Shown piece after piece: positions 1 to 64,000 of a stretch of 64,000 bases of DNA; the stretch's first letter is position 1; each line of letters starts with the position of its first letter. Location of the stretch: the NCBI GenBank assembly GCA_947465645.1, contig CANIBQ010000016.1:10732-74731 (forward strand), read 5' to 3'. Under the pieces are notes generated by a model. It was not told the DNA's origin and ran no database searches. It was given only the letters and a program-made list of their open reading frames with translations. The DNA is from Acidobacteriota bacterium (GTDB taxonomy: Bacteria; Acidobacteriota; Vicinamibacteria; Vicinamibacterales; UBA2999). The position numbers and the translations under genes were made by a program.

Positions 1-162
1 GCCGAGCACTGCCCATGCGGCGGCACCAGCCGCAGCGACCGCAATCGAAAAAGGTCGATCGGCAAGGAACTGACCGAAGACCATCCCGCCGGCCGCGACG
101 TTTGCCATATCCGGCACTTTATCGACAATGACTCGCCGTTGTCCCTCGGTCAACTCTAGCAT
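1..162 (-). CDS. small membrane protein, N-terminal part only (cut by window edge)
   Basis: The first 54 residues are readable; the C-terminus lies beyond the window edge. The protein starts MLELTEGQRR, has a short polar N-terminus, then a Gly/Ala-rich hydrophobic stretch near residue 22 and a second Ala-rich segment at 38-53, so it is probably a two-helix inner-membrane protein. The ATG at 162 has a GGAGAG ribosome-binding site about 5 bases upstream, which supports translation. No functional family can be assigned; it resembles short uncharacterised membrane proteins with a polar N-terminus. Coding on this strand is inferred from the open frame and the start signal. Confidence 0.6.
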   Translation of the reverse strand, partial: MLELTEGQRRVIVDKVPDMANVAAGGMVFGQFLADRPFSIAVAAAGAAAWAVLG

Positions 163-323
163 CGTCACTCTCCACGCGCCGAGAGGAAGCGAATGGCGTG
201 CCCGCCATAACATTGGACAATCGGGCTCGTCCGTGCGCAATTCAGGCAGATTCTGCGTCGCAGGCCTACCTCACGAATCGCATTTTTTTCACTCCTCATC
301 TCCGCCGCAGAACAACGCCACGT

Positions 324-1253
324 CTAGGCGGAACGCGCGACGGGTCGGCCCGTCTCCGGGTTGCGCTTGCGGACCACGCGCTGCCACCACATGATCCCGC
401 CGGTCACAAACATCACCGCAGGCGCGAGTCCGAGGACGACCCAGAGAATTTGGAGCGGGATGTTGCGCCAGCGACCGAAGTGCAGCCGCGTCATCCACAG
501 CATCCCCGTCTCTATCCAGAGCGCAATCTTGCCGTCGCCCTCCGGGCCCGCGAAATAGTCCATGGCTGCTGTGAATGGATCGGGCATCCCGAGGTAGACG
601 CCGGAAAAAGCCCAGACGAACAACAGCGCGAACATCCAGAAGCCGAGCGCGCTGTGCAGATCGAAGTTCACCCGGCGCCAGCCCGCGTTCCACTTGACCG
701 ACACGCCGCGGCGCCACCGCATCGAGCCGGGCCACCAGACGACGGCGCCGGTGAGACAGAGCACGGTGACGATCGCGCTCAGAAACCCATTCCACCAGCG
801 CCCGGTCCGGTCGAACAGCAGCTCGTCGTGCAGGTTCACCATCCACAACAACGCGCGTGACCGCCAGGGGAACGAGTCGCCGAGATCCTCGCCGGTGTAG
901 GGGTTGAACAGCCGCTCCTTCGACTCGTCGCCCCGCTTCATCTCCACCAGAATCGAAGGGTTGCGCGGTCGTATGCCTTCGCTGACGAAGGTCACGGTAT
1001 AGCCGGGATAGAGCGCCAGGGCGCGCTGGGTAATCTGTTCAGTCGTGAGCACCGTCGCGTTCTCGTCAAACGCCGGCTGCGGCGTCCGAAACGCCCGGTC
1101 CATCTCCACCCTGAACACGAGCGCGCTGCCCGTCACGCTCAGCATGACGATGTAGAGCCCGAGAGCCAGGCCAATCCAGAGGTGCACCTGAAATGCCGCC
1201 CTGCGCAGAAATACCGTCTGAGGCTGCCGCACCCATCGCCGCCACCACGTCAT
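324..1253 (-). CDS. PepSY-associated TM helix protein
   Basis: Inner-membrane protein of 309 residues in the PepSY_TM family, whose members are often linked to siderophore or iron-reduction systems. A first helix (about 24-46, containing HLWIGLALGLY) is followed by a periplasmic PepSY-like stretch with a TPYTGEDLG-type segment (seen as NPYTGEDLGD). Further helices lie near 150-175, 195-220 and 260-285, and the protein ends in a basic tail. The HLWIG and DLHSALGFW motifs, each placing a His at the membrane face, are typical of the family. It is somewhat short for the family, which is often 350 residues or more. The ATG at 1253 begins a basic n-region (MTWWRRWVR). It is transcribed divergently from the lytic transglycosylase across about 195 bases. 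The substrate is unknown. Confidence 0.8.
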   Translation of the reverse strand: MTWWRRWVRQPQTVFLRRAAFQVHLWIGLALGLYIVMLSVTGSALVFRVEMDRAFRTPQPAFDENATVLTTEQITQRALALYPGYTVTFVSEGIRPRNPSILVEMKRGDESKERLFNPYTGEDLGDSFPWRSRALLWMVNLHDELLFDRTGRWWNGFLSAIVTVLCLTGAVVWWPGSMRWRRGVSVKWNAGWRRVNFDLHSALGFWMFALLFVWAFSGVYLGMPDPFTAAMDYFAGPEGDGKIALWIETGMLWMTRLHFGRWRNIPLQILWVVLGLAPAVMFVTGGIMWWQRVVRKRNPETGRPVARSA

Positions 1254-1448
1254 CCGATTCTCCTCGCCGTAACTACCACCTGAACAGTGCTTTGCGCAGA
1301 AATTGGCTTGGAAACGCCCGCCAGAAACTCATCGGTTCCGCCGCATGATATCTGACTAACGTCAGGGCGGTTCTGCGCCGATATTACGGGAGACTCCCGA
1401 GGCGTTGAACTGTACGTTAAGCTCTTGAATCTCAGCGGTTTCCAACGA

Positions 1449-2162
1449 ATGCTCATCAGAACGCTCCTGCTCGTGACGTGCGCGGCACTGCTCTGGCCCG
1501 GCGAGGCCGATGCCCAGATCTACGCGTGGCGCGACGCCAACGGCAACATGGTGCTGTCGGATCGCCGCCAAAGCGACGATGCGAAGACCTACGCCGTGCC
1601 CAATGCGCCCACGCTGCGTTCCACCCGGCCCAGCGCGGCGCCGCGCATCCGCGCGCAGTACGAGCCGCTGGTGCTCGAGCACGCGCGTTCGCAAGGCGTC
1701 CGTCCCGATCTCGTTCGCGCCGTCATCCAGGTGGAGTCAGGATTCAATCCGCGCGCGCGGTCGCCGAAAGGCGCCATGGGCCTCATGCAGCTCATGCCCG
1801 GCACGGCGATGGAGCTTGGCGTGCGCAACGCGTTCGACCCGGCCGAGAACATCCGCGGCGGCACGGCGTACCTGCGACAGTTGCTCGACCGCTACAGCGG
1901 CGATGAGACGCTGGCGCTGGCCGCCTACAATGCCGGCTACGGCGCCGTCGATCGCCACGGCCGCAAGGTCCCGCCCTTCCAGGAAACACGCGATTACGTG
2001 AAGAAGGTCGGCTCGTTTGCAAGCCTCGAGACCGCCCCGGCGGAACCGACGCCCGGAAAGCGCGTGATCTACAAGCGGATCGACATCGTCAATGGCCAGC
2101 CGGTTGCGCACTACTTTTCCGACCGCCCGTCCTCGGGCCCGTACGAGATTCTCTCGCGCTAG
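1449..2162 (+). CDS. lytic transglycosylase (DUF4124 + SLT domains)
   Basis: Secreted murein-cleaving enzyme of about 237 residues. The ATG at 1449 is chosen because it starts directly at a signal peptide ([16 protein letters not shown], cut after ADA); an in-frame TTG at 1425 would add eight residues. A DUF4124-like segment follows ([10 protein letters not shown]...SDRR). The SLT (lysozyme-like) domain covers about residues 80-190, with the catalytic Glu in [10 protein letters not shown], then [13 protein letters not shown] and the Ala-Tyr-Asn motif ([11 protein letters not shown]). The C-terminal tail [10 protein letters not shown]...YFSDRP is typical of this architecture. It probably acts in the periplasm on peptidoglycan to form 1,6-anhydro-muropeptides. 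Its 3' end overlaps the next reading frame. Confidence 0.9.
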
Positions 2163-3063
2163 CCTGCTGCTGGCCGTCGCGCTCGTCGCGACCGGAGGCC
2201 TCGTCATCCCCGGAGGTCTGAATGCCTCCGGCTACCCTCTCCAATCCGAAACGCTTCCTGCTTCACTCCAGTCCATGGTCGATACCGAACGCGCGTTTGC
2301 CGCGCGCGCGAAGGTGGTCGGCTGGAAGCAAGCCTTCCTCGAGTATTTCGCCGACTCCGCGATCGGCTTCGATGGCGATAACGCCGGCTCGGCCAGGGAT
2401 CAGATCCGGACGCTGCCAGATCCGCCGAAGGACATGCAGTTGCTGTGGGAGCCGCGGCATGGCGACGCCGCGGCCAGCGGCGAGCTTGGCTACCTGACGG
2501 GCCCCTCCACCAGCATCAATCCGGCGCAAAACAACGGCGCGCCGCGGCATGGCAGCTACGCGTCCGTCTGGAAGCGGCAGGCAGACGGCCGCTACAAGGT
2601 CGTCATCGACGTGGGCGTGACCACGCCGGCACCGGCGCCGTTTGCTCCCGGCTTCACCCGCCCGCCGCAGGGGCCGCGCCATGCCGGGAATGACACCCTC
2701 GAGACCGCCGCCGGGTCGCTGCGCGAGGCCGACGCCGCGCTGACCACGGCCGCCCTCGGCAATCGCGCGGCTGGCTATCGCGGCCGTCTGGCCGAAGGGG
2801 CCCGGCTGCACTACCCGAATGTGCTGCCAGTCGTCGGCGAGACCGCCATCCTGTCGTGGCTCGGCACGCAGCCGTCGCTCTCGGCGGGCGAGACGCGGTA
2901 TGCGGAAGCAGCGCGATCGGCCGACCTTGGCTATACCTGGGGCAGCTACGCGGCCCCTGCCGCGGGCAACGATCCAGCCCAGAAGGGCTTTTACACGCGT
3001 GTCTGGACCCGTGGGCGGGACGGGGTCTGGAAAGTCGCCCTGGACGTGCTGCAGCCCCAATAA
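2092..3063 (+). CDS. secreted protein with two NTF2-like (DUF4440-type) domains
   Basis: The protein has a long basic N-terminus, then a hydrophobic segment ([15 protein letters not shown]), and reads as a signal peptide or anchor. Two homologous halves follow. The first is about residues 60-175 ([12 protein letters not shown]...GYLTGPS...[23 protein letters not shown]). The second is about 205-323 ([12 protein letters not shown]...LGYTWGSYA...[24 protein letters not shown]). Each ends in the W-(K/R)-x(n)-G-x-(W/Y)-KV-x-(I/L)-D strand typical of SnoaL/DUF4440-type cone folds. No enzymatic function can be read from the sequence. The start at 2092 overlaps the transglycosylase by 71 bases. A later non-ATG start is possible, because the signal peptide only begins near 2155 and there is no other ATG, GTG or TTG before it. 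Confidence 0.7.
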
Positions 3064-3114
3064 CCCCGGGCACGTAGTACAATCACGTTTTCTTAGAGAG
3101 AGGAAGTCCGCAAC

Positions 3115-3387
3115 GTGGCCAAGCGTACGAAGTCAGCGCTCAAAGCAAACCGGCAGAACGTCAAGCGCCGGGAACACAACCGTTCGATGCGCACCAAGCT
3201 CCGCACCGCGCTCAAGGCGATCCGGGCATCGCTCGATGCCAAGGACCTGAGCGGCGCGAAAGAGGCGCTGAGCAAGACCGCGTCGATCGTAGACAAGATG
3301 GCCACCAAGGGCATCATTCACCGCAACACGGCGGGCCGCTACAAGTCGCGGCTGGCGTTGCGGTTGAAGTCGGGCGCAAGCGCGTAA
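3115..3387 (+). CDS. rpsT: 30S ribosomal protein S20
   Basis: A 90-residue basic protein that binds 16S rRNA in the small subunit. It has the family N-terminus AKRTKSALKANRQNVKRREHN, followed by three helices rich in Lys, Arg and Ala; TKGIIHRNTAGRYKSRL is the conserved C-terminal region. It starts with GTG at 3115, preceded by a GAGAGGAAG ribosome-binding site. A TACAAT hexamer at 3078-3083 is a plausible -10, but no good -35 is visible. It converges with holA, as in many diderm genomes where rpsT and the leuS-lptE-holA cluster are neighbours. Confidence 0.97.
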   Translation: MAKRTKSALKANRQNVKRREHNRSMRTKLRTALKAIRASLDAKDLSGAKEALSKTASIVDKMATKGIIHRNTAGRYKSRLALRLKSGASA

Positions 3388-3407
3388 GGGCCGGCTAGAG
3401 CCGGCCC
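3388..3407. terminator. 8-bp GC hairpin between convergent rpsT and holA
   Basis: A perfect inverted repeat, GGGCCGGC-TAGA-GCCGGCCC, starts just after the rpsT stop codon and contains the holA stop codon. The symmetrical position between convergent genes suggests a bidirectional terminator. There is no T-tract on either side, so it could equally be one of the short GC-rich palindromic repeats that are frequent in this window. Confidence 0.45.
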
Positions 3408-4333
3408 GCACGTCGCGTTCCACACAACTCCACCACCAACCGCTCCAGCAGAATGCGGGGATCGCCGCCCGACGACTTGAGGGCGAGGTCCGTTCGCAGC
3501 AGCGCCTCGATCGCCGCGCCAAGGCGCGGCCCCGGTACCTTTTCAGCGGCGAGACGGAGCTGCCCGAGCACCATGAAGGGCGGCGCGCCGGCATCGAGCG
3601 ACAGCCCGAGCTCGCGCAGCGCTTCGGCCGCGTCGTTGCGGCCGATCGCATTCGCGATCCCCCAGTCGGCCTGCGCCTCCGGACCCGCCGGCACCGCCTG
3701 CCGCGCATCCTCGGCGGTGATCGTCGGCTGCCCCATGGCATACAGCGCAAGGCGCTCGATCGCGCCGCGCAGGCGGACGATGTCGAGCCCGGTTCGCTCC
3801 ACCAGCGCACGCGAGGTCGCGGGGTCGAGCGTGATGCCTTCTTTCGCGGCGCGCGCCTTCACCCAGCGCTCGGCGTCGCCGGCGTCGTCGATCGTCCCGC
3901 AATCGACCACGTGCGCCTCTTTGACGAGGATCTTGACCAGGCGCCGGCGCATGTCGACCGGTCCGCACACGAACACGACGGTCGCGTGGGCCGGCGGATG
4001 CTTGACGAACTCCTCGAGGCGCTCGAGCTCCTCTTCGGCCGCCTTGCTCTCGCGCTTCGGGATGAGGAGCTTCTCTGCCTCGTGAATCACGACCACCCGC
4101 CTGGGGGCCATCATCGGCAGCGTGCCCGCGGCGTGGAGCAGGTCGTCCACCTTGGCCTCGCCGCCGTAGAGGTGATCGACGTTGAACGCCCGCAGCCCTT
4201 CGTCCACCATCTCGGTAAAGTCGTTGGCGACCGCCGTCTTCTCCATGTCGTCGGCGCCGACGAGCATATAGAGCGGCGCAGTCTCCCCGGAGGCGACCTG
4301 CTTGCGCAGCGCGGCCGGCGTCAAGGGAGGCAT
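3395..4333 (-). CDS. holA: DNA polymerase III subunit delta
   Basis: Clamp-loader delta subunit of 312 residues, which opens the beta sliding clamp. The N-terminal segment includes LYMLVGADDMEK (degenerate P-loop-like region), then NVDHLYGGEAKVDDLL and the conserved TLPMMAPRRVVVI motif around residues 72-84. Domain II contains DAERWVKARAAKEGITLD, and the C-terminal collar domain carries the PFMVLGQLR-type helix. Length and motif order fit the family. The ATG at 4333 shares one base with the lptE stop codon, so it is probably translated from the leuS-lptE-holA transcript. Confidence 0.92.
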   Translation of the reverse strand: MPPLTPAALRKQVASGETAPLYMLVGADDMEKTAVANDFTEMVDEGLRAFNVDHLYGGEAKVDDLLHAAGTLPMMAPRRVVVIHEAEKLLIPKRESKAAEEELERLEEFVKHPPAHATVVFVCGPVDMRRRLVKILVKEAHVVDCGTIDDAGDAERWVKARAAKEGITLDPATSRALVERTGLDIVRLRGAIERLALYAMGQPTITAEDARQAVPAGPEAQADWGIANAIGRNDAAEALRELGLSLDAGAPPFMVLGQLRLAAEKVPGPRLGAAIEALLRTDLALKSSGGDPRILLERLVVELCGTRRAGRL

Positions 4334-4875
4334 CAGAACGCTTCGAGAATGGCGGTCACCACCGAGCGGGCGATGTCGCTCGAGATGCGGTCGAACGAGC
4401 TGCGCTCCTGGGTGAGAAATTCGGCGCCCTCGAGCGCGACGTTGCTGCGGGTGCTCAACTCGTACTCCTCTCGGAAGGTCAGCGCCTGATTCGACCAGAG
4501 CACCTGCGTCGTTCTCGCATCGATGAACTCCACGCGCATCGTCAGCGTGAACAGGTAGCGCGATGCGAGCTGTTGCTCGGTGAATCCCACCGGCTGCACG
4601 GTGATCGAGGTCACGGCGCCGGTGACGATCGCATCGGCTCCAGGCGCCTCCGGAATGACCGCGTACTTGCCGCGGCCGATGAACTCGGTCCGGATCTTCT
4701 CGGTGAGCACCTGCTCCACCTGAAAAAACGTACTGAGATTCTGCAACTGGGGAACGCCGACGACGCGGATGTAGTCGGGCAGGAAGGACCCGCGTCCGGC
4801 CAGCGCATAGCCGCAGCCCGAAGAGGCCAGTGCCAGGACGAAGACGAGCGACGGGGCGAATCTATTGAACGACAA
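4333..4875 (-). CDS. lptE: LPS assembly lipoprotein LptE
   Basis: Outer-membrane lipoprotein of 180 residues expected to plug and assist the LptD barrel during lipopolysaccharide insertion. The signal peptide ends in a lipobox (LASSGC, lipidated Cys near residue 21), followed directly by the GYALAGRG motif typical of the LptE family. The remaining segment ([27 protein letters not shown]...) matches the family's alpha/beta core. The start overlaps the leuS end by 14 bases and the stop touches holA. The leuS-lptE-holA order is common in diderm bacteria, which supports the call despite low sequence conservation in this family. Confidence 0.88.
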
Positions 4876-7426
4876 TCGACACCAGTCTTCCCTTCGCCAC
4901 CACGACCTTCTTCACCGTCTTCCCCGCCGTATGCGTCATCACCGTCGGGTCGGCGAGCGCCAGCTTCTCGAGGTCTGATTCCGACGTCTCCGCCGCGACG
5001 GTGAGGCGTGCGCGCACCTTGCCGTTGACCTGCACGGGGATGACGATCTCGTCGGCCTTCGCGACGTCGGCCCTGAACTCCGGCCAGGTCGCGGCCGCCA
5101 GCGTCTCGCCGTGGCCGATCATGTCCCACATCTCCTCGGCCATATGCGGCGCGAACGGCGCGAGCATCCGAATCAGCGCCTCGCAGGCCTCGCGGACCAC
5201 GCAGATCGTTTCGCGGCGCTCGACCTCACCGGCACGATCGACGTCCTCGTCGGCGTGGCGGCCAGGGCCGCCCGTGACCGTCTGCTCGCCGAACGCGTAG
5301 AGGTCGTTGACGAGCTCCATCATGGCGGAGACGGCCGTGTTCAACTGCTGCCGCTGCTCGATGTCCTGAGTGACGCGGCGAATGGTCTCGTGCGTCTTCC
5401 GCCGCAGCGCCCGCTCGGCTGCGTTGAGCGTGTCGCACCCGTCGGGACTGGCGATGCCATCTCCCGCGACGGTCTCGTTCCAGTGGTCGACGAAGCGCCA
5501 CACCCGGGCCAGGAAGCGGAAGCTCCCTTCGAGGCCCGAGTCGCTCCACTCGACCTCTTTCTCCGGCGGTGCCACGAACATCACGTAGAGCCGCAGCGCG
5601 TCGGCGCCGTACTTCTGCAGCATCGAGTCGGGATCGACGACGTTGCCCTTGGACTTCGACATGACCGCGCCGTCTTTGAGCACCATCCCCTGCGTGAGGA
5701 GCTGCGTGAACGGTTCGCTGTGGTCCACCAGGTCGATGTCGCGGAACACGCGCGCGAAAAACCGCGAGTAGATCAGGTGCAGGATCGCGTGCTCGACGCC
5801 GCCGCTGTAGAAGTCCACGGGCAGCCAGTACTTCACCGCCGCCGGGTCGAAGGGCATCGTGCCGTTGCGCGGGTCGGCGAAGCGGTAGAAGTACCAGGAC
5901 GAGTCCACGAACGTGTCCATCGTGTCGGTCTCGCGCCTCGCCGGACCGCCGCACGTCGGGCACTTCACGTTGACGAACTCCGGCACCTGCGCGAGCGGCG
6001 AATCGCCGCGCCCGGTGAACTCGGTAATCCTGGGCAGCTCCACGGGAAGCTGGTCGTCCGGCACCGGCACGATGCCGTCTTTCTCGCAGTAGATCATGGG
6101 GATCGGCGTGCCCCAGTACCGCTGCCGTGAAATGCCCCAGTCTTTGAGCCGGTACTGCACGGTGCCTTCGCCGATGCCCCGCTCCCTGGCGGCGCCGATC
6201 ATCTTCTTCTGCGCGTCAGCGGAGGCCAGCCCCGAATATTCCCCTGAATCGACCAGCGTGCCGAAGGCTTCGGCCGACTCGGTCATCGCGTCGGCGGACT
6301 GCGGCTTGCCGTCAGGTGTGATGACCACGCGAATCGGCAGGTTGAACTTCCGGGCGAACTCGAAATCGCGCTGGTCGTGGGCCGGGACCGCCATCACGGC
6401 GCCGGTGCCGTACTCGCCGAGCACGAAGTTGGCCACCCAGATCGGGATCGGCTGCCTGGTGAAGGGATTGATCGCCCGGCGCCCGGTATCGAACCCCTGC
6501 TTCTCGATCTCTCCACTCATGCGGGCCGCGCGGTCCTGCAGGCGGAAGTCGAGTGCCATCTTGCGAAACCCTTCAGGGTCAGGCGACGTCTCGGCAAATG
6601 TCGCGACGAGCGGGTGTTCGGGGCCGAGCAGCGCGAACGTGGCCCCGAAGATCGTATCGATGCGGGTGGTGAAGACCTCGAAGGCGTCCGGGCTCTGGGC
6701 TTTAGGCTCTGGGCTTTGGGGTTCGACGGCGAACTTGACGCGCGAGCCTTCCGACCGTCCGATCCAGTTCCGCTGCATCGTCAGAACTTTTTCGGGCCAT
6801 CCCTGGAGCGCCGCCGTGGCGTCGAGGAGCTCGTCGGCATACGCCGTGATGCGGAAGCACCACTGTTCCAGGTCGCGCATCTCGACCGGCGTGCCGCAGC
6901 GCCAGCAGCCGCCGTCCACCACCTGTTCGTTGGCGAGCACGGTGTTGTCCACCGGGCACCAGTTCACCGACGACTTGCGGCGATACGCCAGGCCCTTCTC
7001 GAACATCCGTATGAAGAGCCACTGGTTCCACTTGTAGTACTCCGGGTCGCAGGTCGCGAACTCACGCTCCCAGGCGTAACTGATGCCGAGGCGCTGGAGC
7101 TGCCCCTTCATGTGCGCGATGTTGCTGCGCGTCGAGACCTCGGGATGGATGCCGTTCTTGATCGCGGCGTTCTCAGCCGGAAGTCCGAAGGCGTCCCAGC
7201 CGAACGGATGCAGGACGTTATAGCCGCGCATCCGCTTCATGCGTGCCATCACGTCGCCGATGATGTAGTTGCGGACGTGGCCGACGTGGGCGTGTCCGGA
7301 TGGATACGCGAACATCTCGAGGCAGTAGAACTTCGGCCGCGCGGGGTCGACCGACACCTCGAAAGCGCGAGATGCCGCCCACTTGTGCTGCCACTTCTTG
7401 TCGAGTTCCTGAGGACGATAATCCAT
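4862..7426 (-). CDS. leuS: leucyl-tRNA synthetase
   Basis: Class I aminoacyl-tRNA synthetase of 854 residues that charges tRNA-Leu. The ATG at 7426 gives [13 protein letters not shown], the canonical N-terminus. An upstream open extension exists but only translates the heptad repeat array and is rejected. Signatures are HIGH-type [13 protein letters not shown] near residue 45, the CP1 editing domain with [11 protein letters not shown], the zinc-type knuckles CPVDN and CWRCG, and MSKSKGN near residue 610. The C-terminal domain ends with [11 protein letters not shown]. The odd feature is a proline-rich insert ([13 protein letters not shown], near residues 236-248) at the entry to the editing domain. 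It is encoded by four 7-base repeats also found elsewhere in the window. Confidence 0.96.
6690..6721. repeat. 7-bp-period GGCTCTG/GGCTTTR repeat inside leuS
   Basis: On the plus strand this reads as four heptads, GGCTCTG GGCTTTA GGCTCTG GGCTTTG. In leuS it is translated as [10 protein letters not shown]. The same unit recurs at 9094-9125, at the convergent ends of the SEC-C and DUF374 genes, so it is a dispersed element and not ordinary LeuS sequence. The reading frame is kept through it. Confidence 0.75.
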
Positions 7427-7429
7427 GTT

Positions 7430-7571
7430 CAAAGTGCAGGGTGCACGGTGCACCGGTGCGAGTGCACGGTGCAGGTGCACGGTGCATCTGTGCGAGTGCA
7501 CGGTGCAGGCGCACTGGCACCATGCACGATGCAGGTGCACTGGCACCATGCACAGTGCACGTGCACCTTGA
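7430..7571. repeat. TGCAC-rich heptad array between HDAC gene and leuS
   Basis: About 140 bases made almost entirely of degenerate units of the form TGCACNN or NNGTGCA with a 7-base period. Direct copies (GTGCACGGTGCA) and inverse copies (TGCACCATGCAC) both occur, giving many overlapping GTGCAC palindromes. It fills the leader between the HDAC-family gene (stop at 7576) and the leuS ATG. Similar arrays lie at 14961-15037 and 17728-17962. It lacks the constant spacers and fixed repeat length of a CRISPR array. Confidence 0.85.
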
Positions 7572-7575
7572 ACGA

Positions 7576-8607
7576 TTATATCGTCCAGTAATTGCGAAGA
7601 TGAGGAAGAACCGCCGCCAGGCATGCGTCGCCGCGCGGTGTGGGGCCTGCCGGCGCGGGCAGCTTCTCGAGTGTGGTGTCGCCGGCGAGCGCGGCAATCG
7701 TGCTCCGCAGCGACTCGGCGAGCGCCTTCAGGTCGTAGCCGCCCTCGGTCACAGCCACGACGCGTCCCGCGCAGCACTCGTCGGCCACCGACGCAATCAA
7801 GGCGGTCAGCCGGCCAAACTGCGGAGCTGTCACGCGCATGCCGCCCAGCGGATCGTCCACGTGCGCATCGAAGCCCGCGGAGATCAGGATCAGCTCAGGC
7901 TTGAACTGGCGGAGCACCGGCAAGACCGCCGCGATGTACACGCGGTCGTGATCCGCGTCGGTGGCGCCGGCTTCGAGCGGCAGGTTGACGGTGAAGCCGG
8001 TTCCGGCCTCCCTGCCGATCTCATTGGCCGCGCCGGTGCCCGGGTAGAAGGGAAACTGGTGCGACGAGACGAACAGGACAGACGGATCTTCGTAGAACGT
8101 CCACTGCGTGCCATTGCCGTGGTGCACGTCGTAATCGACGATGGCGACGCGCGACAGGCCGCGGGCCCGGGCATGCGCCGCCGCGATCGCCACGTTGTTG
8201 AACAGGCAGAACCCCATCGCTCGATTGCGCTCGGCGTGATGACCCGGCGGCCGAATCATCGCGAGCGCGCGGGAGCGCGGCCCACCGTCCAGCACGTGAT
8301 CGACAGCGCCGGCACCCGCTCCGGCGGCCAGCAACGCCACCTCGTAGGTGTCGTTGGACGTGTAGGTATCGGGATCGAGCGCCACGGCGCGGCCGGCGGT
8401 CTCCCTGATCAGCCCGAGGTACTCGCGGTCGTGCACCCGGGCCAGCTCGTCCTCGGTCGCCGGCCGGGGCTCGACGACGCGTCCGCCGGTCTGGCGGAAT
8501 TCCGACGCCACCACCTGCATCACCTCGGCACGCTCGACGCGCTCGGGGTGACCGGGGGGATTCAGGTGATCGGCAAAGCGGTCGGACGTGAAGACGGCCA
8601 GGGACAC
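7576..8607 (-). CDS. histone deacetylase family protein (AcuC/AphA-like)
   Basis: Zinc-dependent deacylase of the arginase/HDAC fold, 343 residues from the GTG at 8607 (first residues [14 protein letters not shown]). An upstream extension of 23 residues is low in character and rejected. Conserved motifs are [10 protein letters not shown] near residue 20, RPPGHHAER with the His pair of the active site near 120, [12 protein letters not shown], the metal-binding [12 protein letters not shown] near 155, and [15 protein letters not shown] near 240. Members deacetylate acetylpolyamines, acetoin-pathway proteins or other acylated lysines; the substrate cannot be read here. Downstream lies a heptad repeat array and then leuS. 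Confidence 0.9.
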
Positions 8608-8739
8608 GGATGGGATTGTACGAGAAGAACCGTTCGCACAGCTCCGCGTCTCCGCGCAGCAGGACGGTTCATTCACGGTCAGGGCGCAACGCCTTCGCGG
8701 GCGGCGCTATGTTACAGTGGCACCCCGTCGGAGGAACTC

Positions 8740-8808
8740 ATGGCGCGTTTCAACTGGTTGGGTACTGCGCACAACCAGCCGCCGACCGCGATGTCCCGGC
8801 CGCGATAA
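8740..8808 (+). CDS. candidate 22-residue peptide upstream of the SEC-C gene
   Basis: An ATG with a strong GGAGGA ribosome-binding site at 8730-8735 opens a 22-codon frame (MARFNWLGTAHNQPPTAMSRPR). Its stop lies within a perfect stem-loop at 8796-8820. It is 40 bases upstream of the SEC-C gene on the same strand, so it could be a leader peptide. The ribosome-binding site is the main support; there is no recognisable homology, and it may be fortuitous. Confidence 0.3.
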   Translation: MARFNWLGTAHNQPPTAMSRPR

Positions 8809-8820
8809 CGGAGCGGCCGG
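8796..8820. repeat. CCGGCCGC stem-loop repeat, copy 1
   Basis: An 8-base perfect stem, CCGGCCGC...GCGGCCGG, with a nine-base loop (GATAACGGA). An almost identical copy with one loop change (GACAACGGA) lies at 22461-22485 upstream of a different gene, which marks it as a dispersed palindromic element and not a gene-specific structure. Confidence 0.7.
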
Positions 8821-8848
8821 ACGTGATCGGGGAAGGAGATACCACAAG

Positions 8849-9097
8849 ATGGCCAAGACCGGGCGAAACGATCTGTGTCCCTGCGGAAGCGGAAAGAAAT
8901 ACAAGAAGTGTCACGAGGCCGGCGACGGCGCGACTCGCAGCCGCATGCTGATGATCGTGGTGGGCGGCGCGGTGCTGGCTGCCATCGCCATCGGCCTCGT
9001 GTCGTACAACAGCGACCCGGCAACCGGAGACAGCGTCCGCGTCTGGGACCCGGCGCACGGGCACTATCACAACGCGGCCGGAGTGCAGGTTCCTTAG
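8849..9097 (+). CDS. SEC-C motif protein with one TM helix
   Basis: An 82-residue protein with an N-terminal SEC-C zinc motif (NDLCPCGSGKKYKKCHEAG, residues 8-26; ligands are the three Cys and the Cys-His pair). A short basic linker, one transmembrane helix (about 32-52, MLMIVVGGAVLAAIAIGLV) and a periplasmic tail with WDPAHGHYHN follow. The SEC-C knuckle in SecA binds SecB and ribosomes, so a membrane-anchored version might tether a ribosome or nascent-chain factor to the membrane; this is inference. The His-rich WDPAHGHYH tail is common in small membrane proteins of related genomes. The ATG at 8849 has GGAAGGAG ten bases upstream. Its stop overlaps the DUF374 gene end by four bases, convergently. 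Confidence 0.8.
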   Translation: MAKTGRNDLCPCGSGKKYKKCHEAGDGATRSRMLMIVVGGAVLAAIAIGLVSYNSDPATGDSVRVWDPAHGHYHNAAGVQVP

Positions 9098-9125
9098 GCT
9101 CTGGGCTTTGGGCTCTCGGCTCTAG
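9094..9125. repeat. 7-bp-period GGCTCTG repeat at convergent gene ends
   Basis: Heptads AGGCTCT GGGCTTT GGGCTCT CGGCTCT, the same element as inside leuS at 6690-6721. It contains the stop codons of both the SEC-C gene (plus strand) and the DUF374 gene (minus strand). Confidence 0.7.
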
Positions 9126-9792
9126 CAAGCATCTCGAGCGTCGTGGCCTCGAGCGACTTCAGGCTTGATTCGAGCCGCAGCCGCTGCTCCTCTACCTTCG
9201 CGTCGCTCGCATCGGCTGGCACGCTCAGCGGCTCGCCGATCGCCAGCGCCACGGTGCTGAAGGGTTTCGGGATCTGCGTTCGGTCCCAGCTCTTGAGCGT
9301 CCAGTGGCGTGATGACTCCGCGTGAAACGGCAACACCGGGTTACCGGTGGCCTTCGCCAGCCAGATCGCGCCAGGCTGCGCCACGCGCGCGGGGCCGCGT
9401 GGACCGTCCAGCGTAAAGCCAGCCGCCTTGCCGGCTTCCATGTCGCGCTTGAGCTGCAGCAGCGCCTTCAATCCGCCGCGCGAGGTGGACCCGCGCGCGG
9501 TGCCGTAGCCGAACCGCTCGATGATCCGCGCGATCCATTCACCGTCGAAGTTCTCGCTGGTGATGACGATGATGCCGCGCCGGCGGAAATAGAAGGTCGC
9601 GGGAAGAATGCGGCCGTGCCAAAAGGCCATGACCGGCTGGCGGCCGGACGCCGCGATCGCGTCGAGGTGCTCGCGCCCTTCGACCCTCCAGCGCAAGGTC
9701 TGTCCGAGCGCGTTGATGAGTGGATAGCCGAGGCCTGCAATGGCTGCAACCTCGGTCCGCTTTCGCCGCGATAATCGCCAATCACTGTCCAT
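9094..9792 (-). CDS. DUF374 lysophospholipid-type acyltransferase
   Basis: A 232-residue protein of the DUF374 group, distantly related to LpxL/PlsC-type acyltransferases. An N-terminal amphipathic or hydrophobic helix (AAIAGLGYPLINALGQTL) precedes the MAFWHGRILP motif near residue 56, which corresponds to the catalytic His block. ITSENFDGEWIA, RGSTSRGGLKAL and TLDGPRGPA (about 128-136) are all characteristic of the family. It probably acts on the inner membrane on lipid A or another Kdo-linked lipid. The C-terminal residues AESPKPRA are encoded by the GGCTCTG heptad repeat, so the original C-terminus has been altered by the repeat. Confidence 0.88.
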   Translation of the reverse strand: MDSDWRLSRRKRTEVAAIAGLGYPLINALGQTLRWRVEGREHLDAIAASGRQPVMAFWHGRILPATFYFRRRGIIVITSENFDGEWIARIIERFGYGTARGSTSRGGLKALLQLKRDMEAGKAAGFTLDGPRGPARVAQPGAIWLAKATGNPVLPFHAESSRHWTLKSWDRTQIPKPFSTVALAIGEPLSVPADASDAKVEEQRLRLESSLKSLEATTLEMLARAESPKPRA

Positions 9793-9802
9793 TTGTCTTC
9801 GC

Positions 9803-9820
9803 GAGGGCTGAAGCCCCCGC
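9803..9820. repeat. REP-like GGGGCTGAAGCCCC hairpin
   Basis: A GAGGGCTGAAGCCCCCGCGCTAC element, whose core stem is (G)GGGCT-gaa-AGCCC(C). It lies between the DUF374 start and the ETF-QO stop. The same core with GCGCTAC after it recurs at 53182-53205 inside the RND-TolC gene. Confidence 0.65.
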
Positions 9821-9855
9821 GCTACTGGACCCCATTCTCCTGTAGCCGCGGCAGG

Positions 9856-11529
9856 TCACATTCCGGTGTATTGCGGACCGCCTCCGCCCTCGGGCGGCAC
9901 CCAGGTGATGACCTGGTACGGATCCATGATGTCGCAGGTCTTGCAGTGCACGCAGTTGCTGGCGTTGATCTGCAGACGGGGCGTGCCGTCGGCCTCGTGG
10001 ACGATTTCATAGACGTTGGCCGGGCAGAAGCGCAGGCACGGGTGGCCGTACTCATCGCCGCAGATCGAACTGCACACGTCGGTGTGCACGAGCAGGTGCG
10101 GTGGCTGATCCTCGTCGTGGGCGGTGCCGGAAAAGTGCACGTTGGTCGCCTTGTCGAACGTGAGCTTGCGATCGACGGGCACGGCGATCGGCTCGGTGCG
10201 ACCGGAGCCTTGCTCGATGCGGCGCGGACCTTCACGGTCCGCGAGACGCAATTTCTCCATGCGCTCGTGGCCAGGCTCCCCCTTCAGGTCCTTCACCCAC
10301 CAGCCCCTGGTGAAGAGCGACACGCCGGCGAACAACATCCCGGCGAACAGTCCGTAGCTGAACGCCTGGTGGACGTTGCGCACTGGATAGAGCTCGGCCC
10401 GCACCGGGCTCGCGTCGATCCGGTCCTGGTATCGCTTGAGGCTCGAGGCCGAGGTGTCCCCCGCGCGCACGGCCTCCAATGCGGCCTCGGCCGCCAGCAT
10501 CCCCGTCCGCATGGCGAGGTGGATGCCTTTGAGGCGCAGCGCGTTGAGAAATCCGCCGGCATCCCCCGCGATCAACCCGCCGTCCATGTACGGCTGCGGG
10601 ATGCTGTTCCATCCGCCCTCTGGCAGCGCCTTGGCGCCATAGCGGACCATGTGCCCACCGTCGAGCAGCGCCTTCATGAAGGGGTGCCGCTTGAAGCGGT
10701 TGAACGCGGCGTGCGGATCGAACAGCGGATCCTTGTAGTCGAGTCCGACGACGAAGCCAACCGACAATCGCCCTTCGGGCATGGCGTAGACGAATCCGCC
10801 GCCGAACTCTTCCTGCCGGAGCGGATACCCCATGGTGTGGAAGACCGTGCCCGCGGCCATACGATCGGCGGGCACGTCCCACAGTTCCTTGATCCCAAGG
10901 GCGAACACTTCGGGAGCGCGGCCCTTGCCCAGTTGCAGCCGCCGCAGCAGCTCTTTGGTCAGGTTGCCGCGCACACCGTCACAGAAGATCGTCACCTTCG
11001 CCCGGATGTCCGGACCTGGCTCGAAATTGGACTTCGGTTCACCCGTCTTCCCGATGCCGCGATCGCCGGTGCGCACGCCGATCACGCGCGAGCCGTCCAT
11101 CAGGACGGCCTGTGCGGCGAAACCGCTGAAGATGTCGATCCCCGCGGCCTCGACCTGCGCCGACAACCAGCGGACAAACGCGTTCAGCGAGATGATGACG
11201 TTGCCGTGATTGCGCAGCGGCGGCGGCATGACGGGTAACGAGACCTTCGACTTCTGCGTGAGGAAGTACACCGCGTCGCGGTGCACCTCCACGGCAACAG
11301 GAGCGCCCTGTGCCACGTAGTCAGGGATCAGATCGCGAAGGGTCGAGAGATCGAGGATTGCGCCCGAAAGGGCGTGCGCGCCGGCCTCGCGCGCCTTCTC
11401 CAGCACCGCGATCGACAGCGGCTCGCCGCCCTTCTCTTTCTGCAACTGCGAAAGTCGAAGCGCCGCTGACAACCCCGCCGGACCTCCCCCGACGATCAGG
11501 ATGTCGACGTCGAGGGATTCGCGCTCCAT
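9856..11529 (-). CDS. electron transfer flavoprotein-quinone oxidoreductase
   Basis: ETF-QO of 557 residues. It takes electrons from reduced ETF and passes them to the membrane quinone, here presumably menaquinone since the window encodes that pathway. The N-terminal FAD-binding motif is ILIVGGGPAGLSAALRL (residues 10-26). Middle motifs include GGFVYAMPEGRLSVGFVVGLD and GDAGGFLNALRLKGIHLAM, the latter the second FAD contact. The C-terminal iron-sulfur region has CLRFCP and NCVHCKTCD, which together give the four Cys of the 4Fe-4S cluster, and ends WVPPEGGGGPQY. A 21-base palindrome at 10223-10243 falls in the linker before the iron-sulfur domain (LADREGPRR). It is downstream of etfB-etfA and separated from etfA by a heptad repeat. 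Confidence 0.95.
   Translation of the reverse strand: MERESLDVDILIVGGGPAGLSAALRLSQLQKEKGGEPLSIAVLEKAREAGAHALSGAILDLSTLRDLIPDYVAQGAPVAVEVHRDAVYFLTQKSKVSLPVMPPPLRNHGNVIISLNAFVRWLSAQVEAAGIDIFSGFAAQAVLMDGSRVIGVRTGDRGIGKTGEPKSNFEPGPDIRAKVTIFCDGVRGNLTKELLRRLQLGKGRAPEVFALGIKELWDVPADRMAAGTVFHTMGYPLRQEEFGGGFVYAMPEGRLSVGFVVGLDYKDPLFDPHAAFNRFKRHPFMKALLDGGHMVRYGAKALPEGGWNSIPQPYMDGGLIAGDAGGFLNALRLKGIHLAMRTGMLAAEAALEAVRAGDTSASSLKRYQDRIDASPVRAELYPVRNVHQAFSYGLFAGMLFAGVSLFTRGWWVKDLKGEPGHERMEKLRLADREGPRRIEQGSGRTEPIAVPVDRKLTFDKATNVHFSGTAHDEDQPPHLLVHTDVCSSICGDEYGHPCLRFCPANVYEIVHEADGTPRLQINASNCVHCKTCDIMDPYQVITWVPPEGGGGPQYTGM
10223..10243. repeat. REP-like CGCGGACC palindrome inside the ETF-QO gene
   Basis: CGCGGACC-TTCAC-GGTCCGCG, an 8-base perfect stem. 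The same stem with loop TTCAT or TTGAT occurs at 22299-22319 (miaA start) and 41668-41688 (intergenic). Here it is translated in frame within ETF-QO near residue 430. Confidence 0.7.
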
Positions 11530-11530
11530 C

Positions 11531-11600
11531 AGTGGCCAGTTGCCGGTTGTCGGTTGTCAGTCGTAGGACCAGGCCGACAACTGCCAACTGACAACTGATG
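11531..11600. repeat. inverted pair of GTTGTCR heptad repeats between etfA and ETF-QO
   Basis: The left arm reads AGTT GCCGGTT GTCGGTT GTCAGT with a 7-base period. The right arm is its inverse complement (CCGACAA CTGCCAA CTGACAA CTGA). The pair could fold into a long imperfect hairpin between two genes of one operon. No T-tract follows, so an attenuation role would be speculative. Confidence 0.7.
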
Positions 11601-11605
11601 CCTAC

Positions 11606-12567
<962 letters not shown>

Positions 12568-12571
<4 letters not shown>

Positions 12572-13332
12572 AGGACCCTCGCCTCTTCCTTGAGCCGCCG
12601 CACGAGCTCCGCGGCGGCCGCTTCCGGCGAACCGCCAATCATCTGCGTCTGCTTGCTGCGCGTTGGCAACGCCAGTGCGACGATCTGCTGCGTCGGCTGA
12701 AGCCCCGGAGGCACCGTCACTCTCGTGATCTCGCGGTTCTTGGCCGCCATGATCCCTTTCAGCGTCGCGTAGCGAAGCTGGTTGATGCCGCTCTGGATGG
12801 TCAGCAGCGCCGGCAGCGGGATGACGATGCGCTGGAACCAGCCGCCTTCGAGCTCGCGGTTCACGCGCACGTGGCTGCCGTCCTGGATCTGGACTTCCAT
12901 GATGATCGTCGAATGCGCCATGTCGAGGCGCTCGGCGAGGACGACGCCCATCTGGCCGTGGCCCTGGTCATCGGACTGCAGGCCGGTCAGCACCAGGTCG
13001 AATTTTTCCTCCGCCATCGCGAAGGCGAGCGCATCGGCGATCACGACCGCATCGGCGGATGCGAGCGAGTTGTCCTCGACGTGGATGGCGCGGTCGGCGC
13101 CGCGGGCCAGCGCCTCGCGGAGCACCTGCTGCACGCGCACGGGGCCGGCCGAACAGACCACCACTTCGCCGCTGTGACGCTCGCGCAGGCGCAGCGCCTC
13201 TTCCAGCGCGTACGCGTCCGGCTCGTTCATCTCGTAGCTGACGTCCCTCTCGCGGATCCAGCTCTTGTCGTCGTTGAGACGAGGCTGCCACTCCCGGGTG
13301 GGCACCTGCTTGATACAGACGGCAATCTTCAT
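12568..13332 (-). CDS. etfB: electron transfer flavoprotein subunit beta
   Basis: A 254-residue small ETF subunit. It starts MKIAVCIKQVPTREW, as expected. The AMP-binding and recognition-loop region holds SADAVVIADALAFAMAEEKFDLVLTGLQSDDQGHGQMGVVLAERL at about residues 90-133, and the C-terminus includes the LKGIMAAKNREI segment. It is the first gene of etfB-etfA-ETF-QO; a palindromic repeat separates it from fabF upstream. No clear promoter was found in the 109-base gap. Confidence 0.96.
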
Positions 13333-13360
13333 AAAGCGGCACGTCCTTCACTGCTCCAAC

Positions 13361-13429
13361 ACGCCGAGGCTCCGAGGCGCCGAGATGAACAAGACATATT
13401 CTTCCTCCGCGCCTCGGTGTCTCGGTGTG
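13361..13429. repeat. 8-bp-period CGAGGCNC inverted repeat between fabF and etfB
   Basis: The left arm (CGCCGAGGCTCCGAGGCGCCGAG) and right arm (GCGCCTCGGTGTCTCGGTGT) are inverse complements with an A/T-rich centre. The arms consist of roughly 8-base units. A second copy of the same design lies at 54537-54598 upstream of the IMPDH-family gene. Confidence 0.75.
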
Positions 13430-13441
13430 CCGTGGCGGTGA

Positions 13442-14683
<1,242 letters not shown>

Positions 14684-14702
14684 AATCCCTCCTGGGTACC
14701 GG

Positions 14703-14948
14703 CTATCCCTTCTTGCTCTTCGCGTGCGAGTCGATGTAGTCGATCGCCTCCTTCACGCGGGTAATCTTCTCGGCGTCCTCGTCCGGGATCTCGATGCCGA
14801 ACTCCTCTTCAAACGCCATCACGAGCTCCACCGTGTCGAGCGAGTCGGCCCCGAGGTCGTCCACGAACGACGCGTCCGGAGTCACTTCTTCTTCATCGAC
14901 TCCGAGCTGTTCCACGATGATGCTCTTTACCTTGTCTGCAACCGCCAT
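14703..14948 (-). CDS. acpP: acyl carrier protein
   Basis: An 81-residue acidic protein that carries growing acyl chains on a phosphopantetheine arm. The attachment Ser is in [21 protein letters not shown], near residue 39. The start at 14948 ([17 protein letters not shown]) has a perfect AGGAGG ribosome-binding site five bases upstream; an upstream in-frame extension only translates the TGCAC repeat array. It lies between fabG and fabF, the classic order, but is separated from fabG by that array. Confidence 0.97.
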
Positions 14949-14960
14949 TGAGCCTCCTAA

Positions 14961-15037
14961 AACGTGCATTGTGCACCGTGCACGGTGCGGGTGCATGATG
15001 CACTCGCACTCTGCATTGTGCACCGGGCACGGTGCAC
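14961..15037. repeat. TGCAC heptad array between fabG and acpP
   Basis: Units TGCATTG TGCACCG TGCACGG TGCGGG TGCATGA TGCACTC GCACTC TGCATTG TGCACCG GGCACGG TGCACTT show a clear 7-base period. It occupies essentially the whole fabG-acpP spacer inside the fatty acid operon and ends at the fabG stop codon and just before the acpP ribosome-binding site. Confidence 0.85.
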
Positions 15038-15778
15038 TTACATGTACATGCCGCCGTTGACGGCGAGTACCTGACCTGTAATATACGACGCCTCATCGGA
15101 GGCGAGAAAACAAACCGCAGCCGCGACGTCCGCGGTCGTACCCAGCCGCCCGAGCGGGATGTGCGAGGTCCAGTCGACCTGGGCCTTGTCGGTGATCGCC
15201 TTGGTCATCTCGGTGTCAATCAACCCTGGCGTCACCACGTTCACCGTGATATTGCGCGACGCCAGCTCGCGCGCCAGCGCCTTGCTGAATCCGATCAGGC
15301 CGGCTTTCGACGCCGCGTAATTCGCCTGCCCGGCATTGCCCATCTGTCCCACGACCGAGCTGATGCTGATGATGCGGCCGCTGCGCTGCTTGACCATCGG
15401 CTTGACCACCGCCTGCGTGCAGGTGAACGCCGACGTCAAGTTGGTGGCAATCACCTGGTCCCAGTCGTCGCGCTTCATCCGCAGCATCAGCTGGTCACGG
15501 GCAATGCCCGCGTTGTTCACCAGGATATCGATCTGGCCGTGCCGCGCCAGCGTGCCCGCGACGAGCGCGTGGACCGACGCGTCATCGGTGACGTCAACGG
15601 TCCCCAGGTCGGCCCGTCCTCCCGCCGCATGGATCGCCTCCACCGCGGCCGCGGCGTTCTCGCCTCGCGCCGCCGCGACCACGTGCGCGCCCCTGGCGGC
15701 GAGCTGTGCGGCGATCTCGCGCCCGATGCCCCGCGACGCCCCGGTCACAATCGCAACTTTTCCTGTGAAATCGGCCAT
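15038..15778 (-). CDS. fabG: 3-oxoacyl-ACP reductase
   Basis: A 246-residue short-chain dehydrogenase that reduces 3-oxoacyl-ACP with NADPH. The start at 15778 ([19 protein letters not shown]) fits the family; a 14-residue Arg-rich upstream extension is not used. The cofactor motif [10 protein letters not shown] is at residues 11-20, NNAGI near 88, the catalytic Ser in ISSVVGQMG near 139, and Tyr-Lys in YAASKAG near 152-156. The C-terminus [15 protein letters not shown] is characteristic. It lies downstream of fabD with a 10-base gap. Confidence 0.96.
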
Positions 15779-15788
15779 GCTGGCGCGA

Positions 15789-16718
15789 CTACGCGCGTAG
15801 CGCCGCCTCGATCGGCGCAAGGTCTGCGGACGCGGCGAAGTTGAATATCCGCGCGTCAGCGTGAATCTTCTGCACGAGGCCGCTCAGTACCCGCCCCGGA
15901 CCCACCTCAACATACGTGGTGACGCCGTCAGACGCAAGGCGCCGTACGACCGATTCCCATTGCACCGGGGCGGAGACCTGCCGCACGAGCGCCTCGATCG
16001 CCGCGGCGGCGTCGCGTTTCGGCTCCGCATCGACGTTGGCGACCACCGGCACCCGGGGATCGCGCACCGAGAGCGCGCGCAGCTCCGGCGCCAGCCGTGC
16101 CTCGGCGGGCTTCATCATCGCGCAGTGAAACGGCGCGCTGACCGGCAGCGGAATCGCCCGCTTCGCGCCCAGCGCCTTGGCACGCTCCGACGCGCGCTTC
16201 ACGGCTGCGGTGGCGCCCGCGATCACGACCTGTCCTGGTGCGTTGATGTTGGCGGGGCTCACAACCTGCCCTTCGGCCGCCTCGTCGCACGCCTGCTGCA
16301 CCAGCTCCGGCGCCAGCCCGAGAATCGCCGCCATGGCGCCCTCACCCACTGGTACGGCTTCCTGCATATAGCGCCCGCGCCGCCGCACCAGCGGCACCGC
16401 ATCCGCAAACGCCAGCGTTCCCGCCGCCACATTGGCGGAATACTCGCCAAGGCTGTGGCCGGCGACAAAGGCCGGCTCGATGCCGCGAGCCGCAAGCACC
16501 CGACATGCGGCCGTACTGACGGTCAGGATCGCCGGCTGCGTGTTCTCGGTCAGCATCAACTGGTCGTCTGGCCCCTCGAAACAGAGACGCGACAGCGCAC
16601 CGCCGAACGCCGTGTCGGCCTCTTCAAAGGCCGCGCGGGCCTCGGCAAACGACTCTACGAGGTCTTTGCCCATCCCGACCTTCTGGGAGCCCTGTCCGGG
16701 AAACAAGAACGCGATCAA
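15789..16718 (-). CDS. fabD: malonyl-CoA:ACP transacylase
   Basis: A 309-residue enzyme that loads malonyl groups onto ACP. It starts MIAFLFPGQGSQKVGMG with the oxyanion-hole motif PGQGSQ. The catalytic Ser is in VAGHSLGEYSANVAAG, near residue 91, and the conserved APFHCAMMKPA His is near 200. YVEVGPGRVLSGLVQKI is the C-terminal signature. It overlaps plsX by four bases and precedes fabG, so malonyl loading and reduction are co-expressed. Confidence 0.97.
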   Translation of the reverse strand: MIAFLFPGQGSQKVGMGKDLVESFAEARAAFEEADTAFGGALSRLCFEGPDDQLMLTENTQPAILTVSTAACRVLAARGIEPAFVAGHSLGEYSANVAAGTLAFADAVPLVRRRGRYMQEAVPVGEGAMAAILGLAPELVQQACDEAAEGQVVSPANINAPGQVVIAGATAAVKRASERAKALGAKRAIPLPVSAPFHCAMMKPAEARLAPELRALSVRDPRVPVVANVDAEPKRDAAAAIEALVRQVSAPVQWESVVRRLASDGVTTYVEVGPGRVLSGLVQKIHADARIFNFAASADLAPIEAALRA

Positions 16719-17725
16719 TGGTGTGGGACCGAGGCGGCGGCGATTTCCTGCTCGACGCGTGGTATGAAGTCGCTGCTGGCAAAGCGGTGGGCCATCGCAA
16801 TGGCATTACGCACGGCCTTGGCGGACGACCGGCCGTGGCCGACCAGCGCCAGCCCCGCGACGCCCAGGAGCGGCGCGCCGCCGAACTCCGAGTAGTCGAC
16901 GCGGCGCCGGAACCGGCGGAACGCTCGCCGCGACAAGAGATACCCGACCTGGCTTGAAAACGTGCCCTGCAGCTCGTCGCCCAGCAGCGCCTCGACCGCG
17001 TCGACCAGCCCTTCGCTGGTCTTGAGGACGACGTTGCCGGTGAATCCGTCGCAGACGATCACGTCGGCGGACCCGCTGTAGATCTCGCGGCCTTCGATGT
17101 TGCCGATGAAGTTGAGCGCCGCGGTCTTCAGCAGCTGGTGGGCGTCGCGGGTCAGCTCGTTCCCCTTGGTCTCCTCCTCGCCAATCGACAGCAGGCCGAC
17201 GCGGGGGCGCTCGACGCCCAGCGCCAGGCGCGCGTAGACGCTGCCCATGATCGCGAACTGGAGGAGATGGTGCGGCCGGCACTCGAGGTTGGCGCCTGAA
17301 TCGAGCAGCACCGCGGGACGCTGACGCGTGGGAATGATGGTGGCGAGGGCCGGCCGATCGACGCCGGGAATCATGCCGAATGCGGCGTGGGCCGCCATGA
17401 CGGTGGCGCCGGTGTTGCCGGCGCTGAAGAGGGCTGCCGCTTCGCGCCGCGCCACGAGCTCGGCGGCAACTCGAATCGAAGCCCTGGGCCGCCGCCGGAG
17501 CGTCGCGGCCGGCGGGTCCACCATGCCGACGACGTCAGGCGCCTCGACAATCGAGAGTCCAAGGTCGCGCCAGTCAGCATGGGGGGCGAGGGCCGCTTCG
17601 AGCATGGGCGTCGATCCGACCAATGCAATCTCAACCGCCAGGTGACGAACCGCCGCCACGGCGCCGTCAACGGCCGTAGCAGGTGCGTGGTCGCCGCCCA
17701 TGGCGTCAACGGCGATGCGAATCAT
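16715..17725 (-). CDS. plsX: phosphate acyltransferase PlsX
   Basis: A 336-residue peripheral membrane enzyme that makes acyl-phosphate from acyl-ACP at the start of phospholipid synthesis. The start at 17725 gives MIRIAVDAMGGDHAPA, the canonical N-terminus; six further upstream codons belong to the repeat array. Other conserved parts are SAGNTGATVMAAHAAFGMI (about 95-113) and SIGEEETKGNEL, and VCDGFTGNVVLKTSEG occurs near 220. The ribosome-binding site is weak because the upstream sequence is repeat-derived. It lies between rpmF and fabD as in many bacteria. Confidence 0.96.
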   Translation of the reverse strand: MIRIAVDAMGGDHAPATAVDGAVAAVRHLAVEIALVGSTPMLEAALAPHADWRDLGLSIVEAPDVVGMVDPPAATLRRRPRASIRVAAELVARREAAALFSAGNTGATVMAAHAAFGMIPGVDRPALATIIPTRQRPAVLLDSGANLECRPHHLLQFAIMGSVYARLALGVERPRVGLLSIGEEETKGNELTRDAHQLLKTAALNFIGNIEGREIYSGSADVIVCDGFTGNVVLKTSEGLVDAVEALLGDELQGTFSSQVGYLLSRRAFRRFRRRVDYSEFGGAPLLGVAGLALVGHGRSSAKAVRNAIAMAHRFASSDFIPRVEQEIAAASVPHH

Positions 17726-17727
17726 GA

Positions 17728-17962
17728 CAGGTGCACGGTGCACAGTGCAGGGTGCAACGGGCGGGTGCTAAGTGCGAGGTGCATGGTGCATGGTGCATGG
17801 TGCAGCGTGCAGCGTGCGAGTGCGAGGTGCCTGTGCAAGGTGCCGGCGATACCCGGGTGTGTCGACGCACGCTGCACGTGGCACATTGCACGATGCACTC
17901 GCCCGTGCACCGTGCACGTTGCACCATGCACCCGCACGTGCACCGTGCACGCTGCACAGTGC
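17728..17962. repeat. large TGCAC heptad array with inverted halves between rpmF and plsX
   Basis: A 235-base array. On the plus strand the left half is runs of GGTGCAY and CGTGCAG units (for example three successive GGTGCAT). The right half is the inverse form, TGCACGT, TGCACCA, TGCACCC, TGCACCG. A non-repeat centre of about 30 bases (CCGGCGATACCCGGGTGTGT) separates them. The halves could pair into a long imperfect hairpin. It splits the normally tight rpmF-plsX pair and begins three bases from the plsX ATG. Confidence 0.85.
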
Positions 17963-17963
17963 A

Positions 17964-18146
17964 CTATTCCTCGTCTACCGCCCTGACCTGGCGAGCGTTG
18001 TAGAAGCCGCAATGCGGGCAGATGCGATGCGACGCCTTGGGCTCGTGGCACTGGGGACACAAGTTGGTCGCCGTCGCGGTCAGGCTGTCATGGGTGCGCC
18101 GCTTCGCGGTGCGCGTCTTGGAATGTCTGCGTTTTGGATTAGGCAT
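17964..18146 (-). CDS. rpmF: 50S ribosomal protein L32
   Basis: A 60-residue large-subunit protein. It begins MPNPKRRHSKTRTAKRRTHD, typical of L32, and carries an intact zinc ribbon CPQC...CPHC near residues 30-46 (CPQCHEPKASHRICPHCGFY), so it is the zinc-binding form. It is preceded by DUF177 (35-base gap) and followed by the TGCAC array and plsX. Confidence 0.97.
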   Translation of the reverse strand: MPNPKRRHSKTRTAKRRTHDSLTATATNLCPQCHEPKASHRICPHCGFYNARQVRAVDEE

Positions 18147-18181
18147 GTTCTAGGCGACTCTGTTCTGTACGACTCTGTTAT

Positions 18182-18709
18182 CTACGACTCTCGTGACTTG
18201 CCGAGACCTCTAAGCGGCGCCAGCCGCGGGTCCTCCCACGCCGGCGCACACTCGCACGACCCGGCGTTGAGGTTGGTGCCGCACTGCACGCACAGGCCGC
18301 GGCAGTCTTCCCGGCACAGCGGCTTCATCGGCAGCACCAGGTAAAACTGTTCGCGCATCAGCTCGTTCAAGTCGATCTGGTCGTCCCGGTAGTAACTGGT
18401 CTCCAGATCGTTTTCTTCGATCTCGCGGTCTGCCTCGGTCGATGCCTCGGTGGCCGGCAGATACCGCACGTCGAAGGGCGCGTCGACCGCGAGCCCGAAC
18501 GGCTCGACGCACCGGCTGCACGCCAGCTCCAACTGGGTCTGCACCCGGCCCACGAGGCGGAACCTGTCCTTGTCCTTGTGGATCTCGAACTCCAGCACGA
18601 CCGGCGCGACGATCCGATACGGATCCGCCTCGTCAGCGACGTCCTGCGGCTGGAACGTCCGGGAGAAGCTGCCGAGCGCCTGACGATACCGGGTGAGGTC
18701 TAGCTGCAT
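18182..18709 (-). CDS. YceD/DUF177 family protein
   Basis: A 175-residue member of DUF177, the family that in most bacteria directly precedes rpmF and is linked to 23S rRNA or ribosome assembly. It has the CSRCVEPFGL knuckle near residue 88, the acidic EENDLETSYYRDDQIDLNELMREQ segment, and the C-terminal Cys-rich LCREDCRGLCVQCGTNLN (about 137-154). The C-terminus contains a further CEC. The DUF177-rpmF-plsX-fab order is highly conserved and makes this a secure family call; the exact biochemical role is not established here. Confidence 0.9.
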   Translation of the reverse strand: MQLDLTRYRQALGSFSRTFQPQDVADEADPYRIVAPVVLEFEIHKDKDRFRLVGRVQTQLELACSRCVEPFGLAVDAPFDVRYLPATEASTEADREIEENDLETSYYRDDQIDLNELMREQFYLVLPMKPLCREDCRGLCVQCGTNLNAGSCECAPAWEDPRLAPLRGLGKSRES

Positions 18710-18760
18710 GACGGTCCGCGTGCCCTGTCGCGAAAAATCGCGCTCGAGACAGACCGTTAA

Positions 18761-19819
18761 TTATAGCTGATTCCACGAGATCGGGCCGATCCAGGGCTTG
18801 GGGATGAACAGCCGCTCGTAGAGCGCCACGGCAAACCGATCGGTCATCCCGGCCAGAAAATCGCGCGCGGCGGCATCCAGGCCCTCGGTCTCCAGGATGT
18901 GGCGATCGAGAAACTCGTCCGGCCGCTCCCGGACCTTGTCCCAGAGACCGCTCAGGATGCCGGTCGCCTTCTTGAACTCGGCCGTCGCGACCTCGTTTTC
19001 GTAGACCGCATCGAACAGGTAGCTCCGCATGGCGAGCGTGGCCTGCAGTACTGGCTCGCTCATCTTCAGCTCGCTGAGCCCGGCCGCCTGGGTTTCGGTC
19101 ACGACGTCCTTGACCATCCGCGCGATCCGCGCCGACGAGGTCGCGCCGAGCACCGCGACGGGGCCGGCCGGCAAGTCCCCCGCCCGCAGCACCCCGGCCC
19201 TGATGGCATCGTCGATATCGTGGTTGACGTAGGCGATCAAGTCGGCGACGCGCATGATCTGCCCTTCGAGCGTGGCCGAGCGCTTCGACGGATCCACGCC
19301 CACGGGGGATCCCAGCTTGCCCTTGGAATGATGCGCGATCCCGTCGCGCACTTCCCACGTCAGGTTCAGGCCCCTGCCCTCGTTCTCGAGCACGTCGACG
19401 ATGCGGAGGCTCTGCTCGTAGTGATTGAATCCGCCAGGGATGATGCCGTCGAGCACCCGCTCGCCGGCATGACCAAACGGCGTGTGGCCGAGGTCGTGGC
19501 CGAGGGCGATCGATTCGGTGAGCTCTTCGTGGAGCTGGAGGACCTTGGCGATCGTCCGCGCAATCTGCGAGACCTCCAGCGTGTGGGTCAGCCGCGTGCG
19601 GTAGTGGTCCCCAGCCGGGGCGAAAAAGACCTGGGTCTTGTGCTTGAGGCGCCTGAACGCCTTGCTGTGGATGATGCGGTCGCGGTCGTGCTGAAACGCC
19701 GGCCGCACATCGTCTTCGGGCTCGGGCCGCAGGCGTCCGCGGGAATCGGCGCTCTTGGCGGCCTGGGGCGCCAGCGTCTCGCGCTCGCGCCGCTCGAGCG
19801 ACTCACGGATGGTCGACAA
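18761..19819 (-). CDS. dgt: deoxyguanosinetriphosphate triphosphohydrolase-like protein
   Basis: A 352-residue HD-domain dNTPase that hydrolyses dNTPs to nucleoside and triphosphate. The start chosen is TTG at 19819 (LSTIRESLERRERETLAP), which matches the family N-terminus RERETLAPQAAKSADSRGR. A longer open extension only antisenses deoB and is rejected. HD residues are in HYRTRLTHTLEVSQIARTIA near 65 and ALGHDLGHTPFGHAGE near 93, with NHDIDDA (Asp) near 205. It overlaps the deoB end by 17 bases. It fits the shorter bacterial Dgt type. The start codon is the uncertain point. Confidence 0.9.
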   Translation of the reverse strand: MSTIRESLERRERETLAPQAAKSADSRGRLRPEPEDDVRPAFQHDRDRIIHSKAFRRLKHKTQVFFAPAGDHYRTRLTHTLEVSQIARTIAKVLQLHEELTESIALGHDLGHTPFGHAGERVLDGIIPGGFNHYEQSLRIVDVLENEGRGLNLTWEVRDGIAHHSKGKLGSPVGVDPSKRSATLEGQIMRVADLIAYVNHDIDDAIRAGVLRAGDLPAGPVAVLGATSSARIARMVKDVVTETQAAGLSELKMSEPVLQATLAMRSYLFDAVYENEVATAEFKKATGILSGLWDKVRERPDEFLDRHILETEGLDAAARDFLAGMTDRFAVALYERLFIPKPWIGPISWNQL

Positions 19820-20999
19820 GGATGTCCCCCAGGAAGCTCGTGCCGTGCGCGAGCGGGCCGACGCCGAAAAGCTCGGCGAGCGTCTGGCCCAGATCGGCGA
19901 ACGTCGCCCGCGTGCCGATGTGGGTGCCCGACCGCACATGCGCGCCCGAGACGAGCAGCGGCACGTATTCGCGCGAATGATCGGTGCTCGGCGTGCTCGG
20001 ATCGTTGCCGTGGTCCGCGGTGACGACGAGCAGGTCGGACGCGAGCAGCCTGGGCAGGACCTGGACGAGACGCGCGTCGAACTGCTCCAGATTGGCCGCG
20101 TAGCCGGCGATGTCGTTGCGGTGGCCGTAGAGAGTATCGAAGTCGACGAGGTTGGCGAAGACCAATCCCGCCGGCGTGCCGGCCAGCACTTCCTCGAGGC
20201 GGTCCATGCCTTCCGCGTCGCTCGACGTATGCACGGCGCGTCCGGTGCTGCGGCCGGCGAACAGGTCGTGAATCTTGCCAATCGAGACGATCGGCACGCC
20301 GGCGCGAGCGAGCCGATCGAGGAGCGTCTCCCCCGTGGGATCCAGGGCGTAGTCGTGACGGTTGGCGGTCCGCGTGAACGAGCCCGGCGCGCCGACGAAC
20401 GGACGGGCGATCACGCGGCCGACGTTCAGGCCTCGGCCGACCAGATCGAACGCGATCTCACAGATCCGGTATTGCTCGGCGATGGGAATCACCTCTTCGT
20501 GCGCCGCGATCTGGAAGACGCTGTCCGCGGACGTGTAGACGATCGGCTTGCCGGTGCGCAGGTGGTCGGCGCCGAGACGATCGATGATCTCCGTGCCGGA
20601 GGCCACCACGTTGCCCAGCGTGCCGCGCCCGATACGGCGCTCGAACCCGGCGATCAGATCGGGGGGAAAGCCGGTGGGAAAGGTCGGAAACGCGCGCTCG
20701 AGCACGATGCCCATCATCTCCCAGTGACCGGTGACGGAATCCTTGCCCGGCGACGCCTCCGCCATTCGGCCATACGCAAAATGGGGTCGGGAGTCATTTT
20801 TTGAGGACACCAAGGCGGGGCCAAGTGAGACGAGCCGATCGAGTCCGAGGGAGCGAAGCGCCGGGACGCGAAGCCGCACGGCCCGGGCGATGTTCCCCAG
20901 CGTGTTGCTGCCCTCGTCGCCATAGGACGCCGCGTCGGGAAGCTCCCCGATGCCAACGCTGTCCAGGACGATGACGATGGCGCGATTGAAAGGGGTCAG
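19803..20999 (-). CDS. deoB: phosphopentomutase (CTG start)
   Basis: A 398-residue alkaline-phosphatase-superfamily mutase that interconverts ribose-1-P and ribose-5-P for nucleoside salvage. The canonical N-terminus (AIVIVLDSVGIGELPDA, containing the metal-binding Asp) lies upstream of the first GTG at 20879. Reading that frame back reaches a CTG at 20999 that overlaps the hfq stop as CTGA, analogous to an ATGA coupling. No ATG, GTG or TTG is available in between, so a CTG start is likely. Other motifs are GSNTLGN, GRMAEASPGKDSVTGHWEMMG (phosphorylated Ser/Thr region) and TADHGNDPSTPSTDHSRE near the C-terminus. The segment VSSKNDSRPHF, before GRMAE, is encoded by a REP-like repeat. Confidence 0.9.
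   Translation of the reverse strand: MTPFNRAIVIVLDSVGIGELPDAASYGDEGSNTLGNIARAVRLRVPALRSLGLDRLVSLGPALVSSKNDSRPHFAYGRMAEASPGKDSVTGHWEMMGIVLERAFPTFPTGFPPDLIAGFERRIGRGTLGNVVASGTEIIDRLGADHLRTGKPIVYTSADSVFQIAAHEEVIPIAEQYRICEIAFDLVGRGLNVGRVIARPFVGAPGSFTRTANRHDYALDPTGETLLDRLARAGVPIVSIGKIHDLFAGRSTGRAVHTSSDAEGMDRLEEVLAGTPAGLVFANLVDFDTLYGHRNDIAGYAANLEQFDARLVQVLPRLLASDLLVVTADHGNDPSTPSTDHSREYVPLLVSGAHVRSGTHIGTRATFADLGQTLAELFGVGPLAHGTSFLGDILVDHP
20783..20809. repeat. REP-type GGGGTCGGGAGTCATTTTTTGAGGACA element inside deoB
   Basis: Plus-strand sequence GGGGTCGGGAGTCATT, then a T-run and GAGGACA. It matches, with two or three changes, the two inverted copies at 61396-61423 and 61445-61471. Here it is translated in frame on the minus strand as part of VSSKNDSRPH in deoB. 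Confidence 0.75.
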
Positions 21000-21262
21000 G
21001 GATGTTGCGACGAAAAATAGTTCGCGACGGAGCGCTGCGTAGCGATGGTGGAGATCGCGTGCTTGAACACGAGGTGGTCGGCGCCGTCGACCTCGACGAT
21101 CACCGCGAAGCGGTCGAAGTTCTTGATACGCGCGTCGAACTGGCGGCCGTCGATGAGGTGGATGCTGACGGATATCTTCTCGCGGCGGGCGTAATTCAGG
21201 AAGACGTCCTGGATATTCGGCTGTGCGGCCGAGGGCGATCGTGGTTCAGTGACCTGGGCCAT
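20996..21262 (-). CDS. hfq: RNA chaperone Hfq
   Basis: An 88-residue hexameric Sm-like protein that mediates sRNA-mRNA pairing. The Sm1 motif is seen as NIQDVFLNYARREKISVSIHLIDGRQFDARIKNFDRFAV and the Sm2 motif as HLVFKHAISTI (near 67-77), with the proximal-face KHAIST intact. It has a slightly long, Ser/Pro-rich N-terminus and a short C-terminal tail (SVANYFSSQHP). The start shares one base with the miaA stop, and its own stop overlaps the deoB CTG start. miaA-hfq is the common arrangement. Confidence 0.96.
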   Translation of the reverse strand: MAQVTEPRSPSAAQPNIQDVFLNYARREKISVSIHLIDGRQFDARIKNFDRFAVIVEVDGADHLVFKHAISTIATQRSVANYFSSQHP

Positions 21263-22323
21263 CAGCGTGAGTCTCCTCGCGGCCGAACGCCGCGCGCGGC
21301 GAGCGTTTCCTCGACCCGATGCAGCGTGTCGCTGCGCTCGCCCGGACCGTCGAACCAGACTAGATTAGGCTCTTTGCGAAACCAGATCAACTGCCGACGC
21401 GCGTAGCGGCGATTCTCCTGGGTGATGAGCGCGCGCGTCGCGGGCTCGTCGCGCACGCCGCGCAGCATCTCCATCACCTGCCGGTACACCAGTCCGCCGA
21501 AGGGACGGGCGTCCGGCGGCACGCCGCGCGCCAGCAGGCCGGTCACCTCGGACACGATGCCGCGGGCGAACTGCTGGTCCACCCGGCGCGCCACGCGGCC
21601 GGCGGTGAGCTCGGGCGGAAGCCGCAGCGCAATCGGGATCACCTCGCAATCCGCGATCAGCGACGCCGTCTGGGCAAAGTGTGCGGTCAGCGGCTGGCCG
21701 GTGGTGAAATAGACCTCGAGGGCGCGGACGATTCGCTTCAGGTCGCGCGGCATGATGCGCGCCGCCGATTCGGCGTCGGCGCGCCCCAGCATGCGGTGCA
21801 GGTACTCGACGTCCCGCCGCTCGGCAATGCCGTGCAGCCGCGCGCGGAGCTCGTCGTCGGCGCCCGGGCCGGGAAAGAGGCCGCGGGTCAACGCGCGGTA
21901 GTAGAACCCGGTTCCCCCGACGAGAATCGGCAACGCGCCGCGGCCGTGAATCTCGCGGATCGTCCGCGCGGCGTCGTGGGCGAACTGCGCGGCCGTATAG
22001 ACCTCGGTGGGATCCGCGATGTCGATGAGATGGTGCGGGACGGCCCGCCGCTCGTCCAGCGTCAGCTTGTCGGTGCCGATGTCGAAGCCGCGATAGACCG
22101 CGGTCGAGTCACAGTTGATGATCTCGCCGCCGTAGCGCTCGGCGAGCGCCAGCCCGAGCGCGCTCTTGCCTGAAGCCGTGGGGCCGAGGACGGCGAGGAC
22201 GATCGGCTTCAGCGGCTGCTCACCCGTGACTTGGGACGGTCGGTTTTTCCCGCTGCGAGCCGCCCGGCCAGCGCCCGGCGTGTCACTGCCAGATGCGGCG
22301 CGGACCTTCATGGTCCGCGTCAC
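21262..22323 (-). CDS. miaA: tRNA dimethylallyltransferase
   Basis: Adds the dimethylallyl group to A37 of tRNAs that read UNN codons. The P-loop is LAVLGPTASGKSALGLALAERY, then the IINCDSTAVYRGFDIGTDKL catalytic Asp-Ser segment and PHHLIDIADPTE. The C-terminal tRNA-binding region includes RYARRQLIWFRKEPNLVWFD. Two starts are possible: GTG at 22323, whose GTGA overlaps the stop of a 26-residue frame upstream, or ATG at 22311, which lies in the loop of a palindromic repeat. Either way about 35-40 residues precede the normal core start (KPIVLAVLG), longer than usual. The function is secure; the N-terminus is not. Confidence 0.93.
   Translation of the reverse strand: MTRTMKVRAASGSDTPGAGRAARSGKNRPSQVTGEQPLKPIVLAVLGPTASGKSALGLALAERYGGEIINCDSTAVYRGFDIGTDKLTLDERRAVPHHLIDIADPTEVYTAAQFAHDAARTIREIHGRGALPILVGGTGFYYRALTRGLFPGPGADDELRARLHGIAERRDVEYLHRMLGRADAESAARIMPRDLKRIVRALEVYFTTGQPLTAHFAQTASLIADCEVIPIALRLPPELTAGRVARRVDQQFARGIVSEVTGLLARGVPPDARPFGGLVYRQVMEMLRGVRDEPATRALITQENRRYARRQLIWFRKEPNLVWFDGPGERSDTLHRVEETLAARGVRPRGDSR
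22299..22319. repeat. CGCGGACC palindrome at the miaA start
   Basis: CGCGGACC-TTCAT-GGTCCGCG. On the minus strand the loop contains the ATG of miaA (AATG within GGACCATGAAGGTCC), so the candidate start codon is in a hairpin loop. It is the same family as at 10223 and 41668. Confidence 0.7.
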
Positions 22324-22400
22324 CCTACGCGGAGAAACACATAGATCCCGAACGCGGCAAGCAGCATCACGAGGCCAAGCTGCTGCGTTCGCGTCGGCAT
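22320..22400 (-). CDS. candidate 26-residue single-TM peptide coupled to miaA
   Basis: The frame MPTRTQQLGLVMLLAAFGIYVFLRVG runs from the ATG at 22400 to the TGA at 22320. It has a basic polar N-terminus and one hydrophobic span of about 17 residues. Its TGA overlaps an in-frame GTG of miaA as GTGA, a typical coupling arrangement. The ribosome-binding site is weak (CTAGG), and no homologue can be named, so it may be chance. Confidence 0.4.
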   Translation of the reverse strand: MPTRTQQLGLVMLLAAFGIYVFLRVG

Positions 22401-22460
22401 CCTAGTGGACCGTCCGGACTGATTGAGTAGTAGTCACAACCAGCCTCCGAGCGCGAGGTG

Positions 22461-22485
22461 CCGGCCGCGACAACGGAGCGGCCGG
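22461..22485. repeat. CCGGCCGC stem-loop repeat, copy 2
   Basis: CCGGCCGC-GACAACGGA-GCGGCCGG, nearly identical to 8796-8820. It lies in the gap between tonB and the 26-residue frame. Confidence 0.7.
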
Positions 22486-22508
22486 TAGCGGTTCGAGCAA
22501 ACTCACCA

Positions 22509-23453
22509 TTAGTTCCCAGGGTCTTCGTTGTAGTAGAAGGTCACCGTGAAGAACGCCATCGGGGACGGATACTCGGGCGGCAGCGGCTCTGTCGGGCTCG
22601 AGCTCTGGATGGCGTTGAAGGCGGCGATGTTGAAGGACTGCACTGACGAAGGCTGCACGACCTGGATGTCGGTGATGGAGCCGTCCTTGTGGATGTTGAA
22701 CTGCAGCACCACGTGCCCGCGCATCGTGTAGGCGGCGAGCGGCACGAACCAGTTGCGGCGCACCTGGCTGACGAAGCGGCGCAGCCAGGGCCCGAACTCA
22801 ACACCCTTGGTGTCGAACTGGATGGTCGCGCCAGGATTCGTGGTGCCACCCTGCGGGTTGTTGAAAGTCTCTTTGCGAACGTACTGCTGCAGGTTGCGCA
22901 GCGCGTCGCCGAGCGGTCCCGTGGCCGGCGGGCGGGTCGCCGGCTCCGTTCGACGGGGGAGGCCAGTGTCAGCTGGCGGCAACGCGCGGGCGACCTCCCT
23001 CTCGGGTTCGGGCTGCGGCGGCTCGGGCTCCGGTTCCGGCTCGGCCCCGCGTGCCGTCTCCGGAACAGCGGCCTCTACACGCTCGCTCGTGTCGCCTCTT
23101 GAAAAGGCGAGCGGGTTGGTCGGGTTGGGTGCGACCTCGGGGGCCTGCGAGCGGCGATCCTGATCCGACAGCTCCGCACGCTCGGGAGGCGGCGGCAGGG
23201 ACCGCATGTCAACGCGCGGCTGGACGAAGACGAACCGGTTCTGCTGCTCCTGTTGCTGGCGTTCGATCTCGGCCTGACGCCGCGCCAGCTCCTCGGGGGT
23301 CGGCTGGAAGATAGCCAGCGGCGGGGCAAAGATGAACGCCGCGAGGATCAGGGCGTGAATCACAACGGCCACAGCCACGCCGTCACGCCGAGTGATGGCG
23401 CTGCCGACGACGTTCTCGTCCTCGTAGCGATCGTCGAGATCGAAATGAATCAA
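22509..23453 (-). CDS. energy transducer TonB family protein
   Basis: A 314-residue inner-membrane protein that would couple proton-motive force from ExbBD to outer-membrane receptors. A cytoplasmic N-terminus with acidic residues is followed by one TM helix (about 26-46, VAVVIHALILAAFIFAPPL). A Gln-rich coiled stretch (EELARRQAEIERQQQEQQ) and a Pro/Glu-rich periplasmic spacer with repeated EPEPEPPQPEPE come next. The C-terminal TonB fold is about 235-314 (FNIHKDGSITDIQVVQPSSV...FFTVTFYYNEDPGN). A TATAAT hexamer ends 10 bases before the ATG (23463-23468, minus orientation), implying a near-leaderless message; the -35 is not obvious. No exbB or exbD is in the window. Confidence 0.9.
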   Translation of the reverse strand: MIHFDLDDRYEDENVVGSAITRRDGVAVAVVIHALILAAFIFAPPLAIFQPTPEELARRQAEIERQQQEQQNRFVFVQPRVDMRSLPPPPERAELSDQDRRSQAPEVAPNPTNPLAFSRGDTSERVEAAVPETARGAEPEPEPEPPQPEPEREVARALPPADTGLPRRTEPATRPPATGPLGDALRNLQQYVRKETFNNPQGGTTNPGATIQFDTKGVEFGPWLRRFVSQVRRNWFVPLAAYTMRGHVVLQFNIHKDGSITDIQVVQPSSVQSFNIAAFNAIQSSSPTEPLPPEYPSPMAFFTVTFYYNEDPGN

Positions 23454-23499
23454 GAGCGTAAGATTATAACATCAACTCTAACAAGCACTTACGGAGATA

Positions 23500-24222
23500 T
23501 TACGCGTGCGCCTGCGCTTTGGTCGCCGTGTAGAGATAGACGATCCCGAAGGTCAGCGGGTCTGCTCGAACGTCGGTAAATCCCGCGGCGGTCAGAATAC
23601 CCATAAATTCACGCGGCGGCGGAAATGTGCCGACCGACGCCGGCAGGTACGAGTAGGCCGCGTTGTGCCCGGAGACCGCGCGGCCGATTCTCGGCAGCAC
23701 GTGCGTGAAGTACCACAGGTAGAACGCGCTCAGGCCGGGAATGCGCGGGACGCCGAATTCGAGAATCGCGAGCCGGCCGCCCGGCCGCAGCGTCCGCGCC
23801 ATCTCGGCGCAGGCCACCTCGGGACGCTGGACGTTGCGGATTCCGAACGCCACGGTCACCGCATCTGCACTCCCGTCGCGCGCGGGCAGCCGCATCGCAT
23901 CCCCCCGAATGAGCGTGATGCGGCTCGCTTCCCCCGCGGCTTCGATTTTGCGCTGCCCGAGCGACAGCATGCCCCCCGCGAAATCCACACCCACCACGCG
24001 CGCCGCGCCATCCGTCCGCGCCTGTAGCGCCACATCGGCCGTGCCGGTGCAGACGTCGAGTAACGTTTCGCGGCCCGTGAGATGAAGCGAACGAATGGCC
24101 CGCGCACGCCAGCGCTTGTCGATTCCCGCGCTCAGGACGCGATTGAGCAGGTCATACCGCGGCGCGATCGCGTCGAACATGCCGGCGATACGATCCGGGG
24201 TCTTGTCTGGAGCGGTTTTCAT
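23500..24222 (-). CDS. menG: demethylmenaquinone methyltransferase (UbiE/MenG family)
   Basis: A 240-residue SAM methyltransferase for the last C-methylation of menaquinone. It starts MKTAPDKTPDRIAGMFDAIAPRYDLLNRVLS, the standard UbiE/MenG N-terminus. SAM motif I is LLDVCTGTADVALQA near 51-65. Later come AVTVAFGIRNV near 118 and LRPGGRLAILEFGVPR near 143, followed by NAAYSYLPASVGTFPPPREF, the family C-terminal signature. The start overlaps the mqnP stop as ATGA. Since the operon encodes futalosine-pathway enzymes, menaquinone and not ubiquinone is the probable product. Confidence 0.93.
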   Translation of the reverse strand: MKTAPDKTPDRIAGMFDAIAPRYDLLNRVLSAGIDKRWRARAIRSLHLTGRETLLDVCTGTADVALQARTDGAARVVGVDFAGGMLSLGQRKIEAAGEASRITLIRGDAMRLPARDGSADAVTVAFGIRNVQRPEVACAEMARTLRPGGRLAILEFGVPRIPGLSAFYLWYFTHVLPRIGRAVSGHNAAYSYLPASVGTFPPPREFMGILTAAGFTDVRADPLTFGIVYLYTATKAQAHA

Positions 24223-25070
24223 CCCAGGTAGAGCGACAGTGCGGTGGCCGCGAAATAGACGATCCCCACATAACCATTCAGATCGAACGCCCGCTTGACC
24301 TGCGACAGATCGTCGGCGCTGACCAGCGACTGTTCGTACACGAGCAGGCACGCGACAAACGCGACGCCCACGAGGTACGGCGACGGCAGGTCGGCCGCCC
24401 GCCAGAGGGCGACCATGGCGACGATCGTCGCCACGTGCATCACACGTGAGAGGACGATGGCGTTGCGGACGCCGAAGCGGGTGGGGATGGAACGCAGGCC
24501 CTGGCCGAGATCGAAGTCGACGTCCTGGCACGCGTACAGGATGTCGAAGCCGCCTACCCACAACCCGATCGCCAGACCCAGCAGCCACGGCTCGGCGCCC
24601 GCTCCCCCGCCCGCCGCCAGCCATCCGCCGACGGGCGCGACGGCCATCGCCAGACCGAGAAAGAACTGCGTGAACGCCGTGTACCGCTTGGCCAGCGAAT
24701 ACCAGAAGATGATCCCGAGGGCCACCGGCGACAGCAGGAAGCAGATCGTGTTGAGCCATGAGGCGGCCAGCACGAACACGGCCGACGAGATCGCCACGAA
24801 CACGCCCGCCTCGGTGGTGGTCATCGCGCCGCGCGGCAGCTCGCGCATGGCGGTGCGCGGGTTCAGGGCGTCGTGCCTGGCGTCGACCAGCCGGTTGAAG
24901 CCCATCGCCGCACTGCGCGCGCTGACCATGCAGACGACGACCCAGACGATCTGCATCCAGGCAAAGGGATGATCGCGCCAGGCCAGCAGCGCCCCCGTCA
25001 ACGCAAACGGCAGCGCGAAGACAGAGTGGCTGAAGCGGACGAATGAGAGATACGTGGTCAGCTTACGCAT
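24219..25070 (-). CDS. mqnP: UbiA-type polyprenyltransferase, probably MqnP
   Basis: A 283-residue integral membrane prenyltransferase with about eight TM helices that would attach the polyprenyl tail. Both aspartate motifs are present: NRLVDARHDALNPRTA (first, near 58) and DILYACQDVDFDLGQGLRSIPTRFG (second, near 178-200). The start at 25070 (MRKLTTYLSFVRFSHSVFALPFA) fits UbiA/MqnP N-termini; an upstream frame antisenses mqnX. Family members act on 4-hydroxybenzoate (UbiA) or 1,4-dihydroxy-6-naphthoate (MqnP). The context with mqnA, mqnC and mqnX favours MqnP. Confidence 0.85.
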   Translation of the reverse strand: MRKLTTYLSFVRFSHSVFALPFALTGALLAWRDHPFAWMQIVWVVVCMVSARSAAMGFNRLVDARHDALNPRTAMRELPRGAMTTTEAGVFVAISSAVFVLAASWLNTICFLLSPVALGIIFWYSLAKRYTAFTQFFLGLAMAVAPVGGWLAAGGGAGAEPWLLGLAIGLWVGGFDILYACQDVDFDLGQGLRSIPTRFGVRNAIVLSRVMHVATIVAMVALWRAADLPSPYLVGVAFVACLLVYEQSLVSADDLSQVKRAFDLNGYVGIVYFAATALSLYLG

Positions 25071-26271
25071 GATCGAGCCAGCGGATTGCCCCGGGTTCGA
25101 TGCCGGTGAGCAGGTATTCTTCCACATCGCTGACGCCGTTCGGCACCTGGACGGCGATGAGCGACGCGCGCTTCCCTGGCTCGATCGTCCCGAAGTCGCG
25201 TTCGAACCCGAGCGCCCTGGCGCCGCACAGCGTCGCACTCTCGAGCAGCGTGCGCGCCGAGACACGCGGCGCCAGCCGGCGCGCATGAGCGAGCTCCGAA
25301 AACATGTTGAGATCCTGCACGCTGGCCAGGCTGTCGGTGCCGAATGCGACGCTGACATCCATCGCGTAGAACGACTCGATCGGGGGATCGCCGACGCCGA
25401 CGTACGTGTTGCTTCGAGGACACGAGACGACCGTCACGCCCAGCGACCGCAGCGTGGCCAGGTCGTCACCGGAGAACTGCACGCCGTGCACGACGACCAC
25501 GCGTGAATCGAGGAAGCCCAGATCCGCGAGATACTCGACCGGCGAGCCCCCCGGGGGCGTCCACTCATCGGTCCAGACGCCGAACTCCTCGAGCAGCGTG
25601 CGCCACGGCCCCCCGCCATGCTCGAGAAACTCGAGCTCCTCGGACGACTCGCCGAGGTGAACCGTCGACAGGCCGGCCGTGTCGTTTTCCAGGTCGGTGC
25701 GTATGGCTGAAAACAGGCCCGGCGACACCGAATATGGCGCGTGGGGGGCAAGGCTGACTCGGACGGAGTCATCAGCGCCTGCTGTCTCGCGCGCCTGTGC
25801 GCGCGCATCCTCGACGCGCTTCTGCGGATCGGGGGTATTGAAGCCGACCAGCTCGTAAAAGACGTGGGCGGCCAGGCCCGCGTCGCGCAGCAGCGGAACG
25901 GTCACGAGCGTGTTGCTCACATCGCCGACCAGGCCGGTACCCGTCGCCCTGGCTTCGTCGATTCCGGCCAGCGCCGCGCGAATGATGCGCGGATCGGACG
26001 GGTCGGGATACTGCCGGCGCGCCGCCATCAGCACCCGGATCCAGTTGGTGAAGCGCGTGGACGGCGGAACGACGTCGCGCAGATACGAGAGCTCGAGGTG
26101 CGTGTGGGCGTTGACGAGCGACGGCAGGATCACGGCCCGGCCAAGGTCAACGGCGTCCGCCGCCGGACCGGTTCCGACCTCAACGATGCGGTCGCCCTCC
26201 AGCGCCACCCATCCACCGCGGATCGGGTCATCCGCGATCGGCAGCAGCCAATCAGCTCGGTAACGAATCAA
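25063..26271 (-). CDS. mqnX: amidohydrolase, probably aminodeoxyfutalosine deaminase
   Basis: A 402-residue zinc amidohydrolase of the SAH/MTA deaminase group. It starts with TTG at 26271, one base after the mqnC stop (LIRYRADWLLPIADDPI). Metal ligands are NAHTHLEL near 58, HLGESSEE (His) near 203 and VVHGVQFSGDDL (His) near 265, with GTDSLASVQDLNMF (Asp) near 311. PHAPYSVS is typical of deaminases of adenosine-like substrates. Position in the futalosine cluster indicates aminofutalosine deamination (MqnX). The family also includes other purine deaminases, so the exact substrate is inferred from context. Confidence 0.85.
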   Translation of the reverse strand: MIRYRADWLLPIADDPIRGGWVALEGDRIVEVGTGPAADAVDLGRAVILPSLVNAHTHLELSYLRDVVPPSTRFTNWIRVLMAARRQYPDPSDPRIIRAALAGIDEARATGTGLVGDVSNTLVTVPLLRDAGLAAHVFYELVGFNTPDPQKRVEDARAQARETAGADDSVRVSLAPHAPYSVSPGLFSAIRTDLENDTAGLSTVHLGESSEELEFLEHGGGPWRTLLEEFGVWTDEWTPPGGSPVEYLADLGFLDSRVVVVHGVQFSGDDLATLRSLGVTVVSCPRSNTYVGVGDPPIESFYAMDVSVAFGTDSLASVQDLNMFSELAHARRLAPRVSARTLLESATLCGARALGFERDFGTIEPGKRASLIAVQVPNGVSDVEEYLLTGIEPGAIRWLDHA

Positions 26272-26272
26272 T

Positions 26273-27478
26273 TTATTGGGCGAGCCGGAGCTGCTTGCCC
26301 TGGCGGCTGCGCGCGGGGTAGTTGCGGAGCTCCTCTGGTACGGAGGTGTCGCCATCCTCGCGCGCCGTCGCGAGCGACAGCATGCGCGGCACGTCGCGCT
26401 CGCGGAAGATCGGGTCGCCCAGCACCTCGTAGTGCATGTTGCGGCGTTTCGCGGTGAAGCCGGCGTCCTCGATGTTGACGACAATCTCCACTTCGTCCAT
26501 GCAGTAGCTGGCGCCGGCGGCGCGGACGACGTTCTCCTCGATCATCACGCTGCCCATGTCGTTGGCGCCGTACGCGAGGCTGAGCTGACCCACCTTGCCC
26601 CCCTGGGTCACCCACGACGCCTGCAGGTTGTCGAAGTTGTCGAGCACGATACGCGCGAGCGCCAGCGTGCGGAGGTAATCGACGCCGGTCGCTTCATACC
26701 CGCCGCGCTCGGTGTGGTCCGGCTGATAGCTCCAGGTGATGAATGCCGTGAAGCCGCCGGTCTCGTCCTGCAGGTCGCGAAGCCGCATCATGTGCTCGAT
26801 GCGCTCCTCGTCGGTCTCCACGGTGCCGTACATCATCGTCGCCGTGGTCCGCAGTCCGGCGAGATGCGCCTGGCGCATGACGCCGAGCCATTCGTCTGAC
26901 GAGGCCTTGCCGTAGCAGTTCAGCAGCTTGCGGACGCGGTCCACGAGGATCTCCGCGCCGCCCCCCGGGATGCTGTCGAGCCCGGCGGCCACCAGGCGCT
27001 CGATCACCGTCGGTACGGGAACCTGGTTGATCCTGGAGATGTGCAGCACTTCAGGCGGCGAGAGCGCGTGGAGCTTGAACTCCGGATACCTGGATTTGAC
27101 CAGGCGGAAGAGATCCTCGTACCACGCGATCGGCAGATCCGGGTTGTGCCCGCCCTGCAGAAGCAACTGGTTGCCGCCCACGGCGATCGTCTCGTCGATC
27201 TTCGCCAGGATCTCGTCGAACCCGAGCACGTAGCCCTCGCTGGATCCGACAGCGCGATAGAACGCGCAGAAATTGCAGCGCGCGACGCAGACGTTCGTGT
27301 AGTTGACGTTGCGATCGATGATGTAGGTGACGACGCGATCCGGGTGCTTGCGCGCACGTATGCCGTCGGCCAGCGCGCCCAGCAGGTGCGTCGGCGCCGC
27401 GCGATACAACGCGAGCGCCTCGTCCGCACTCACGCGTCCGCCCTGCTCCACCTTTGCGGCGATCTGGTCGATCATCAT
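26273..27478 (-). CDS. mqnC: cyclic dehypoxanthine futalosine synthase MqnC
   Basis: A 401-residue radical SAM enzyme that closes dehypoxanthine futalosine to the cyclic form in menaquinone synthesis. The cluster motif is intact: NYTNVCVARCNFCAFYRAVG near 59-78, CX3CX2C. Other family landmarks are LLLQGGHNPDLPIAWYEDLF near 110, HALSPPEVLHI near 143, GLDSIPGGGAEILVDRVR near 168, and ENVVRAAGASYCMDEVEIV near 320. Length and motifs fit MqnC better than MqnE. Its start shares one base with the mqnA stop. Confidence 0.93.
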   Translation of the reverse strand: MMIDQIAAKVEQGGRVSADEALALYRAAPTHLLGALADGIRARKHPDRVVTYIIDRNVNYTNVCVARCNFCAFYRAVGSSEGYVLGFDEILAKIDETIAVGGNQLLLQGGHNPDLPIAWYEDLFRLVKSRYPEFKLHALSPPEVLHISRINQVPVPTVIERLVAAGLDSIPGGGAEILVDRVRKLLNCYGKASSDEWLGVMRQAHLAGLRTTATMMYGTVETDEERIEHMMRLRDLQDETGGFTAFITWSYQPDHTERGGYEATGVDYLRTLALARIVLDNFDNLQASWVTQGGKVGQLSLAYGANDMGSVMIEENVVRAAGASYCMDEVEIVVNIEDAGFTAKRRNMHYEVLGDPIFRERDVPRMLSLATAREDGDTSVPEELRNYPARSRQGKQLRLAQ

Positions 27479-28272
27479 CAGAAGAATTCCAGCCGGCGTT
27501 TGCGCGGGGCGAGACCGAGGTCCGCAGCGTAATCCAGGAACATCTGCAGGCCAGCCGCCTCCTCGGGGCCGAGGCCGTATTTCACATTATCCCTTAGATA
27601 CGCGGCGGCCCTGGCGACGGCCGCAGGGTCTCCGCGGCCGTACTCCGCCGCGATGGCGTCGGTCGCCGCCACGCCGTGAGCCTGCGCATCCTGGAGCGCG
27701 CGGACGCCGTCGGCGTCGATGGCGCCGGGACTTCCCGTCCACGCGGCAAATACAAACGGCAGCCCGGTCATGGCGACCCACTCCTCGCCGAGATCGATCT
27801 TCTGAAGGCCCAGCGAAGCGGGATCGGCCTCGAGCGCCGGATCGCCGATCAGTACCGCGGCGTCATGGTCGCGCGTCATCGCCGCCAGATCGGGCTCGTG
27901 CGCCACGAACTCCGGCTCGATGCGATACCGGTGGCGCGCCAGCACCTTGATCAGCGTGACCGACGTGCGGGAGCTGGTGTCGAGAGCAATCCGCCTGATC
28001 GACTCGATCGGGACGCGTGTGAAGAGGGCGACCGATGCGACCGGTCCCCGCGCGCCGATGCCCACGCCCGGCACGAAGCGGTAGTCAGGCGACTGCAGAT
28101 ATTCAATCGATGGGACGAGGCCCAGGTCGATCTCCCCCCGCTGGAGCCGCGCCGCGCAGACGGAGGGGACGTCGTACCGGACGTCCCAGCGCTCTGGCGC
28201 GCGGGCGAGCGCCCACGTCAGCGGACGCGCGTTGAGGTACCCGACGGCGCCGAGACGGAGGCGTCGCATCAC
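27478..28272 (-). CDS. mqnA: chorismate dehydratase MqnA
   Basis: A 264-residue periplasmic-binding-protein-fold enzyme that converts chorismate to 3-enolpyruvyl-benzoate, the entry step of the futalosine route. It starts RLRLGAVGYLNARPLTWAL, typical of MqnA/MqnD. It continues with the QRGEIDLGLVPSIEYLQ segment (about 46-62) and DTSSRTSVTLIKVLA near 94. LPFVFAAWTG near 165 is the conserved dimer/active-site strand. MqnD is the sister family; the N-terminus and length (about 260) favour MqnA. It overlaps the upstream MqnE-like gene by four bases. Confidence 0.9.
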   Translation of the reverse strand: MMRRLRLGAVGYLNARPLTWALARAPERWDVRYDVPSVCAARLQRGEIDLGLVPSIEYLQSPDYRFVPGVGIGARGPVASVALFTRVPIESIRRIALDTSSRTSVTLIKVLARHRYRIEPEFVAHEPDLAAMTRDHDAAVLIGDPALEADPASLGLQKIDLGEEWVAMTGLPFVFAAWTGSPGAIDADGVRALQDAQAHGVAATDAIAAEYGRGDPAAVARAAAYLRDNVKYGLGPEEAAGLQMFLDYAADLGLAPRKRRLEFF

Positions 28273-29162
28273 GCGACAAGGGTGAAGTGGCCGTCGCGCT
28301 CGGCCGGCGACAATCCAGCGGCTTCGATGTTGCGTCGAATCTCTTCGAGCGGGGCGCGCCGGTGGCCGTCGGGCGCCTCGTCTGAGGCGGGGACGCCGTC
28401 AAGGTCGTCGGCGCCAAAAGTCAGGGCCACCTGCGCGAGCTTGGGGCCGTAACGCGGCCAATCGACCTGGACCGAGGGAATATTCGGCGCCGCGAGCCGC
28501 GCCAGGGCCACCATCTTCACGTCTTCGTACCCGGTGGTCGGCCGAAACGTCTGGAGGGCGGTCGGCAACGGATCGATGGCCTGAATCGCCGCGAACTTCT
28601 CCTGCAGCTCGGCGGCGCGCAGCAGCAACGGGACGCGGTCGGCCGCCGGAGCCTTGTTCACGGACAGGCGGATGCGCTCGAAGCCAGCTGCAACCAGGTG
28701 ACCGAGCGCGCCTTCGATGTCTGCGACACGGTCGAGCGGCAGTTCGGCGACTGACGCAAGGCCGCGCGCTCGGAGCTCTTCGAGCACATGGGCGACTGAA
28801 CGCTCCGCTCCGAAGCGCTCGATATCCAGCCACGAGAAACCCGACACCGTACGCTCCCCCGCCACCGCCTTTGCATTCTGCACCGCCGCCAGAGCGACGG
28901 CCAGGCTGTCTGGCGCGCCAGTGATGCGGACTTCCCGCGCGGTGGGCGGCACGGCGTCGGCGAACGACTTGTCGAACGCGCAGGCCGCCACGCGCAGGTA
29001 GGTCACCTGCGTGCCGTGGAGTCGCCGACGCACCGCATCGGCGAGCATGCCAAGCGGCAGGATGTCCGGCGTCGTGGCGAGCTGGGTGATGTCGTCGGCC
29101 AACAGCCGCTCTCCAGCGGCCACGCGCGCCATCAGGGAATCAAACATTGCCGATGTGCTCAT
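28269..29162 (-). CDS. MqnE/MqnC-like protein without radical-SAM cysteines
   Basis: A 297-residue protein clearly related to aminofutalosine synthase at both ends. N-terminal RVAAGERLLADDITQLATTP and LADAVRRRLHGTQVTYLRV match the start of MqnE. C-terminal TTGYEDVKMVALARLAAPNIPSVQVDWPRYGPKLAQVAL, FGADDLDGV and EIRRNIEAAGLSPAERDGHF match its end. The CX3CX2C cluster motif expected after TYLRV is absent; only one Cys (AACAF) remains, and the protein is about 80 residues shorter than normal MqnE. It therefore should not make a 4Fe-4S radical centre. It is in frame, overlaps both neighbours by four bases, and has normal codon use, so it is maintained. A scaffold or regulatory role, or a lost activity supplied by another mqnE, is possible. 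Confidence 0.75.
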   Translation of the reverse strand: MSTSAMFDSLMARVAAGERLLADDITQLATTPDILPLGMLADAVRRRLHGTQVTYLRVAACAFDKSFADAVPPTAREVRITGAPDSLAVALAAVQNAKAVAGERTVSGFSWLDIERFGAERSVAHVLEELRARGLASVAELPLDRVADIEGALGHLVAAGFERIRLSVNKAPAADRVPLLLRAAELQEKFAAIQAIDPLPTALQTFRPTTGYEDVKMVALARLAAPNIPSVQVDWPRYGPKLAQVALTFGADDLDGVPASDEAPDGHRRAPLEEIRRNIEAAGLSPAERDGHFTLVA

Positions 29163-30100
29163 TGGGGTTGCTTCGCGATCAGATCGGCCACCTGCGTCGC
29201 CAGTGCAAGCGCCGCTCGGCCGTCATGTCCGGTCACGCCGGGTTGTCGCCCCGATCGTACTGCGTCGGCGAAATCCGCCAGCTCCCGGCGCAGCGGCTCC
29301 TCGTTGGGCACGTCCAGGCGTCCACCCTGGATCGCCGGGCGTCCGCCCTCCTGGGGAATCAGCCGATAGACCTCGACCTCCTGGGCGGCGTAGTCGATCG
29401 ACACGTAGGCATCACGCGAAAAGAACCGCGCCTTGCGGACGCGGTCGCGGCTGATGCGGCTCGCGGTGACGTTGGCGATGCAGCCGGACGCGAATCTGAT
29501 GCGCGCATTCGCGATATCTACCCGTGGCGTGAGGACATTGACGCCGACGGCATCGATGGTGACGACGTCGGATCCGGCGACGGTCAGCAGCAGATCCAGG
29601 TCGTGAATCATCAGGTCGAAGATGACATCGATGTCGAGGCTGCGCTCGGGGAAGGTGCCAAGGCGATGGATCTCGACAAAGCGGGGACTGGTCACAAGCG
29701 GCAGCGCTGCGGCCACCGCCGGGTTGAACCGTTCGGTATGACCCGTCGCCACGATCGTGCCCCGCCGTGCCGCCGCCTCGAGCAGGCGGTCCGCCTCTTC
29801 CAGCCCTACTGCGAGCGGCTTCTCGATGAGCACCGCCACTCCCGCCTCGACAAAGGGCATGGCGATGTCGATGTGGGTCACGGTCGGCGTGGCAATTGTC
29901 ACCGCGTCGACGTGACCGACCAGGTCGGCGGCATTCGCGAACGCCGGTGCGCCGTATTTGTCGGCAATCTCCTTCGCACGGGAGGCATTGATGTCCACGA
30001 TGCCGGCAAGGTGGACGTGGTCGAGCCCCGCCAGCAGCCGCGCGTGGTGCTGCCCAAGGTGCCCGACGCCGATGACCGCGATTCGGACCGGCGCGCTCAC
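29159..30100 (-). CDS. Gfo/Idh/MocA family oxidoreductase
   Basis: A 313-residue NAD(P)-dependent dehydrogenase. The Rossmann motif is [18 protein letters not shown] near 9-26, then [15 protein letters not shown] and [18 protein letters not shown] near 93-110, with the conserved EKP Lys. [13 protein letters not shown] near 118 is typical of sugar-nucleotide members encoded beside lpx genes. The family's neighbours here (lpxI, lpxA) suggest a sugar-nucleotide substrate, for example a UDP-GlcNAc 3-dehydrogenase such as GnnA, but no aminotransferase partner is present. Overlaps of four bases on both sides show co-translation. Confidence 0.85.
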
Positions 30101-30915
30101 TGCGCCCGCCCCACAACTGTAATGTTGGCGTCGTTGGCCGCGGCTATCACCGCCTCGCCATCGATCAGCAGCGCACGGCCGGCGTCAACCGACAGCGCCG
30201 AGGCGCCGGCGTCTCGCATCGCCTTGATGGTCGCGACGCCAATCACCGGCACGTCGAAGCGCATGTCCTGCTTCGGCTTGGCCACCTTGACGACGCGGGT
30301 GTCGGGCCCGGCGAGGCGGCCGGCGCGGGCGATGACTTCGTCGGTGCCCTCCATGGCTTCCACGGCAACCACGGCCTGCTGCTTCACGACGATCGTCTGG
30401 CCGATGTCGAGGCCGGCGATGACATCGGCCATCCGGTAGCCGAACTCGAAATCCTTCTGCTCGTCGTCGGACGGCGCACGCCTGGTCAGCACTCCTCCCC
30501 TGGCGAGCAGCGGCTGAAGCAGGGCCGTCGAATTCATCAGCTCGATGCCGCGGTCCCTGAGGACGTTGGCCACCGCGCCGATGAGGCCGTCGGTGTTCCT
30601 CGAGGCCAGCTTCGTCAGCACGCTGAGAAACGTCAGGTCGGGGACGATCCCGCCCGAGAAGATCTTGGTGTGCTTGACCTGGCCGGCCATGACCGCGTGG
30701 CTCACGCCCGCATCCTTGAGGAGGCTGATGCAGGTGCCGAGCTGGCCAAGCGAAATCCAGTGGATTGCGGAGTGGTGACGCGCCGCGGCTTCGTTCAGCT
30801 CGGGAAAGGTCTCTTCCCTGGTGGCGATGATCGTGACGTCATGGCCCTGCGCCCGCGCGGCATCGAGCACGAGAAACGGAAAGCGGCCATTCCCGGCGAT
30901 GAGCCCGAGCTTCAT
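30097..30915 (-). CDS. lpxI: UDP-2,3-diacylglucosamine pyrophosphatase LpxI
   Basis: A 272-residue LpxI (formerly DUF1009), which hydrolyses UDP-2,3-diacylglucosamine to lipid X in lipid A synthesis in bacteria without LpxH. It starts [21 protein letters not shown], the canonical N-terminus, and carries [15 protein letters not shown] near 76-90. Further on are [22 protein letters not shown] near 124 and the [24 protein letters not shown] segment (about 175-200). The C-terminal [32 protein letters not shown] is well conserved. It lies directly downstream of lpxA. Confidence 0.95.
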
Positions 30916-32168
30916 TCGTCGGCGACCAGCTCCTCTGCCCGGCGGCTCGGTCGCCGCAGGATGACGCCACGCTGCGAAGACCGGATGAACTCCACGAGAT
31001 ACTTCACCTCCGGCGACGTCAGCGCAGGGTCCTTCTCGATCTGTACGAGCGCGCGGCTGGTGTTGAGCTTCGACTGGAGCAGGTAGCGGTAGGCGCGTTT
31101 GAGCTGGCTGATCGTGCCGGGGGTGAACCCACGGCGCGCGAGGCCGATGGCGTTGACCCCGAAGATCCTGGCGGGCCGGCTGCCGATGGTCTTCCCGTAC
31201 GGGGGCGCGTCCTTCGTCACCACCGAGTAGCCGCCGATGAACCCATGGCGGCCGACGCGGCAGAACTGGTGCACGGCCGATCCCGCGCTGATGTTCGAGT
31301 AGTCGTCCACGAACACGTGCCCGCCGAGGGTGGCGTGCGGACCGAAGATCGTGTCGTTGCCGATGTGGCAGTCATGGGCGACGTGCACGTACGCCATGAA
31401 GAGGTTGTTGTCGCCGATCGTCGTCTCGCCTCCGCCGCCGGCCGTGCCGCGGTTGATGGTGACGAACTCGCGGAAGATGTTGCGGCGGCCAATCGTCAGC
31501 TTGGTGGGCTCGCCCTTGTACTTGAGATCCTGCGGCGCTAGGCCGATCGACGCCATTGGATAAATCTGCGTCTCGTCGCCGATCTCGGTCCAGCCGTCGA
31601 TGACCGCCGAGGCGCCGATGCGGCAGCGCGCGCCGATCTTCACGTGGCGGCCGATGGTGCAATGCGGCCCGATCATCGTGCCGGGGCCGATCACCGCCCC
31701 GGCATGCACCAGCGCCGTGGGATCGACGTACGCGGCGCCCGGTTCGATGGCGAGAATGAGCTCCGCCTCGGCCACCGGTTGATCGCCGACGAATGCCGCG
31801 GCATGCGCCTTCGCCATGCGCGTGCGCGTGCGGCCCAACTTCACTTCGAGGCGCAGGCGATCGCCCGGCACCACCTGCCGCCGGAACTTCGCATTGTCCA
31901 CGCCGCGCAGCCACACGCGCGCCGTCTCAGGGGCGTCAGCGCGCTCCAGGATCAACACCGCCGCCACCTGCATGAACGCCTCGATCATGAGCACGGCGGG
32001 CATGAGCGGCGAGCCGGGAAAGTGGCCCTGGAAGAATTCTTCGTTGACGGTGACGTTCTTGACCGCGACCATCCGCGAGCCGGGCTCGTGCTCGGCCACG
32101 GTGTCGATCAGGAAAGAAGGGTAGCGGTAACAGACGCGATCGAGGAGTGCGGGAAGGTCTATGGACAC
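30912..32168 (-). CDS. lpxA: bifunctional FabZ-LpxA: hydroxyacyl-ACP dehydratase fused to UDP-GlcNAc acyltransferase
   Basis: A 418-residue fusion. Residues 1-145 are a FabZ hot-dog domain: [10 protein letters not shown], the catalytic His in [14 protein letters not shown] (near 49) and Glu in [11 protein letters not shown] (near 63), so both catalytic residues remain. Residues about 148-418 are LpxA: left-handed helix hexapeptides ([15 protein letters not shown]...), then [60 protein letters not shown] with the catalytic His, and the C-terminal helical domain. The protein would dehydrate 3-hydroxyacyl-ACP for fatty acids and divert hydroxyacyl-ACP to lipid A. FabZ and LpxA are usually separate adjacent genes; there is no stop or frameshift here. 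Confidence 0.93.
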
Positions 32169-32181
32169 TGGGGAACCGGTT

Positions 32182-32215
32182 CTCAGGTGCCTAGGTTAAC
32201 ACCTAAGCACCTGAG
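32182..32215. repeat. 15-bp near-perfect inverted repeat between ompH and lpxA
   Basis: CTCAGGTGCCTAGGT-TAAC-ACCTAAGCACCTGAG, with 14 of 15 arm bases paired and roughly 7-base internal units (AGGTGCCTAGGT). There is no T-tract, so it is more likely a repeat or mRNA stability element than a terminator. Confidence 0.7.
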
Positions 32216-32227
32216 CGTCTGTGAACG

Positions 32228-32905
32228 TTATCTCGAAGTGGCAGGCGCCGCCGGGCGCGGGGCCGCCGCGGGAGCTGCCGTCTGCGCGGGGGCGGGCGGA
32301 GCCGCATCGAACTTCACGATGATCTCCTCGGTCAGATCGAGCGACGGATCGCCCCACACCAGGCCGCTGTCCGCGACGCTGAACAGCATGTGCAGCCCGC
32401 GGTCGATGGCCACCTGCTGGACGATGGGCGTCAGCTTCCGCTGGAAGTCGTCCTGGAGCTGCGCCTGCAGGTTCTGCACGTCCTGCTGCGCGTCCTCGGT
32501 GAAGCGCTGGAGGTCGATTTGCTGCCGCTCGATGTCCTTCTGGAGCTGCGCGACCGCGGTCGCATTGAGCACGCTGCCACCCTGGTCGAGCTTCTGCTGC
32601 GCGGCCTGAAGCTGTTTGTTCTTCTCATTCAGCTCGTTGACCTTCTGCTGATTGAGCGCGGCGACTCGAGTGGTTGCGACCTTGCCCTCGGCCGACTCGT
32701 TGGCGATCCGCTGAATGTTGACGAATGCGTATTTCGTTCCCGTCGGGAACGGCCGGACGACGGGCGCCTGCGCGGCGGGCGCTGGAGCGGGCGCTGGCGC
32801 TGCGGGGGCGGCGGGTCGCGGCGCGGGAGGCGGCGGCACCTGCGCGAAGGTCGGAGCGGCGGCCAGCATCACGCTGAGAACCGCGGCTAGGGCGAAACCT
32901 CTCAT
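32228..32905 (-). CDS. OmpH/Skp family periplasmic chaperone
   Basis: A 225-residue periplasmic holdase for outer-membrane proteins. The signal peptide (MRGFALAAVLSVMLAAAPTFA) is followed by a Pro/Ala-rich spacer (about 23-45). The Skp core begins TKYAFVNIQRIANESAEGK and the long coiled coil (NQQKVNELNEKNKQLQAAQQKLDQ...ERQQIDLQRFTEDAQQDVQNLQ). The core ends with LHMLFSVADSGLVWGDPSLDLTEEII. A low-complexity Pro/Ala tail is added. The ATG at 32905 is preferred because AGGA lies nine bases before it. It follows bamA, with one lipoprotein gene between. Confidence 0.88.
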   Translation of the reverse strand: MRGFALAAVLSVMLAAAPTFAQVPPPPAPRPAAPAAPAPAPAPAAQAPVVRPFPTGTKYAFVNIQRIANESAEGKVATTRVAALNQQKVNELNEKNKQLQAAQQKLDQGGSVLNATAVAQLQKDIERQQIDLQRFTEDAQQDVQNLQAQLQDDFQRKLTPIVQQVAIDRGLHMLFSVADSGLVWGDPSLDLTEEIIVKFDAAPPAPAQTAAPAAAPRPAAPATSR

Positions 32906-32975
32906 TACGTTCAATCCTTTCATCGATAACAAGCTGATCATTTTACCCCAGATCCCTCACCCATCCGGCGTCCGC

Positions 32976-33392
32976 TCACGGGTGGACGACGGTGATTTCG
33001 TATGACGCGGCGGCGGCAACCTTGCCGATATCCTGCACGAAGATACACAGGTTGCCGGCCGACGACGCCACTCCGAGAAGGACGGCTCCCTGGGCGGCGG
33101 CGGTGTTGGCGATCACGATCTGACACGCGGTGCCGTTCCAGGTGCCGAGGCTGACTCCAATCGCCTCGGTCCCCTCCGGCGACAGCGCCGCCAGCGTGAC
33201 CGTCACGGTGCCAGCCGCCTGGGCCAGAAACGTGTGGGTGGCCGCCCCGTTCCGGTTGATGGATCCTGAAAATGTTTCGCTGACCGTCACCGGCGACGCC
33301 GGGGTCGGTGCGGTTGGCGCCGCGTCGTCGCCGCACGCCGCGGTCGAGAGTAAGGCGCTAAGAAGCAGAGCGCTGGACACGAATCGATACAT
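32976..33392 (-). CDS. lipoprotein with a PPC-like beta domain
   Basis: A 138-residue protein with a lipoprotein signal (LLSALLSTAACGDD, lipidated Cys near 20), then a short Pro/Thr spacer. The beta-rich domain reads SETFSGSINRNGAATHTFLAQAAGTVTVTLAALSPEG..., resembling bacterial pre-peptidase C-terminal (PPC) domains that occur in secreted proteins. Two further Cys (CQIV, LCIF) could form a disulfide. It lies between ompH and bamA, where lpxD or nothing is usual, but nothing links it biochemically to outer-membrane assembly. The function is unknown. Confidence 0.7.
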   Translation of the reverse strand: MYRFVSSALLLSALLSTAACGDDAAPTAPTPASPVTVSETFSGSINRNGAATHTFLAQAAGTVTVTLAALSPEGTEAIGVSLGTWNGTACQIVIANTAAAQGAVLLGVASSAGNLCIFVQDIGKVAAAASYEITVVHP

Positions 33393-33437
33393 AAGACTCC
33401 GTCGAGTGGGGCGGCGTGGCGGGATCGACCTGGACGA

Positions 33438-36218
33438 CTAGAACGTCGATCCCACCGCAAATCGGAACGTGAAGTCCTTGGCGGGCCGGAGGCTGTTGTC
33501 GAGCACTCCGCCGCGCTGCGGGTTGGCCGCGAAGATGAGGCGGAACGGCACGTTCAGCACCGGCATGAAGAACCGGATTTCGGCGCCCGTGGACGTCTTG
33601 AACGCGCTCGTCGAGCCGATCACCCTCGTCGTCGGTCCGGGCGCATTCGGGTCGGTCAGGTTGACGGACGCCAGCGGATCGAACAGCAGCGGTTGCGCCG
33701 GAAACACCTGCTCCGTCAGATCTTCCTTGAGGCTGAACGACTGCCCAAAGTCGCGCACCTGGCCGGCATCGTAAAAGAGAATCAGCCGCACCGGCCCGGC
33801 GATTGAGATCATGTACTCGGCGTTGAACAGCAGGCTCTTGTTGCCGCCGAGCACCACAGGTGAGCCTGGCACCGTCGGACCAACCGATCGGATGTCGTAG
33901 CCACGAATGCTGTATTCGCCGCCCTGGAACAGCCGTTCGAACACGGGCAGCGAGGTCGTCTTGCCAAGCGGCGCGATGAATTCGTACTGGGCCCTGAAGC
34001 CGAACGAGGTGCGCGGGAGGTGCCGGCGGAAAAAGATCCCTTCGATGTGCGGCTTGTAGAACTGCGTGTTGCCGCCGAGCACCGCGAGGTCGATCGACGC
34101 CGTGACGCGGTTGCCGGTGTTCGGGAAGATCGGGTTGTCGACCGTGTTGTGCACGAAGCTCGGCACGACCTTGCTGATGATGCGCCGTCCGCCCTGCCCG
34201 ATGAGCAGTGAGTCGAAGACGAACGGATTCCGCCGCACCACGTCGATCTGGGACGGCGATAACTGCGACAGGTCGTTCAGCGAGGAGAACGTCGAGCAGC
34301 CGCGGACGCTGACGATGCAGGACTGGTCGATGAGCGCCTCGTTGAGGTCGGTCATCCTCACCTGCTCGTAGGCATACTGGACGAACATGCGGCTGAAGTC
34401 GGCCACGGGAAAGCCGAACATCATGTTGCCGCCGGTCGACTTCTGCGTGTAGTAGCCGATGTACTGCAGCGACCGCTTGAACACGTCGATGCCACCGGTG
34501 ATGTTGCGGTCGAGCAGGAACGGCTCGGTGAAGGCGAGCTGATAGTTCTGCGCGCGGTCGCCGGCCTGCAGAGACACCGTCAGGCTCTCGCCGCGGCCCA
34601 TGAAGTTCGCCGTCTGGAACGCGAGCTGGCCGAACACGCCTTCGTACTGCGACACGCCCGCCCCGAACGTGAGCTGGTTGCGGTTCTGCTCCTCGAGGGT
34701 CAAGGTGACGTCGACGTTGTTCGGCTTGTCAGGCGTCTTGTCGACCTTCATCGCCTTCGGGTCCTGCTCCTCGATCTGCTTGAAGTAGCCAAGCTGATTC
34801 AGCCGGCGGACGCTGTACTTCAGCGCCTCCGTGTTGAACACCGTGCCTTCGACGAGCCGGAGCTCGCGGCGGATGACGTTGTCGCGCGTGGTCGTATTGC
34901 CGACGAACGTGATCCGGTTGACGAAATACTGCGCGCCTTCGGTGAGCCGCATCGTCACGTCGACGGTGGGCACCTCGTTCGGAGACGGCACGGCGGCCAG
35001 CGCGGCGGGCACCGCGGCGTCCGGCTCGTCGCTCAACTTGTAGTCGGGGAACCCGGTGAACTCCATGTAGCCGCCGCCGCCGTAAATCTCCCGCGCCTTC
35101 ACCAGGCCGTCGCGGACCTGCTTCTCGTTGTACCAGTCGCCGGTCTCGACCTTGAACAGCGGCCGCAGCCCTTCGGCCTTCACGACGGTGTTGCCGTCGA
35201 AGTTGAATGCCCCGACCTTGTAGCGCGGCCCCTCGTTGACCGGGATGCGCAGCTCGATCCAGCGGGTCTCCCCGTCCTCCGAATCTTCGAGCGTCCTCAG
35301 CTCCGGCTGCCCGACTCGCGCACGCACGTACCCTTCGTTGCGATAGTAGGACTGCACGAGCTCGGCGTCCGCCTCGTATTTCGTCTCCTGATACGTGCCG
35401 CCGCCGGTGAACATCGAGAGCAGGGTCTTCGGCTTGTTTTCCTTCAGCTTCCGCCGCAGCGTGCCGTCGCTCTTGGCGACGTTGCCGATGAAATCAACGC
35501 TGCGGATCCTGATCTTGGGCCCTTCGGCGACGGTGAACGCGACGTTCACCAGCTTGGGTCCACCAGGCAGCGGCGTCACCTTGTGCGTCACGGCGGCGTT
35601 GGTGTACCCCTTCTCCGCCATCATCTCGCGGAGCACGCCTTCGATCCGGCGGATGGTGTTCGCATCGGCGAACGAATCGATCCGCAGCTCGATCGTCATG
35701 GCGCGCAGCCGCTCATCGATCTTCGCGCGATCGCCGATCCGCTTGACCCCTTCGTAGTTGACCGTCTTGACGCGCTCGCGCTCCTCCATGTTGTAGGTCA
35801 CGAGCTTGCCGATGGCGCCGTTCGAGAACGTGTAGTCCTGCACGTCGATCGACAGGTCGTCGAGGAAGTTCGTCCCCCAGAGGCGCTTGAAGTCTTCCCG
35901 CATCATCACTTCAGTCTGCTCGTTGTACGGAACCCAGATGTTCTGGGACGGCTGGCTGGGACGGAGCTGGATGTAATAGAGGTAGGTCTGCGGTTCGACG
36001 GTGGAGATGTTGCCCTGCACCTGGAAGCACGGCGCCAGCAGGTAGACCACCGGGCCCGAGCCGGCCGGCGGCAGGCTGAGCGGGGGCGGCACCGGGTTGC
36101 CGCAAATTGTCGGGGCGGCCGGCGACGCGGATGGGGGGGCCTGAGCGAAGGCCCTCCCTGTGGGGCACAGAGCCAGGACGGCCGTCAGCGCCAAAATTGG
36201 AGTAATCAGCGTGCGCAT
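33438..36218 (-). CDS. bamA: outer membrane protein assembly factor BamA
   Basis: A 926-residue Omp85 protein that folds and inserts outer-membrane barrels. The start at 36218 gives a signal peptide (MRTLITPILALTAVLALC...AFA); 45 further upstream codons read through a repeat and are excluded. An unusual N-terminal segment of about 90 residues with Pro/Gly-rich sequence precedes POTRA-like domains (for example NYEGVKRIGDRAKI, DFIGNVAKSDGTLRRKLKEN, FNFDGNTVVKAEGL, ITFVGNTTTRDNVIRREL). The barrel carries the IRGYDIRSVGP loop-6 motif and ends in a terminal Phe (FAVGSTF), the Bam recognition signal. Length exceeds E. coli BamA by about 115 residues. Confidence 0.95.
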   Translation of the reverse strand: MRTLITPILALTAVLALCPTGRAFAQAPPSASPAAPTICGNPVPPPLSLPPAGSGPVVYLLAPCFQVQGNISTVEPQTYLYYIQLRPSQPSQNIWVPYNEQTEVMMREDFKRLWGTNFLDDLSIDVQDYTFSNGAIGKLVTYNMEERERVKTVNYEGVKRIGDRAKIDERLRAMTIELRIDSFADANTIRRIEGVLREMMAEKGYTNAAVTHKVTPLPGGPKLVNVAFTVAEGPKIRIRSVDFIGNVAKSDGTLRRKLKENKPKTLLSMFTGGGTYQETKYEADAELVQSYYRNEGYVRARVGQPELRTLEDSEDGETRWIELRIPVNEGPRYKVGAFNFDGNTVVKAEGLRPLFKVETGDWYNEKQVRDGLVKAREIYGGGGYMEFTGFPDYKLSDEPDAAVPAALAAVPSPNEVPTVDVTMRLTEGAQYFVNRITFVGNTTTRDNVIRRELRLVEGTVFNTEALKYSVRRLNQLGYFKQIEEQDPKAMKVDKTPDKPNNVDVTLTLEEQNRNQLTFGAGVSQYEGVFGQLAFQTANFMGRGESLTVSLQAGDRAQNYQLAFTEPFLLDRNITGGIDVFKRSLQYIGYYTQKSTGGNMMFGFPVADFSRMFVQYAYEQVRMTDLNEALIDQSCIVSVRGCSTFSSLNDLSQLSPSQIDVVRRNPFVFDSLLIGQGGRRIISKVVPSFVHNTVDNPIFPNTGNRVTASIDLAVLGGNTQFYKPHIEGIFFRRHLPRTSFGFRAQYEFIAPLGKTTSLPVFERLFQGGEYSIRGYDIRSVGPTVPGSPVVLGGNKSLLFNAEYMISIAGPVRLILFYDAGQVRDFGQSFSLKEDLTEQVFPAQPLLFDPLASVNLTDPNAPGPTTRVIGSTSAFKTSTGAEIRFFMPVLNVPFRLIFAANPQRGGVLDNSLRPAKDFTFRFAVGSTF

Positions 36219-36294
36219 GGAATTCAAGATCCTGTTGAAACGCCTAAGTTTACAGGATCTTAGACGAGGGAAACCAGCGCTCGGCTTGCTTCCT

Positions 36295-36347
36295 GTGGGG
36301 CGAGCCTTGCCAGGCTCGCCCGGCGGACCCAACAGGGTCCGCCCCAC
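36295..36347. repeat. composite REP hairpins (GTGGGGCGAGCC / GGCGGACCC)
   Basis: An outer stem GTGGGGC...GCCCCAC encloses two inner stems, GCGAGCC-ttgcca-GGCTCGC and GGCGGACCC-aaca-GGGTCCGCC. It sits between bamA and clpC, a cruciform-prone element similar to REP/BIME sequences. Confidence 0.75.
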
Positions 36348-36353
36348 AAGCAA

Positions 36354-38789
<2,436 letters not shown>

Positions 38790-38843
38790 CCGGCCTGCCT
38801 AAGGGTTAGAGGGTGACGGCGAGGCTGTAACCTCTTGTCCGTC

Positions 38844-38872
38844 ATTATAGGGCAAAGCTCGGGCGTCACCAA
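38844..38872 (-). promoter_or_regulatory. sigma-70-type promoter of clpC
   Basis: On the minus strand a perfect -10 TATAAT (38844-38849) and a -35 TTGGTG (38867-38872, three of six matching TTGACA, with the initial TTG) are separated by 17 bases. The -10 is 55 bases upstream of the clpC ATG. No CIRCE or CtsR-type operator is visible nearby. Confidence 0.75.
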
Positions 38873-38967
38873 CGAGGCCTTCGGCTAAGTCGTGCGCCTG
38901 GTTAGGTTTATTCACCTATCCTTTTGACGCCGGCAGCCGGGAGAAAGGTGGGACCACTCCGTCAGCC

Positions 38968-40281
38968 TCACGCCGGAATGGGCGGCGGCGGTGACAGTGT
39001 CTGGCGCCCTCGAAACATCAGGATCGCCGCGCCGAGCCCCAGCGTCCACGCCGCGTATTCGATCACGAAGCCGACCGCGGACAGCGGCCACCCCAGCATG
39101 CCTCCAGCCACGAGCGCGACCGACCGCGCCAGAAGCGTCACCGCCGCGATCGTCACGACGCCGAGGAGCACGGTGACGTATTCATTTCGTCCCGTCCACC
39201 CAAACCGCCCGTTCAGGAGCCTCCCCACGTGGTACGCCACGCCGGTAAAGCCGACGACCATGACGATCACGGCCAGCACTACGCCGAAGGGAACCAGGAC
39301 GAGCAGGGGGATGCCGACGATCGAGATCGCCAGCAGGATGACGGTGAGGACGAGCACGGGGAAGAAGAGGATCTGCGCGGCAAACCCGATGAGTCCCGCG
39401 CGCACCGGATCGGCGGCCGCGCGATCGGCGACCCGCTCGACCGACCGACGGCCGAACGCCACCACGACCAGCGCCAGCAGCGCCAGGAGAGCCACCCTGA
39501 TGAGGGTGCCGGCGAGGCTGCCAAGCCGGCCGAAGAAACCGCTGCGCAAAGGATTGGGCGTATCGCCAGACGACCACGTTCGCCGCCCGGAAGTGACGTT
39601 GTGAATTGCGCCATCTACGCGCGAGCCAGCCGCGCGGTTCAACGCGCCGCCGACGACGTGGACGTCCCCCGTCACGACCGATTGCGGGCCCAGGGTGGCC
39701 GTGCCCAACACCACGGTAAGATCGCCGTCCACCTCTCCGTCAATCGTCGCGCTCCCCATCACCGCGACCACATTGCCCTGCACCTGCTCGTCGCGTGCGA
39801 CGGTGACGTCCCCCATGAAGCGCACGTTGTCGCCGCCGCGTCGCGTGCGACGTGCACCCCTGTCGGCCTGGACGGGCGGCTCGGCCACGACCGCCGGCGG
39901 AGCGTCGGAGGGCAGCGGCGCGGGCGCCGGCGTGGCGACAGAGGTCGCCAGCGTCCGTTGTTCGGCGGGGTTCATGTAGCTGATCTGCAGGATGACGTCG
40001 GCATCGGCGGCGAGCTGTTCCCGCAATTGGCGGCCCGTGACCTCGTCGCCGTTGATCGCCACCGCGCCGTTGCGTATCTCGATGATGCGGACGGCCGGGT
40101 TCTGCTGGCGGGGTACCAGGGCGACACCGTTCTGAAGCGCCACGATGTCGTACCGGCCTCGGAGGCGATCGCGCAGGTCGGGGGCGCCGTCACGCTGGCG
40201 CGCGTGGAGCGTCATCACTGCCAGCACGCTGAAGATGACGGCGAGCGTCACGCGTGAATATGTCGTCCATTGACGGGTCAT
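38968..40281 (-). CDS. bactofilin-like polymer-forming domain with membrane C-terminus
   Basis: A 437-residue secreted or membrane protein. A signal helix (VTLAVIFSVLAVMTLH) is followed by a DUF-like region and a Pro/Ala linker. The beta-helical polymer-forming (bactofilin-like) segment is about 155-215: VQGNVVAVMGSATIDGEVDGDLTVVLGTATLGP... The C-terminal half has about five TM helices (LIRVALLALLALVVVAF, LFFPVLVLTVILLAISIVGIPL, and others) of the kind often joined to polymer-forming domains. It may give an extracytoplasmic polymer-like scaffold; that is inference. It overlaps the next gene by four bases. Confidence 0.75.
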   Translation of the reverse strand: MTRQWTTYSRVTLAVIFSVLAVMTLHARQRDGAPDLRDRLRGRYDIVALQNGVALVPRQQNPAVRIIEIRNGAVAINGDEVTGRQLREQLAADADVILQISYMNPAEQRTLATSVATPAPAPLPSDAPPAVVAEPPVQADRGARRTRRGGDNVRFMGDVTVARDEQVQGNVVAVMGSATIDGEVDGDLTVVLGTATLGPQSVVTGDVHVVGGALNRAAGSRVDGAIHNVTSGRRTWSSGDTPNPLRSGFFGRLGSLAGTLIRVALLALLALVVVAFGRRSVERVADRAAADPVRAGLIGFAAQILFFPVLVLTVILLAISIVGIPLLVLVPFGVVLAVIVMVVGFTGVAYHVGRLLNGRFGWTGRNEYVTVLLGVVTIAAVTLLARSVALVAGGMLGWPLSAVGFVIEYAAWTLGLGAAILMFRGRQTLSPPPPIPA

Positions 40282-40685
40282 CGCTTCTCCTTCGAGGCAT
40301 CGCTGCCGCGTTCCTCATCCTTGAGCAGGCGCTGCAGCACAAAGAAGGCCGCCGCACCCACGAGCTCGAGGCCAATCAGCCCCAACATCACACCTGGCGT
40401 GAGGAGTGTCTCTCCCACCACCGCGCTGGCGCGTCCGGCGATCGACCACCAGTCCACGCCCTCCTGCATCGCCGCGGTGATCCAGACACCGGCGCTCAGC
40501 ATCCACACGAGCGCTCGCACCGCCCCGCCCACCACCGCGCCGGCCGCATAGACGATCGCCGTCGCTCCCACCACCAGTGCGGCGGCGCCGGCTGCCAGCA
40601 CCGCGGCCAGCCTGGCCATCGGGCGCGTCAGCCGATGACGAACCGCGCGGGGCTGAGCGGCGGGGTCGAGACAGGTCGCGAACAC
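40278..40685 (-). CDS. small membrane protein, operon partner of bactofilin-like gene
   Basis: Up to 135 residues from a GTG at 40685; an internal ATG at 40619 (MARLAAVLAAGAAALVV) would give a 113-residue protein that starts directly at the first TM helix and is more natural. Two or three helices (AVLAAGAAALVVGATAIVYAAGAVVGG, LTPGVMLGLIGLELVGAAAFFVL) and an acidic/basic C-terminus (KDEERGSDASKEKR) are seen. Its stop overlaps the bactofilin-like ATG as ATGA, so the two are coupled. Function unknown. Confidence 0.65.
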   Translation of the reverse strand: MFATCLDPAAQPRAVRHRLTRPMARLAAVLAAGAAALVVGATAIVYAAGAVVGGAVRALVWMLSAGVWITAAMQEGVDWWSIAGRASAVVGETLLTPGVMLGLIGLELVGAAAFFVLQRLLKDEERGSDASKEKR

Positions 40686-40758
40686 AGACAGTGAGTATTA
40701 CGGGCATCCGCCGGTGAAGGTTTCAGGAGCCCCTCCGGGATTGCCTATACTTTGCGGA

Positions 40759-41646
40759 ATGCCTGACACGATCGGCTTCATCGGACTCGGGCTCATGGGA
40801 CGCCCGATGGCCAAAAACCTGCTCAAGGCGGGCTTTCCCCTGGTAGTACACAGCCGGAGTCAGGGACCCGTCGATGACCTGGTGTCGGCTGGCGCGACGC
40901 GCGCCGCGTCGGCATCGGACGTCGCCCGCCGTTCGACGCGCATCATCACGATGCTGCCCGACTCGCCCGACGTCGAGCGCGTGCTCGACGGACCCGGCGG
41001 CGTCTTCGGCGCGCTGCAGCGCGGCACGATCGCGATCGACATGAGCAGCATCGAGCCGGCAACGGCCGTGCGGCTGGCGGGACGCGCCACGGAACTGGGC
41101 GGCACCATGCTCGACGCACCGGTCAGCGGCGGCGAGATCGGCGCGATCGACGGCACGCTGTCGATCATGGTCGGCGGCGACGCGAAAGCGTTTGCGGCGT
41201 GCAAGCCGATCTTCGACGCGATGGGGAGACCCGACCGCGTGATCCACATCGGCGACGCGGGCGCCGGCCAGGTCTGCAAGCTGTGCAACCAGATGGTGCT
41301 GGGCGGCACGATCGCCGCCGTCGGCGAAGCATTCTCACTGGCGCGCAAGGCGAGCGTCGATCCCGCAAAGGTGCGCGAGGCGCTGCTCGGCGGGTTCGCG
41401 GCGAGCCGCGTGCTGGAAGTGCACGGCGAGCGGATGCTGAAGGGCAACTACACGCCGGGCTTCCGCACCGAGCTCTTCGCCAAGGACCTGCGTAACGTCG
41501 CCTCCGCCCTCTCGGCCAACGGCGCCCCTGCCCCCGTCAGCGCCGTCGTGCAGCAGCTCGTAAACAGCCTGGTCGCCCAAGGCCGCGGCAAGAACGATTA
41601 TGCGGAGTTAGGCAAGCTGATCTTCGAATTGGCCGGCCTCGAATAG
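40759..41646 (+). CDS. beta-hydroxyacid dehydrogenase (GarR / HIBADH type)
   Basis: A 295-residue NAD(P)-dependent dehydrogenase related to tartronate semialdehyde reductase and 3-hydroxyisobutyrate dehydrogenase. It starts MPDTIGFIGLGLMGRPMAKNLLKAG with the full Rossmann motif. The substrate motif is TMLDAPVSGGEIGAIDGTLSIMVGG near 118-142, and the catalytic Lys is in GAGQVCKLCNQMVLGG near 171. The start at 40759 is preferred over an upstream in-frame codon because it begins the fold. It is an isolated plus-strand gene; the substrate cannot be fixed. Confidence 0.9.
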   Translation: MPDTIGFIGLGLMGRPMAKNLLKAGFPLVVHSRSQGPVDDLVSAGATRAASASDVARRSTRIITMLPDSPDVERVLDGPGGVFGALQRGTIAIDMSSIEPATAVRLAGRATELGGTMLDAPVSGGEIGAIDGTLSIMVGGDAKAFAACKPIFDAMGRPDRVIHIGDAGAGQVCKLCNQMVLGGTIAAVGEAFSLARKASVDPAKVREALLGGFAASRVLEVHGERMLKGNYTPGFRTELFAKDLRNVASALSANGAPAPVSAVVQQLVNSLVAQGRGKNDYAELGKLIFELAGLE

Positions 41647-41667
41647 GCATGCCTTGCTCGGTGCCGG

Positions 41668-41717
41668 CGCGGACCTTGATGGTCCGCGATGCCGAGCCGC
41701 GAGCCGTAAAGGCTCGC
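41668..41717. repeat. two REP hairpins downstream of the dehydrogenase
   Basis: CGCGGACC-ttgat-GGTCCGCG (41668-41688) followed by GCGAGCC-gtaaa-GGCTCGC (41699-41717). Both stems recur elsewhere in the window. They lie between convergent genes, so they may act as a weak bidirectional terminator. Confidence 0.7.
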
Positions 41718-41740
41718 GCCGCATCATGCTGAATTCTTGA

Positions 41741-42418
41741 TCAGGCCGGGCGAAGCTGGCCTTGCTCCAGACGCAGCACGCGGTCGCATGAGGCGGCGAG
41801 GCGAGGGTTGTGCGTGGCGATGATCGAGGTCAGGCCGTGCTCGGCGTGCATCTCGCGCAGCAGCGCGTGAAGCGAATCGGCGGTGTTCTCGTCGAGGTCG
41901 CCGGTCGGCTCATCGGCCAGCAGCAGCGCTGGCTTCATGACCAGGGCGCGCGCCACGGCGACGCGCTGCTGTTCCCCACCAGACAACATGCCTGGACGAT
42001 GGGACAGGCGCTCGCCGAGTCCGACGCGCGTCAGCAGCGCCCGCGCCCGCTCCCGTGCTTCGCGAACCGGCAGGCGCGCGATCCGCATCGGCATCTCGAT
42101 GTTCTCGGACGCGTCGAACTCCGGCAGCAGGTGATGAAACTGGAAGACGAAGCCGACGTTGCGGTTGCGAAACTCCACCAGCGCCTCATCGGCCATCCGG
42201 GTGATGTCGGAGTCGGCCACCTGGATAGAGCCTGAATCAGCGCGGTCGAGGCCCCCTAGCAGATGCAGGAGCGTGCTCTTGCCAACACCTGACGCGCCGA
42301 CCACCGCCAGCATCTCCCCTCGCTCCACCGCAAGATCGAGGTCACGCAGCACGTGAATCGACTGCGTGCCGACGACGTACGCCTTGTTGAGGCCGCTGAT
42401 GGCAACGAATGGCATCAC
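41741..42418 (-). CDS. lolD: LolD-type ABC transporter ATPase
   Basis: A 225-residue ATPase for the lipoprotein-release transporter. Walker A is [18 protein letters not shown] near 40, then the [20 protein letters not shown]-loop region. The signature is [16 protein letters not shown] near 143 and Walker [17 protein letters not shown] near 162. [18 protein letters not shown] is the H-loop. It overlaps lolE by four bases. It would power release of outer-membrane lipoproteins such as LptE from the inner membrane. Confidence 0.93.
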
Positions 42419-43634
42419 TCGTAGCGAAGGGCCTGGATCGGATCGAGCCGCGAGGCCTGGCGAGACGGATAGAGCGTGGCCACGAAGCAGATCAGCACCG
42501 CCGAGACGACCACGACGGCAAAATCGAGCGGCAGGACGACGAACGGGACGTAGGACACCTGATAGACGTCCATCGGGATATGAATGAGGCGGTAGCGATC
42601 GAGTACCCAGCAGAGCAGCAGCCCCGCGCTGGCGCCGATCGTCGTCCCGACCACGCCAATCACGAGTCCCTGCATCATGAAGATCCTCATCACGCTCCTG
42701 GACGAGGCCCCCATCGTCTTCAGGATGGCGATGTCGCGGCTCTTCTCCATGACGAGGAGGATCAGCGACGCGATGATGTTGAGCGCCGCCACCATCACGA
42801 TCAGGCCGATGGTGATGGAAATGGCCATCTTCTCGAGCCAGAGCGCCGAGAAGAGATTCTGGTTCATGTCCTGCCAGTCCTGCGCGACGTACTCGGGGCC
42901 GAGCAGGCCAGGAATACGCGAGGCAATATCCGGCGCCATGAAGATGTCGGCGACGCGCAGCTCGATCAGGTCGGGCGCCGCTTTTCCCATCAGGCGCTCG
43001 GCAAACTCGAGCGACACGAAGCCGTACTGCGAATCGAACTCGTACAAGCCGAGACTGTAGATGCCGACGACCTTCGTGCGGCGTTGCCGCGGAAGCATGC
43101 CCATCGGTGTCAGGGTGCCCTGCGGTGTGAGCAATGAAATCTCGTCGCCGACATCCGCCCCGAGCTGCTGTGCCAGGTCGCGGCCGATCAAAATTCCGGG
43201 CGGGTCGTTTTCAGACTGCGCCGTGAGCTCCGCCACGCTTCCCCGCTGGATCGCTTTCCCGATGTCGGTGACGCTTCGCTCGAGCGCAGGGTCTACGCCC
43301 TTCAAGCTGATGAACGCTTCGGCCCGGCCTGACACGATCAGCGCCTTGCCGAGAATGGCGGGCCCGGCGCCAACCACGCCCTCGATCCCTCGAAGCTTCT
43401 CGATCTCCGCCTGGTAGTCCACGATCCCACCCGTCTTCCAGACGTAGACGTGGGCCATCGAGCCGAGGATGCGGTCGCGCAGCTCGCCCTGCAGGCCGGT
43501 CATCAGCGCCAGCGCGATGACGAGCGCCATGACCCCGACGGTCACGCCCAGCGTGGAGATCAGGGAGATGAGGGAGATGAACGCCTGCTTGCGGCGCGCG
43601 AGGAGATAACGCAGCGCAATGAAGAGCTCAAACC

Positions 43635-43638
<4 letters not shown>
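42415..43638 (-). CDS. lolE: LolC/LolE-type lipoprotein-release permease
   Basis: A 407-residue permease of the MacB/FtsX fold: N-terminal TM helix (about 14-43, with SLISTLGVTVGVMALVIALALMTG), a periplasmic domain with the segment GILIGRDLAQQLGADVGDEISL, and three C-terminal TM helices. The conserved NIIASLILLVMEKSRDIAILKTMGASSRSVMRIF (about 287-320) marks the coupling-helix region. A single permease gene is present, so a LolF-type homodimer, as in bacteria with one such gene, is likely. It overlaps lysS by four bases. Confidence 0.9.
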
Positions 43639-45163
<1,525 letters not shown>

Positions 45164-45167
<4 letters not shown>

Positions 45168-45631
45168 TCGCGCTCCAGGCGGCGGCGGATCGCGTCGAGG
45201 ATCCCGTTGATGAAGCGAACCGAGTCGTCGTTGCTGAACGTGCGCGCCAGCTCGAGCGCTTCGTTGATGATCACGCGGCCGGGCGTGTCGCGTGCGTGAA
45301 GGAACTCATGAACCGCCATCCTCAGGATCAGGCGGTCCATCACGTTCATGCGCTCGAGACGCCAGTTGTCCGCGGCCTCGGAGATGACGGGGTCGAGCTC
45401 GGCGACGGTGGTCACCACGCCATTCGCGAGATCCGCGGCGAACGCACGCAGGTCGTCAGACAGCGGCGGCGTCGAAGCCGGGTCGTGCGTCCAGAACGTC
45501 TCCAGTACCTCTGGCATCGTCGAGCGACCGACTTCCCATTGATAGAGCATCTGCACCGCCGCCTCTCGCGCGCGGTGGCGCGACTCCCTGCCCGTCCGCT
45601 GCGTCGTACGCCGTTCGGCACGTGCCGTCAC
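45164..45631 (-). CDS. nusB: transcription antitermination factor NusB
   Basis: A 155-residue all-helical RNA-binding factor, part of the rRNA antitermination complex. Start is GTG at 45631, overlapping the ribH stop as GTGA. It begins with an Arg-rich stretch (TARAERRTTQRTGRESRHRAREAAVQMLYQWEVG), then helices with ISEAADNWRLERMNVMDRLILRMAVHEFL and IINEALELARTFSNDDSVRFINGILDAI, the conserved NusB C-terminus. ribH-nusB adjacency is classic. Confidence 0.95.
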
Positions 45632-46122
45632 GCGTCGATCCCTGCCTGAAGGTGACGAAAGAGCGTGGCCATCTCCACTGCCGCCAGCGCGGCCTCCCGG
45701 CCCTTGTTCCCTGGACCTGGTGCGGCACGCTCGGCGGCCTGTTCCTCGGTGAGCGTCGTCAGCACGCCAAGCGCCATCGGGACGCCGGTCAAGGCTGCGG
45801 CCTCGGCGATGCCGTTGCAGGCGGCTGACGCTATGTATTCGAAATGCATCGTGTCGCCCTTGATGAGACATCCGATGCAGATGATCGCATCGAAGCGTCC
45901 GGTCTTCGCGGCGCGAAGTGCGGTGACAGGAATCTCGAAGGCGCCAGGCACGCGGAAGACGATGACGTCGTCCTCCCGCACGGCCGCGTCGGCAAGCGCC
46001 TGTCGTGCCCCGGTGAGCAGACCCTCCGTGATCTCCCCGTTGAAGCGGGAGACGATGATCCCGAACCGGCAGCCGGCGGCGTTGGTTGATCCCTGAAGTT
46101 CCATCCCTGGCGACCCAGCCAC
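45628..46122 (-). CDS. ribH: 6,7-dimethyl-8-ribityllumazine synthase
   Basis: A 164-residue icosahedral-shell or pentameric enzyme that condenses ribitylaminouracil with dihydroxybutanone phosphate to lumazine in riboflavin synthesis. Active-site signatures are FRVPGAFEIPVTA near 57, IICIGCLIKGDTMHFEYIA near 80-98 and GVLTTLTEEQAAERA near 117, including the catalytic His (MHFEY). The GTG at 46122 immediately follows the upstream stop with AAGGG as ribosome-binding site; a downstream ATG (MELQGS) is an alternative. Confidence 0.95.
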   Translation of the reverse strand: MAGSPGMELQGSTNAAGCRFGIIVSRFNGEITEGLLTGARQALADAAVREDDVIVFRVPGAFEIPVTALRAAKTGRFDAIICIGCLIKGDTMHFEYIASAACNGIAEAAALTGVPMALGVLTTLTEEQAAERAAPGPGNKGREAALAAVEMATLFRHLQAGIDA

Positions 46123-46905
46123 TTAGCGACCCTTGAACTGCGGTTTCCGTTTTTGCAGGAAGGCCTGCGTCCCCTCGCGCATGTCTTCGGTGGACGCCAC
46201 GAGCCCGAAGAGCGTGGCCTCCAGGAACTGCGCCTTGTCGAACGACACCTCGAGGCCTCGGTTCACCGACTCGATGATGTACTGCATCGCGACCGGCGCC
46301 TTCGTGGCCAGCTCGCCCGCAAGCGTGACGACCTCCGCCATGAGTGACTCGCGCGGGACGACCCGATTGACCAGTCCGATCCGCAGCGCCTCGTCCGCCT
46401 CGACCTGCCGGCCCGTCAGCATGAGATCCAGCGCGACGCCTTTTCCGACGAGCCGCGCCAGGCGCTGCGTCCCGCCGTATCCGGGAATGATGCCAAGGTT
46501 GATTTCCGGCTGACCGAGCCGCGCCGTGCTGGCCGCGATGCGAAGCGTGCAGGCCAGCGCGAGCTCGCAGCCGCCGCCGAGCGCGAAGCCGTTGATGGCG
46601 GCGATGACCGGCTTGCCAAGGTTCTCGATCAGGTCGAACACGTGCTGGCCCTGGCGCGCGTGCTCCTTGCCCTCGACAGGACGCTGGACGGCGAGTTCGT
46701 TGATGTCAGCCCCGGCGACAAACGACTTCTCGCCCGCGCCGGTGATGACGAGCACACGAATCGCCTCGTCGTGCCTGACGTCGAGCACGGCTCGTCGAAG
46801 TTCGTCGATTGTCGCGGAATTGAGGGCGTTCAGAACCTGGGGACGGTTGATGGTGAGGAGGGCAACCGCACCGTTCCGATCGAATAAGAGGTTTTCAAAG
46901 CTCAT
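46123..46905 (-). CDS. enoyl-CoA hydratase/crotonase
   Basis: A 260-residue crotonase-fold protein. It starts MSFENLLFDRNGAVALLTINRPQ, with the oxyanion-hole motifs GEKSFVAGADINELA near 60 and NGFALGGGCELALACTLRIA near 108. The first catalytic Glu is in LGQPEINLGIIPGYGGTQRLARLVGKG near 134. The position of the second catalytic Glu of typical hydratases (as in ALEMVLTG) carries Asp (ALDLMLTGRQV), so hydratase activity may be altered or it may be another crotonase. The operon (ribH, nusB, lysS) is not degradative, so the physiological substrate is unclear. Confidence 0.88.
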   Translation of the reverse strand: MSFENLLFDRNGAVALLTINRPQVLNALNSATIDELRRAVLDVRHDEAIRVLVITGAGEKSFVAGADINELAVQRPVEGKEHARQGQHVFDLIENLGKPVIAAINGFALGGGCELALACTLRIAASTARLGQPEINLGIIPGYGGTQRLARLVGKGVALDLMLTGRQVEADEALRIGLVNRVVPRESLMAEVVTLAGELATKAPVAMQYIIESVNRGLEVSFDKAQFLEATLFGLVASTEDMREGTQAFLQKRKPQFKGR

Positions 46906-47332
46906 GGCGTGAAGGCCCCTCGGCGTCGCTCGGGGCGGGCCCGCGAGCACGCCCGCGGATCGAAAGTATACCCCACGCCCAACAGACCGCCGCGCCGACG
47001 ATGGCGCCGAAACCATCGGCGACGAGGTCCATGAGCTCCGCCGACCGTCCCGCCACGAACATCTGATGAAACTCGTCGGTCGCGCCGTAGGCCGTCGCCA
47101 TCAGCACGGCGATCAGCGCCGTCCGGGCCGTGATGACACTGGGAAGGCCGCCCGCCAGCGCCCGCACGATGGTCACACTGAGTCCCGTGTATCCCAGCCA
47201 ATGCGCTGACTTGTCGGATATCCCCCGTGGCAGCGGCGCGTCATGGAGCGAGGAGACGTAGAAGATGACAGCCATGTAGACGATGACCGGCCCCCATAGG
47301 AACAGGGGTCGGGCGTCATCTCTCGGAGGCAC
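46895..47332 (-). CDS. VanZ family membrane protein
   Basis: A 145-residue membrane protein of the VanZ group. Four TM segments are visible: LWGPVIVYMAVIFYVSS (about 11-27), a second around 48-60, ALIAVLMATAYGATDEFHQMF near 73-93, and AVCWAWGILSI near 116. The DEFHQMF motif with ELMDLVADGFGAIVGAA is the hallmark. VanZ in enterococci gives low-level teicoplanin resistance; most bacterial members have unknown roles. It ends overlapping the hydratase start by 11 bases. The small membrane gene precedes it by three bases. Confidence 0.88.
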   Translation of the reverse strand: MPPRDDARPLFLWGPVIVYMAVIFYVSSLHDAPLPRGISDKSAHWLGYTGLSVTIVRALAGGLPSVITARTALIAVLMATAYGATDEFHQMFVAGRSAELMDLVADGFGAIVGAAVCWAWGILSIRGRARGPAPSDAEGPSRHEL

Positions 47333-47335
47333 CGC

Positions 47336-47509
47336 CTACAACGGAAGCGGATACAGCAGCCAGCCGGCCAGAAGCCCGCCGCCGACGAAACCGGCGAGCA
47401 ACTGCGCGCCGAGCCGAAGCTGATCGCCTGGTTCGTCGCGCATCAGGGTCGCGAACACGATGGAGACGAAGAGGGCGAACACCACCATGAGGCCGAAGTG
47501 CGACGTCAT
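47336..47509 (-). CDS. 57-residue membrane protein
   Basis: The frame starts MTSHFGLMVVFALFVSIVFATLM and ends GGGLLAGWLLYPLPL, giving two hydrophobic segments joined by a short charged loop (RDEPGDQ). The ATG at 47509 overlaps the DUF6677 stop as ATGA, and its own stop is three bases before the VanZ start. It is therefore very likely translated as part of this operon, although it is below the usual length cut-off for gene finders. Confidence 0.7.
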   Translation of the reverse strand: MTSHFGLMVVFALFVSIVFATLMRDEPGDQLRLGAQLLAGFVGGGLLAGWLLYPLPL

Positions 47510-47901
47510 TTCCGCCCCTGCGCGATATCGAAGGCGTCGAGCACCACCAGCATGTTGAGCAGCCCGGCGACGATCACAAAGGCGTTGCCGTACTCATAGG
47601 TGATGGCGATCACGCGACCTGCACCGGCGCCCATCGCCTTGGCGACGAAGTACGGCACGCCGATGCCGATGTCGGCGAAGGCCGCGAGCGCCACGAGCGG
47701 CTGCGTGATCTCGAACGGAAAGAGCCGCCCCTCGAGCCACAGCCCGAAGACGAACATCAGCGGGAGCGTGATGAGAAAGGTGAGACCTTTCTGGATGCGG
47801 CCCTGCCAGAGATGGCCGCTGCCGGGGATCGCCCACGCCGCCGCGCAAATCAGATAGGGGTTGGTGGACGACGCGGCGCGATCGGCCGCTGTGGCGCGCA
47901 T
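47506..47901 (-). CDS. DUF6677-like membrane protein
   Basis: A 131-residue protein with the features of the uncharacterised DUF6677 group: PYLICAAAWAIPGSGHLWQGRIQKGLTFLITLPLMFVFGLWLEG (about 16-59), then two further TM helices and FVIVAGLLNMLVVLDAF near the end. The PG.GH..QGR.QKG motif at the first helix resembles that of several small membrane proteins with a GxGHxxxGRxxRG signature. It is the first gene of the VanZ/ribH/nusB/lysS/lol operon; no experimental function is known to me. Confidence 0.65.
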   Translation of the reverse strand: MRATAADRAASSTNPYLICAAAWAIPGSGHLWQGRIQKGLTFLITLPLMFVFGLWLEGRLFPFEITQPLVALAAFADIGIGVPYFVAKAMGAGAGRVIAITYEYGNAFVIVAGLLNMLVVLDAFDIAQGRK

Positions 47902-48075
47902 GGCTCGTAGTGTAGCCCAGGCACTTCGTCCAACTGCCGGACCCCAGAACCGGCCGAACCTCGAACCCTGGCACTCAACGGCGCATTCTCAGCGATCGGA
48001 GCCACCCTTGCCCTTCTAGTCGCAATGAGCTGGGGATTCTCGACGCGTGCGACCGCAGCCGTTGCTAACGCTATT

Positions 48076-48118
48076 CATAAACTAAACGGTGTTCACATTG
48101 AACACCGTTTAGTTTATG
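48076..48118. promoter_or_regulatory. TetR operator: perfect 19-bp inverted repeat
   Basis: CATAAACTAAACGGTGTTC (48076-48094), spacer ACATT, and its exact inverse complement GAACACCGTTTAGTTTATG (48100-48118). It lies just upstream of the tetR gene and overlaps the predicted promoter, so TetR autoregulation of the efflux operon is the obvious reading. Confidence 0.88.
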
Positions 48119-48120
48119 AT
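48092..48120 (+). promoter_or_regulatory. promoter of the tetR-efflux operon
   Basis: The -35 TTCACA (48092-48097) and -10 TATGAT (48115-48120) are each one mismatch from consensus and are spaced by 17 bases. Both lie in the operator palindrome, so a bound repressor would block RNA polymerase. The expected start near 48127 leaves a short leader before GAGG and the ATG at 48143. Confidence 0.75.
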
Positions 48121-48142
48121 TGCCGTTCAGAGGTTGAGTTAC

Positions 48143-48853
48143 ATGGGCACAAAAGAGCGCCACGAACGGGATCGCAGTCGAACCCGCCAGGCGATCCTCA
48201 CGGCGGCGCGAGAGCTCTTCATCACCGACGGTTACCGCAACGTGTCGATGCGCAAGATCGCGGAACGCATCGAGTACAGCCCGGCCGCCATCTACAGTTA
48301 CTTCGCCGCCAAAGACGACATCTTCTTTGCGCTTGCGGAAGAAGGATTCCGGCTCCTTGTCGGCCACGCGCAGGCCACGACGCATGACGTCGTCGATCCG
48401 CTGGTGCGCCTCCGTCGCGGCCTGTGGGGGTTTTATGAATTCTCCAAGGCGCACCCCGAGTATTTCGAGCTGATGTTCCTCGATCGCTCGGTTCCCAGCC
48501 TCAGCCAGGATTTCCAGCGCTTCGAGTTCTTCCAGGAGACCACGTTACGGGCTGAAGCGGATATTGGCGCGTGTATAGAACGTGGCGAGTTCTCGAAGGC
48601 GCTCAACCCCGCCGCCGCACTTCACGTGCTCTGGGTCGGCATGCTTGGCGCCGCGGCAATCGGGCTGGCACAGCGTCTCGCGCCGGGCGAAGACCCCGAC
48701 GCCCTCGCTCACGACGTCCTCGAATCCCTGCTGGCGGGATTCACCACGAACATCGTTCGCACAACCTTCGTCGCATCGGAATGCCCGTTTCACGCAGCGG
48801 ATGACACGGCCGGATTGGATAAGAAGGCCACTGAGGCAAATGAACATGCGTAG
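48143..48853 (+). CDS. TetR/AcrR family transcriptional regulator
   Basis: A 236-residue repressor. The N-terminal HTH is RQAILTAARELFITDGYRNVSMRKIAERIEYSPAAIYSYFAAKDDIFFAL (about 17-66), a typical TetR helix-turn-helix. The C-terminal ligand-binding region (about 75-210) is helical with PEYFELMFLDRSVPSL near 107. The ATG at 48143 is preferred for its ribosome-binding site (AGAGG) and start of the HTH. It overlaps the following adaptor gene and probably represses the adaptor/RND operon from the palindrome just upstream. Confidence 0.92.
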   Translation: MGTKERHERDRSRTRQAILTAARELFITDGYRNVSMRKIAERIEYSPAAIYSYFAAKDDIFFALAEEGFRLLVGHAQATTHDVVDPLVRLRRGLWGFYEFSKAHPEYFELMFLDRSVPSLSQDFQRFEFFQETTLRAEADIGACIERGEFSKALNPAAALHVLWVGMLGAAAIGLAQRLAPGEDPDALAHDVLESLLAGFTTNIVRTTFVASECPFHAADDTAGLDKKATEANEHA

Positions 48854-50003
48854 CCATCCTCGTCAATCACGTCTGTCCCTTTCTGTCCTCATCCTCGCGC
48901 TCGGCTCGGCGATGACCCTTGTCGCGTGCAACAGCGCCGAGCCAACCGCGGTTGCCGCAGCGCCGGTCACTGAACGTCTTGTGGACGTCCCGGCGATCAC
49001 GGTGGGCGTCGCGGATCTGGAGTCCACCCTTCAAGTCTCCGGCAACCTCGCGCCGCAGACGCGCGTCGCCATCATGGCCAGGCTCCCGGGCACGCTCTCT
49101 CGGATGTCGGTCCAGGTCGGGGATCGCGTGCGCCAGGGACAGACGGTGGCGACGCTCGACCGCCGCGAGATCGATGCGCAGGTGGATGCGGCCAAAGCCG
49201 CGGTCGCCGTGACTCACGCGGCGCTCGAGTCTGCCGAAGCGGCGCTCGCCAACGCGGTGCTCGAGCAGGAACGCTCGAAGAATCTGTTCGAAAAGGGAGC
49301 ACTGCCCCGCCAGCGCCTTGATGCCGCGGATACGGCGGTGCGCGCGTCGACGGCTCAGCGCGAACTTGCCAGGGCCAACGTGGCACAGGCGGAGGCGGCC
49401 TGGCGCCGAGCCAGCGAAGTGCAGCGCGACACCACGCTCACCTCCCCGATCAACGGCGTCATCGTCGAGCGGAACTACGACGCAGGAAGCCTGGTCGGCC
49501 CAGGGGAGAAGCCCGTCGTCGTCGTGGCGGACCTGAGCATCATGAAGCTTGAAGCGGGCGTCTCGGAGCTCGAGGCCGGCCGTCTCCGCGTCGGCATGCC
49601 CGCGCGCATCGTCGCGCAGGCCCTTCCCGACGAGGTCTTCGAGGGACGCCTGGCCAGCATCGCCCCCGAGGTCGATCCGCGCAACCGGCACTTCGCCGTC
49701 GAGGTACGGACGACCAATCGCGGAAACCTCCTCTCGGGGATGTACGGCACCGCCACGATTCCGCTCGAGCGGGCGGCGAAGGCGGTGGCCGTACCGCGCG
49801 ACGCGGTCACGACGCGAGGCGGCACACGTGTGGCGCTCCGGATTGACGGAGCCACCGTCCGGGAAGTGCCCGTGGTCGAGGGCTTGACGAGCGGAACGCT
49901 CGTCGAGATTTCAAGCGGGTTGAAAAGCGGCGACACCATCATCTCCGATGCCCGGCGCGATGTCGCGGCCGGCAGCAGGGTCAACCCCGTTTTCGCACGC
50001 TAG
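48840..50003 (+). CDS. RND efflux periplasmic adaptor (membrane fusion protein)
   Basis: A 387-residue AcrA-type adaptor. A lipoprotein signal (SLSVLILALGSAMTLVACNS, lipidated Cys near 30) would anchor it in the inner membrane. The lipoyl/hairpin parts run from VAIMARLPGTLSRMSVQVGDRVRQGQTVATLD (first lipoyl half, about 78-109) through a coiled coil (AAKAAVAVTHAALESAEAALANAVLEQERSKNLF) to the second half, TSPINGVIVERNYDAGSLVG. The beta-barrel and membrane-proximal domains complete it. It begins inside the tetR end by 14 bases and is five bases from the RND start, so the three are one operon. Confidence 0.94.
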   Translation: MNMRSHPRQSRLSLSVLILALGSAMTLVACNSAEPTAVAAAPVTERLVDVPAITVGVADLESTLQVSGNLAPQTRVAIMARLPGTLSRMSVQVGDRVRQGQTVATLDRREIDAQVDAAKAAVAVTHAALESAEAALANAVLEQERSKNLFEKGALPRQRLDAADTAVRASTAQRELARANVAQAEAAWRRASEVQRDTTLTSPINGVIVERNYDAGSLVGPGEKPVVVVADLSIMKLEAGVSELEAGRLRVGMPARIVAQALPDEVFEGRLASIAPEVDPRNRHFAVEVRTTNRGNLLSGMYGTATIPLERAAKAVAVPRDAVTTRGGTRVALRIDGATVREVPVVEGLTSGTLVEISSGLKSGDTIISDARRDVAAGSRVNPVFAR

Positions 50004-50007
50004 CCAT

Positions 50008-53000
50008 ATGTGGATTTCCGATACCTCCATCCGCCGGCCCGTCTTCGCGACGATGGTCATCGTCAGCTTCATGGTGCTTGGCATCGTGTCGATGACCCGG
50101 CTCGGGATCGACCTGTTCCCCGACGTCAGCTTCCCCTTCGTCAACATCAGCGTCGTCTATCCCGGTGCATCGCCGGAGGAAGTGGAGACGCTGGTCACCA
50201 GGCCGATTGAAGACGCGGTCGCCGGCATCAACGGCGTCAAGCGCGTGCAGTCGAGCTCCACCGAATCGCTGTCGATGATCGGCGTCGAGCTTCGGCTCGA
50301 AGTGGACGCGCAGAACGCGGCCGCCGAAGTGCGCGAAAAGGTGGCCGCCATCCGCCGCCGTCTGCCGCGCGAGGTGGAAGACCCGACGATCGTCCGCTTC
50401 GATGTCGCCGGCCTGCCGATCATGACGTTCGCGGTCGGGTCGTCACAGGCGTCCGACGTCACCCGCAGGCAGATCGAAGACGACCTCAAGCCGCTCATCG
50501 AACAGATCGACGGCGTCGCGGCGGTCGAGGTCAACGGCGGCGACGTGCGCGAGATCCAGGTGGACCTCGATCCCCGCCGGCTGGAGGCGCTGGGACTGCC
50601 GGTCAGCCTGGTGGCCGAGAAGCTCTCGGCCGAGAATCTCGACCTGCCCGGCGGCCGGATGACACAACAGGGGCAGACAATTTCGCTGCGAACGAAGGGG
50701 GAATTCGAATCCGCCGCGGAGATCGAAAGCGTCATCCTGCGGTCGGATGGCGGCTCGACCGTTCGCGTTCGTGACGTGGGGCGCGTGATCGACGGCTACG
50801 AGGAGCGGACGTCGACGACGCGCCTCGACGGTGCCGACGCCGTCTCGTTCTCGATCAAGAAGCAAAGCGGCGCGAACACCGCCGCCATCGCAGAACGTGT
50901 ACAGGATCTGCTCACGCGCGTCCGTCCGAACTTCCCGGCGCTGCAAATCCGCGACGTGCACGACGACGCCGTGTTCATTCACGAAAACGTGGCGCAGGTC
51001 CGCGAGGCGATCATCTTCGGCGGGCTGATGGCCGTCCTGGTGATCTTCCTGTTCATGCGCGACTGGCGCTCGACTCTCATCAGCGCACTCGCGCTGCCGA
51101 CCTCGGTGGTGGCGACGTTCTTCTTCATGTATATCGCCGGCTTCACCTTCAACATGATGACGCTGATGGGGCTGTCGCTCGTCATCGGCATCCTGATCGA
51201 CGATGCCGTCGTGGTGCGGGAAAGCATCTACCGTCACATGGAGCAGGGCGCCGACCCGATGACCGCGGCGCACAAGGGCACGTCCGAAGTCGGACTTGCC
51301 GTGATGGCGACCACCTTCACCATCCTCGCGGTGTTCCTGCCGGTGGGCTTCATGACCGGGCTCGTCGGCCAGTTCTTCAAGTCATTCGCGCTGACGATTG
51401 CCTTCGCGGTGGCGATGTCGCTGCTGGTCGCGTTCACGCTCGACCCGATGCTCTCGTCGCGGTTCGTCCGCTACATTCCACCCGAGGAGCGGATGCGGAC
51501 GCGCACCGGGCGGCTGTTCGAGCGATGGGGACGCGCGTACGAGGCGCTCGATCGGAAGTATCACGCCGTTCTCGGCTGGGCGCTCGGCAATCCCTGGAAG
51601 ACGCTGGGGGCCGCCGCGGCGATCTTCGTGGCCAGTCTCAGCACGATCACGCTGATGGGCACCGAATTCGTCCCGGTTGAAGACCGCGGCGAATTCCAAG
51701 TCATCGTCGAGATGCCGCCGGGCACGTCGTTCGACGAGAGCGTGGCCGCGGTGTCGCGGATTGAGAAGGACGTGCAGGCGATTCCCGAGGTCACGCAGGT
51801 CTTCAGCACGGTCGGCATCGGCGGCCAGGTCCGGTCGTCCACGATTCGAGTGAAGACGACGAAGAAGAACGAGCGCAGCCGCGGGATCGGCGAGATCAAG
51901 ACGGACATGCGCGCCAGGCTTGCCTCGATGCCGTTTGTCGACGGCAAGGTCGCGGATCCCGAGTTCATGCAGGGCGCTCCCTACGAGCCGCCGATCAACA
52001 TCTTCGTGCGCGGAGACGATCTGGCGGCGCTGCAGCGGATCACCAGTCAGGTCGAAGCGAAGGTGCGCCAGATTCCCGGCGCCGTGGACATCAGCACGAA
52101 CCTCGAGACGGGACAGCCCGAAGTGGTGGCGCGCATCAACCGCTCGATCGCCGCCGACATGGGCTTCAGCGTGGGCGGCGTGGCCAGCCAGCTCCGCGGG
52201 ATGGTCGAGGGCGTGGTGCCGACGAAGCTGCGCGACGGCAATCGCGAGCATGACATCCGCGTGCGCCTCGCGCCGGAGTACCGCAACGACCCGGCCGCGA
52301 TCCTCCGGACGCCGTTGTATTCGGACACCGGCACGGCCGTGCGCACCGGCGACGTCGTCCAGTTCACTCCGGCCGTGGGCCCCAGCAACATCGACCGCGA
52401 ACAGCGGCGCCGGCAGGCGAAGATCGGCGTCGATCTCGGCGACAGCTATGCCCTTGGCGACATGACCGCTGAAGTCGAGAAGGCGATGGCCACGATTCAG
52501 ATGCCGCAGAACTTCGAATGGGGCTTCGCCGGCGACGTGGAGATGATGCAGGAATCCGCGGCCGCCATGGGTCTCGCAATGATTCTGGCGATCGCCTTCA
52601 TCTACATCGTGCTGGCCTCGCAGTTCGAGTCGTTTCTCGAGCCGCTCATCATCATGCTGTCGATGCCGCTGGCACTGGTAGGGGCGCTGCTGCTCCTGCT
52701 GGGCACCGGCAAGCACCTTGGCATGCCGGCGATGATTGGCGTGGTGATGCTCATGGGCCTGGTCACGAAGAACGCGATCCTGCTGATCGACTACACCAAC
52801 AGGCTTCGCCGGGAACAGGGGCTGGGCGTTCGCGAGGCGCTGCTCGCCGCCGGGCCGGTACGGTTGCGGCCGATCATGATGACGACGGTGGCGATGGTGC
52901 TGGGCATGCTGCCATCGGCGCTCGGCACCGGTGACGGCAGCGAGTTCCGCGCGCCGATCGCGATTGCCACGATCGGCGGCCTGATCACCTCGACGCTGCT

Positions 53001-54510
53001 CACGCTCGTGGTGATACCGGTGGCGTATCTCCTCCTCGAGGGCGCGGTCGAGCGCGTCAAGGCGTGGCGGGCGGCTCCCTCGCCGGCGTGGACGCGCACG
53101 GCCGCCCGCGTGACCGGGGTGCTCGTGATCCTCGCGCTCCTCGGCGCGTTCGTCAGCGTCGCCGGCGCGTTCGCGTCGGACGCGGGGGCTGAAGCCCCCG
53201 CGCTACAGGTCCAGAGTGCAGGCCCCATCCCGGACGTTGCAGCGCGTGGGCTTCAGCCCACGCCGCCCGCACCACCGCTCACGATCGAGCGGGCGCTGCC
53301 GCTCGCCTCGACCCGCAATGAATCGTTCAAGGTCAGCCAGGAGCGGCTGCGCGAGAGCCAGGCGAACGTCATGGCGGCGAAGGCGGCATTCCTGCCATCG
53401 CTGAACCTGAACTTCCTCTATACGCCGTCGCAGGCGTCACCCCTGCTGAAGATTCCTGCCGGCGTGTTCGGCCCGACCGAACAGACGTTCCGTGCGAACT
53501 TCGTGCGCGAGAACATCGTCAGCCTCGACATCTCGCAGCCGCTCTACACTGGCGGGCGATTGAACAACGCCTACGGTGCGCAGGCGGCGACGCAGGAGGC
53601 CACCCGTCTTGACCTCGAACGGGTGCAGCAGGCACTGACGCTACGCGTCTACGAGACGTTCTACGCCGCGCTGATGAACGACCAGGGGATCCGCGTCACG
53701 GAGGAGGGCGTGCGGATTGCCGAACGTCACCTCGAGCTCGCGAAGGTGCGGTTCGACGCGGGCTCTGCGGCTCGCCTGGACGTGCTTCGCGCGGAGGTCG
53801 AGCTCGCCAACGCGCGGACGAAGCTGATTCGCGCGCGAAGCGCCGCCACCGTGTCATACCAGGCGCTGCGAACCGTCCTCTCCCTGCCGCAGTCGGAACC
53901 CCTGCAACTGGCTGGCACGCTCGACCAGGTGCCCGCGCTGCCTGCGGTCCCAACGCTCGAAGACGCGCTGGTGGCGCGCGCCGACATCCGCGCCATGGGC
54001 CAGCAGCGTGAGGCAGCACAGCGGATGGTGTCGCTCGCGAACGCGGACCTCAAGCCGACGGTCGCCTTCAGGGGTAACTTTCAGTACCAGGAGGACGGCT
54101 TCAACACCCTCCTGAACAACAACAACCGCAGCTACCAGTTCGGCGTGGCCGTCAGCGTTCCGCTCTTCAATGCACCGACCGTAGCGGCCAGGCGCGGCGC
54201 CGCCTCGGCGCGCGTGAAGCAAGCCGAACACGGCGCGACCGCGGCGCTCGATGGGGCGCGGCTCGAGCTGGCGTCGGCCTCGACCGAGCTAGGCGCGGCT
54301 GTCGAGATCGTCTCTACCCAGGTGAAGGCGGTGGAAATGGCGCGCGAGGGACTCTCGATCGCGGAGGTCTCCTACGAGAACGGCGTCATCACGTCGACGG
54401 AGCTCAACGACGCCCGCCTGTCACTGCTCGAAACCGAGTGGGAACTGATGCAGGCCAAGTACGGACAGATCGTGGCCGCAGCCCGAACCCGATACGCGGC
54501 GGGTCTCTGA
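50008..54510 (+). CDS. RND efflux permease fused to TolC outer-membrane channel
   Basis: A 1500-residue single chain. Residues 1 to about 1020 form a full HAE1-type RND pump: first TM (RPVFATMVIVSFMVLGIV), two porter halves, and TM4 with the proton-relay Asp pair in VIGILIDDAVVVRES. TM10 carries the conserved Lys in MGLVTKNAILLIDY, and the permease ends LVVIPVAYLLLEGAVERVK. A hydrophobic segment (VTGVLVILALLGAFVSVAGAFA, about 1035-1056) then a short linker lead to a TolC-like channel (about 1090-1500). TolC signatures are ERLRESQANVMAAKAAFLPSLN, SLDISQPLYTGGRLNNAYGAQ, FDAGSAARLDVLRAEVELANART and VSYENGVITSTELNDARLSLL. The frame is continuous, without a stop. The extra TM would place the TolC part in the periplasm. 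The linker is encoded by two palindromic repeats. Confidence 0.92.
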   Translation: MWISDTSIRRPVFATMVIVSFMVLGIVSMTRLGIDLFPDVSFPFVNISVVYPGASPEEVETLVTRPIEDAVAGINGVKRVQSSSTESLSMIGVELRLEVDAQNAAAEVREKVAAIRRRLPREVEDPTIVRFDVAGLPIMTFAVGSSQASDVTRRQIEDDLKPLIEQIDGVAAVEVNGGDVREIQVDLDPRRLEALGLPVSLVAEKLSAENLDLPGGRMTQQGQTISLRTKGEFESAAEIESVILRSDGGSTVRVRDVGRVIDGYEERTSTTRLDGADAVSFSIKKQSGANTAAIAERVQDLLTRVRPNFPALQIRDVHDDAVFIHENVAQVREAIIFGGLMAVLVIFLFMRDWRSTLISALALPTSVVATFFFMYIAGFTFNMMTLMGLSLVIGILIDDAVVVRESIYRHMEQGADPMTAAHKGTSEVGLAVMATTFTILAVFLPVGFMTGLVGQFFKSFALTIAFAVAMSLLVAFTLDPMLSSRFVRYIPPEERMRTRTGRLFERWGRAYEALDRKYHAVLGWALGNPWKTLGAAAAIFVASLSTITLMGTEFVPVEDRGEFQVIVEMPPGTSFDESVAAVSRIEKDVQAIPEVTQVFSTVGIGGQVRSSTIRVKTTKKNERSRGIGEIKTDMRARLASMPFVDGKVADPEFMQGAPYEPPINIFVRGDDLAALQRITSQVEAKVRQIPGAVDISTNLETGQPEVVARINRSIAADMGFSVGGVASQLRGMVEGVVPTKLRDGNREHDIRVRLAPEYRNDPAAILRTPLYSDTGTAVRTGDVVQFTPAVGPSNIDREQRRRQAKIGVDLGDSYALGDMTAEVEKAMATIQMPQNFEWGFAGDVEMMQESAAAMGLAMILAIAFIYIVLASQFESFLEPLIIMLSMPLALVGALLLLLGTGKHLGMPAMIGVVMLMGLVTKNAILLIDYTNRLRREQGLGVREALLAAGPVRLRPIMMTTVAMVLGMLPSALGTGDGSEFRAPIAIATIGGLITSTLLTLVVIPVAYLLLEGAVERVKAWRAAPSPAWTRTAARVTGVLVILALLGAFVSVAGAFASDAGAEAPALQVQSAGPIPDVAARGLQPTPPAPPLTIERALPLASTRNESFKVSQERLRESQANVMAAKAAFLPSLNLNFLYTPSQASPLLKIPAGVFGPTEQTFRANFVRENIVSLDISQPLYTGGRLNNAYGAQAATQEATRLDLERVQQALTLRVYETFYAALMNDQGIRVTEEGVRIAERHLELAKVRFDAGSAARLDVLRAEVELANARTKLIRARSAATVSYQALRTVLSLPQSEPLQLAGTLDQVPALPAVPTLEDALVARADIRAMGQQREAAQRMVSLANADLKPTVAFRGNFQYQEDGFNTLLNNNNRSYQFGVAVSVPLFNAPTVAARRGAASARVKQAEHGATAALDGARLELASASTELGAAVEIVSTQVKAVEMAREGLSIAEVSYENGVITSTELNDARLSLLETEWELMQAKYGQIVAAARTRYAAGL
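53182..53263. repeat. two REP-like palindromes in the RND-TolC linker
   Basis: GCGGGGGCT-gaa-AGCCCCCGC-type stem at 53182-53201 and GCGTGGGCT-tc-AGCCCACGC-type stem at 53244-53263. They encode the linker residues around GAEAPALQ and ARGLQPTPP. The first shares GGGGCTGAAGCCCCCGCGCTAC with the element at 9803-9820. Confidence 0.75.
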
Positions 54511-54536
54511 ATCCGCCACGCCTGTTACCGACACGA

Positions 54537-54598
54537 CACACCGAGACACTGAGACACCGAGTAATTTCTTGAACTCGGTGCCTCGGAGCCTCGGTGTG
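54537..54598. repeat. 8-bp-period ACACCGAG inverted repeat upstream of the IMPDH-family gene
   Basis: The left arm (CACACCGAGACACTGAGACACCGAGT) and right arm (ACTCGGTGCCTCGGAGCCTCGGTGTG) are inverse complements with a short AT-rich loop. The arms consist of 8-base units (ACACCGAG, ACACTGAG, ACACCGAG). It is the same design as 13361-13429. Confidence 0.8.
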
Positions 54599-54631
54599 CC
54601 GGATCGGTGTGAAGGGCAGTACCCTGTGGCA

Positions 54632-56116
54632 ATGTCCGACCTGCTCGCGCTCGTCAAGGGCTGCACCTTTGACGACTTTCTCTTCACCCCTCAGTTCAGC
54701 GTCCTCGAGCGCCGCGATCCGTCGGCCATCGACCTGACCTCGCGGTTCTCTCAGCACATCACCGTGAAGCGGCCGATCGTCTCGGCCAACATGGACACCG
54801 TGACCCGCGCGGAGATGGCTATCGCCGTCGCCGAAGAGGGCGGCATCGGGATCATCGACCGCGGCTTCCGCAGCGGCGAGATCGAGCCGCAGGTGCGCGA
54901 GGTGCAGATCGTCAAGCGCACCCAGCACGGCATCATCAACGACCCGTACACGATCGCTCCAGGGGCGACGCTGCCCGAGGCGGCCGCCCGCATGCGCCGC
55001 ACGGGCGTCGGGACGCTGGTCGTCATCGACGAGGCGCGGCGCGTGCAGGGACTGTTGACTACCCGCGACCTGCGCTTCGCCGACCTCGCCGGCACCGTCG
55101 CGTCGCGCATGACGCCCCGCGACCGGCTCATCGTCCATGTCGGGCTTCCCGATCCGGGGGCGGCCGAGGCGACCATGCGCGCGCAGAAGATCAAGAAGCT
55201 GCCGCTGCTCCACCAGGACGGAACGCTGCTCGGCCTCATCACCGCCAAGGACGTGATGTCGCAGCGCCAGCTTCCATTCGCCACGCGCGACAGCCACGGT
55301 CGCCTCCGGGTGGGGGCGGCGATCGGCGCGAAGGGCGACTATCTCGAGCGCGCCGCGGAGCTCGTCCGCGCCGAAGTGGACGTCATCGTCATCGACATCG
55401 CCCACGGGCATTCGGTCGTCATGGAGCGGGCCATCGAGGCGTTCCGGAAGAAGTTCGGCGACGTCGAGCTCGTGGCCGGCAACGTCGCGACCGCCGAGGG
55501 CGTTCGCTTTCTCGCCGAGCGCCACGTCAACGGGATCAAGGTGGGCATCGGTCCTGGCGGCGGGTGCACGACACGGCTCAACACGAACTTCGGCGTGCCA
55601 CAGGTGCACGCGCTCGCCGAATGCAGAGCGGCCGCGGACGGCCGCGTGCCTCTCATTGCCGACGGCGGCGTCAAACGGCACGGCGCGCTGGTGCAGGCGC
55701 TCCTCTTCGGCGGCGACACCGTCATGCTCGGAAGCGCGCTTGCCGGCACAACGGAGACGCCTGGCGAGATCGTTCAGAAGCCGGTGGTCGTCCCGGAGTC
55801 GAGCAAGACCGTACGCGTGCCCTTCAAGGTCTTCCGAGGCATGGCGTCACTGCAGGCGATCGTTGATCGGCTCGACGTGGAGGACGCCGACGCCGCCGAC
55901 GTCGAAGCCCTTGGCGCGGAGGGGATGGAGATCAGCGTTCCTGCCCGCGGCTCGGTGCGTCCGCTGCTGCGGGACATGTTCAAGCATGTGTGCTCGGCCA
56001 TCAGCTACGGCGGCGCACGCAGCCTCGCCGAGCTGCAGCAGGCATTCCGCGAAGACCCGGAGCGCTTCGTGATTCGACTGACCGAATCGTCCCGGCGGGA
56101 GTCATTCGATCGCTGA
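54632..56116 (+). CDS. IMP dehydrogenase / GMP reductase family protein with CBS pair
   Basis: A 494-residue TIM-barrel enzyme with an inserted CBS pair (about 95-205). It starts MSDLLALVKGCTFDDFLFTP, then PIVSANMDTVTRAEMAIAVAEEGGIGII, as in IMPDH. The catalytic loop is VGIGPGGGCTTR (near 306), with the nucleophilic Cys kept but GGG in place of the usual GSI. The mobile flap that carries the IMPDH catalytic Arg-Tyr dyad is replaced by VFRGMASLQAIVDRLDVEDADAADVEA, without an RY pair. The C-terminus SAISYGGARSLAEL is divergent. This could be a divergent GuaB or a GMP-reductase-like enzyme; the latter lacks the dyad too. Only the family call is firm. Confidence 0.8.
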   Translation: MSDLLALVKGCTFDDFLFTPQFSVLERRDPSAIDLTSRFSQHITVKRPIVSANMDTVTRAEMAIAVAEEGGIGIIDRGFRSGEIEPQVREVQIVKRTQHGIINDPYTIAPGATLPEAAARMRRTGVGTLVVIDEARRVQGLLTTRDLRFADLAGTVASRMTPRDRLIVHVGLPDPGAAEATMRAQKIKKLPLLHQDGTLLGLITAKDVMSQRQLPFATRDSHGRLRVGAAIGAKGDYLERAAELVRAEVDVIVIDIAHGHSVVMERAIEAFRKKFGDVELVAGNVATAEGVRFLAERHVNGIKVGIGPGGGCTTRLNTNFGVPQVHALAECRAAADGRVPLIADGGVKRHGALVQALLFGGDTVMLGSALAGTTETPGEIVQKPVVVPESSKTVRVPFKVFRGMASLQAIVDRLDVEDADAADVEALGAEGMEISVPARGSVRPLLRDMFKHVCSAISYGGARSLAELQQAFREDPERFVIRLTESSRRESFDR

Positions 56117-56117
56117 C

Positions 56118-56179
56118 CATTCAGGCGCTCACCGGCAGCCGCCCACGATCCACGCGTCGGCTGGCAAGCCGTGTCAGGC
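56118..56179 (-). mobile_element. degenerate attC-like site after the membrane-protein gene
   Basis: On the minus strand a GCCTGAC box (56179-56173) is followed by a partly paired core (TTGCCAGCCG with GGCGGCTGCCGG) and a weak far box (GGTCAGC). The stem has the attC layout, but the far box does not match GTTRRRY, so it is degenerate or chance. It overlaps the space just after the IMPDH-family stop. Confidence 0.3.
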
Positions 56180-56208
56180 CGCACGACTGAACGACCCCAA
56201 ATGCCAGG

Positions 56209-56550
56209 TCAGGTCAGCCAGCGGACGACACCAAGAGCCAGGCCCGCCACGAAGATGGATCCAAAGATCTCCTTGTTGTACTGGGCGAGCCACGTCGGCA
56301 GGTAGATGTCGAAGTTCGGCTCGCGCTCCGTTGTGTAGCGCGCGGCCACGCCTGTCAGCGGACAACGGAACCGGTTCACCAATAGGACGATGACTTCAAC
56401 GAAGACGATGCCGGTCAACCAGAGCATGAGCTCGAACCGGCGCTGCCACGCGGCGACCGGAATCGCGAGGACGGCGCAGGCGAAGAACGCCCAGACGATG
56501 GTGTGGATCAAGCGAATCGCACGAAGAGCAACAAGGGGCGTGAGGTTCAT
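56209..56550 (-). CDS. small integral membrane protein in a candidate cassette
   Basis: A 113-residue protein with four hydrophobic segments: LIHTIVWAFFACAVLAIPVAA, LMLWLTGIVFVEVIVLLV, then the motif RCPLTGVAARYTTEREPNFDIYLP, and a final helix (IFGSIFVAGLALGVV). The cysteine-containing CPLT motif at a membrane face resembles small membrane proteins of DUF2784 type, but the family is not certain. The ribosome-binding site is weak. It follows an attC-like site at 56600-56606 on this strand, so it may be a cassette gene. Its base composition is slightly less GC-rich than its neighbours. Confidence 0.6.
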   Translation of the reverse strand: MNLTPLVALRAIRLIHTIVWAFFACAVLAIPVAAWQRRFELMLWLTGIVFVEVIVLLVNRFRCPLTGVAARYTTEREPNFDIYLPTWLAQYNKEIFGSIFVAGLALGVVRWLT

Positions 56551-56599
56551 CGAAGGACTGCCCCTTCCGGAACTCTGATGGCCGTTCGATAACCACGCG

Positions 56600-56673
56600 G
56601 CCTAACGTGGCTGCTTCAGGCGCAGCGGCTCATCATCGTGCCAGCCGCCGCCTGCCGCAAGTGGTGGTCAGGC
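56600..56673 (-). mobile_element. attC-like recombination site at the 3' end of the DinB gene
   Basis: Minus strand: box R'' GCCTGAC (56673-56667, overlapping the DinB stop), then CACCACTTGCGGCAGGCGGCGGCT, loop GGCACGATGATG, AGCCGCTGCGCCTGAAGCAGCCAC and box R' GTTAGGC (56606-56600). R' fits GTTRRRY; R'' pairs with it except for one G/A. The inner stem (AGGCG[GC]GGCT with AGCCGCTGCGCCT) pairs well with small bulges. The total of 74 bases is within the normal attC range. Confidence 0.55.
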
Positions 56674-57195
56674 AGGCCCCGTAATCCGCAGATACTTGCG
56701 CCATGGCCCCACGGCCCCCGTGTATTGCCGACCCATGACCCGAGTAATTTGAACCAGGTGATCTAAATCGTGTACCACCCACGTGGCGAGATGTTGGCCG
56801 AGAGTCACTCGGCCGAACTCGGGATGCTGGCCCGTACGATCCAGATCGGTAGGGGTCAGACGCAACGCTGCGAGACGGCGAAGACTCTCACCCCGCAGCT
56901 CGCGGAACGTATCCAGCAACTCGGGGAGGCTCTTGCCCCTCGACGCCTCGAACTGAGCGAACCGATCGAACGTGGGGAAAGGCATGCCTTCTCCATGGGC
57001 GAGAAGATGGTCCGCGCGCGGCATCCAATCCGTACGTTCTCCGTGAATGAGATGCCCGACGACGTCATAGGGGCTCCACGTGTCGGGACCCTCCGTACAC
57101 GATACCCAGGCTGACGGGAGATCGCGGAGTAGTACGTCCAGGACTTCCGGAGTCCGCGACAGTACAGGCACGGCGGTATGAAGATCGAAATCCAT
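56668..57195 (-). CDS. DinB family protein (candidate integron cassette gene)
   Basis: A 175-residue four-helix-bundle protein of the DinB/YfiT superfamily, metal-dependent enzymes of varied function. It begins MDFDLHTAVPVLSRTPEVLDVLLRDLP. The metal-binding His residues are in VVGHLIHGERTDW (near 45) and HLATWVVHDLDHLVQITRVMGRQY (near 131-150). Its stop lies in the attC-like site and 33 bases before its start is a GTTAGGT core, the pattern of a single-gene cassette. Codon use is less GC-biased than the flanking mtnP and IMPDH-family genes. The biochemical function is unknown. Confidence 0.82.
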   Translation of the reverse strand: MDFDLHTAVPVLSRTPEVLDVLLRDLPSAWVSCTEGPDTWSPYDVVGHLIHGERTDWMPRADHLLAHGEGMPFPTFDRFAQFEASRGKSLPELLDTFRELRGESLRRLAALRLTPTDLDRTGQHPEFGRVTLGQHLATWVVHDLDHLVQITRVMGRQYTGAVGPWRKYLRITGPA

Positions 57196-57227
57196 TGTGA
57201 CCACCGATGGGGGTCCGTGTTCGCTCC

Positions 57228-57234
57228 ACCTAAC
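57228..57234 (-). mobile_element. GTTAGGT core site upstream of the DinB gene
   Basis: A GTTRRRY match on the minus strand 33 bases upstream of the DinB ATG, in the same orientation as the GTTAGGC at 56606-56600. The interval between them equals one gene plus an attC-like site. No full attC fold is evident upstream (57235-57325). That 90-base gap otherwise holds only a CTCGCGG/CCGCGAG stem and no convincing gene. Confidence 0.45.
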
Positions 57235-57325
57235 GTCTTACTGAGTGGACCGCGAGGCCCTGCTCGCGGACATCGCGGATGACGGTGCGCGCAGTCTTGC
57301 CCGCGAGTGCTCGGCAATCAAGGCC

Positions 57326-58261
57326 CTACACCGCAAGCGCGCCGAAATGCTCTTTGTATCGTGTCTTGAAGTCAGCAAAACGGTACGAGTGGCTGGTTCC
57401 GCCGAGGTGCTCGAGTGCATAGGTCGCCGCGACGCTCCCGAGCTGGGCTGACACCACGTACGACGCGCCGGTTGCCATCCCCTTCATCAACCCGCCGCGG
57501 AACGCATCCCCGACGCCGGTGGGATCGACGATCCGGTGAGGTGTCACAGCCTTGACGTCGGTGCGCGCGCCCGTCTGGTAGAGCGAACATCCCTCCTCGC
57601 CCCTCGTGACGATGAGCACCTCCGCGACGGCGAGGACCTCGTCCTCCCCCATGCCGGTCTTCTGCCGGATCAGCTCGAACTCGTAGTCGTTGGCGATCAC
57701 CAGGCGGGCACCCGCGATCCCGTCGCGCAGCTCGTCACCCGACATGCGCGCGCACTGCTGCCCCGGGTCGAAGATGAAGGGAATCCGCAGCGTGCGGCAC
57801 TCCTCTGCATACTGGACCATCGCGCCCGGATCGTTTGGCGAGATGATGACCAGCCCGGCATCCCGCACGGTCCGAAACGACAGCTCCCCCGCGTTGGCCA
57901 TCGCGCCGGTATAAAACGACGCAATCTGGTTGTTCTCGGTGTCTGTGCTGCAGAAGAAGGAGGCGGTGAACTTGTCGGTCAACTGCCGGACGAGCGACGT
58001 ATCGACCCCGGCCGCGTCGAGCCACTGCCGGTACTCGCCGAAGTCCTGGCCGGCCGTCGCCATCAGGAAGGGACGCTCGCCCAGCAGCGCCAGCGTGTAG
58101 GCGATGTTCGGCGCGCAGCCGCCCCGCCGCTTGTCCATGGAGTCCACGAGAAAGCTGAGGCTCACCCGCTGCATGTGCTCCGGCAGGAAATGCTCGGTGA
58201 ACTTGCCTGGAAACGACATGAGGTAGTCGTACGCGATCGATCCGGTGACGATGAGTTTCAT
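57326..58261 (-). CDS. PfkB-family carbohydrate/adenosine kinase
   Basis: A 311-residue ribokinase-fold kinase. It starts MKLIVTGSIAYDYLMSFPGKF, followed by the RRGGCAPNIAYTLALLG substrate-binding motif (about 45-61). The C-terminal signature DPTGVGDAFRGGLMKGMATG (near 244-263) holds the catalytic Asp in GVGDAF. Adenosine kinase is suggested by its place three bases after mtnP, where it could salvage nucleosides released with adenine metabolism; other PfkB substrates remain possible. Confidence 0.88.
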   Translation of the reverse strand: MKLIVTGSIAYDYLMSFPGKFTEHFLPEHMQRVSLSFLVDSMDKRRGGCAPNIAYTLALLGERPFLMATAGQDFGEYRQWLDAAGVDTSLVRQLTDKFTASFFCSTDTENNQIASFYTGAMANAGELSFRTVRDAGLVIISPNDPGAMVQYAEECRTLRIPFIFDPGQQCARMSGDELRDGIAGARLVIANDYEFELIRQKTGMGEDEVLAVAEVLIVTRGEEGCSLYQTGARTDVKAVTPHRIVDPTGVGDAFRGGLMKGMATGASYVVSAQLGSVAATYALEHLGGTSHSYRFADFKTRYKEHFGALAV

Positions 58262-58264
58262 GGG

Positions 58265-59134
58265 TTAGGTTGTCTGTAGGTACTTGCCGACGAGGGGCGC
58301 GAGCTCCTGGCGCGTGGGCTCAGGGATGGCGTCGAGACGGGTGATCAGCGCGAACTTCAGCGCCGAGGCGCACTCGCAGGTGCGATCGTAGGGCAGCCGT
58401 TCAACCGCCCCCGCGATGATCTGCTGCGCGGTCTTCGCGTTCTGCATCAGGTTGGCGATGACCAGATCGACGGTGACCGAGTCGTGGTCAGGATGCCAGC
58501 AGTCGTAATCGGTGACAAGCGCGATGGTCGTGTAGCAGATCTCGGCCTCGCGCGCGAGCTTGGCTTCCTGCAGGTTGGTCATCCCGATGATGTCCATCCC
58601 CCACGACCGATAGAGCTTCGATTCGGCAAGCGTCGAGAACTGCGGCCCTTCCATGCACACGTAGGTGCCTCCCTTGTGCACGGTCGCGCCAGACTGCACG
58701 CCGCTCTGATGCGCAAGACCGCTGAGAATCCTGCAGAAGGGGTGCGCGAAGCCGACGTGAGCGGCGAGTCCGCGGCCGAAGAACGTGCTCACGCGACCCT
58801 TCGTGCGGTCGAAGAACTGATCGGGAATCACGATGTCCAGCGGCTTGTACTCCTCCTTGAGACTGCCCACGGCGCTGGCCGAGAGGATGTACTCGACGCC
58901 GAGCATCTTCATGCCGAAGATGTTGGCGCGGAAATTCAGCTCCGACGGAAGGATGCGGTGCCCCGCGCCGTGGCGCGACAGGAACGCGACTCTCTGGCCG
59001 CGCAAGGTTCCAATGACGTAGGGCCCCGACGGCTCGCCGAACGGCGTCGACAGGGTTTTCTCTTCACGGCCGGTGACGTCGGCCATGTCGTACAAGCCGC
59101 TCCCACCGATGATGCCAATCCTGACCTGATTCAT
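58265..59134 (-). CDS. mtnP: S-methyl-5'-thioadenosine phosphorylase
   Basis: A 289-residue phosphorylase that splits methylthioadenosine to adenine and methylthioribose-1-P in methionine salvage. It starts [13 protein letters not shown], a match to the phosphate-binding loop. The [20 protein letters not shown] segment (about 53-73), [21 protein letters not shown] (89-109) and [41 protein letters not shown] (about 155-195) are family hallmarks. LVTDYDCWH with the active-site Asp follows. It lies upstream of the PfkB kinase. Confidence 0.95.
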
Positions 59135-59174
59135 GTTCGCTCTGGGAAAAAGTGATCACCCGGGAACTGCGAGT

Positions 59175-60437
59175 TTACAACACCTGCTCGACGTGTCTCC
59201 TGCCGTCCTTCTCGCGGATGTAGCCGGCCGCGACGAACGGATCGTGCTCGAAGAAGATCAGGTGCTCGCCGTCAATCGCCTCGCGGATGACGCGCTTCTT
59301 CACCGCCAGCGTCTGCATCGGGAAGAGGTCGTAGCCCATGATCCACGGGTCGTGGATGTGGCCGGTCGTGGGAATCAGGTCGGCGGCAAAGACTGCGGTC
59401 TTGCCGCCTGACTCGATGTAGACAATCTGATGCTGACCGGTGTGGCCGCCGGTCCGCTCCACGCGCACGCCCGGCTTCACCACGCCGTCGTCTTCGTAGA
59501 AATCGACGACGCCCGCGCTCTTCAGCGGCAGGAAGTCGTCCGGCAGATAACTCGCGCGGTTGCGCTCGTGAGGATGCGTCGCATCCTCCCACTCCGCGGC
59601 TCGAATCAGGTATCGCGCGTTGCCGAAGCGCGGAACGATCGCCGCGCCATCGCGCCTGGTCGCCCCGCCGAAATGATCGAAGTGCAGGTGCGTGGCGAGC
59701 GCGAGGTCGATTGAGGCGGCCGACAGCCCGGCATCGGCGAGCGAGTGATCCAGATGCCGGGTTCGGTCGAAGGCGTAGATGTCGATCTGCCTGGCGTCCC
59801 ACTTGTCGCCGGCTCCGCAGTCGATGATCATCCGGCCCCACGGTCCTTCGACAACCAGCGGCCGCATGGCGAGCTGGATCCGGTTGCGGTCGTCCGGCGC
59901 GGTCTTCTTTTCCCAGAGCGGGCGCGGCACGACGCCGAACATGGCGCCGCCGTCGAGCCTGAACAGGCCGTCGTGGACGCTGACCAACTGGAGGTCGCCC
60001 CACGGCAGCCGCTTCGACGACAGATCAGGGCGCGCCCGCGCGCGCTCCTTCAGCTCGACGAGCACGCCGTGGGCCGCCGACGGGTGAATGAACGCCACGA
60101 GTGCGCCTTCGGCTCCGGGCCTCGGTTCATCGTCCACCAACCGGACGCCGCGCTCTTTCAGTTGTGCCAGCGCGGCGCGAATGTCTTCGACGCGAAGGGT
60201 GATGTGATGGATCCCTGGGCCGCGCTTCTCGATGTACCTGGCAATCGCCGAGTCGGGAGCCGTCGCTTCGAGCAGCTCGATGGCCGACTGGCCGACGGGA
60301 ACGAAATGCGCCCGGACCCGCTGCGATGGCACGTCCTCAGGCGCCTCGACTTCGAGCCCCAGGGCGTCCCGATAGAACGCGAGCGCCGCGTCGATGTCGC
60401 GAACCGCGATGCCGACGTGGTCGAGGATCGCTCTCAT
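59175..60437 (-). CDS. methylmalonyl-CoA epimerase fused to an MBL-fold hydrolase
   Basis: A 420-residue two-domain protein. Residues 1-134 are a methylmalonyl-CoA epimerase (glyoxalase fold): LDHVGIAVRDIDAALAFYRDALGLE with the first His, PGIHHITLRVEDIRAAL with the second, and HGVLVELKE with the Glu ligand. Residues about 145-420 are a metallo-beta-lactamase-fold hydrolase: ATHLHFDHFGGA (HxHxDH near 229), GGHTGQHQIVYIE (His near 314), AADLIPTTGHI (Asp near 334) and FEHDP. No linker stop or frame break is seen. It overlaps meaB as ATGA. The epimerase fits propionyl-CoA metabolism with MeaB; the MBL part could be a thioesterase, which is inference. Confidence 0.92.
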   Translation of the reverse strand: MRAILDHVGIAVRDIDAALAFYRDALGLEVEAPEDVPSQRVRAHFVPVGQSAIELLEATAPDSAIARYIEKRGPGIHHITLRVEDIRAALAQLKERGVRLVDDEPRPGAEGALVAFIHPSAAHGVLVELKERARARPDLSSKRLPWGDLQLVSVHDGLFRLDGGAMFGVVPRPLWEKKTAPDDRNRIQLAMRPLVVEGPWGRMIIDCGAGDKWDARQIDIYAFDRTRHLDHSLADAGLSAASIDLALATHLHFDHFGGATRRDGAAIVPRFGNARYLIRAAEWEDATHPHERNRASYLPDDFLPLKSAGVVDFYEDDGVVKPGVRVERTGGHTGQHQIVYIESGGKTAVFAADLIPTTGHIHDPWIMGYDLFPMQTLAVKKRVIREAIDGEHLIFFEHDPFVAAGYIREKDGRRHVEQVL

Positions 60438-61411
60438 GGTCTCGGAGGGTCCGCAGGACCAGCCCTACGGGACCCGAGGGACTTATCCATGATTTCTTTC
60501 GCCGCGGTGTACGGATCGAGCTCGCGAGCGGCGAGACGGTCGAACACGCGATCCAACTCGCCCGCGGGCAGCGACCGCTCGACGTGTTGCACGAACTGGT
60601 GAGAAAGGAGCTCACGGAAGCGGTGCTCCTGACGGGCGCGCTGGCGGGTGGCGCGGGTGCCGGACGACTGCTCGCGGAACCTGCCAATCTCCGCCCAGAG
60701 CTCGCCGATCCCCACGTCGGCGGTGGCCTGCGTCTTCAGGATCGACGGACGCCATTCGCCGGGGGCAAACGTCTGCAGTGACAGGTTGGCGGCGATCGAC
60801 TGCGCCAGCGAATCCGCGCCCTCCCGGTCGGCCTTATTCACCACGAAGATGTCGGCGATCTCCATGATCCCCGCCTTGAGCGCCTGCACGTCGTCGCCGG
60901 CGCCCGGCACCAACATGACGATGGAGATGTCGGCGGTCCTGATGATATCGACCTCGTCCTGCCCCACGCCGACCGTCTCGATGATGATGATGTCCTTGCC
61001 GGCGGCGTCGAGCACGAGCGCGACGTCGCTGGTCGCGCGCGCGAGCCCCCCGAGGTGCCCGCGCGTCGCCATGCTGCGGATGAAGACCCCCGCGTCCGAC
61101 GCGTGCGCGCCCATGCGCACGCGGTCGCCGAGAACGGCGCCCCCCGTGAACGGACTGGTGGGGTCGACGGCGATCACGCCGACCGTCTTGCCTTCGCCGC
61201 GGATCGTTGCCGTGAGGCGATCGACCAGCGTGCTCTTGCCCGCGCCCGGCGGTCCCGTGATGCCGACCAGGTAGGCGCGGCCCGTCTGGCCGTAGATCGC
61301 ACGTATGAGGTCGGCTCCGGCCGGCCCCTCGTCCTCGACCAGCGAGATGGCGCGTGCCACAGCGCGCGGGTCACCCTGGACGAGGCGCTCAGAAAGGGGG
61401 TCGGGGGTCAT
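60434..61411 (-). CDS. meaB: methylmalonyl-CoA mutase-associated GTPase MeaB
   Basis: A 325-residue SIMIBI GTPase that guards and repairs methylmalonyl-CoA mutase. The P-loop is LVGITGPPGAGKSTLVDRL near 45-63, then VIAVDPTSPFTGGAVLGDRVRM near 80-101. DVALVLDAAGKDIIIIETVGVGQDEVDI near 130 includes the Glu/Thr switch region, and FVVNKADREGAD is the NKxD base-recognition motif near 190. The ATG at 61411 lies inside a REP-type repeat, so the first residues MTPDPL are repeat-encoded. The mutase itself is not in the window. Confidence 0.94.
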   Translation of the reverse strand: MTPDPLSERLVQGDPRAVARAISLVEDEGPAGADLIRAIYGQTGRAYLVGITGPPGAGKSTLVDRLTATIRGEGKTVGVIAVDPTSPFTGGAVLGDRVRMGAHASDAGVFIRSMATRGHLGGLARATSDVALVLDAAGKDIIIIETVGVGQDEVDIIRTADISIVMLVPGAGDDVQALKAGIMEIADIFVVNKADREGADSLAQSIAANLSLQTFAPGEWRPSILKTQATADVGIGELWAEIGRFREQSSGTRATRQRARQEHRFRELLSHQFVQHVERSLPAGELDRVFDRLAARELDPYTAAKEIMDKSLGSRRAGPADPPRP

Positions 61412-61471
61412 TTTTCGAGGACACTCAGCCACAGCCGTCAGGATTGTCCTCGAAAAATGACCCCCGACCCC
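61396..61471. repeat. inverted pair of GGGGTCGGGGGTCATTTTT REP elements between acd and meaB
   Basis: The left copy (61396-61423) and right copy (61445-61471) are near-perfect inverse complements of about 27 bases around a 21-base centre. The left copy contains the meaB start codon; the right copy ends two bases from the acyl-CoA dehydrogenase stop. Such inverted pairs are typical BIME-like arrangements. A related single copy is inside deoB. Confidence 0.85.
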
Positions 61472-61472
61472 A

Positions 61473-62615
61473 TTAGCTGGCAAGGAGCTGTCTGGCGATC
61501 ACCAGGCGCTGAATTTCGCTGGTGCCCTCACCGATCGTGGTGAGCTTCACATCGCGGAAGTACTTTTCAGCAGGATAGTCCTTGACGAAGCCGTACCCGC
61601 CATGGATCTGCACGCCGTCTTCGGCCGCGCGCACCGCAATCTCACTCGAATACAACTTGGCCATCGCGGCCTCGAGCGTCGTCCGCCGCCCGCGATCCTT
61701 CATCGACGCCGCGCGGTAGGTGAGCAGGCGGGCCGCCTCGATGCGTCCGCCATTGTCCACGAGCTTGGCGCGAATCGCCTGGAACGAGCCGATCGGCCGC
61801 CCGAACTGCATCCGCACGAACGCGTAGCTTCGCGCGGCCTCGTACGCACCCTGCGCCAACCCGACGGCGAGCGCGGCGATCCCGATCCGCCCGGCGTCGA
61901 GCACCTGAAGGGCGTTGATGAACCCCTGCCCTTCCGCTCCGAGTATCTGCGCCGCCGGCACGCGGCAGTGGTCGAAGATAACCTCGCTCGTCTCGCTGGC
62001 GCGCATCCCGAGCTTCTCTTCCTTCTTGCCAGCGCGGAATCCGAGTGTGCCGCGCTCGACGATGAACGCCGAGATTCCACGGTTACCCTTCGCCCGGTTG
62101 GTGACAGCCATGACGACGATGAGATCGCCGTAGCGGCCGTGGGTGATGAACTGCTTCGTGCCGTCGATCACCCAGGTATCGCCGTCGCGCCTCGCCGTCG
62201 TCCGCATCGCGGCGGCATCGCTGCCCGCGGATGCCTCGGTCAGGCCCCACGCGGAGAGTTGTTCGCCCTTCGCCAGCGGCACCAGATACTTCTGCTTCTG
62301 CTCCTCAGTGCCGAAGGCGGCAATGTGCGCCGCGCCGAGCCCGTTGTGCGCGGCGACCGACAGGCAGACCGAGGGGTCGACGCGGGCCAGCTCCTCGATG
62401 CAGATGCAGTAATCGACAGAGGACATCGCCGCGCCGCCGTATTCCTCCGGAAACTGGATCCCCATCAGCCCGAGTGCCGCGAGCCGCGGCAGGAGCTCGG
62501 CCGGAAAGTGCTGCGCGTCATCCCACTCCCGCACGTGGGGGCGGATCTCGCTTTCCGCAAATTCACGGATGCTGCGGCGAAGCAACTCCTGATCGTCGCT
62601 GAGGCGTAAGTTCAT
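61473..62615 (-). CDS. acyl-CoA dehydrogenase
   Basis: A 380-residue flavoprotein that oxidises acyl-CoA and passes electrons to ETF. It starts MNLRLSDDQELLRRSIREFAESEIRPH. The FAD contact AWGLTEASAGSDAAAMRTTA lies near 126-145. QIHGGYGFVKDYPAEKYFRDVKLTTIGEGTSEIQRLVIARQLL (from about residue 337) carries the conserved ending, with the catalytic Glu in GEGTSEIQ, as in short-chain and isovaleryl types. Chain preference cannot be read. The ATG at 62615 is preferred over an upstream frame that reads the GCACCRTC repeat. It lies upstream of meaB. Confidence 0.95.
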   Translation of the reverse strand: MNLRLSDDQELLRRSIREFAESEIRPHVREWDDAQHFPAELLPRLAALGLMGIQFPEEYGGAAMSSVDYCICIEELARVDPSVCLSVAAHNGLGAAHIAAFGTEEQKQKYLVPLAKGEQLSAWGLTEASAGSDAAAMRTTARRDGDTWVIDGTKQFITHGRYGDLIVVMAVTNRAKGNRGISAFIVERGTLGFRAGKKEEKLGMRASETSEVIFDHCRVPAAQILGAEGQGFINALQVLDAGRIGIAALAVGLAQGAYEAARSYAFVRMQFGRPIGSFQAIRAKLVDNGGRIEAARLLTYRAASMKDRGRRTTLEAAMAKLYSSEIAVRAAEDGVQIHGGYGFVKDYPAEKYFRDVKLTTIGEGTSEIQRLVIARQLLAS

Positions 62616-62616
62616 G

Positions 62617-62658
62617 TACGCACCGTCGCACCATCGCACCGTCGCACCATCGCACCAT
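62617..62658. repeat. 8-bp CGCACCRT tandem repeat between acd and the outer-membrane protein gene
   Basis: Units CGCACCGT CGCACCAT CGCACCGT CGCACCAT CGCACCAT in tandem fill the divergent intergenic space and leave no clear promoter for either gene. Another short-period repeat of the window. Confidence 0.8.
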
Positions 62659-62674
62659 GATCGTATCATTCGGT

Positions 62675-63154
62675 ATGCGATTGATTCGTCTGCTTGGTGC
62701 CACGCTCCTGCTGGTGCTCATCTCGTCACCCGCCTTTGCCGATGCGACGCTGTTTATCGGCACCACCACCACCCCGACGAACCGTCCGGCGAAGGGTTTT
62801 GCCGTGGGCATGGGGTTGCTGGCGGTCGGCTTCGAGTTCGAGTTCGCCGAGACCAGTGAGAACCTGGCGGAAGCGGCGCCGTCGCTCAGAACAGGGATGG
62901 GCAACGTCCTCGCCCAGACGCCGGTCGCCGTGGCGGGCATGCAGTTCTATCTGACAACCGGCGGAGGGGTGTACCGCGAGCTGCAGGGGGACCGGCAGGA
63001 AACCCATGTCGGCATCAACACCGGAGGCGGCGTCAAAGTGTCGCTCCTCGGACCGGTGCGGGCGCGGCTCGATTACCGCGTCTTCAAGCTGCGCGGCGAG
63101 CCGCTGTACAAGACGGTTCACCGCGTCTATGCCGGATTGAATCTCGCGTTCTGA
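62675..63154 (+). CDS. putative outer-membrane beta-barrel protein
   Basis: About 159 residues from the ATG at 62675 (MRLIRLLGATLLLVLISSPAFA), a good signal peptide cut near residue 22; an ATG at 62657 would add six residues. The mature part has alternating hydrophobic strands with GINTGGGVKVSLLGPVRARLDYRVF and KTVHRVYAGLNLAF, ending in Phe like a barrel protein. It resembles small OmpW/OmpA-like barrels, but no specific family can be stated. The promoter region is filled by the octamer repeat. Confidence 0.65.
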   Translation: MRLIRLLGATLLLVLISSPAFADATLFIGTTTTPTNRPAKGFAVGMGLLAVGFEFEFAETSENLAEAAPSLRTGMGNVLAQTPVAVAGMQFYLTTGGGVYRELQGDRQETHVGINTGGGVKVSLLGPVRARLDYRVFKLRGEPLYKTVHRVYAGLNLAF

Positions 63155-63178
63155 GCCCGGAGACCTTCAGGTCTCCGG

Positions 63179-63982
63179 TCATGGCGCGGGCGGAGCCGGA
63201 CGCGTCGGTTGGGCGCCGCGCCCAGCGGGGGCCGGGGCGCCGCGCCCAGCGGGGGCCGGGGCTCCGCGCCCAGCGGGGGCCGGGGCGCCGCGTCCCGCGG
63301 GCGCACCGCGCCCGCCAGGCGCCGCCGTGGCCGGCTCCGCAATCGTCGGCGTGTCGATGGTCGCAGGCGGCGGCTCCACCGGGGACAGGTTCAGCAGGCT
63401 GCCCCCGCCCGCCAGCGCTCCCGTATAAAGCTTCCAGATCTCCTGGATGCGATCCGGATACGCCTCGCTCAGGATGCGCCCCAGCCCGTAGTCGGCGCCA
63501 GGAATCGCGGGATCGACCACGAACACGTACAACACCGTCGCGTTGGGACCAGGCTCGGTGGCCTTGAAGACGCGCCAGCCGGCGGCCTGCGCGCGCACGG
63601 CAGGGTCGGTTGACTTCTCGAGGGCGTCCTCGAGGAGTCCGATGACGACCTCGAAGTCCACGGCACGCTCGGGACGGACGGCGTTGAACAGCAGGCCCGT
63701 CTTCGCCGTGAACGACCGGGGAAGAATCGGGGCCGCGGGAACCGGGGGCACGATCGCGGTCGGCACCGGCGGTGCACCCGGCACCGGCGTTTGCGGCGCC
63801 GCCGGCGCAGGTTGGGCGACCGGCGGACCCGGCTGCTGCGTGGTGGGCGTCACGGGTGATGGCACCTGTGCGTGGAGCGCGCGGCCGATCACGAGACCCA
63901 TCAGTAAGGCCGCCACGGCAGTCTGAACGATTCGCACCCCTCGGCGAAGCTCGGGGTGCCCTGAGCGAGAGTCGAAGGACAT
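63179..63982 (-). CDS. secreted Pro/Ala-rich protein with a C-terminal tandem repeat
   Basis: A 267-residue protein starting MSFDSRSGHPELRRGVRIVQ, followed by a hydrophobic segment (TAVAALLMGLVIGRALHA) as signal or anchor. A Pro-rich spacer leads to a globular part (about 95-205, SFTAKTGLLFNAVRPERAVDFEVVIGLLEDALEK...FVVDPAIPGADYGLGRILSEAYPDRIQEIWKLY). A low-complexity tail of PAGRGAPA units ends it. The first 15 residues come from a REP element. The globular part is not recognised. The 5' end is close to the window edge, but the gene is complete. Confidence 0.6.
   Translation of the reverse strand: MSFDSRSGHPELRRGVRIVQTAVAALLMGLVIGRALHAQVPSPVTPTTQQPGPPVAQPAPAAPQTPVPGAPPVPTAIVPPVPAAPILPRSFTAKTGLLFNAVRPERAVDFEVVIGLLEDALEKSTDPAVRAQAAGWRVFKATEPGPNATVLYVFVVDPAIPGADYGLGRILSEAYPDRIQEIWKLYTGALAGGGSLLNLSPVEPPPATIDTPTIAEPATAAPGGRGAPAGRGAPAPAGRGAPAPAGRGAPAPAGRGAQPTRPAPPAP
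63213..63308. repeat. 24-bp tandem repeat coding for PAGRGAPA
   Basis: Four units of about 24 bases (GCGCCGCGCCCAGCGGGGGC plus CGGG, with point changes in units 3 and 4). In frame it gives an 8-residue repeat in the tail of the secreted protein. A likely slippage-prone, length-variable region. Confidence 0.85.
63934..63980. repeat. REP-like element at the N-terminus of the last gene
   Basis: GCACCCC...GGGGTGC forms a hairpin with TCGGCGAAGCTC in the loop, followed by CCTGAGCGAGAGTCGAAGGA. It resembles CCTTCGACTC...CTCAGGG-type dispersed repeats seen in many bacteria. It is translated as SFDSRSGHPELRRGVR in the adjacent gene. Confidence 0.65.
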
Positions 63983-64000
63983 TGAAACTACTCTATACAA

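What the first reader, a model, noticed from the sequence alone, without database searches (positions are those of the whole stretch)
28269..29162. MqnE-like protein without the radical-SAM cluster in a menaquinone operon
N- and C-terminal blocks are clearly MqnE-like, yet the CX3CX2C motif is gone and only one Cys is left. It is in frame, 297 residues, and overlaps both neighbours by four bases, so it is maintained and not a decaying pseudogene. Aminofutalosine synthase needs that cluster. A pseudo-enzyme partner for MqnC or MqnA, or a cofactor-free alternative, is conceivable.
Basis: partly seen in the sequence, partly recalled or inferred. Interest (0 to 1): 0.78.

Follow-up and report, generated by a model that had tools for sequence, protein, structure and literature searches.

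The report
Cluster-less MqnE relative beside mqnA
A bacterial vitamin K2 gene cluster carries a well-preserved copy of a radical enzyme that has lost its iron-sulphur engine; most related bacteria keep the same broken-looking copy together with a working one, so it probably does another, non-radical job in the pathway.

The parts
28269..29162 (-). cluster-less MqnE-like pseudoenzyme (called X), 297 aa
28977..29012 (-). residues 51-62, strand beta1, after which the cluster loop and first barrel helix of MqnE (about 45 residues) are missing; holds the only Cys (C61)
   Evidence: alignment, DSSP
28356..28367 (-). G266-x-R268-R269 in the loop after beta8; G266, R268 and R269 invariant in 62 of 62
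28458..28469 (-). Q232-V-D234-W235 at the end of beta7 (Q in 61, D in 58, W in 62 of 62)
27478..28272 (-). mqnA, chorismate dehydratase family (PF02621), directly downstream and overlapping
26273..27478 (-). canonical mqnC with CX3CX2C (TIGR03699 476.7 bits, cut-off 428.1)
25063..26484 (-). amidohydrolase resembling aminofutalosine deaminase (PRK08418 145.6 bits, below its cut-off of 320); true start probably near 26270
24219..25070 (-). UbiA-type prenyltransferase, MqnP-like (listed ORF starts at 25358; start here is my choice)
23500..24222 (-). UbiE/MenG methyltransferase (listed ORF starts at 24759; start here is my choice)
29159..30100 (-). GFO/IDH/MocA oxidoreductase upstream, four-base overlap with X
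30097..30915 (-). lpxI, upstream neighbour in most related loci

Best explanation
X is a radical-SAM pseudoenzyme. Shown: it keeps the MqnE-type barrel (predicted) but has lost the cluster-binding loop, the first barrel helix, and the loop that carries PGGGAE in MqnE; it is maintained in most genomes of a class, next to mqnA, and most of those genomes also have a canonical MqnE. Inferred: it descends from the operon's own mqnE, which lost its cluster when another mqnE copy (within about 11 kb of mqnB/mqnD in four genomes looked at) took over catalysis. Inferred: it now acts without radical chemistry as a partner of MqnA, binding MqnA and/or its carboxylated product through a remodelled, Arg-containing barrel mouth, and presenting the product to the true MqnE or holding the pathway enzymes together.
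Against: Partner binding is not shown. Conservation is not higher on the catalytic face (mean 2.18 bits) than on the opposite face (2.39), by my own assignment of faces from DSSP, so a ligand pocket is not demonstrated. The best trees put X on a very long branch between MqnC and all MqnE and do not show descent from the operonic MqnE. The position beside mqnA may only be inherited from mqnE. The rate test is weak: lpxA-mqnA, a pair with no expected link, scored as high as X-mqnA, and mqnA-mqnC, of one pathway, showed none (474 of 500). G069, G095 and G117 carry X but showed no MqnE, and G147 only an unassigned fragment besides an mqnC piece and a CofGH-like protein.
Confidence: 0.5

Rival explanations
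1. X has become a new, cofactor-independent enzyme (for example a lyase, isomerase or hydrolase acting on a futalosine-pathway intermediate), not a binding partner.
For: Predicted barrel with nearly invariant polar residues (R79, D144, Y212, D214, Q232, D234, K241, R268, R269), most of them different from MqnE in the rows compared; faster sequence change elsewhere.
Against: No pathway step is clearly vacant: two or more PF02621 hits (MqnA plus, presumably, MqnD) in 104 of the 112 X genomes, over-cut-off MqnB in 41 of 112, mqnC close by. No excess conservation on the catalytic face. MqnB is not over cut-off in the other 71, so a vacancy there is not excluded.
Confidence: 0.22
2. X is a regulatory pseudo-subunit of the remaining radical-SAM enzymes (MqnE or MqnC), activating or restraining them by forming a heterodimer, as trypanosome prozyme does for AdoMetDC.
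For: Retained in genomes that also hold an active paralogue; known precedent of dead paralogues activating live ones (PMC5201418, PMC3663545: abstract starts in the listing).
Against: X is paired with mqnA and lies away from the active mqnE. Whether MqnE works as a dimer was not tested here.
Confidence: 0.2
3. X is a relic of the old mqnE, kept only for translational coupling of the operon.
For: Lies at the ancestral mqnE position with overlapping ends; evolves faster than mqnC.
Against: 286-304 aa in 120 of 120 listed homologues; no stop inside any X match listed; dN/dS 0.10-0.32 in seven pairs with dS below 1; 16 columns invariant over 62 members.
Confidence: 0.05
4. X is a cofactor-free replacement of aminofutalosine synthase.
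For: Position in the operon and MqnE-like fold.
Against: A canonical MqnE over cut-off exists in 102 of 112 X genomes, and G001, the closest relative with a genome held, has one with CVASCLFC.
Confidence: 0.03

Closest known systems
MqnE, aminofutalosine synthase (PDB 6xi9/6xig; TIGR03700)
   Same: Same predicted barrel and C-terminal CofH_C region, same operon position beside mqnA and mqnC in related groups
   Different: No CX3CX2C, about 45-residue cluster loop and helix missing, PGGGAE loop and adjoining residues missing, shorter C-terminal loop; 73 bits against a cut-off of 434.55
MqnC, cyclic dehypoxanthinyl futalosine synthase (TIGR03699)
   Same: Same superfamily fold and CofH_C region; encoded two genes downstream
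   Different: MqnC keeps the cluster; X scores slightly lower against it (67.7 against 73.4 bits for MqnE)
Dead enzyme paralogues such as trypanosome AdoMetDC prozyme and the DHS paralogue
   Same: Catalytically dead paralogue retained with an active one in one pathway
   Different: Different folds and pathways; activation of the live partner is reported there (abstract starts) and untested here
Cluster-less MqnC paralogue (Y) found here in another group of the phylum
   Same: Loss of the same cluster loop, retained near the same glycosyltransferase gene as the canonical gene of relatives, purifying selection
   Different: Derived from MqnC; no mqn gene beside it in the three loci inspected (L108-L110); apparently independent origin

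Membership tests
Radical SAM superfamily (PF04055) | CX3CX2C motif binding [4Fe-4S] | tested here: not met
   0 of 62 aligned, 0 of 120 listed homologues, none in the window frames
Radical SAM superfamily (PF04055) | Match to the Radical_SAM profile | tested here: not met
   0 of 62 members at E 0.01 or better
Radical SAM superfamily (PF04055) | Radical-SAM type barrel fold | tested here: met
Radical SAM superfamily (PF04055) | Reductive cleavage of SAM | not testable with these tools
   needs biochemistry
MqnE (TIGR03700 equivalog) | Score above curated cut-off 434.55 | tested here: not met
   73.4 bits
MqnE (TIGR03700 equivalog) | Gene neighbourhood with mqnA/mqnC | tested here: met
MqnE (TIGR03700 equivalog) | Sister group in a tree | tested here: inconclusive
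   Own clade (100) on a long branch, attached between MqnC and all MqnE; X+operonic MqnE AU p 0.153, X+second-locus MqnE p 0.030, X+third group p 0.122
CofH/MqnC C-terminal region (PF19288) | Profile match above gathering score | tested here: met
   33.5 bits against 27; 62 of 62 members at E 0.01 or better
Pseudoenzyme partner of prozyme type | Active paralogue in the same genome | tested here: met
   in relatives: 102 of 112 X genomes over cut-off; G001 has CVASCLFC; for the window itself not testable, its genome is not held
Pseudoenzyme partner of prozyme type | Maintained by purifying selection | tested here: met
   dN/dS 0.10-0.32 in the seven of 11 pairs with dS below 1
Pseudoenzyme partner of prozyme type | Physical binding to and effect on the active partner | not testable with these tools
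   no complex prediction or assay available

The most novel reading that the evidence does not exclude
Cluster-less MqnE/MqnC barrels are a recurrent, selected outcome in this phylum: when a second radical-SAM copy takes over catalysis, the old copy sheds its cluster and SAM loops and is kept for a separate non-redox function of the barrel in the futalosine pathway (intermediate binding or hand-over, or a new cofactor-free reaction) that the newcomer cannot supply.
Probability: 0.3. Interest if true: 0.8.

Novelty: new variant of a known kind. Interest (0 to 1): 0.62.

Why it matters
Public annotation calls several of these proteins aminodeoxyfutalosine synthase or ThiH, so pathway reconstructions may count a cluster-less protein as the enzyme. 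If X is needed, it would show that an MqnE-type barrel has a function separable from radical chemistry and would make channelling between MqnA and MqnE directly testable. The parallel loss in an MqnC copy elsewhere in the phylum turns one oddity into a possible pattern.

Tried and rejected
Frameshift hiding the motif: rejected, no motif in any minus-strand frame and all examined relatives agree. Decaying pseudogene: rejected on dN/dS and length. One of the 30 X matches (G039) is marked with a TGA inside; that profile match runs a few bases past the match, which has no stop, so I take it for the gene's own stop. Replacement for missing MqnE, MqnB or MqnD: MqnE is over cut-off in 102 of 112 X genomes; over-cut-off MqnB occurs in 41 of 112 (44 of 149 overall); two or more PF02621 hits occur in 104 of 112 (126 of 149 overall). 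The other 71 X genomes have no over-cut-off MqnB, some only diverged or split hits beside the second PF02621 gene, so this side is not fully closed.

Catalytic-face conservation test: gave no excess (2.18 against 2.39 bits), counted against a pocket. Rate covariation: 25 of 41 loci had all eight genes; weak, with lpxA-mqnA as high as X-mqnA and mqnA-mqnC absent. Pfam hits such as DUF3240 were below cut-off and ignored.

Apparent X absences with second-locus-type MqnE: eight genomes (G046, G054, G083, G092, G099, G107, G109, G124) plus a 57-residue X fragment in G103. In three of the eight (G046, G107, G109) the mqnA-mqnC piece runs into a contig end, and five gave only one match to the MqnE model (so no mqnC match either); none shows a true loss. 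Six of 149 genomes (G033, G080, G090, G106, G114, G140) had no match to X, MqnE or PF02621.

Literature: no paper on a cluster-less MqnE or MqnC was seen in searches. I read passages only of PMC13386864, PMC3914697 and PMC4746308, and listings with abstract starts for the prozyme papers. The library holds only open-licence papers, so this is not proof of absence.

Rows dropped: for the 51-row X set, 13 loci that duplicate others were left out; A1 uses 62 rows, leaving out L016 and L032 of the 51 and taking 13 of 120 listed proteins. Trees used subsets: 84 rows and 49 rows. dN/dS was computed on 11 chosen pairs for X and seven for Y; pairs with dS above 1 (four of each) are not used in the ranges.

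Full report
Observation. The ORF at 28269-29162 (-) is real, intact, 297 residues long and cluster-less: one Cys, no CX3CX2C in any minus-strand frame. It matches the CofH/MqnC C-terminal region (PF19288, E 4e-8) and not Radical_SAM, and scores 73 bits against the MqnE equivalog cut-off of 434.55. I call it X. It overlaps its upstream neighbour, a GFO/IDH/MocA oxidoreductase, by four bases, and mqnA downstream by four or one base depending on the mqnA start.

Family. A database search gave 3143 proteins at E 1e-3 or better among the 7998 candidates scored (more existed); that set may include canonical MqnE/MqnC. The 120 listed are 286-304 aa and none carries the motif. In a 62-row alignment, 62 match CofH_C and 0 match Radical_SAM. 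Sixteen columns are invariant, among them D214, W235, R268 and R269; W235 is shared with MqnE, R268 and R269 are not in the MqnE rows shown. Aligned with canonical MqnE, X lacks the cluster loop plus the first barrel helix (about 45 residues), the PGGGAE loop and residues after it, and a few residues of the last loop.

Distribution and the canonical enzyme. The window's own genome is not held. I used G001, the genome of L001, whose X is 83% and MqnC (the part held) 94% identical to the window's; listed proteins up to 91% identical exist but have no genome here. In its class, X is present in 112 of 149 genomes (best E 2.7e-29 or better). MqnE over the curated cut-off is present in 132 of 149 overall and in 102 of the 112 X genomes. 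Of the other ten, G001, G078, G093 and G120 have sub-cut-off partial matches, G094 has a fragment with the motif, G101 a partial hit whose motif was not checked, G147 an unassigned fragment, and G069, G095 and G117 showed none. In G001 the canonical mqnE carries CVASCLFC and runs into a contig end, about 4 kb from an mqnD-type gene. In the 20 X genomes inspected, canonical mqnE has no mqnA or mqnC beside it within the DNA fetched, and in G132, G118, G104 and G043 it lies within about 11 kb of mqnB and the second PF02621 gene, taken as mqnD. The class is not named by the tool; record titles of L002 (Vicinamibacteria) and of homologues P0110 (Vicinamibacterales) and P0099 (Acidobacteria) point to that lineage, whereas the title of L001 names another one. 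In a phylum-wide sample of 297 genomes (at most seven candidates scored in each), 30 had X at E below 1e-90, all 30 with handles already seen in the class search; the next-best hit, E 4e-37, is a canonical MqnE. Genomes of other phyla were not searched.

Synteny. X lies in lpxA-lpxI-GFO-X-mqnA-mqnC-deaminase-ubiA-ubiE. X sits directly before mqnA in 50 of 50 measured loci (49 within -80 to +120 bases, one at 122; one further locus ends before mqnA); GFO-X is adjacent in 33 of 46 and mqnA-mqnC in 41 of 50, some of the misses being cut or mis-measured loci. Two other groups of eleven genomes each lack X: one with high-scoring operonic mqnE (all eleven fetched) and one grouped by score alone, of which four were fetched. 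In 14 of these 15 loci a canonical mqnE stands exactly in X's place before mqnA and mqnC; the fifteenth showed mqnE alone. None of the 22 had an X match. Genomes with second-locus-type mqnE and no X hit are explained by contig ends or by an absent mqnC match.

Origin. X is one clade (support 100) on a long stem that attaches between MqnC and all MqnE; in the best unrooted 49-row tree X and MqnC share one side of a branch (95/83). A clade of X with the second-locus MqnE is weakly rejected (AU p 0.030), a clade with operonic MqnE is not (p 0.153), nor with the third group (p 0.122). With synteny this favours descent from the operon's own mqnE, but the long branch leaves it unproved.

Selection. 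Window against L001: dN/dS 0.135 for X, 0.135 for mqnA, 0.07 for mqnC. In the seven of 11 pairs with dS below 1, X ranges over 0.10-0.32, mqnA 0.08-0.24 (six pairs), mqnC 0.04-0.16. X is therefore constrained, but looser than mqnC. Residual evolutionary rates of X covary with mqnA, ubiA, mqnC and deaminase (1, 1, 4 and 1 of 500 shuffles reach the value) and not clearly with lpxI, lpxA and GFO (43, 63, 166 of 500). Two controls speak against reading much into it: lpxA-mqnA, with no expected link, scores as high (1 of 500), and mqnA-mqnC, of one pathway, shows nothing (474 of 500).

Mechanism. X cannot hold the SAM cluster as known. The best reading is a pseudoenzyme partner of MqnA or of its product. 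This rests on strict pairing with mqnA, menaquinone-gene context and conserved charged residues in loops at strand ends (R268/R269 after beta8, D234 at the end of beta7, D144 after beta4). Against it, overall conservation is no higher on the catalytic face than on the other, and no binding was tested. A heterodimeric regulator of MqnE/MqnC and a new cofactor-free enzyme remain open.

A second case. In another class (the genome sets share no listed handle), nine genomes carry a 316-320 aa cluster-less relative of MqnC (Y: G273, G280, G192, G236, G348, G334, G228, G287, G244), with a more distant one in G266 (305-residue frame, no motif) and a likely one in G362 (54% identity; motif not inspected). 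Y of G273 is 68% identical to a canonical MqnC of the same class over residues 50-315. The same glycosyltransferase gene lies nearby in nine of nine Y loci and in 8 of 21 canonical mqnC loci. Y-Y dN/dS is 0.08-0.10 in the three of seven pairs with dS below 1; its predicted fold has pLDDT 86 and pTM 0.88, from an alignment of which half is canonical MqnC. The three such genomes checked (G266, G244, G273) have a canonical MqnE and a divergent MqnC-like enzyme with CVAQCDYC; the G273 one is below the MqnC cut-off (314.5 against 428.1 bits). In G302 a third MqnE-like protein keeps only SCPLC directly before mqnC, and no MqnE over cut-off was found there. Loss of the cluster in a retained MqnE/MqnC barrel therefore appears to have happened more than once.

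Novelty. Dead paralogues that serve a live enzyme are a known kind; a class-wide, cluster-less radical-SAM paralogue inside a menaquinone operon was not seen in my searches. I file it as a new variant of a known kind.

Noticed in passing
L110:3866-4810 (-), L150-L158: Apparently independent cluster-less MqnC paralogue (316-320 aa) in nine genomes of another class, near the same glycosyltransferase gene as canonical mqnC of relatives; dN/dS 0.08-0.10 in unsaturated pairs
   Followed up: partly
L118:3948-5105 (+): MqnE-like protein of G302 with the first Cys of the motif lost (SCPLC kept), directly upstream of mqnC; no MqnE over cut-off in that genome
   Followed up: partly
L140:1453-2706 (-), L141, L142: Divergent MqnC-like radical-SAM enzyme (CVAQCDYC; the L140 one is below the MqnC cut-off) in the three checked genomes that carry the cluster-less MqnC
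   Followed up: partly
L061:2357-5077 (-): mqnA and mqnC appear to share one uninterrupted reading frame in G058 (possible natural MqnA-MqnC fusion)
   Followed up: no
window 49948-54510 (+): One 1520-residue frame that reads, by eye, as an RND efflux pump followed by a TolC-type outer-membrane protein; possible fusion
   Followed up: no
window 59175-60437 (-): One frame that reads, by eye, as a glyoxalase/methylmalonyl-CoA epimerase domain followed by a metallo-beta-lactamase fold domain
   Followed up: no
class of G001: Only 44 of 149 genomes have MqnB over cut-off; several others have split or diverged hits next to the second PF02621 gene (e.g. G085, G058, G120), so futalosine hydrolase may be a variant there
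   Followed up: no
L001: Record title names Candidatus Sulfopaludibacter, while relatives of its X include sequences titled Vicinamibacteria or Vicinamibacterales; possibly a mislabelled MAG
   Followed up: no
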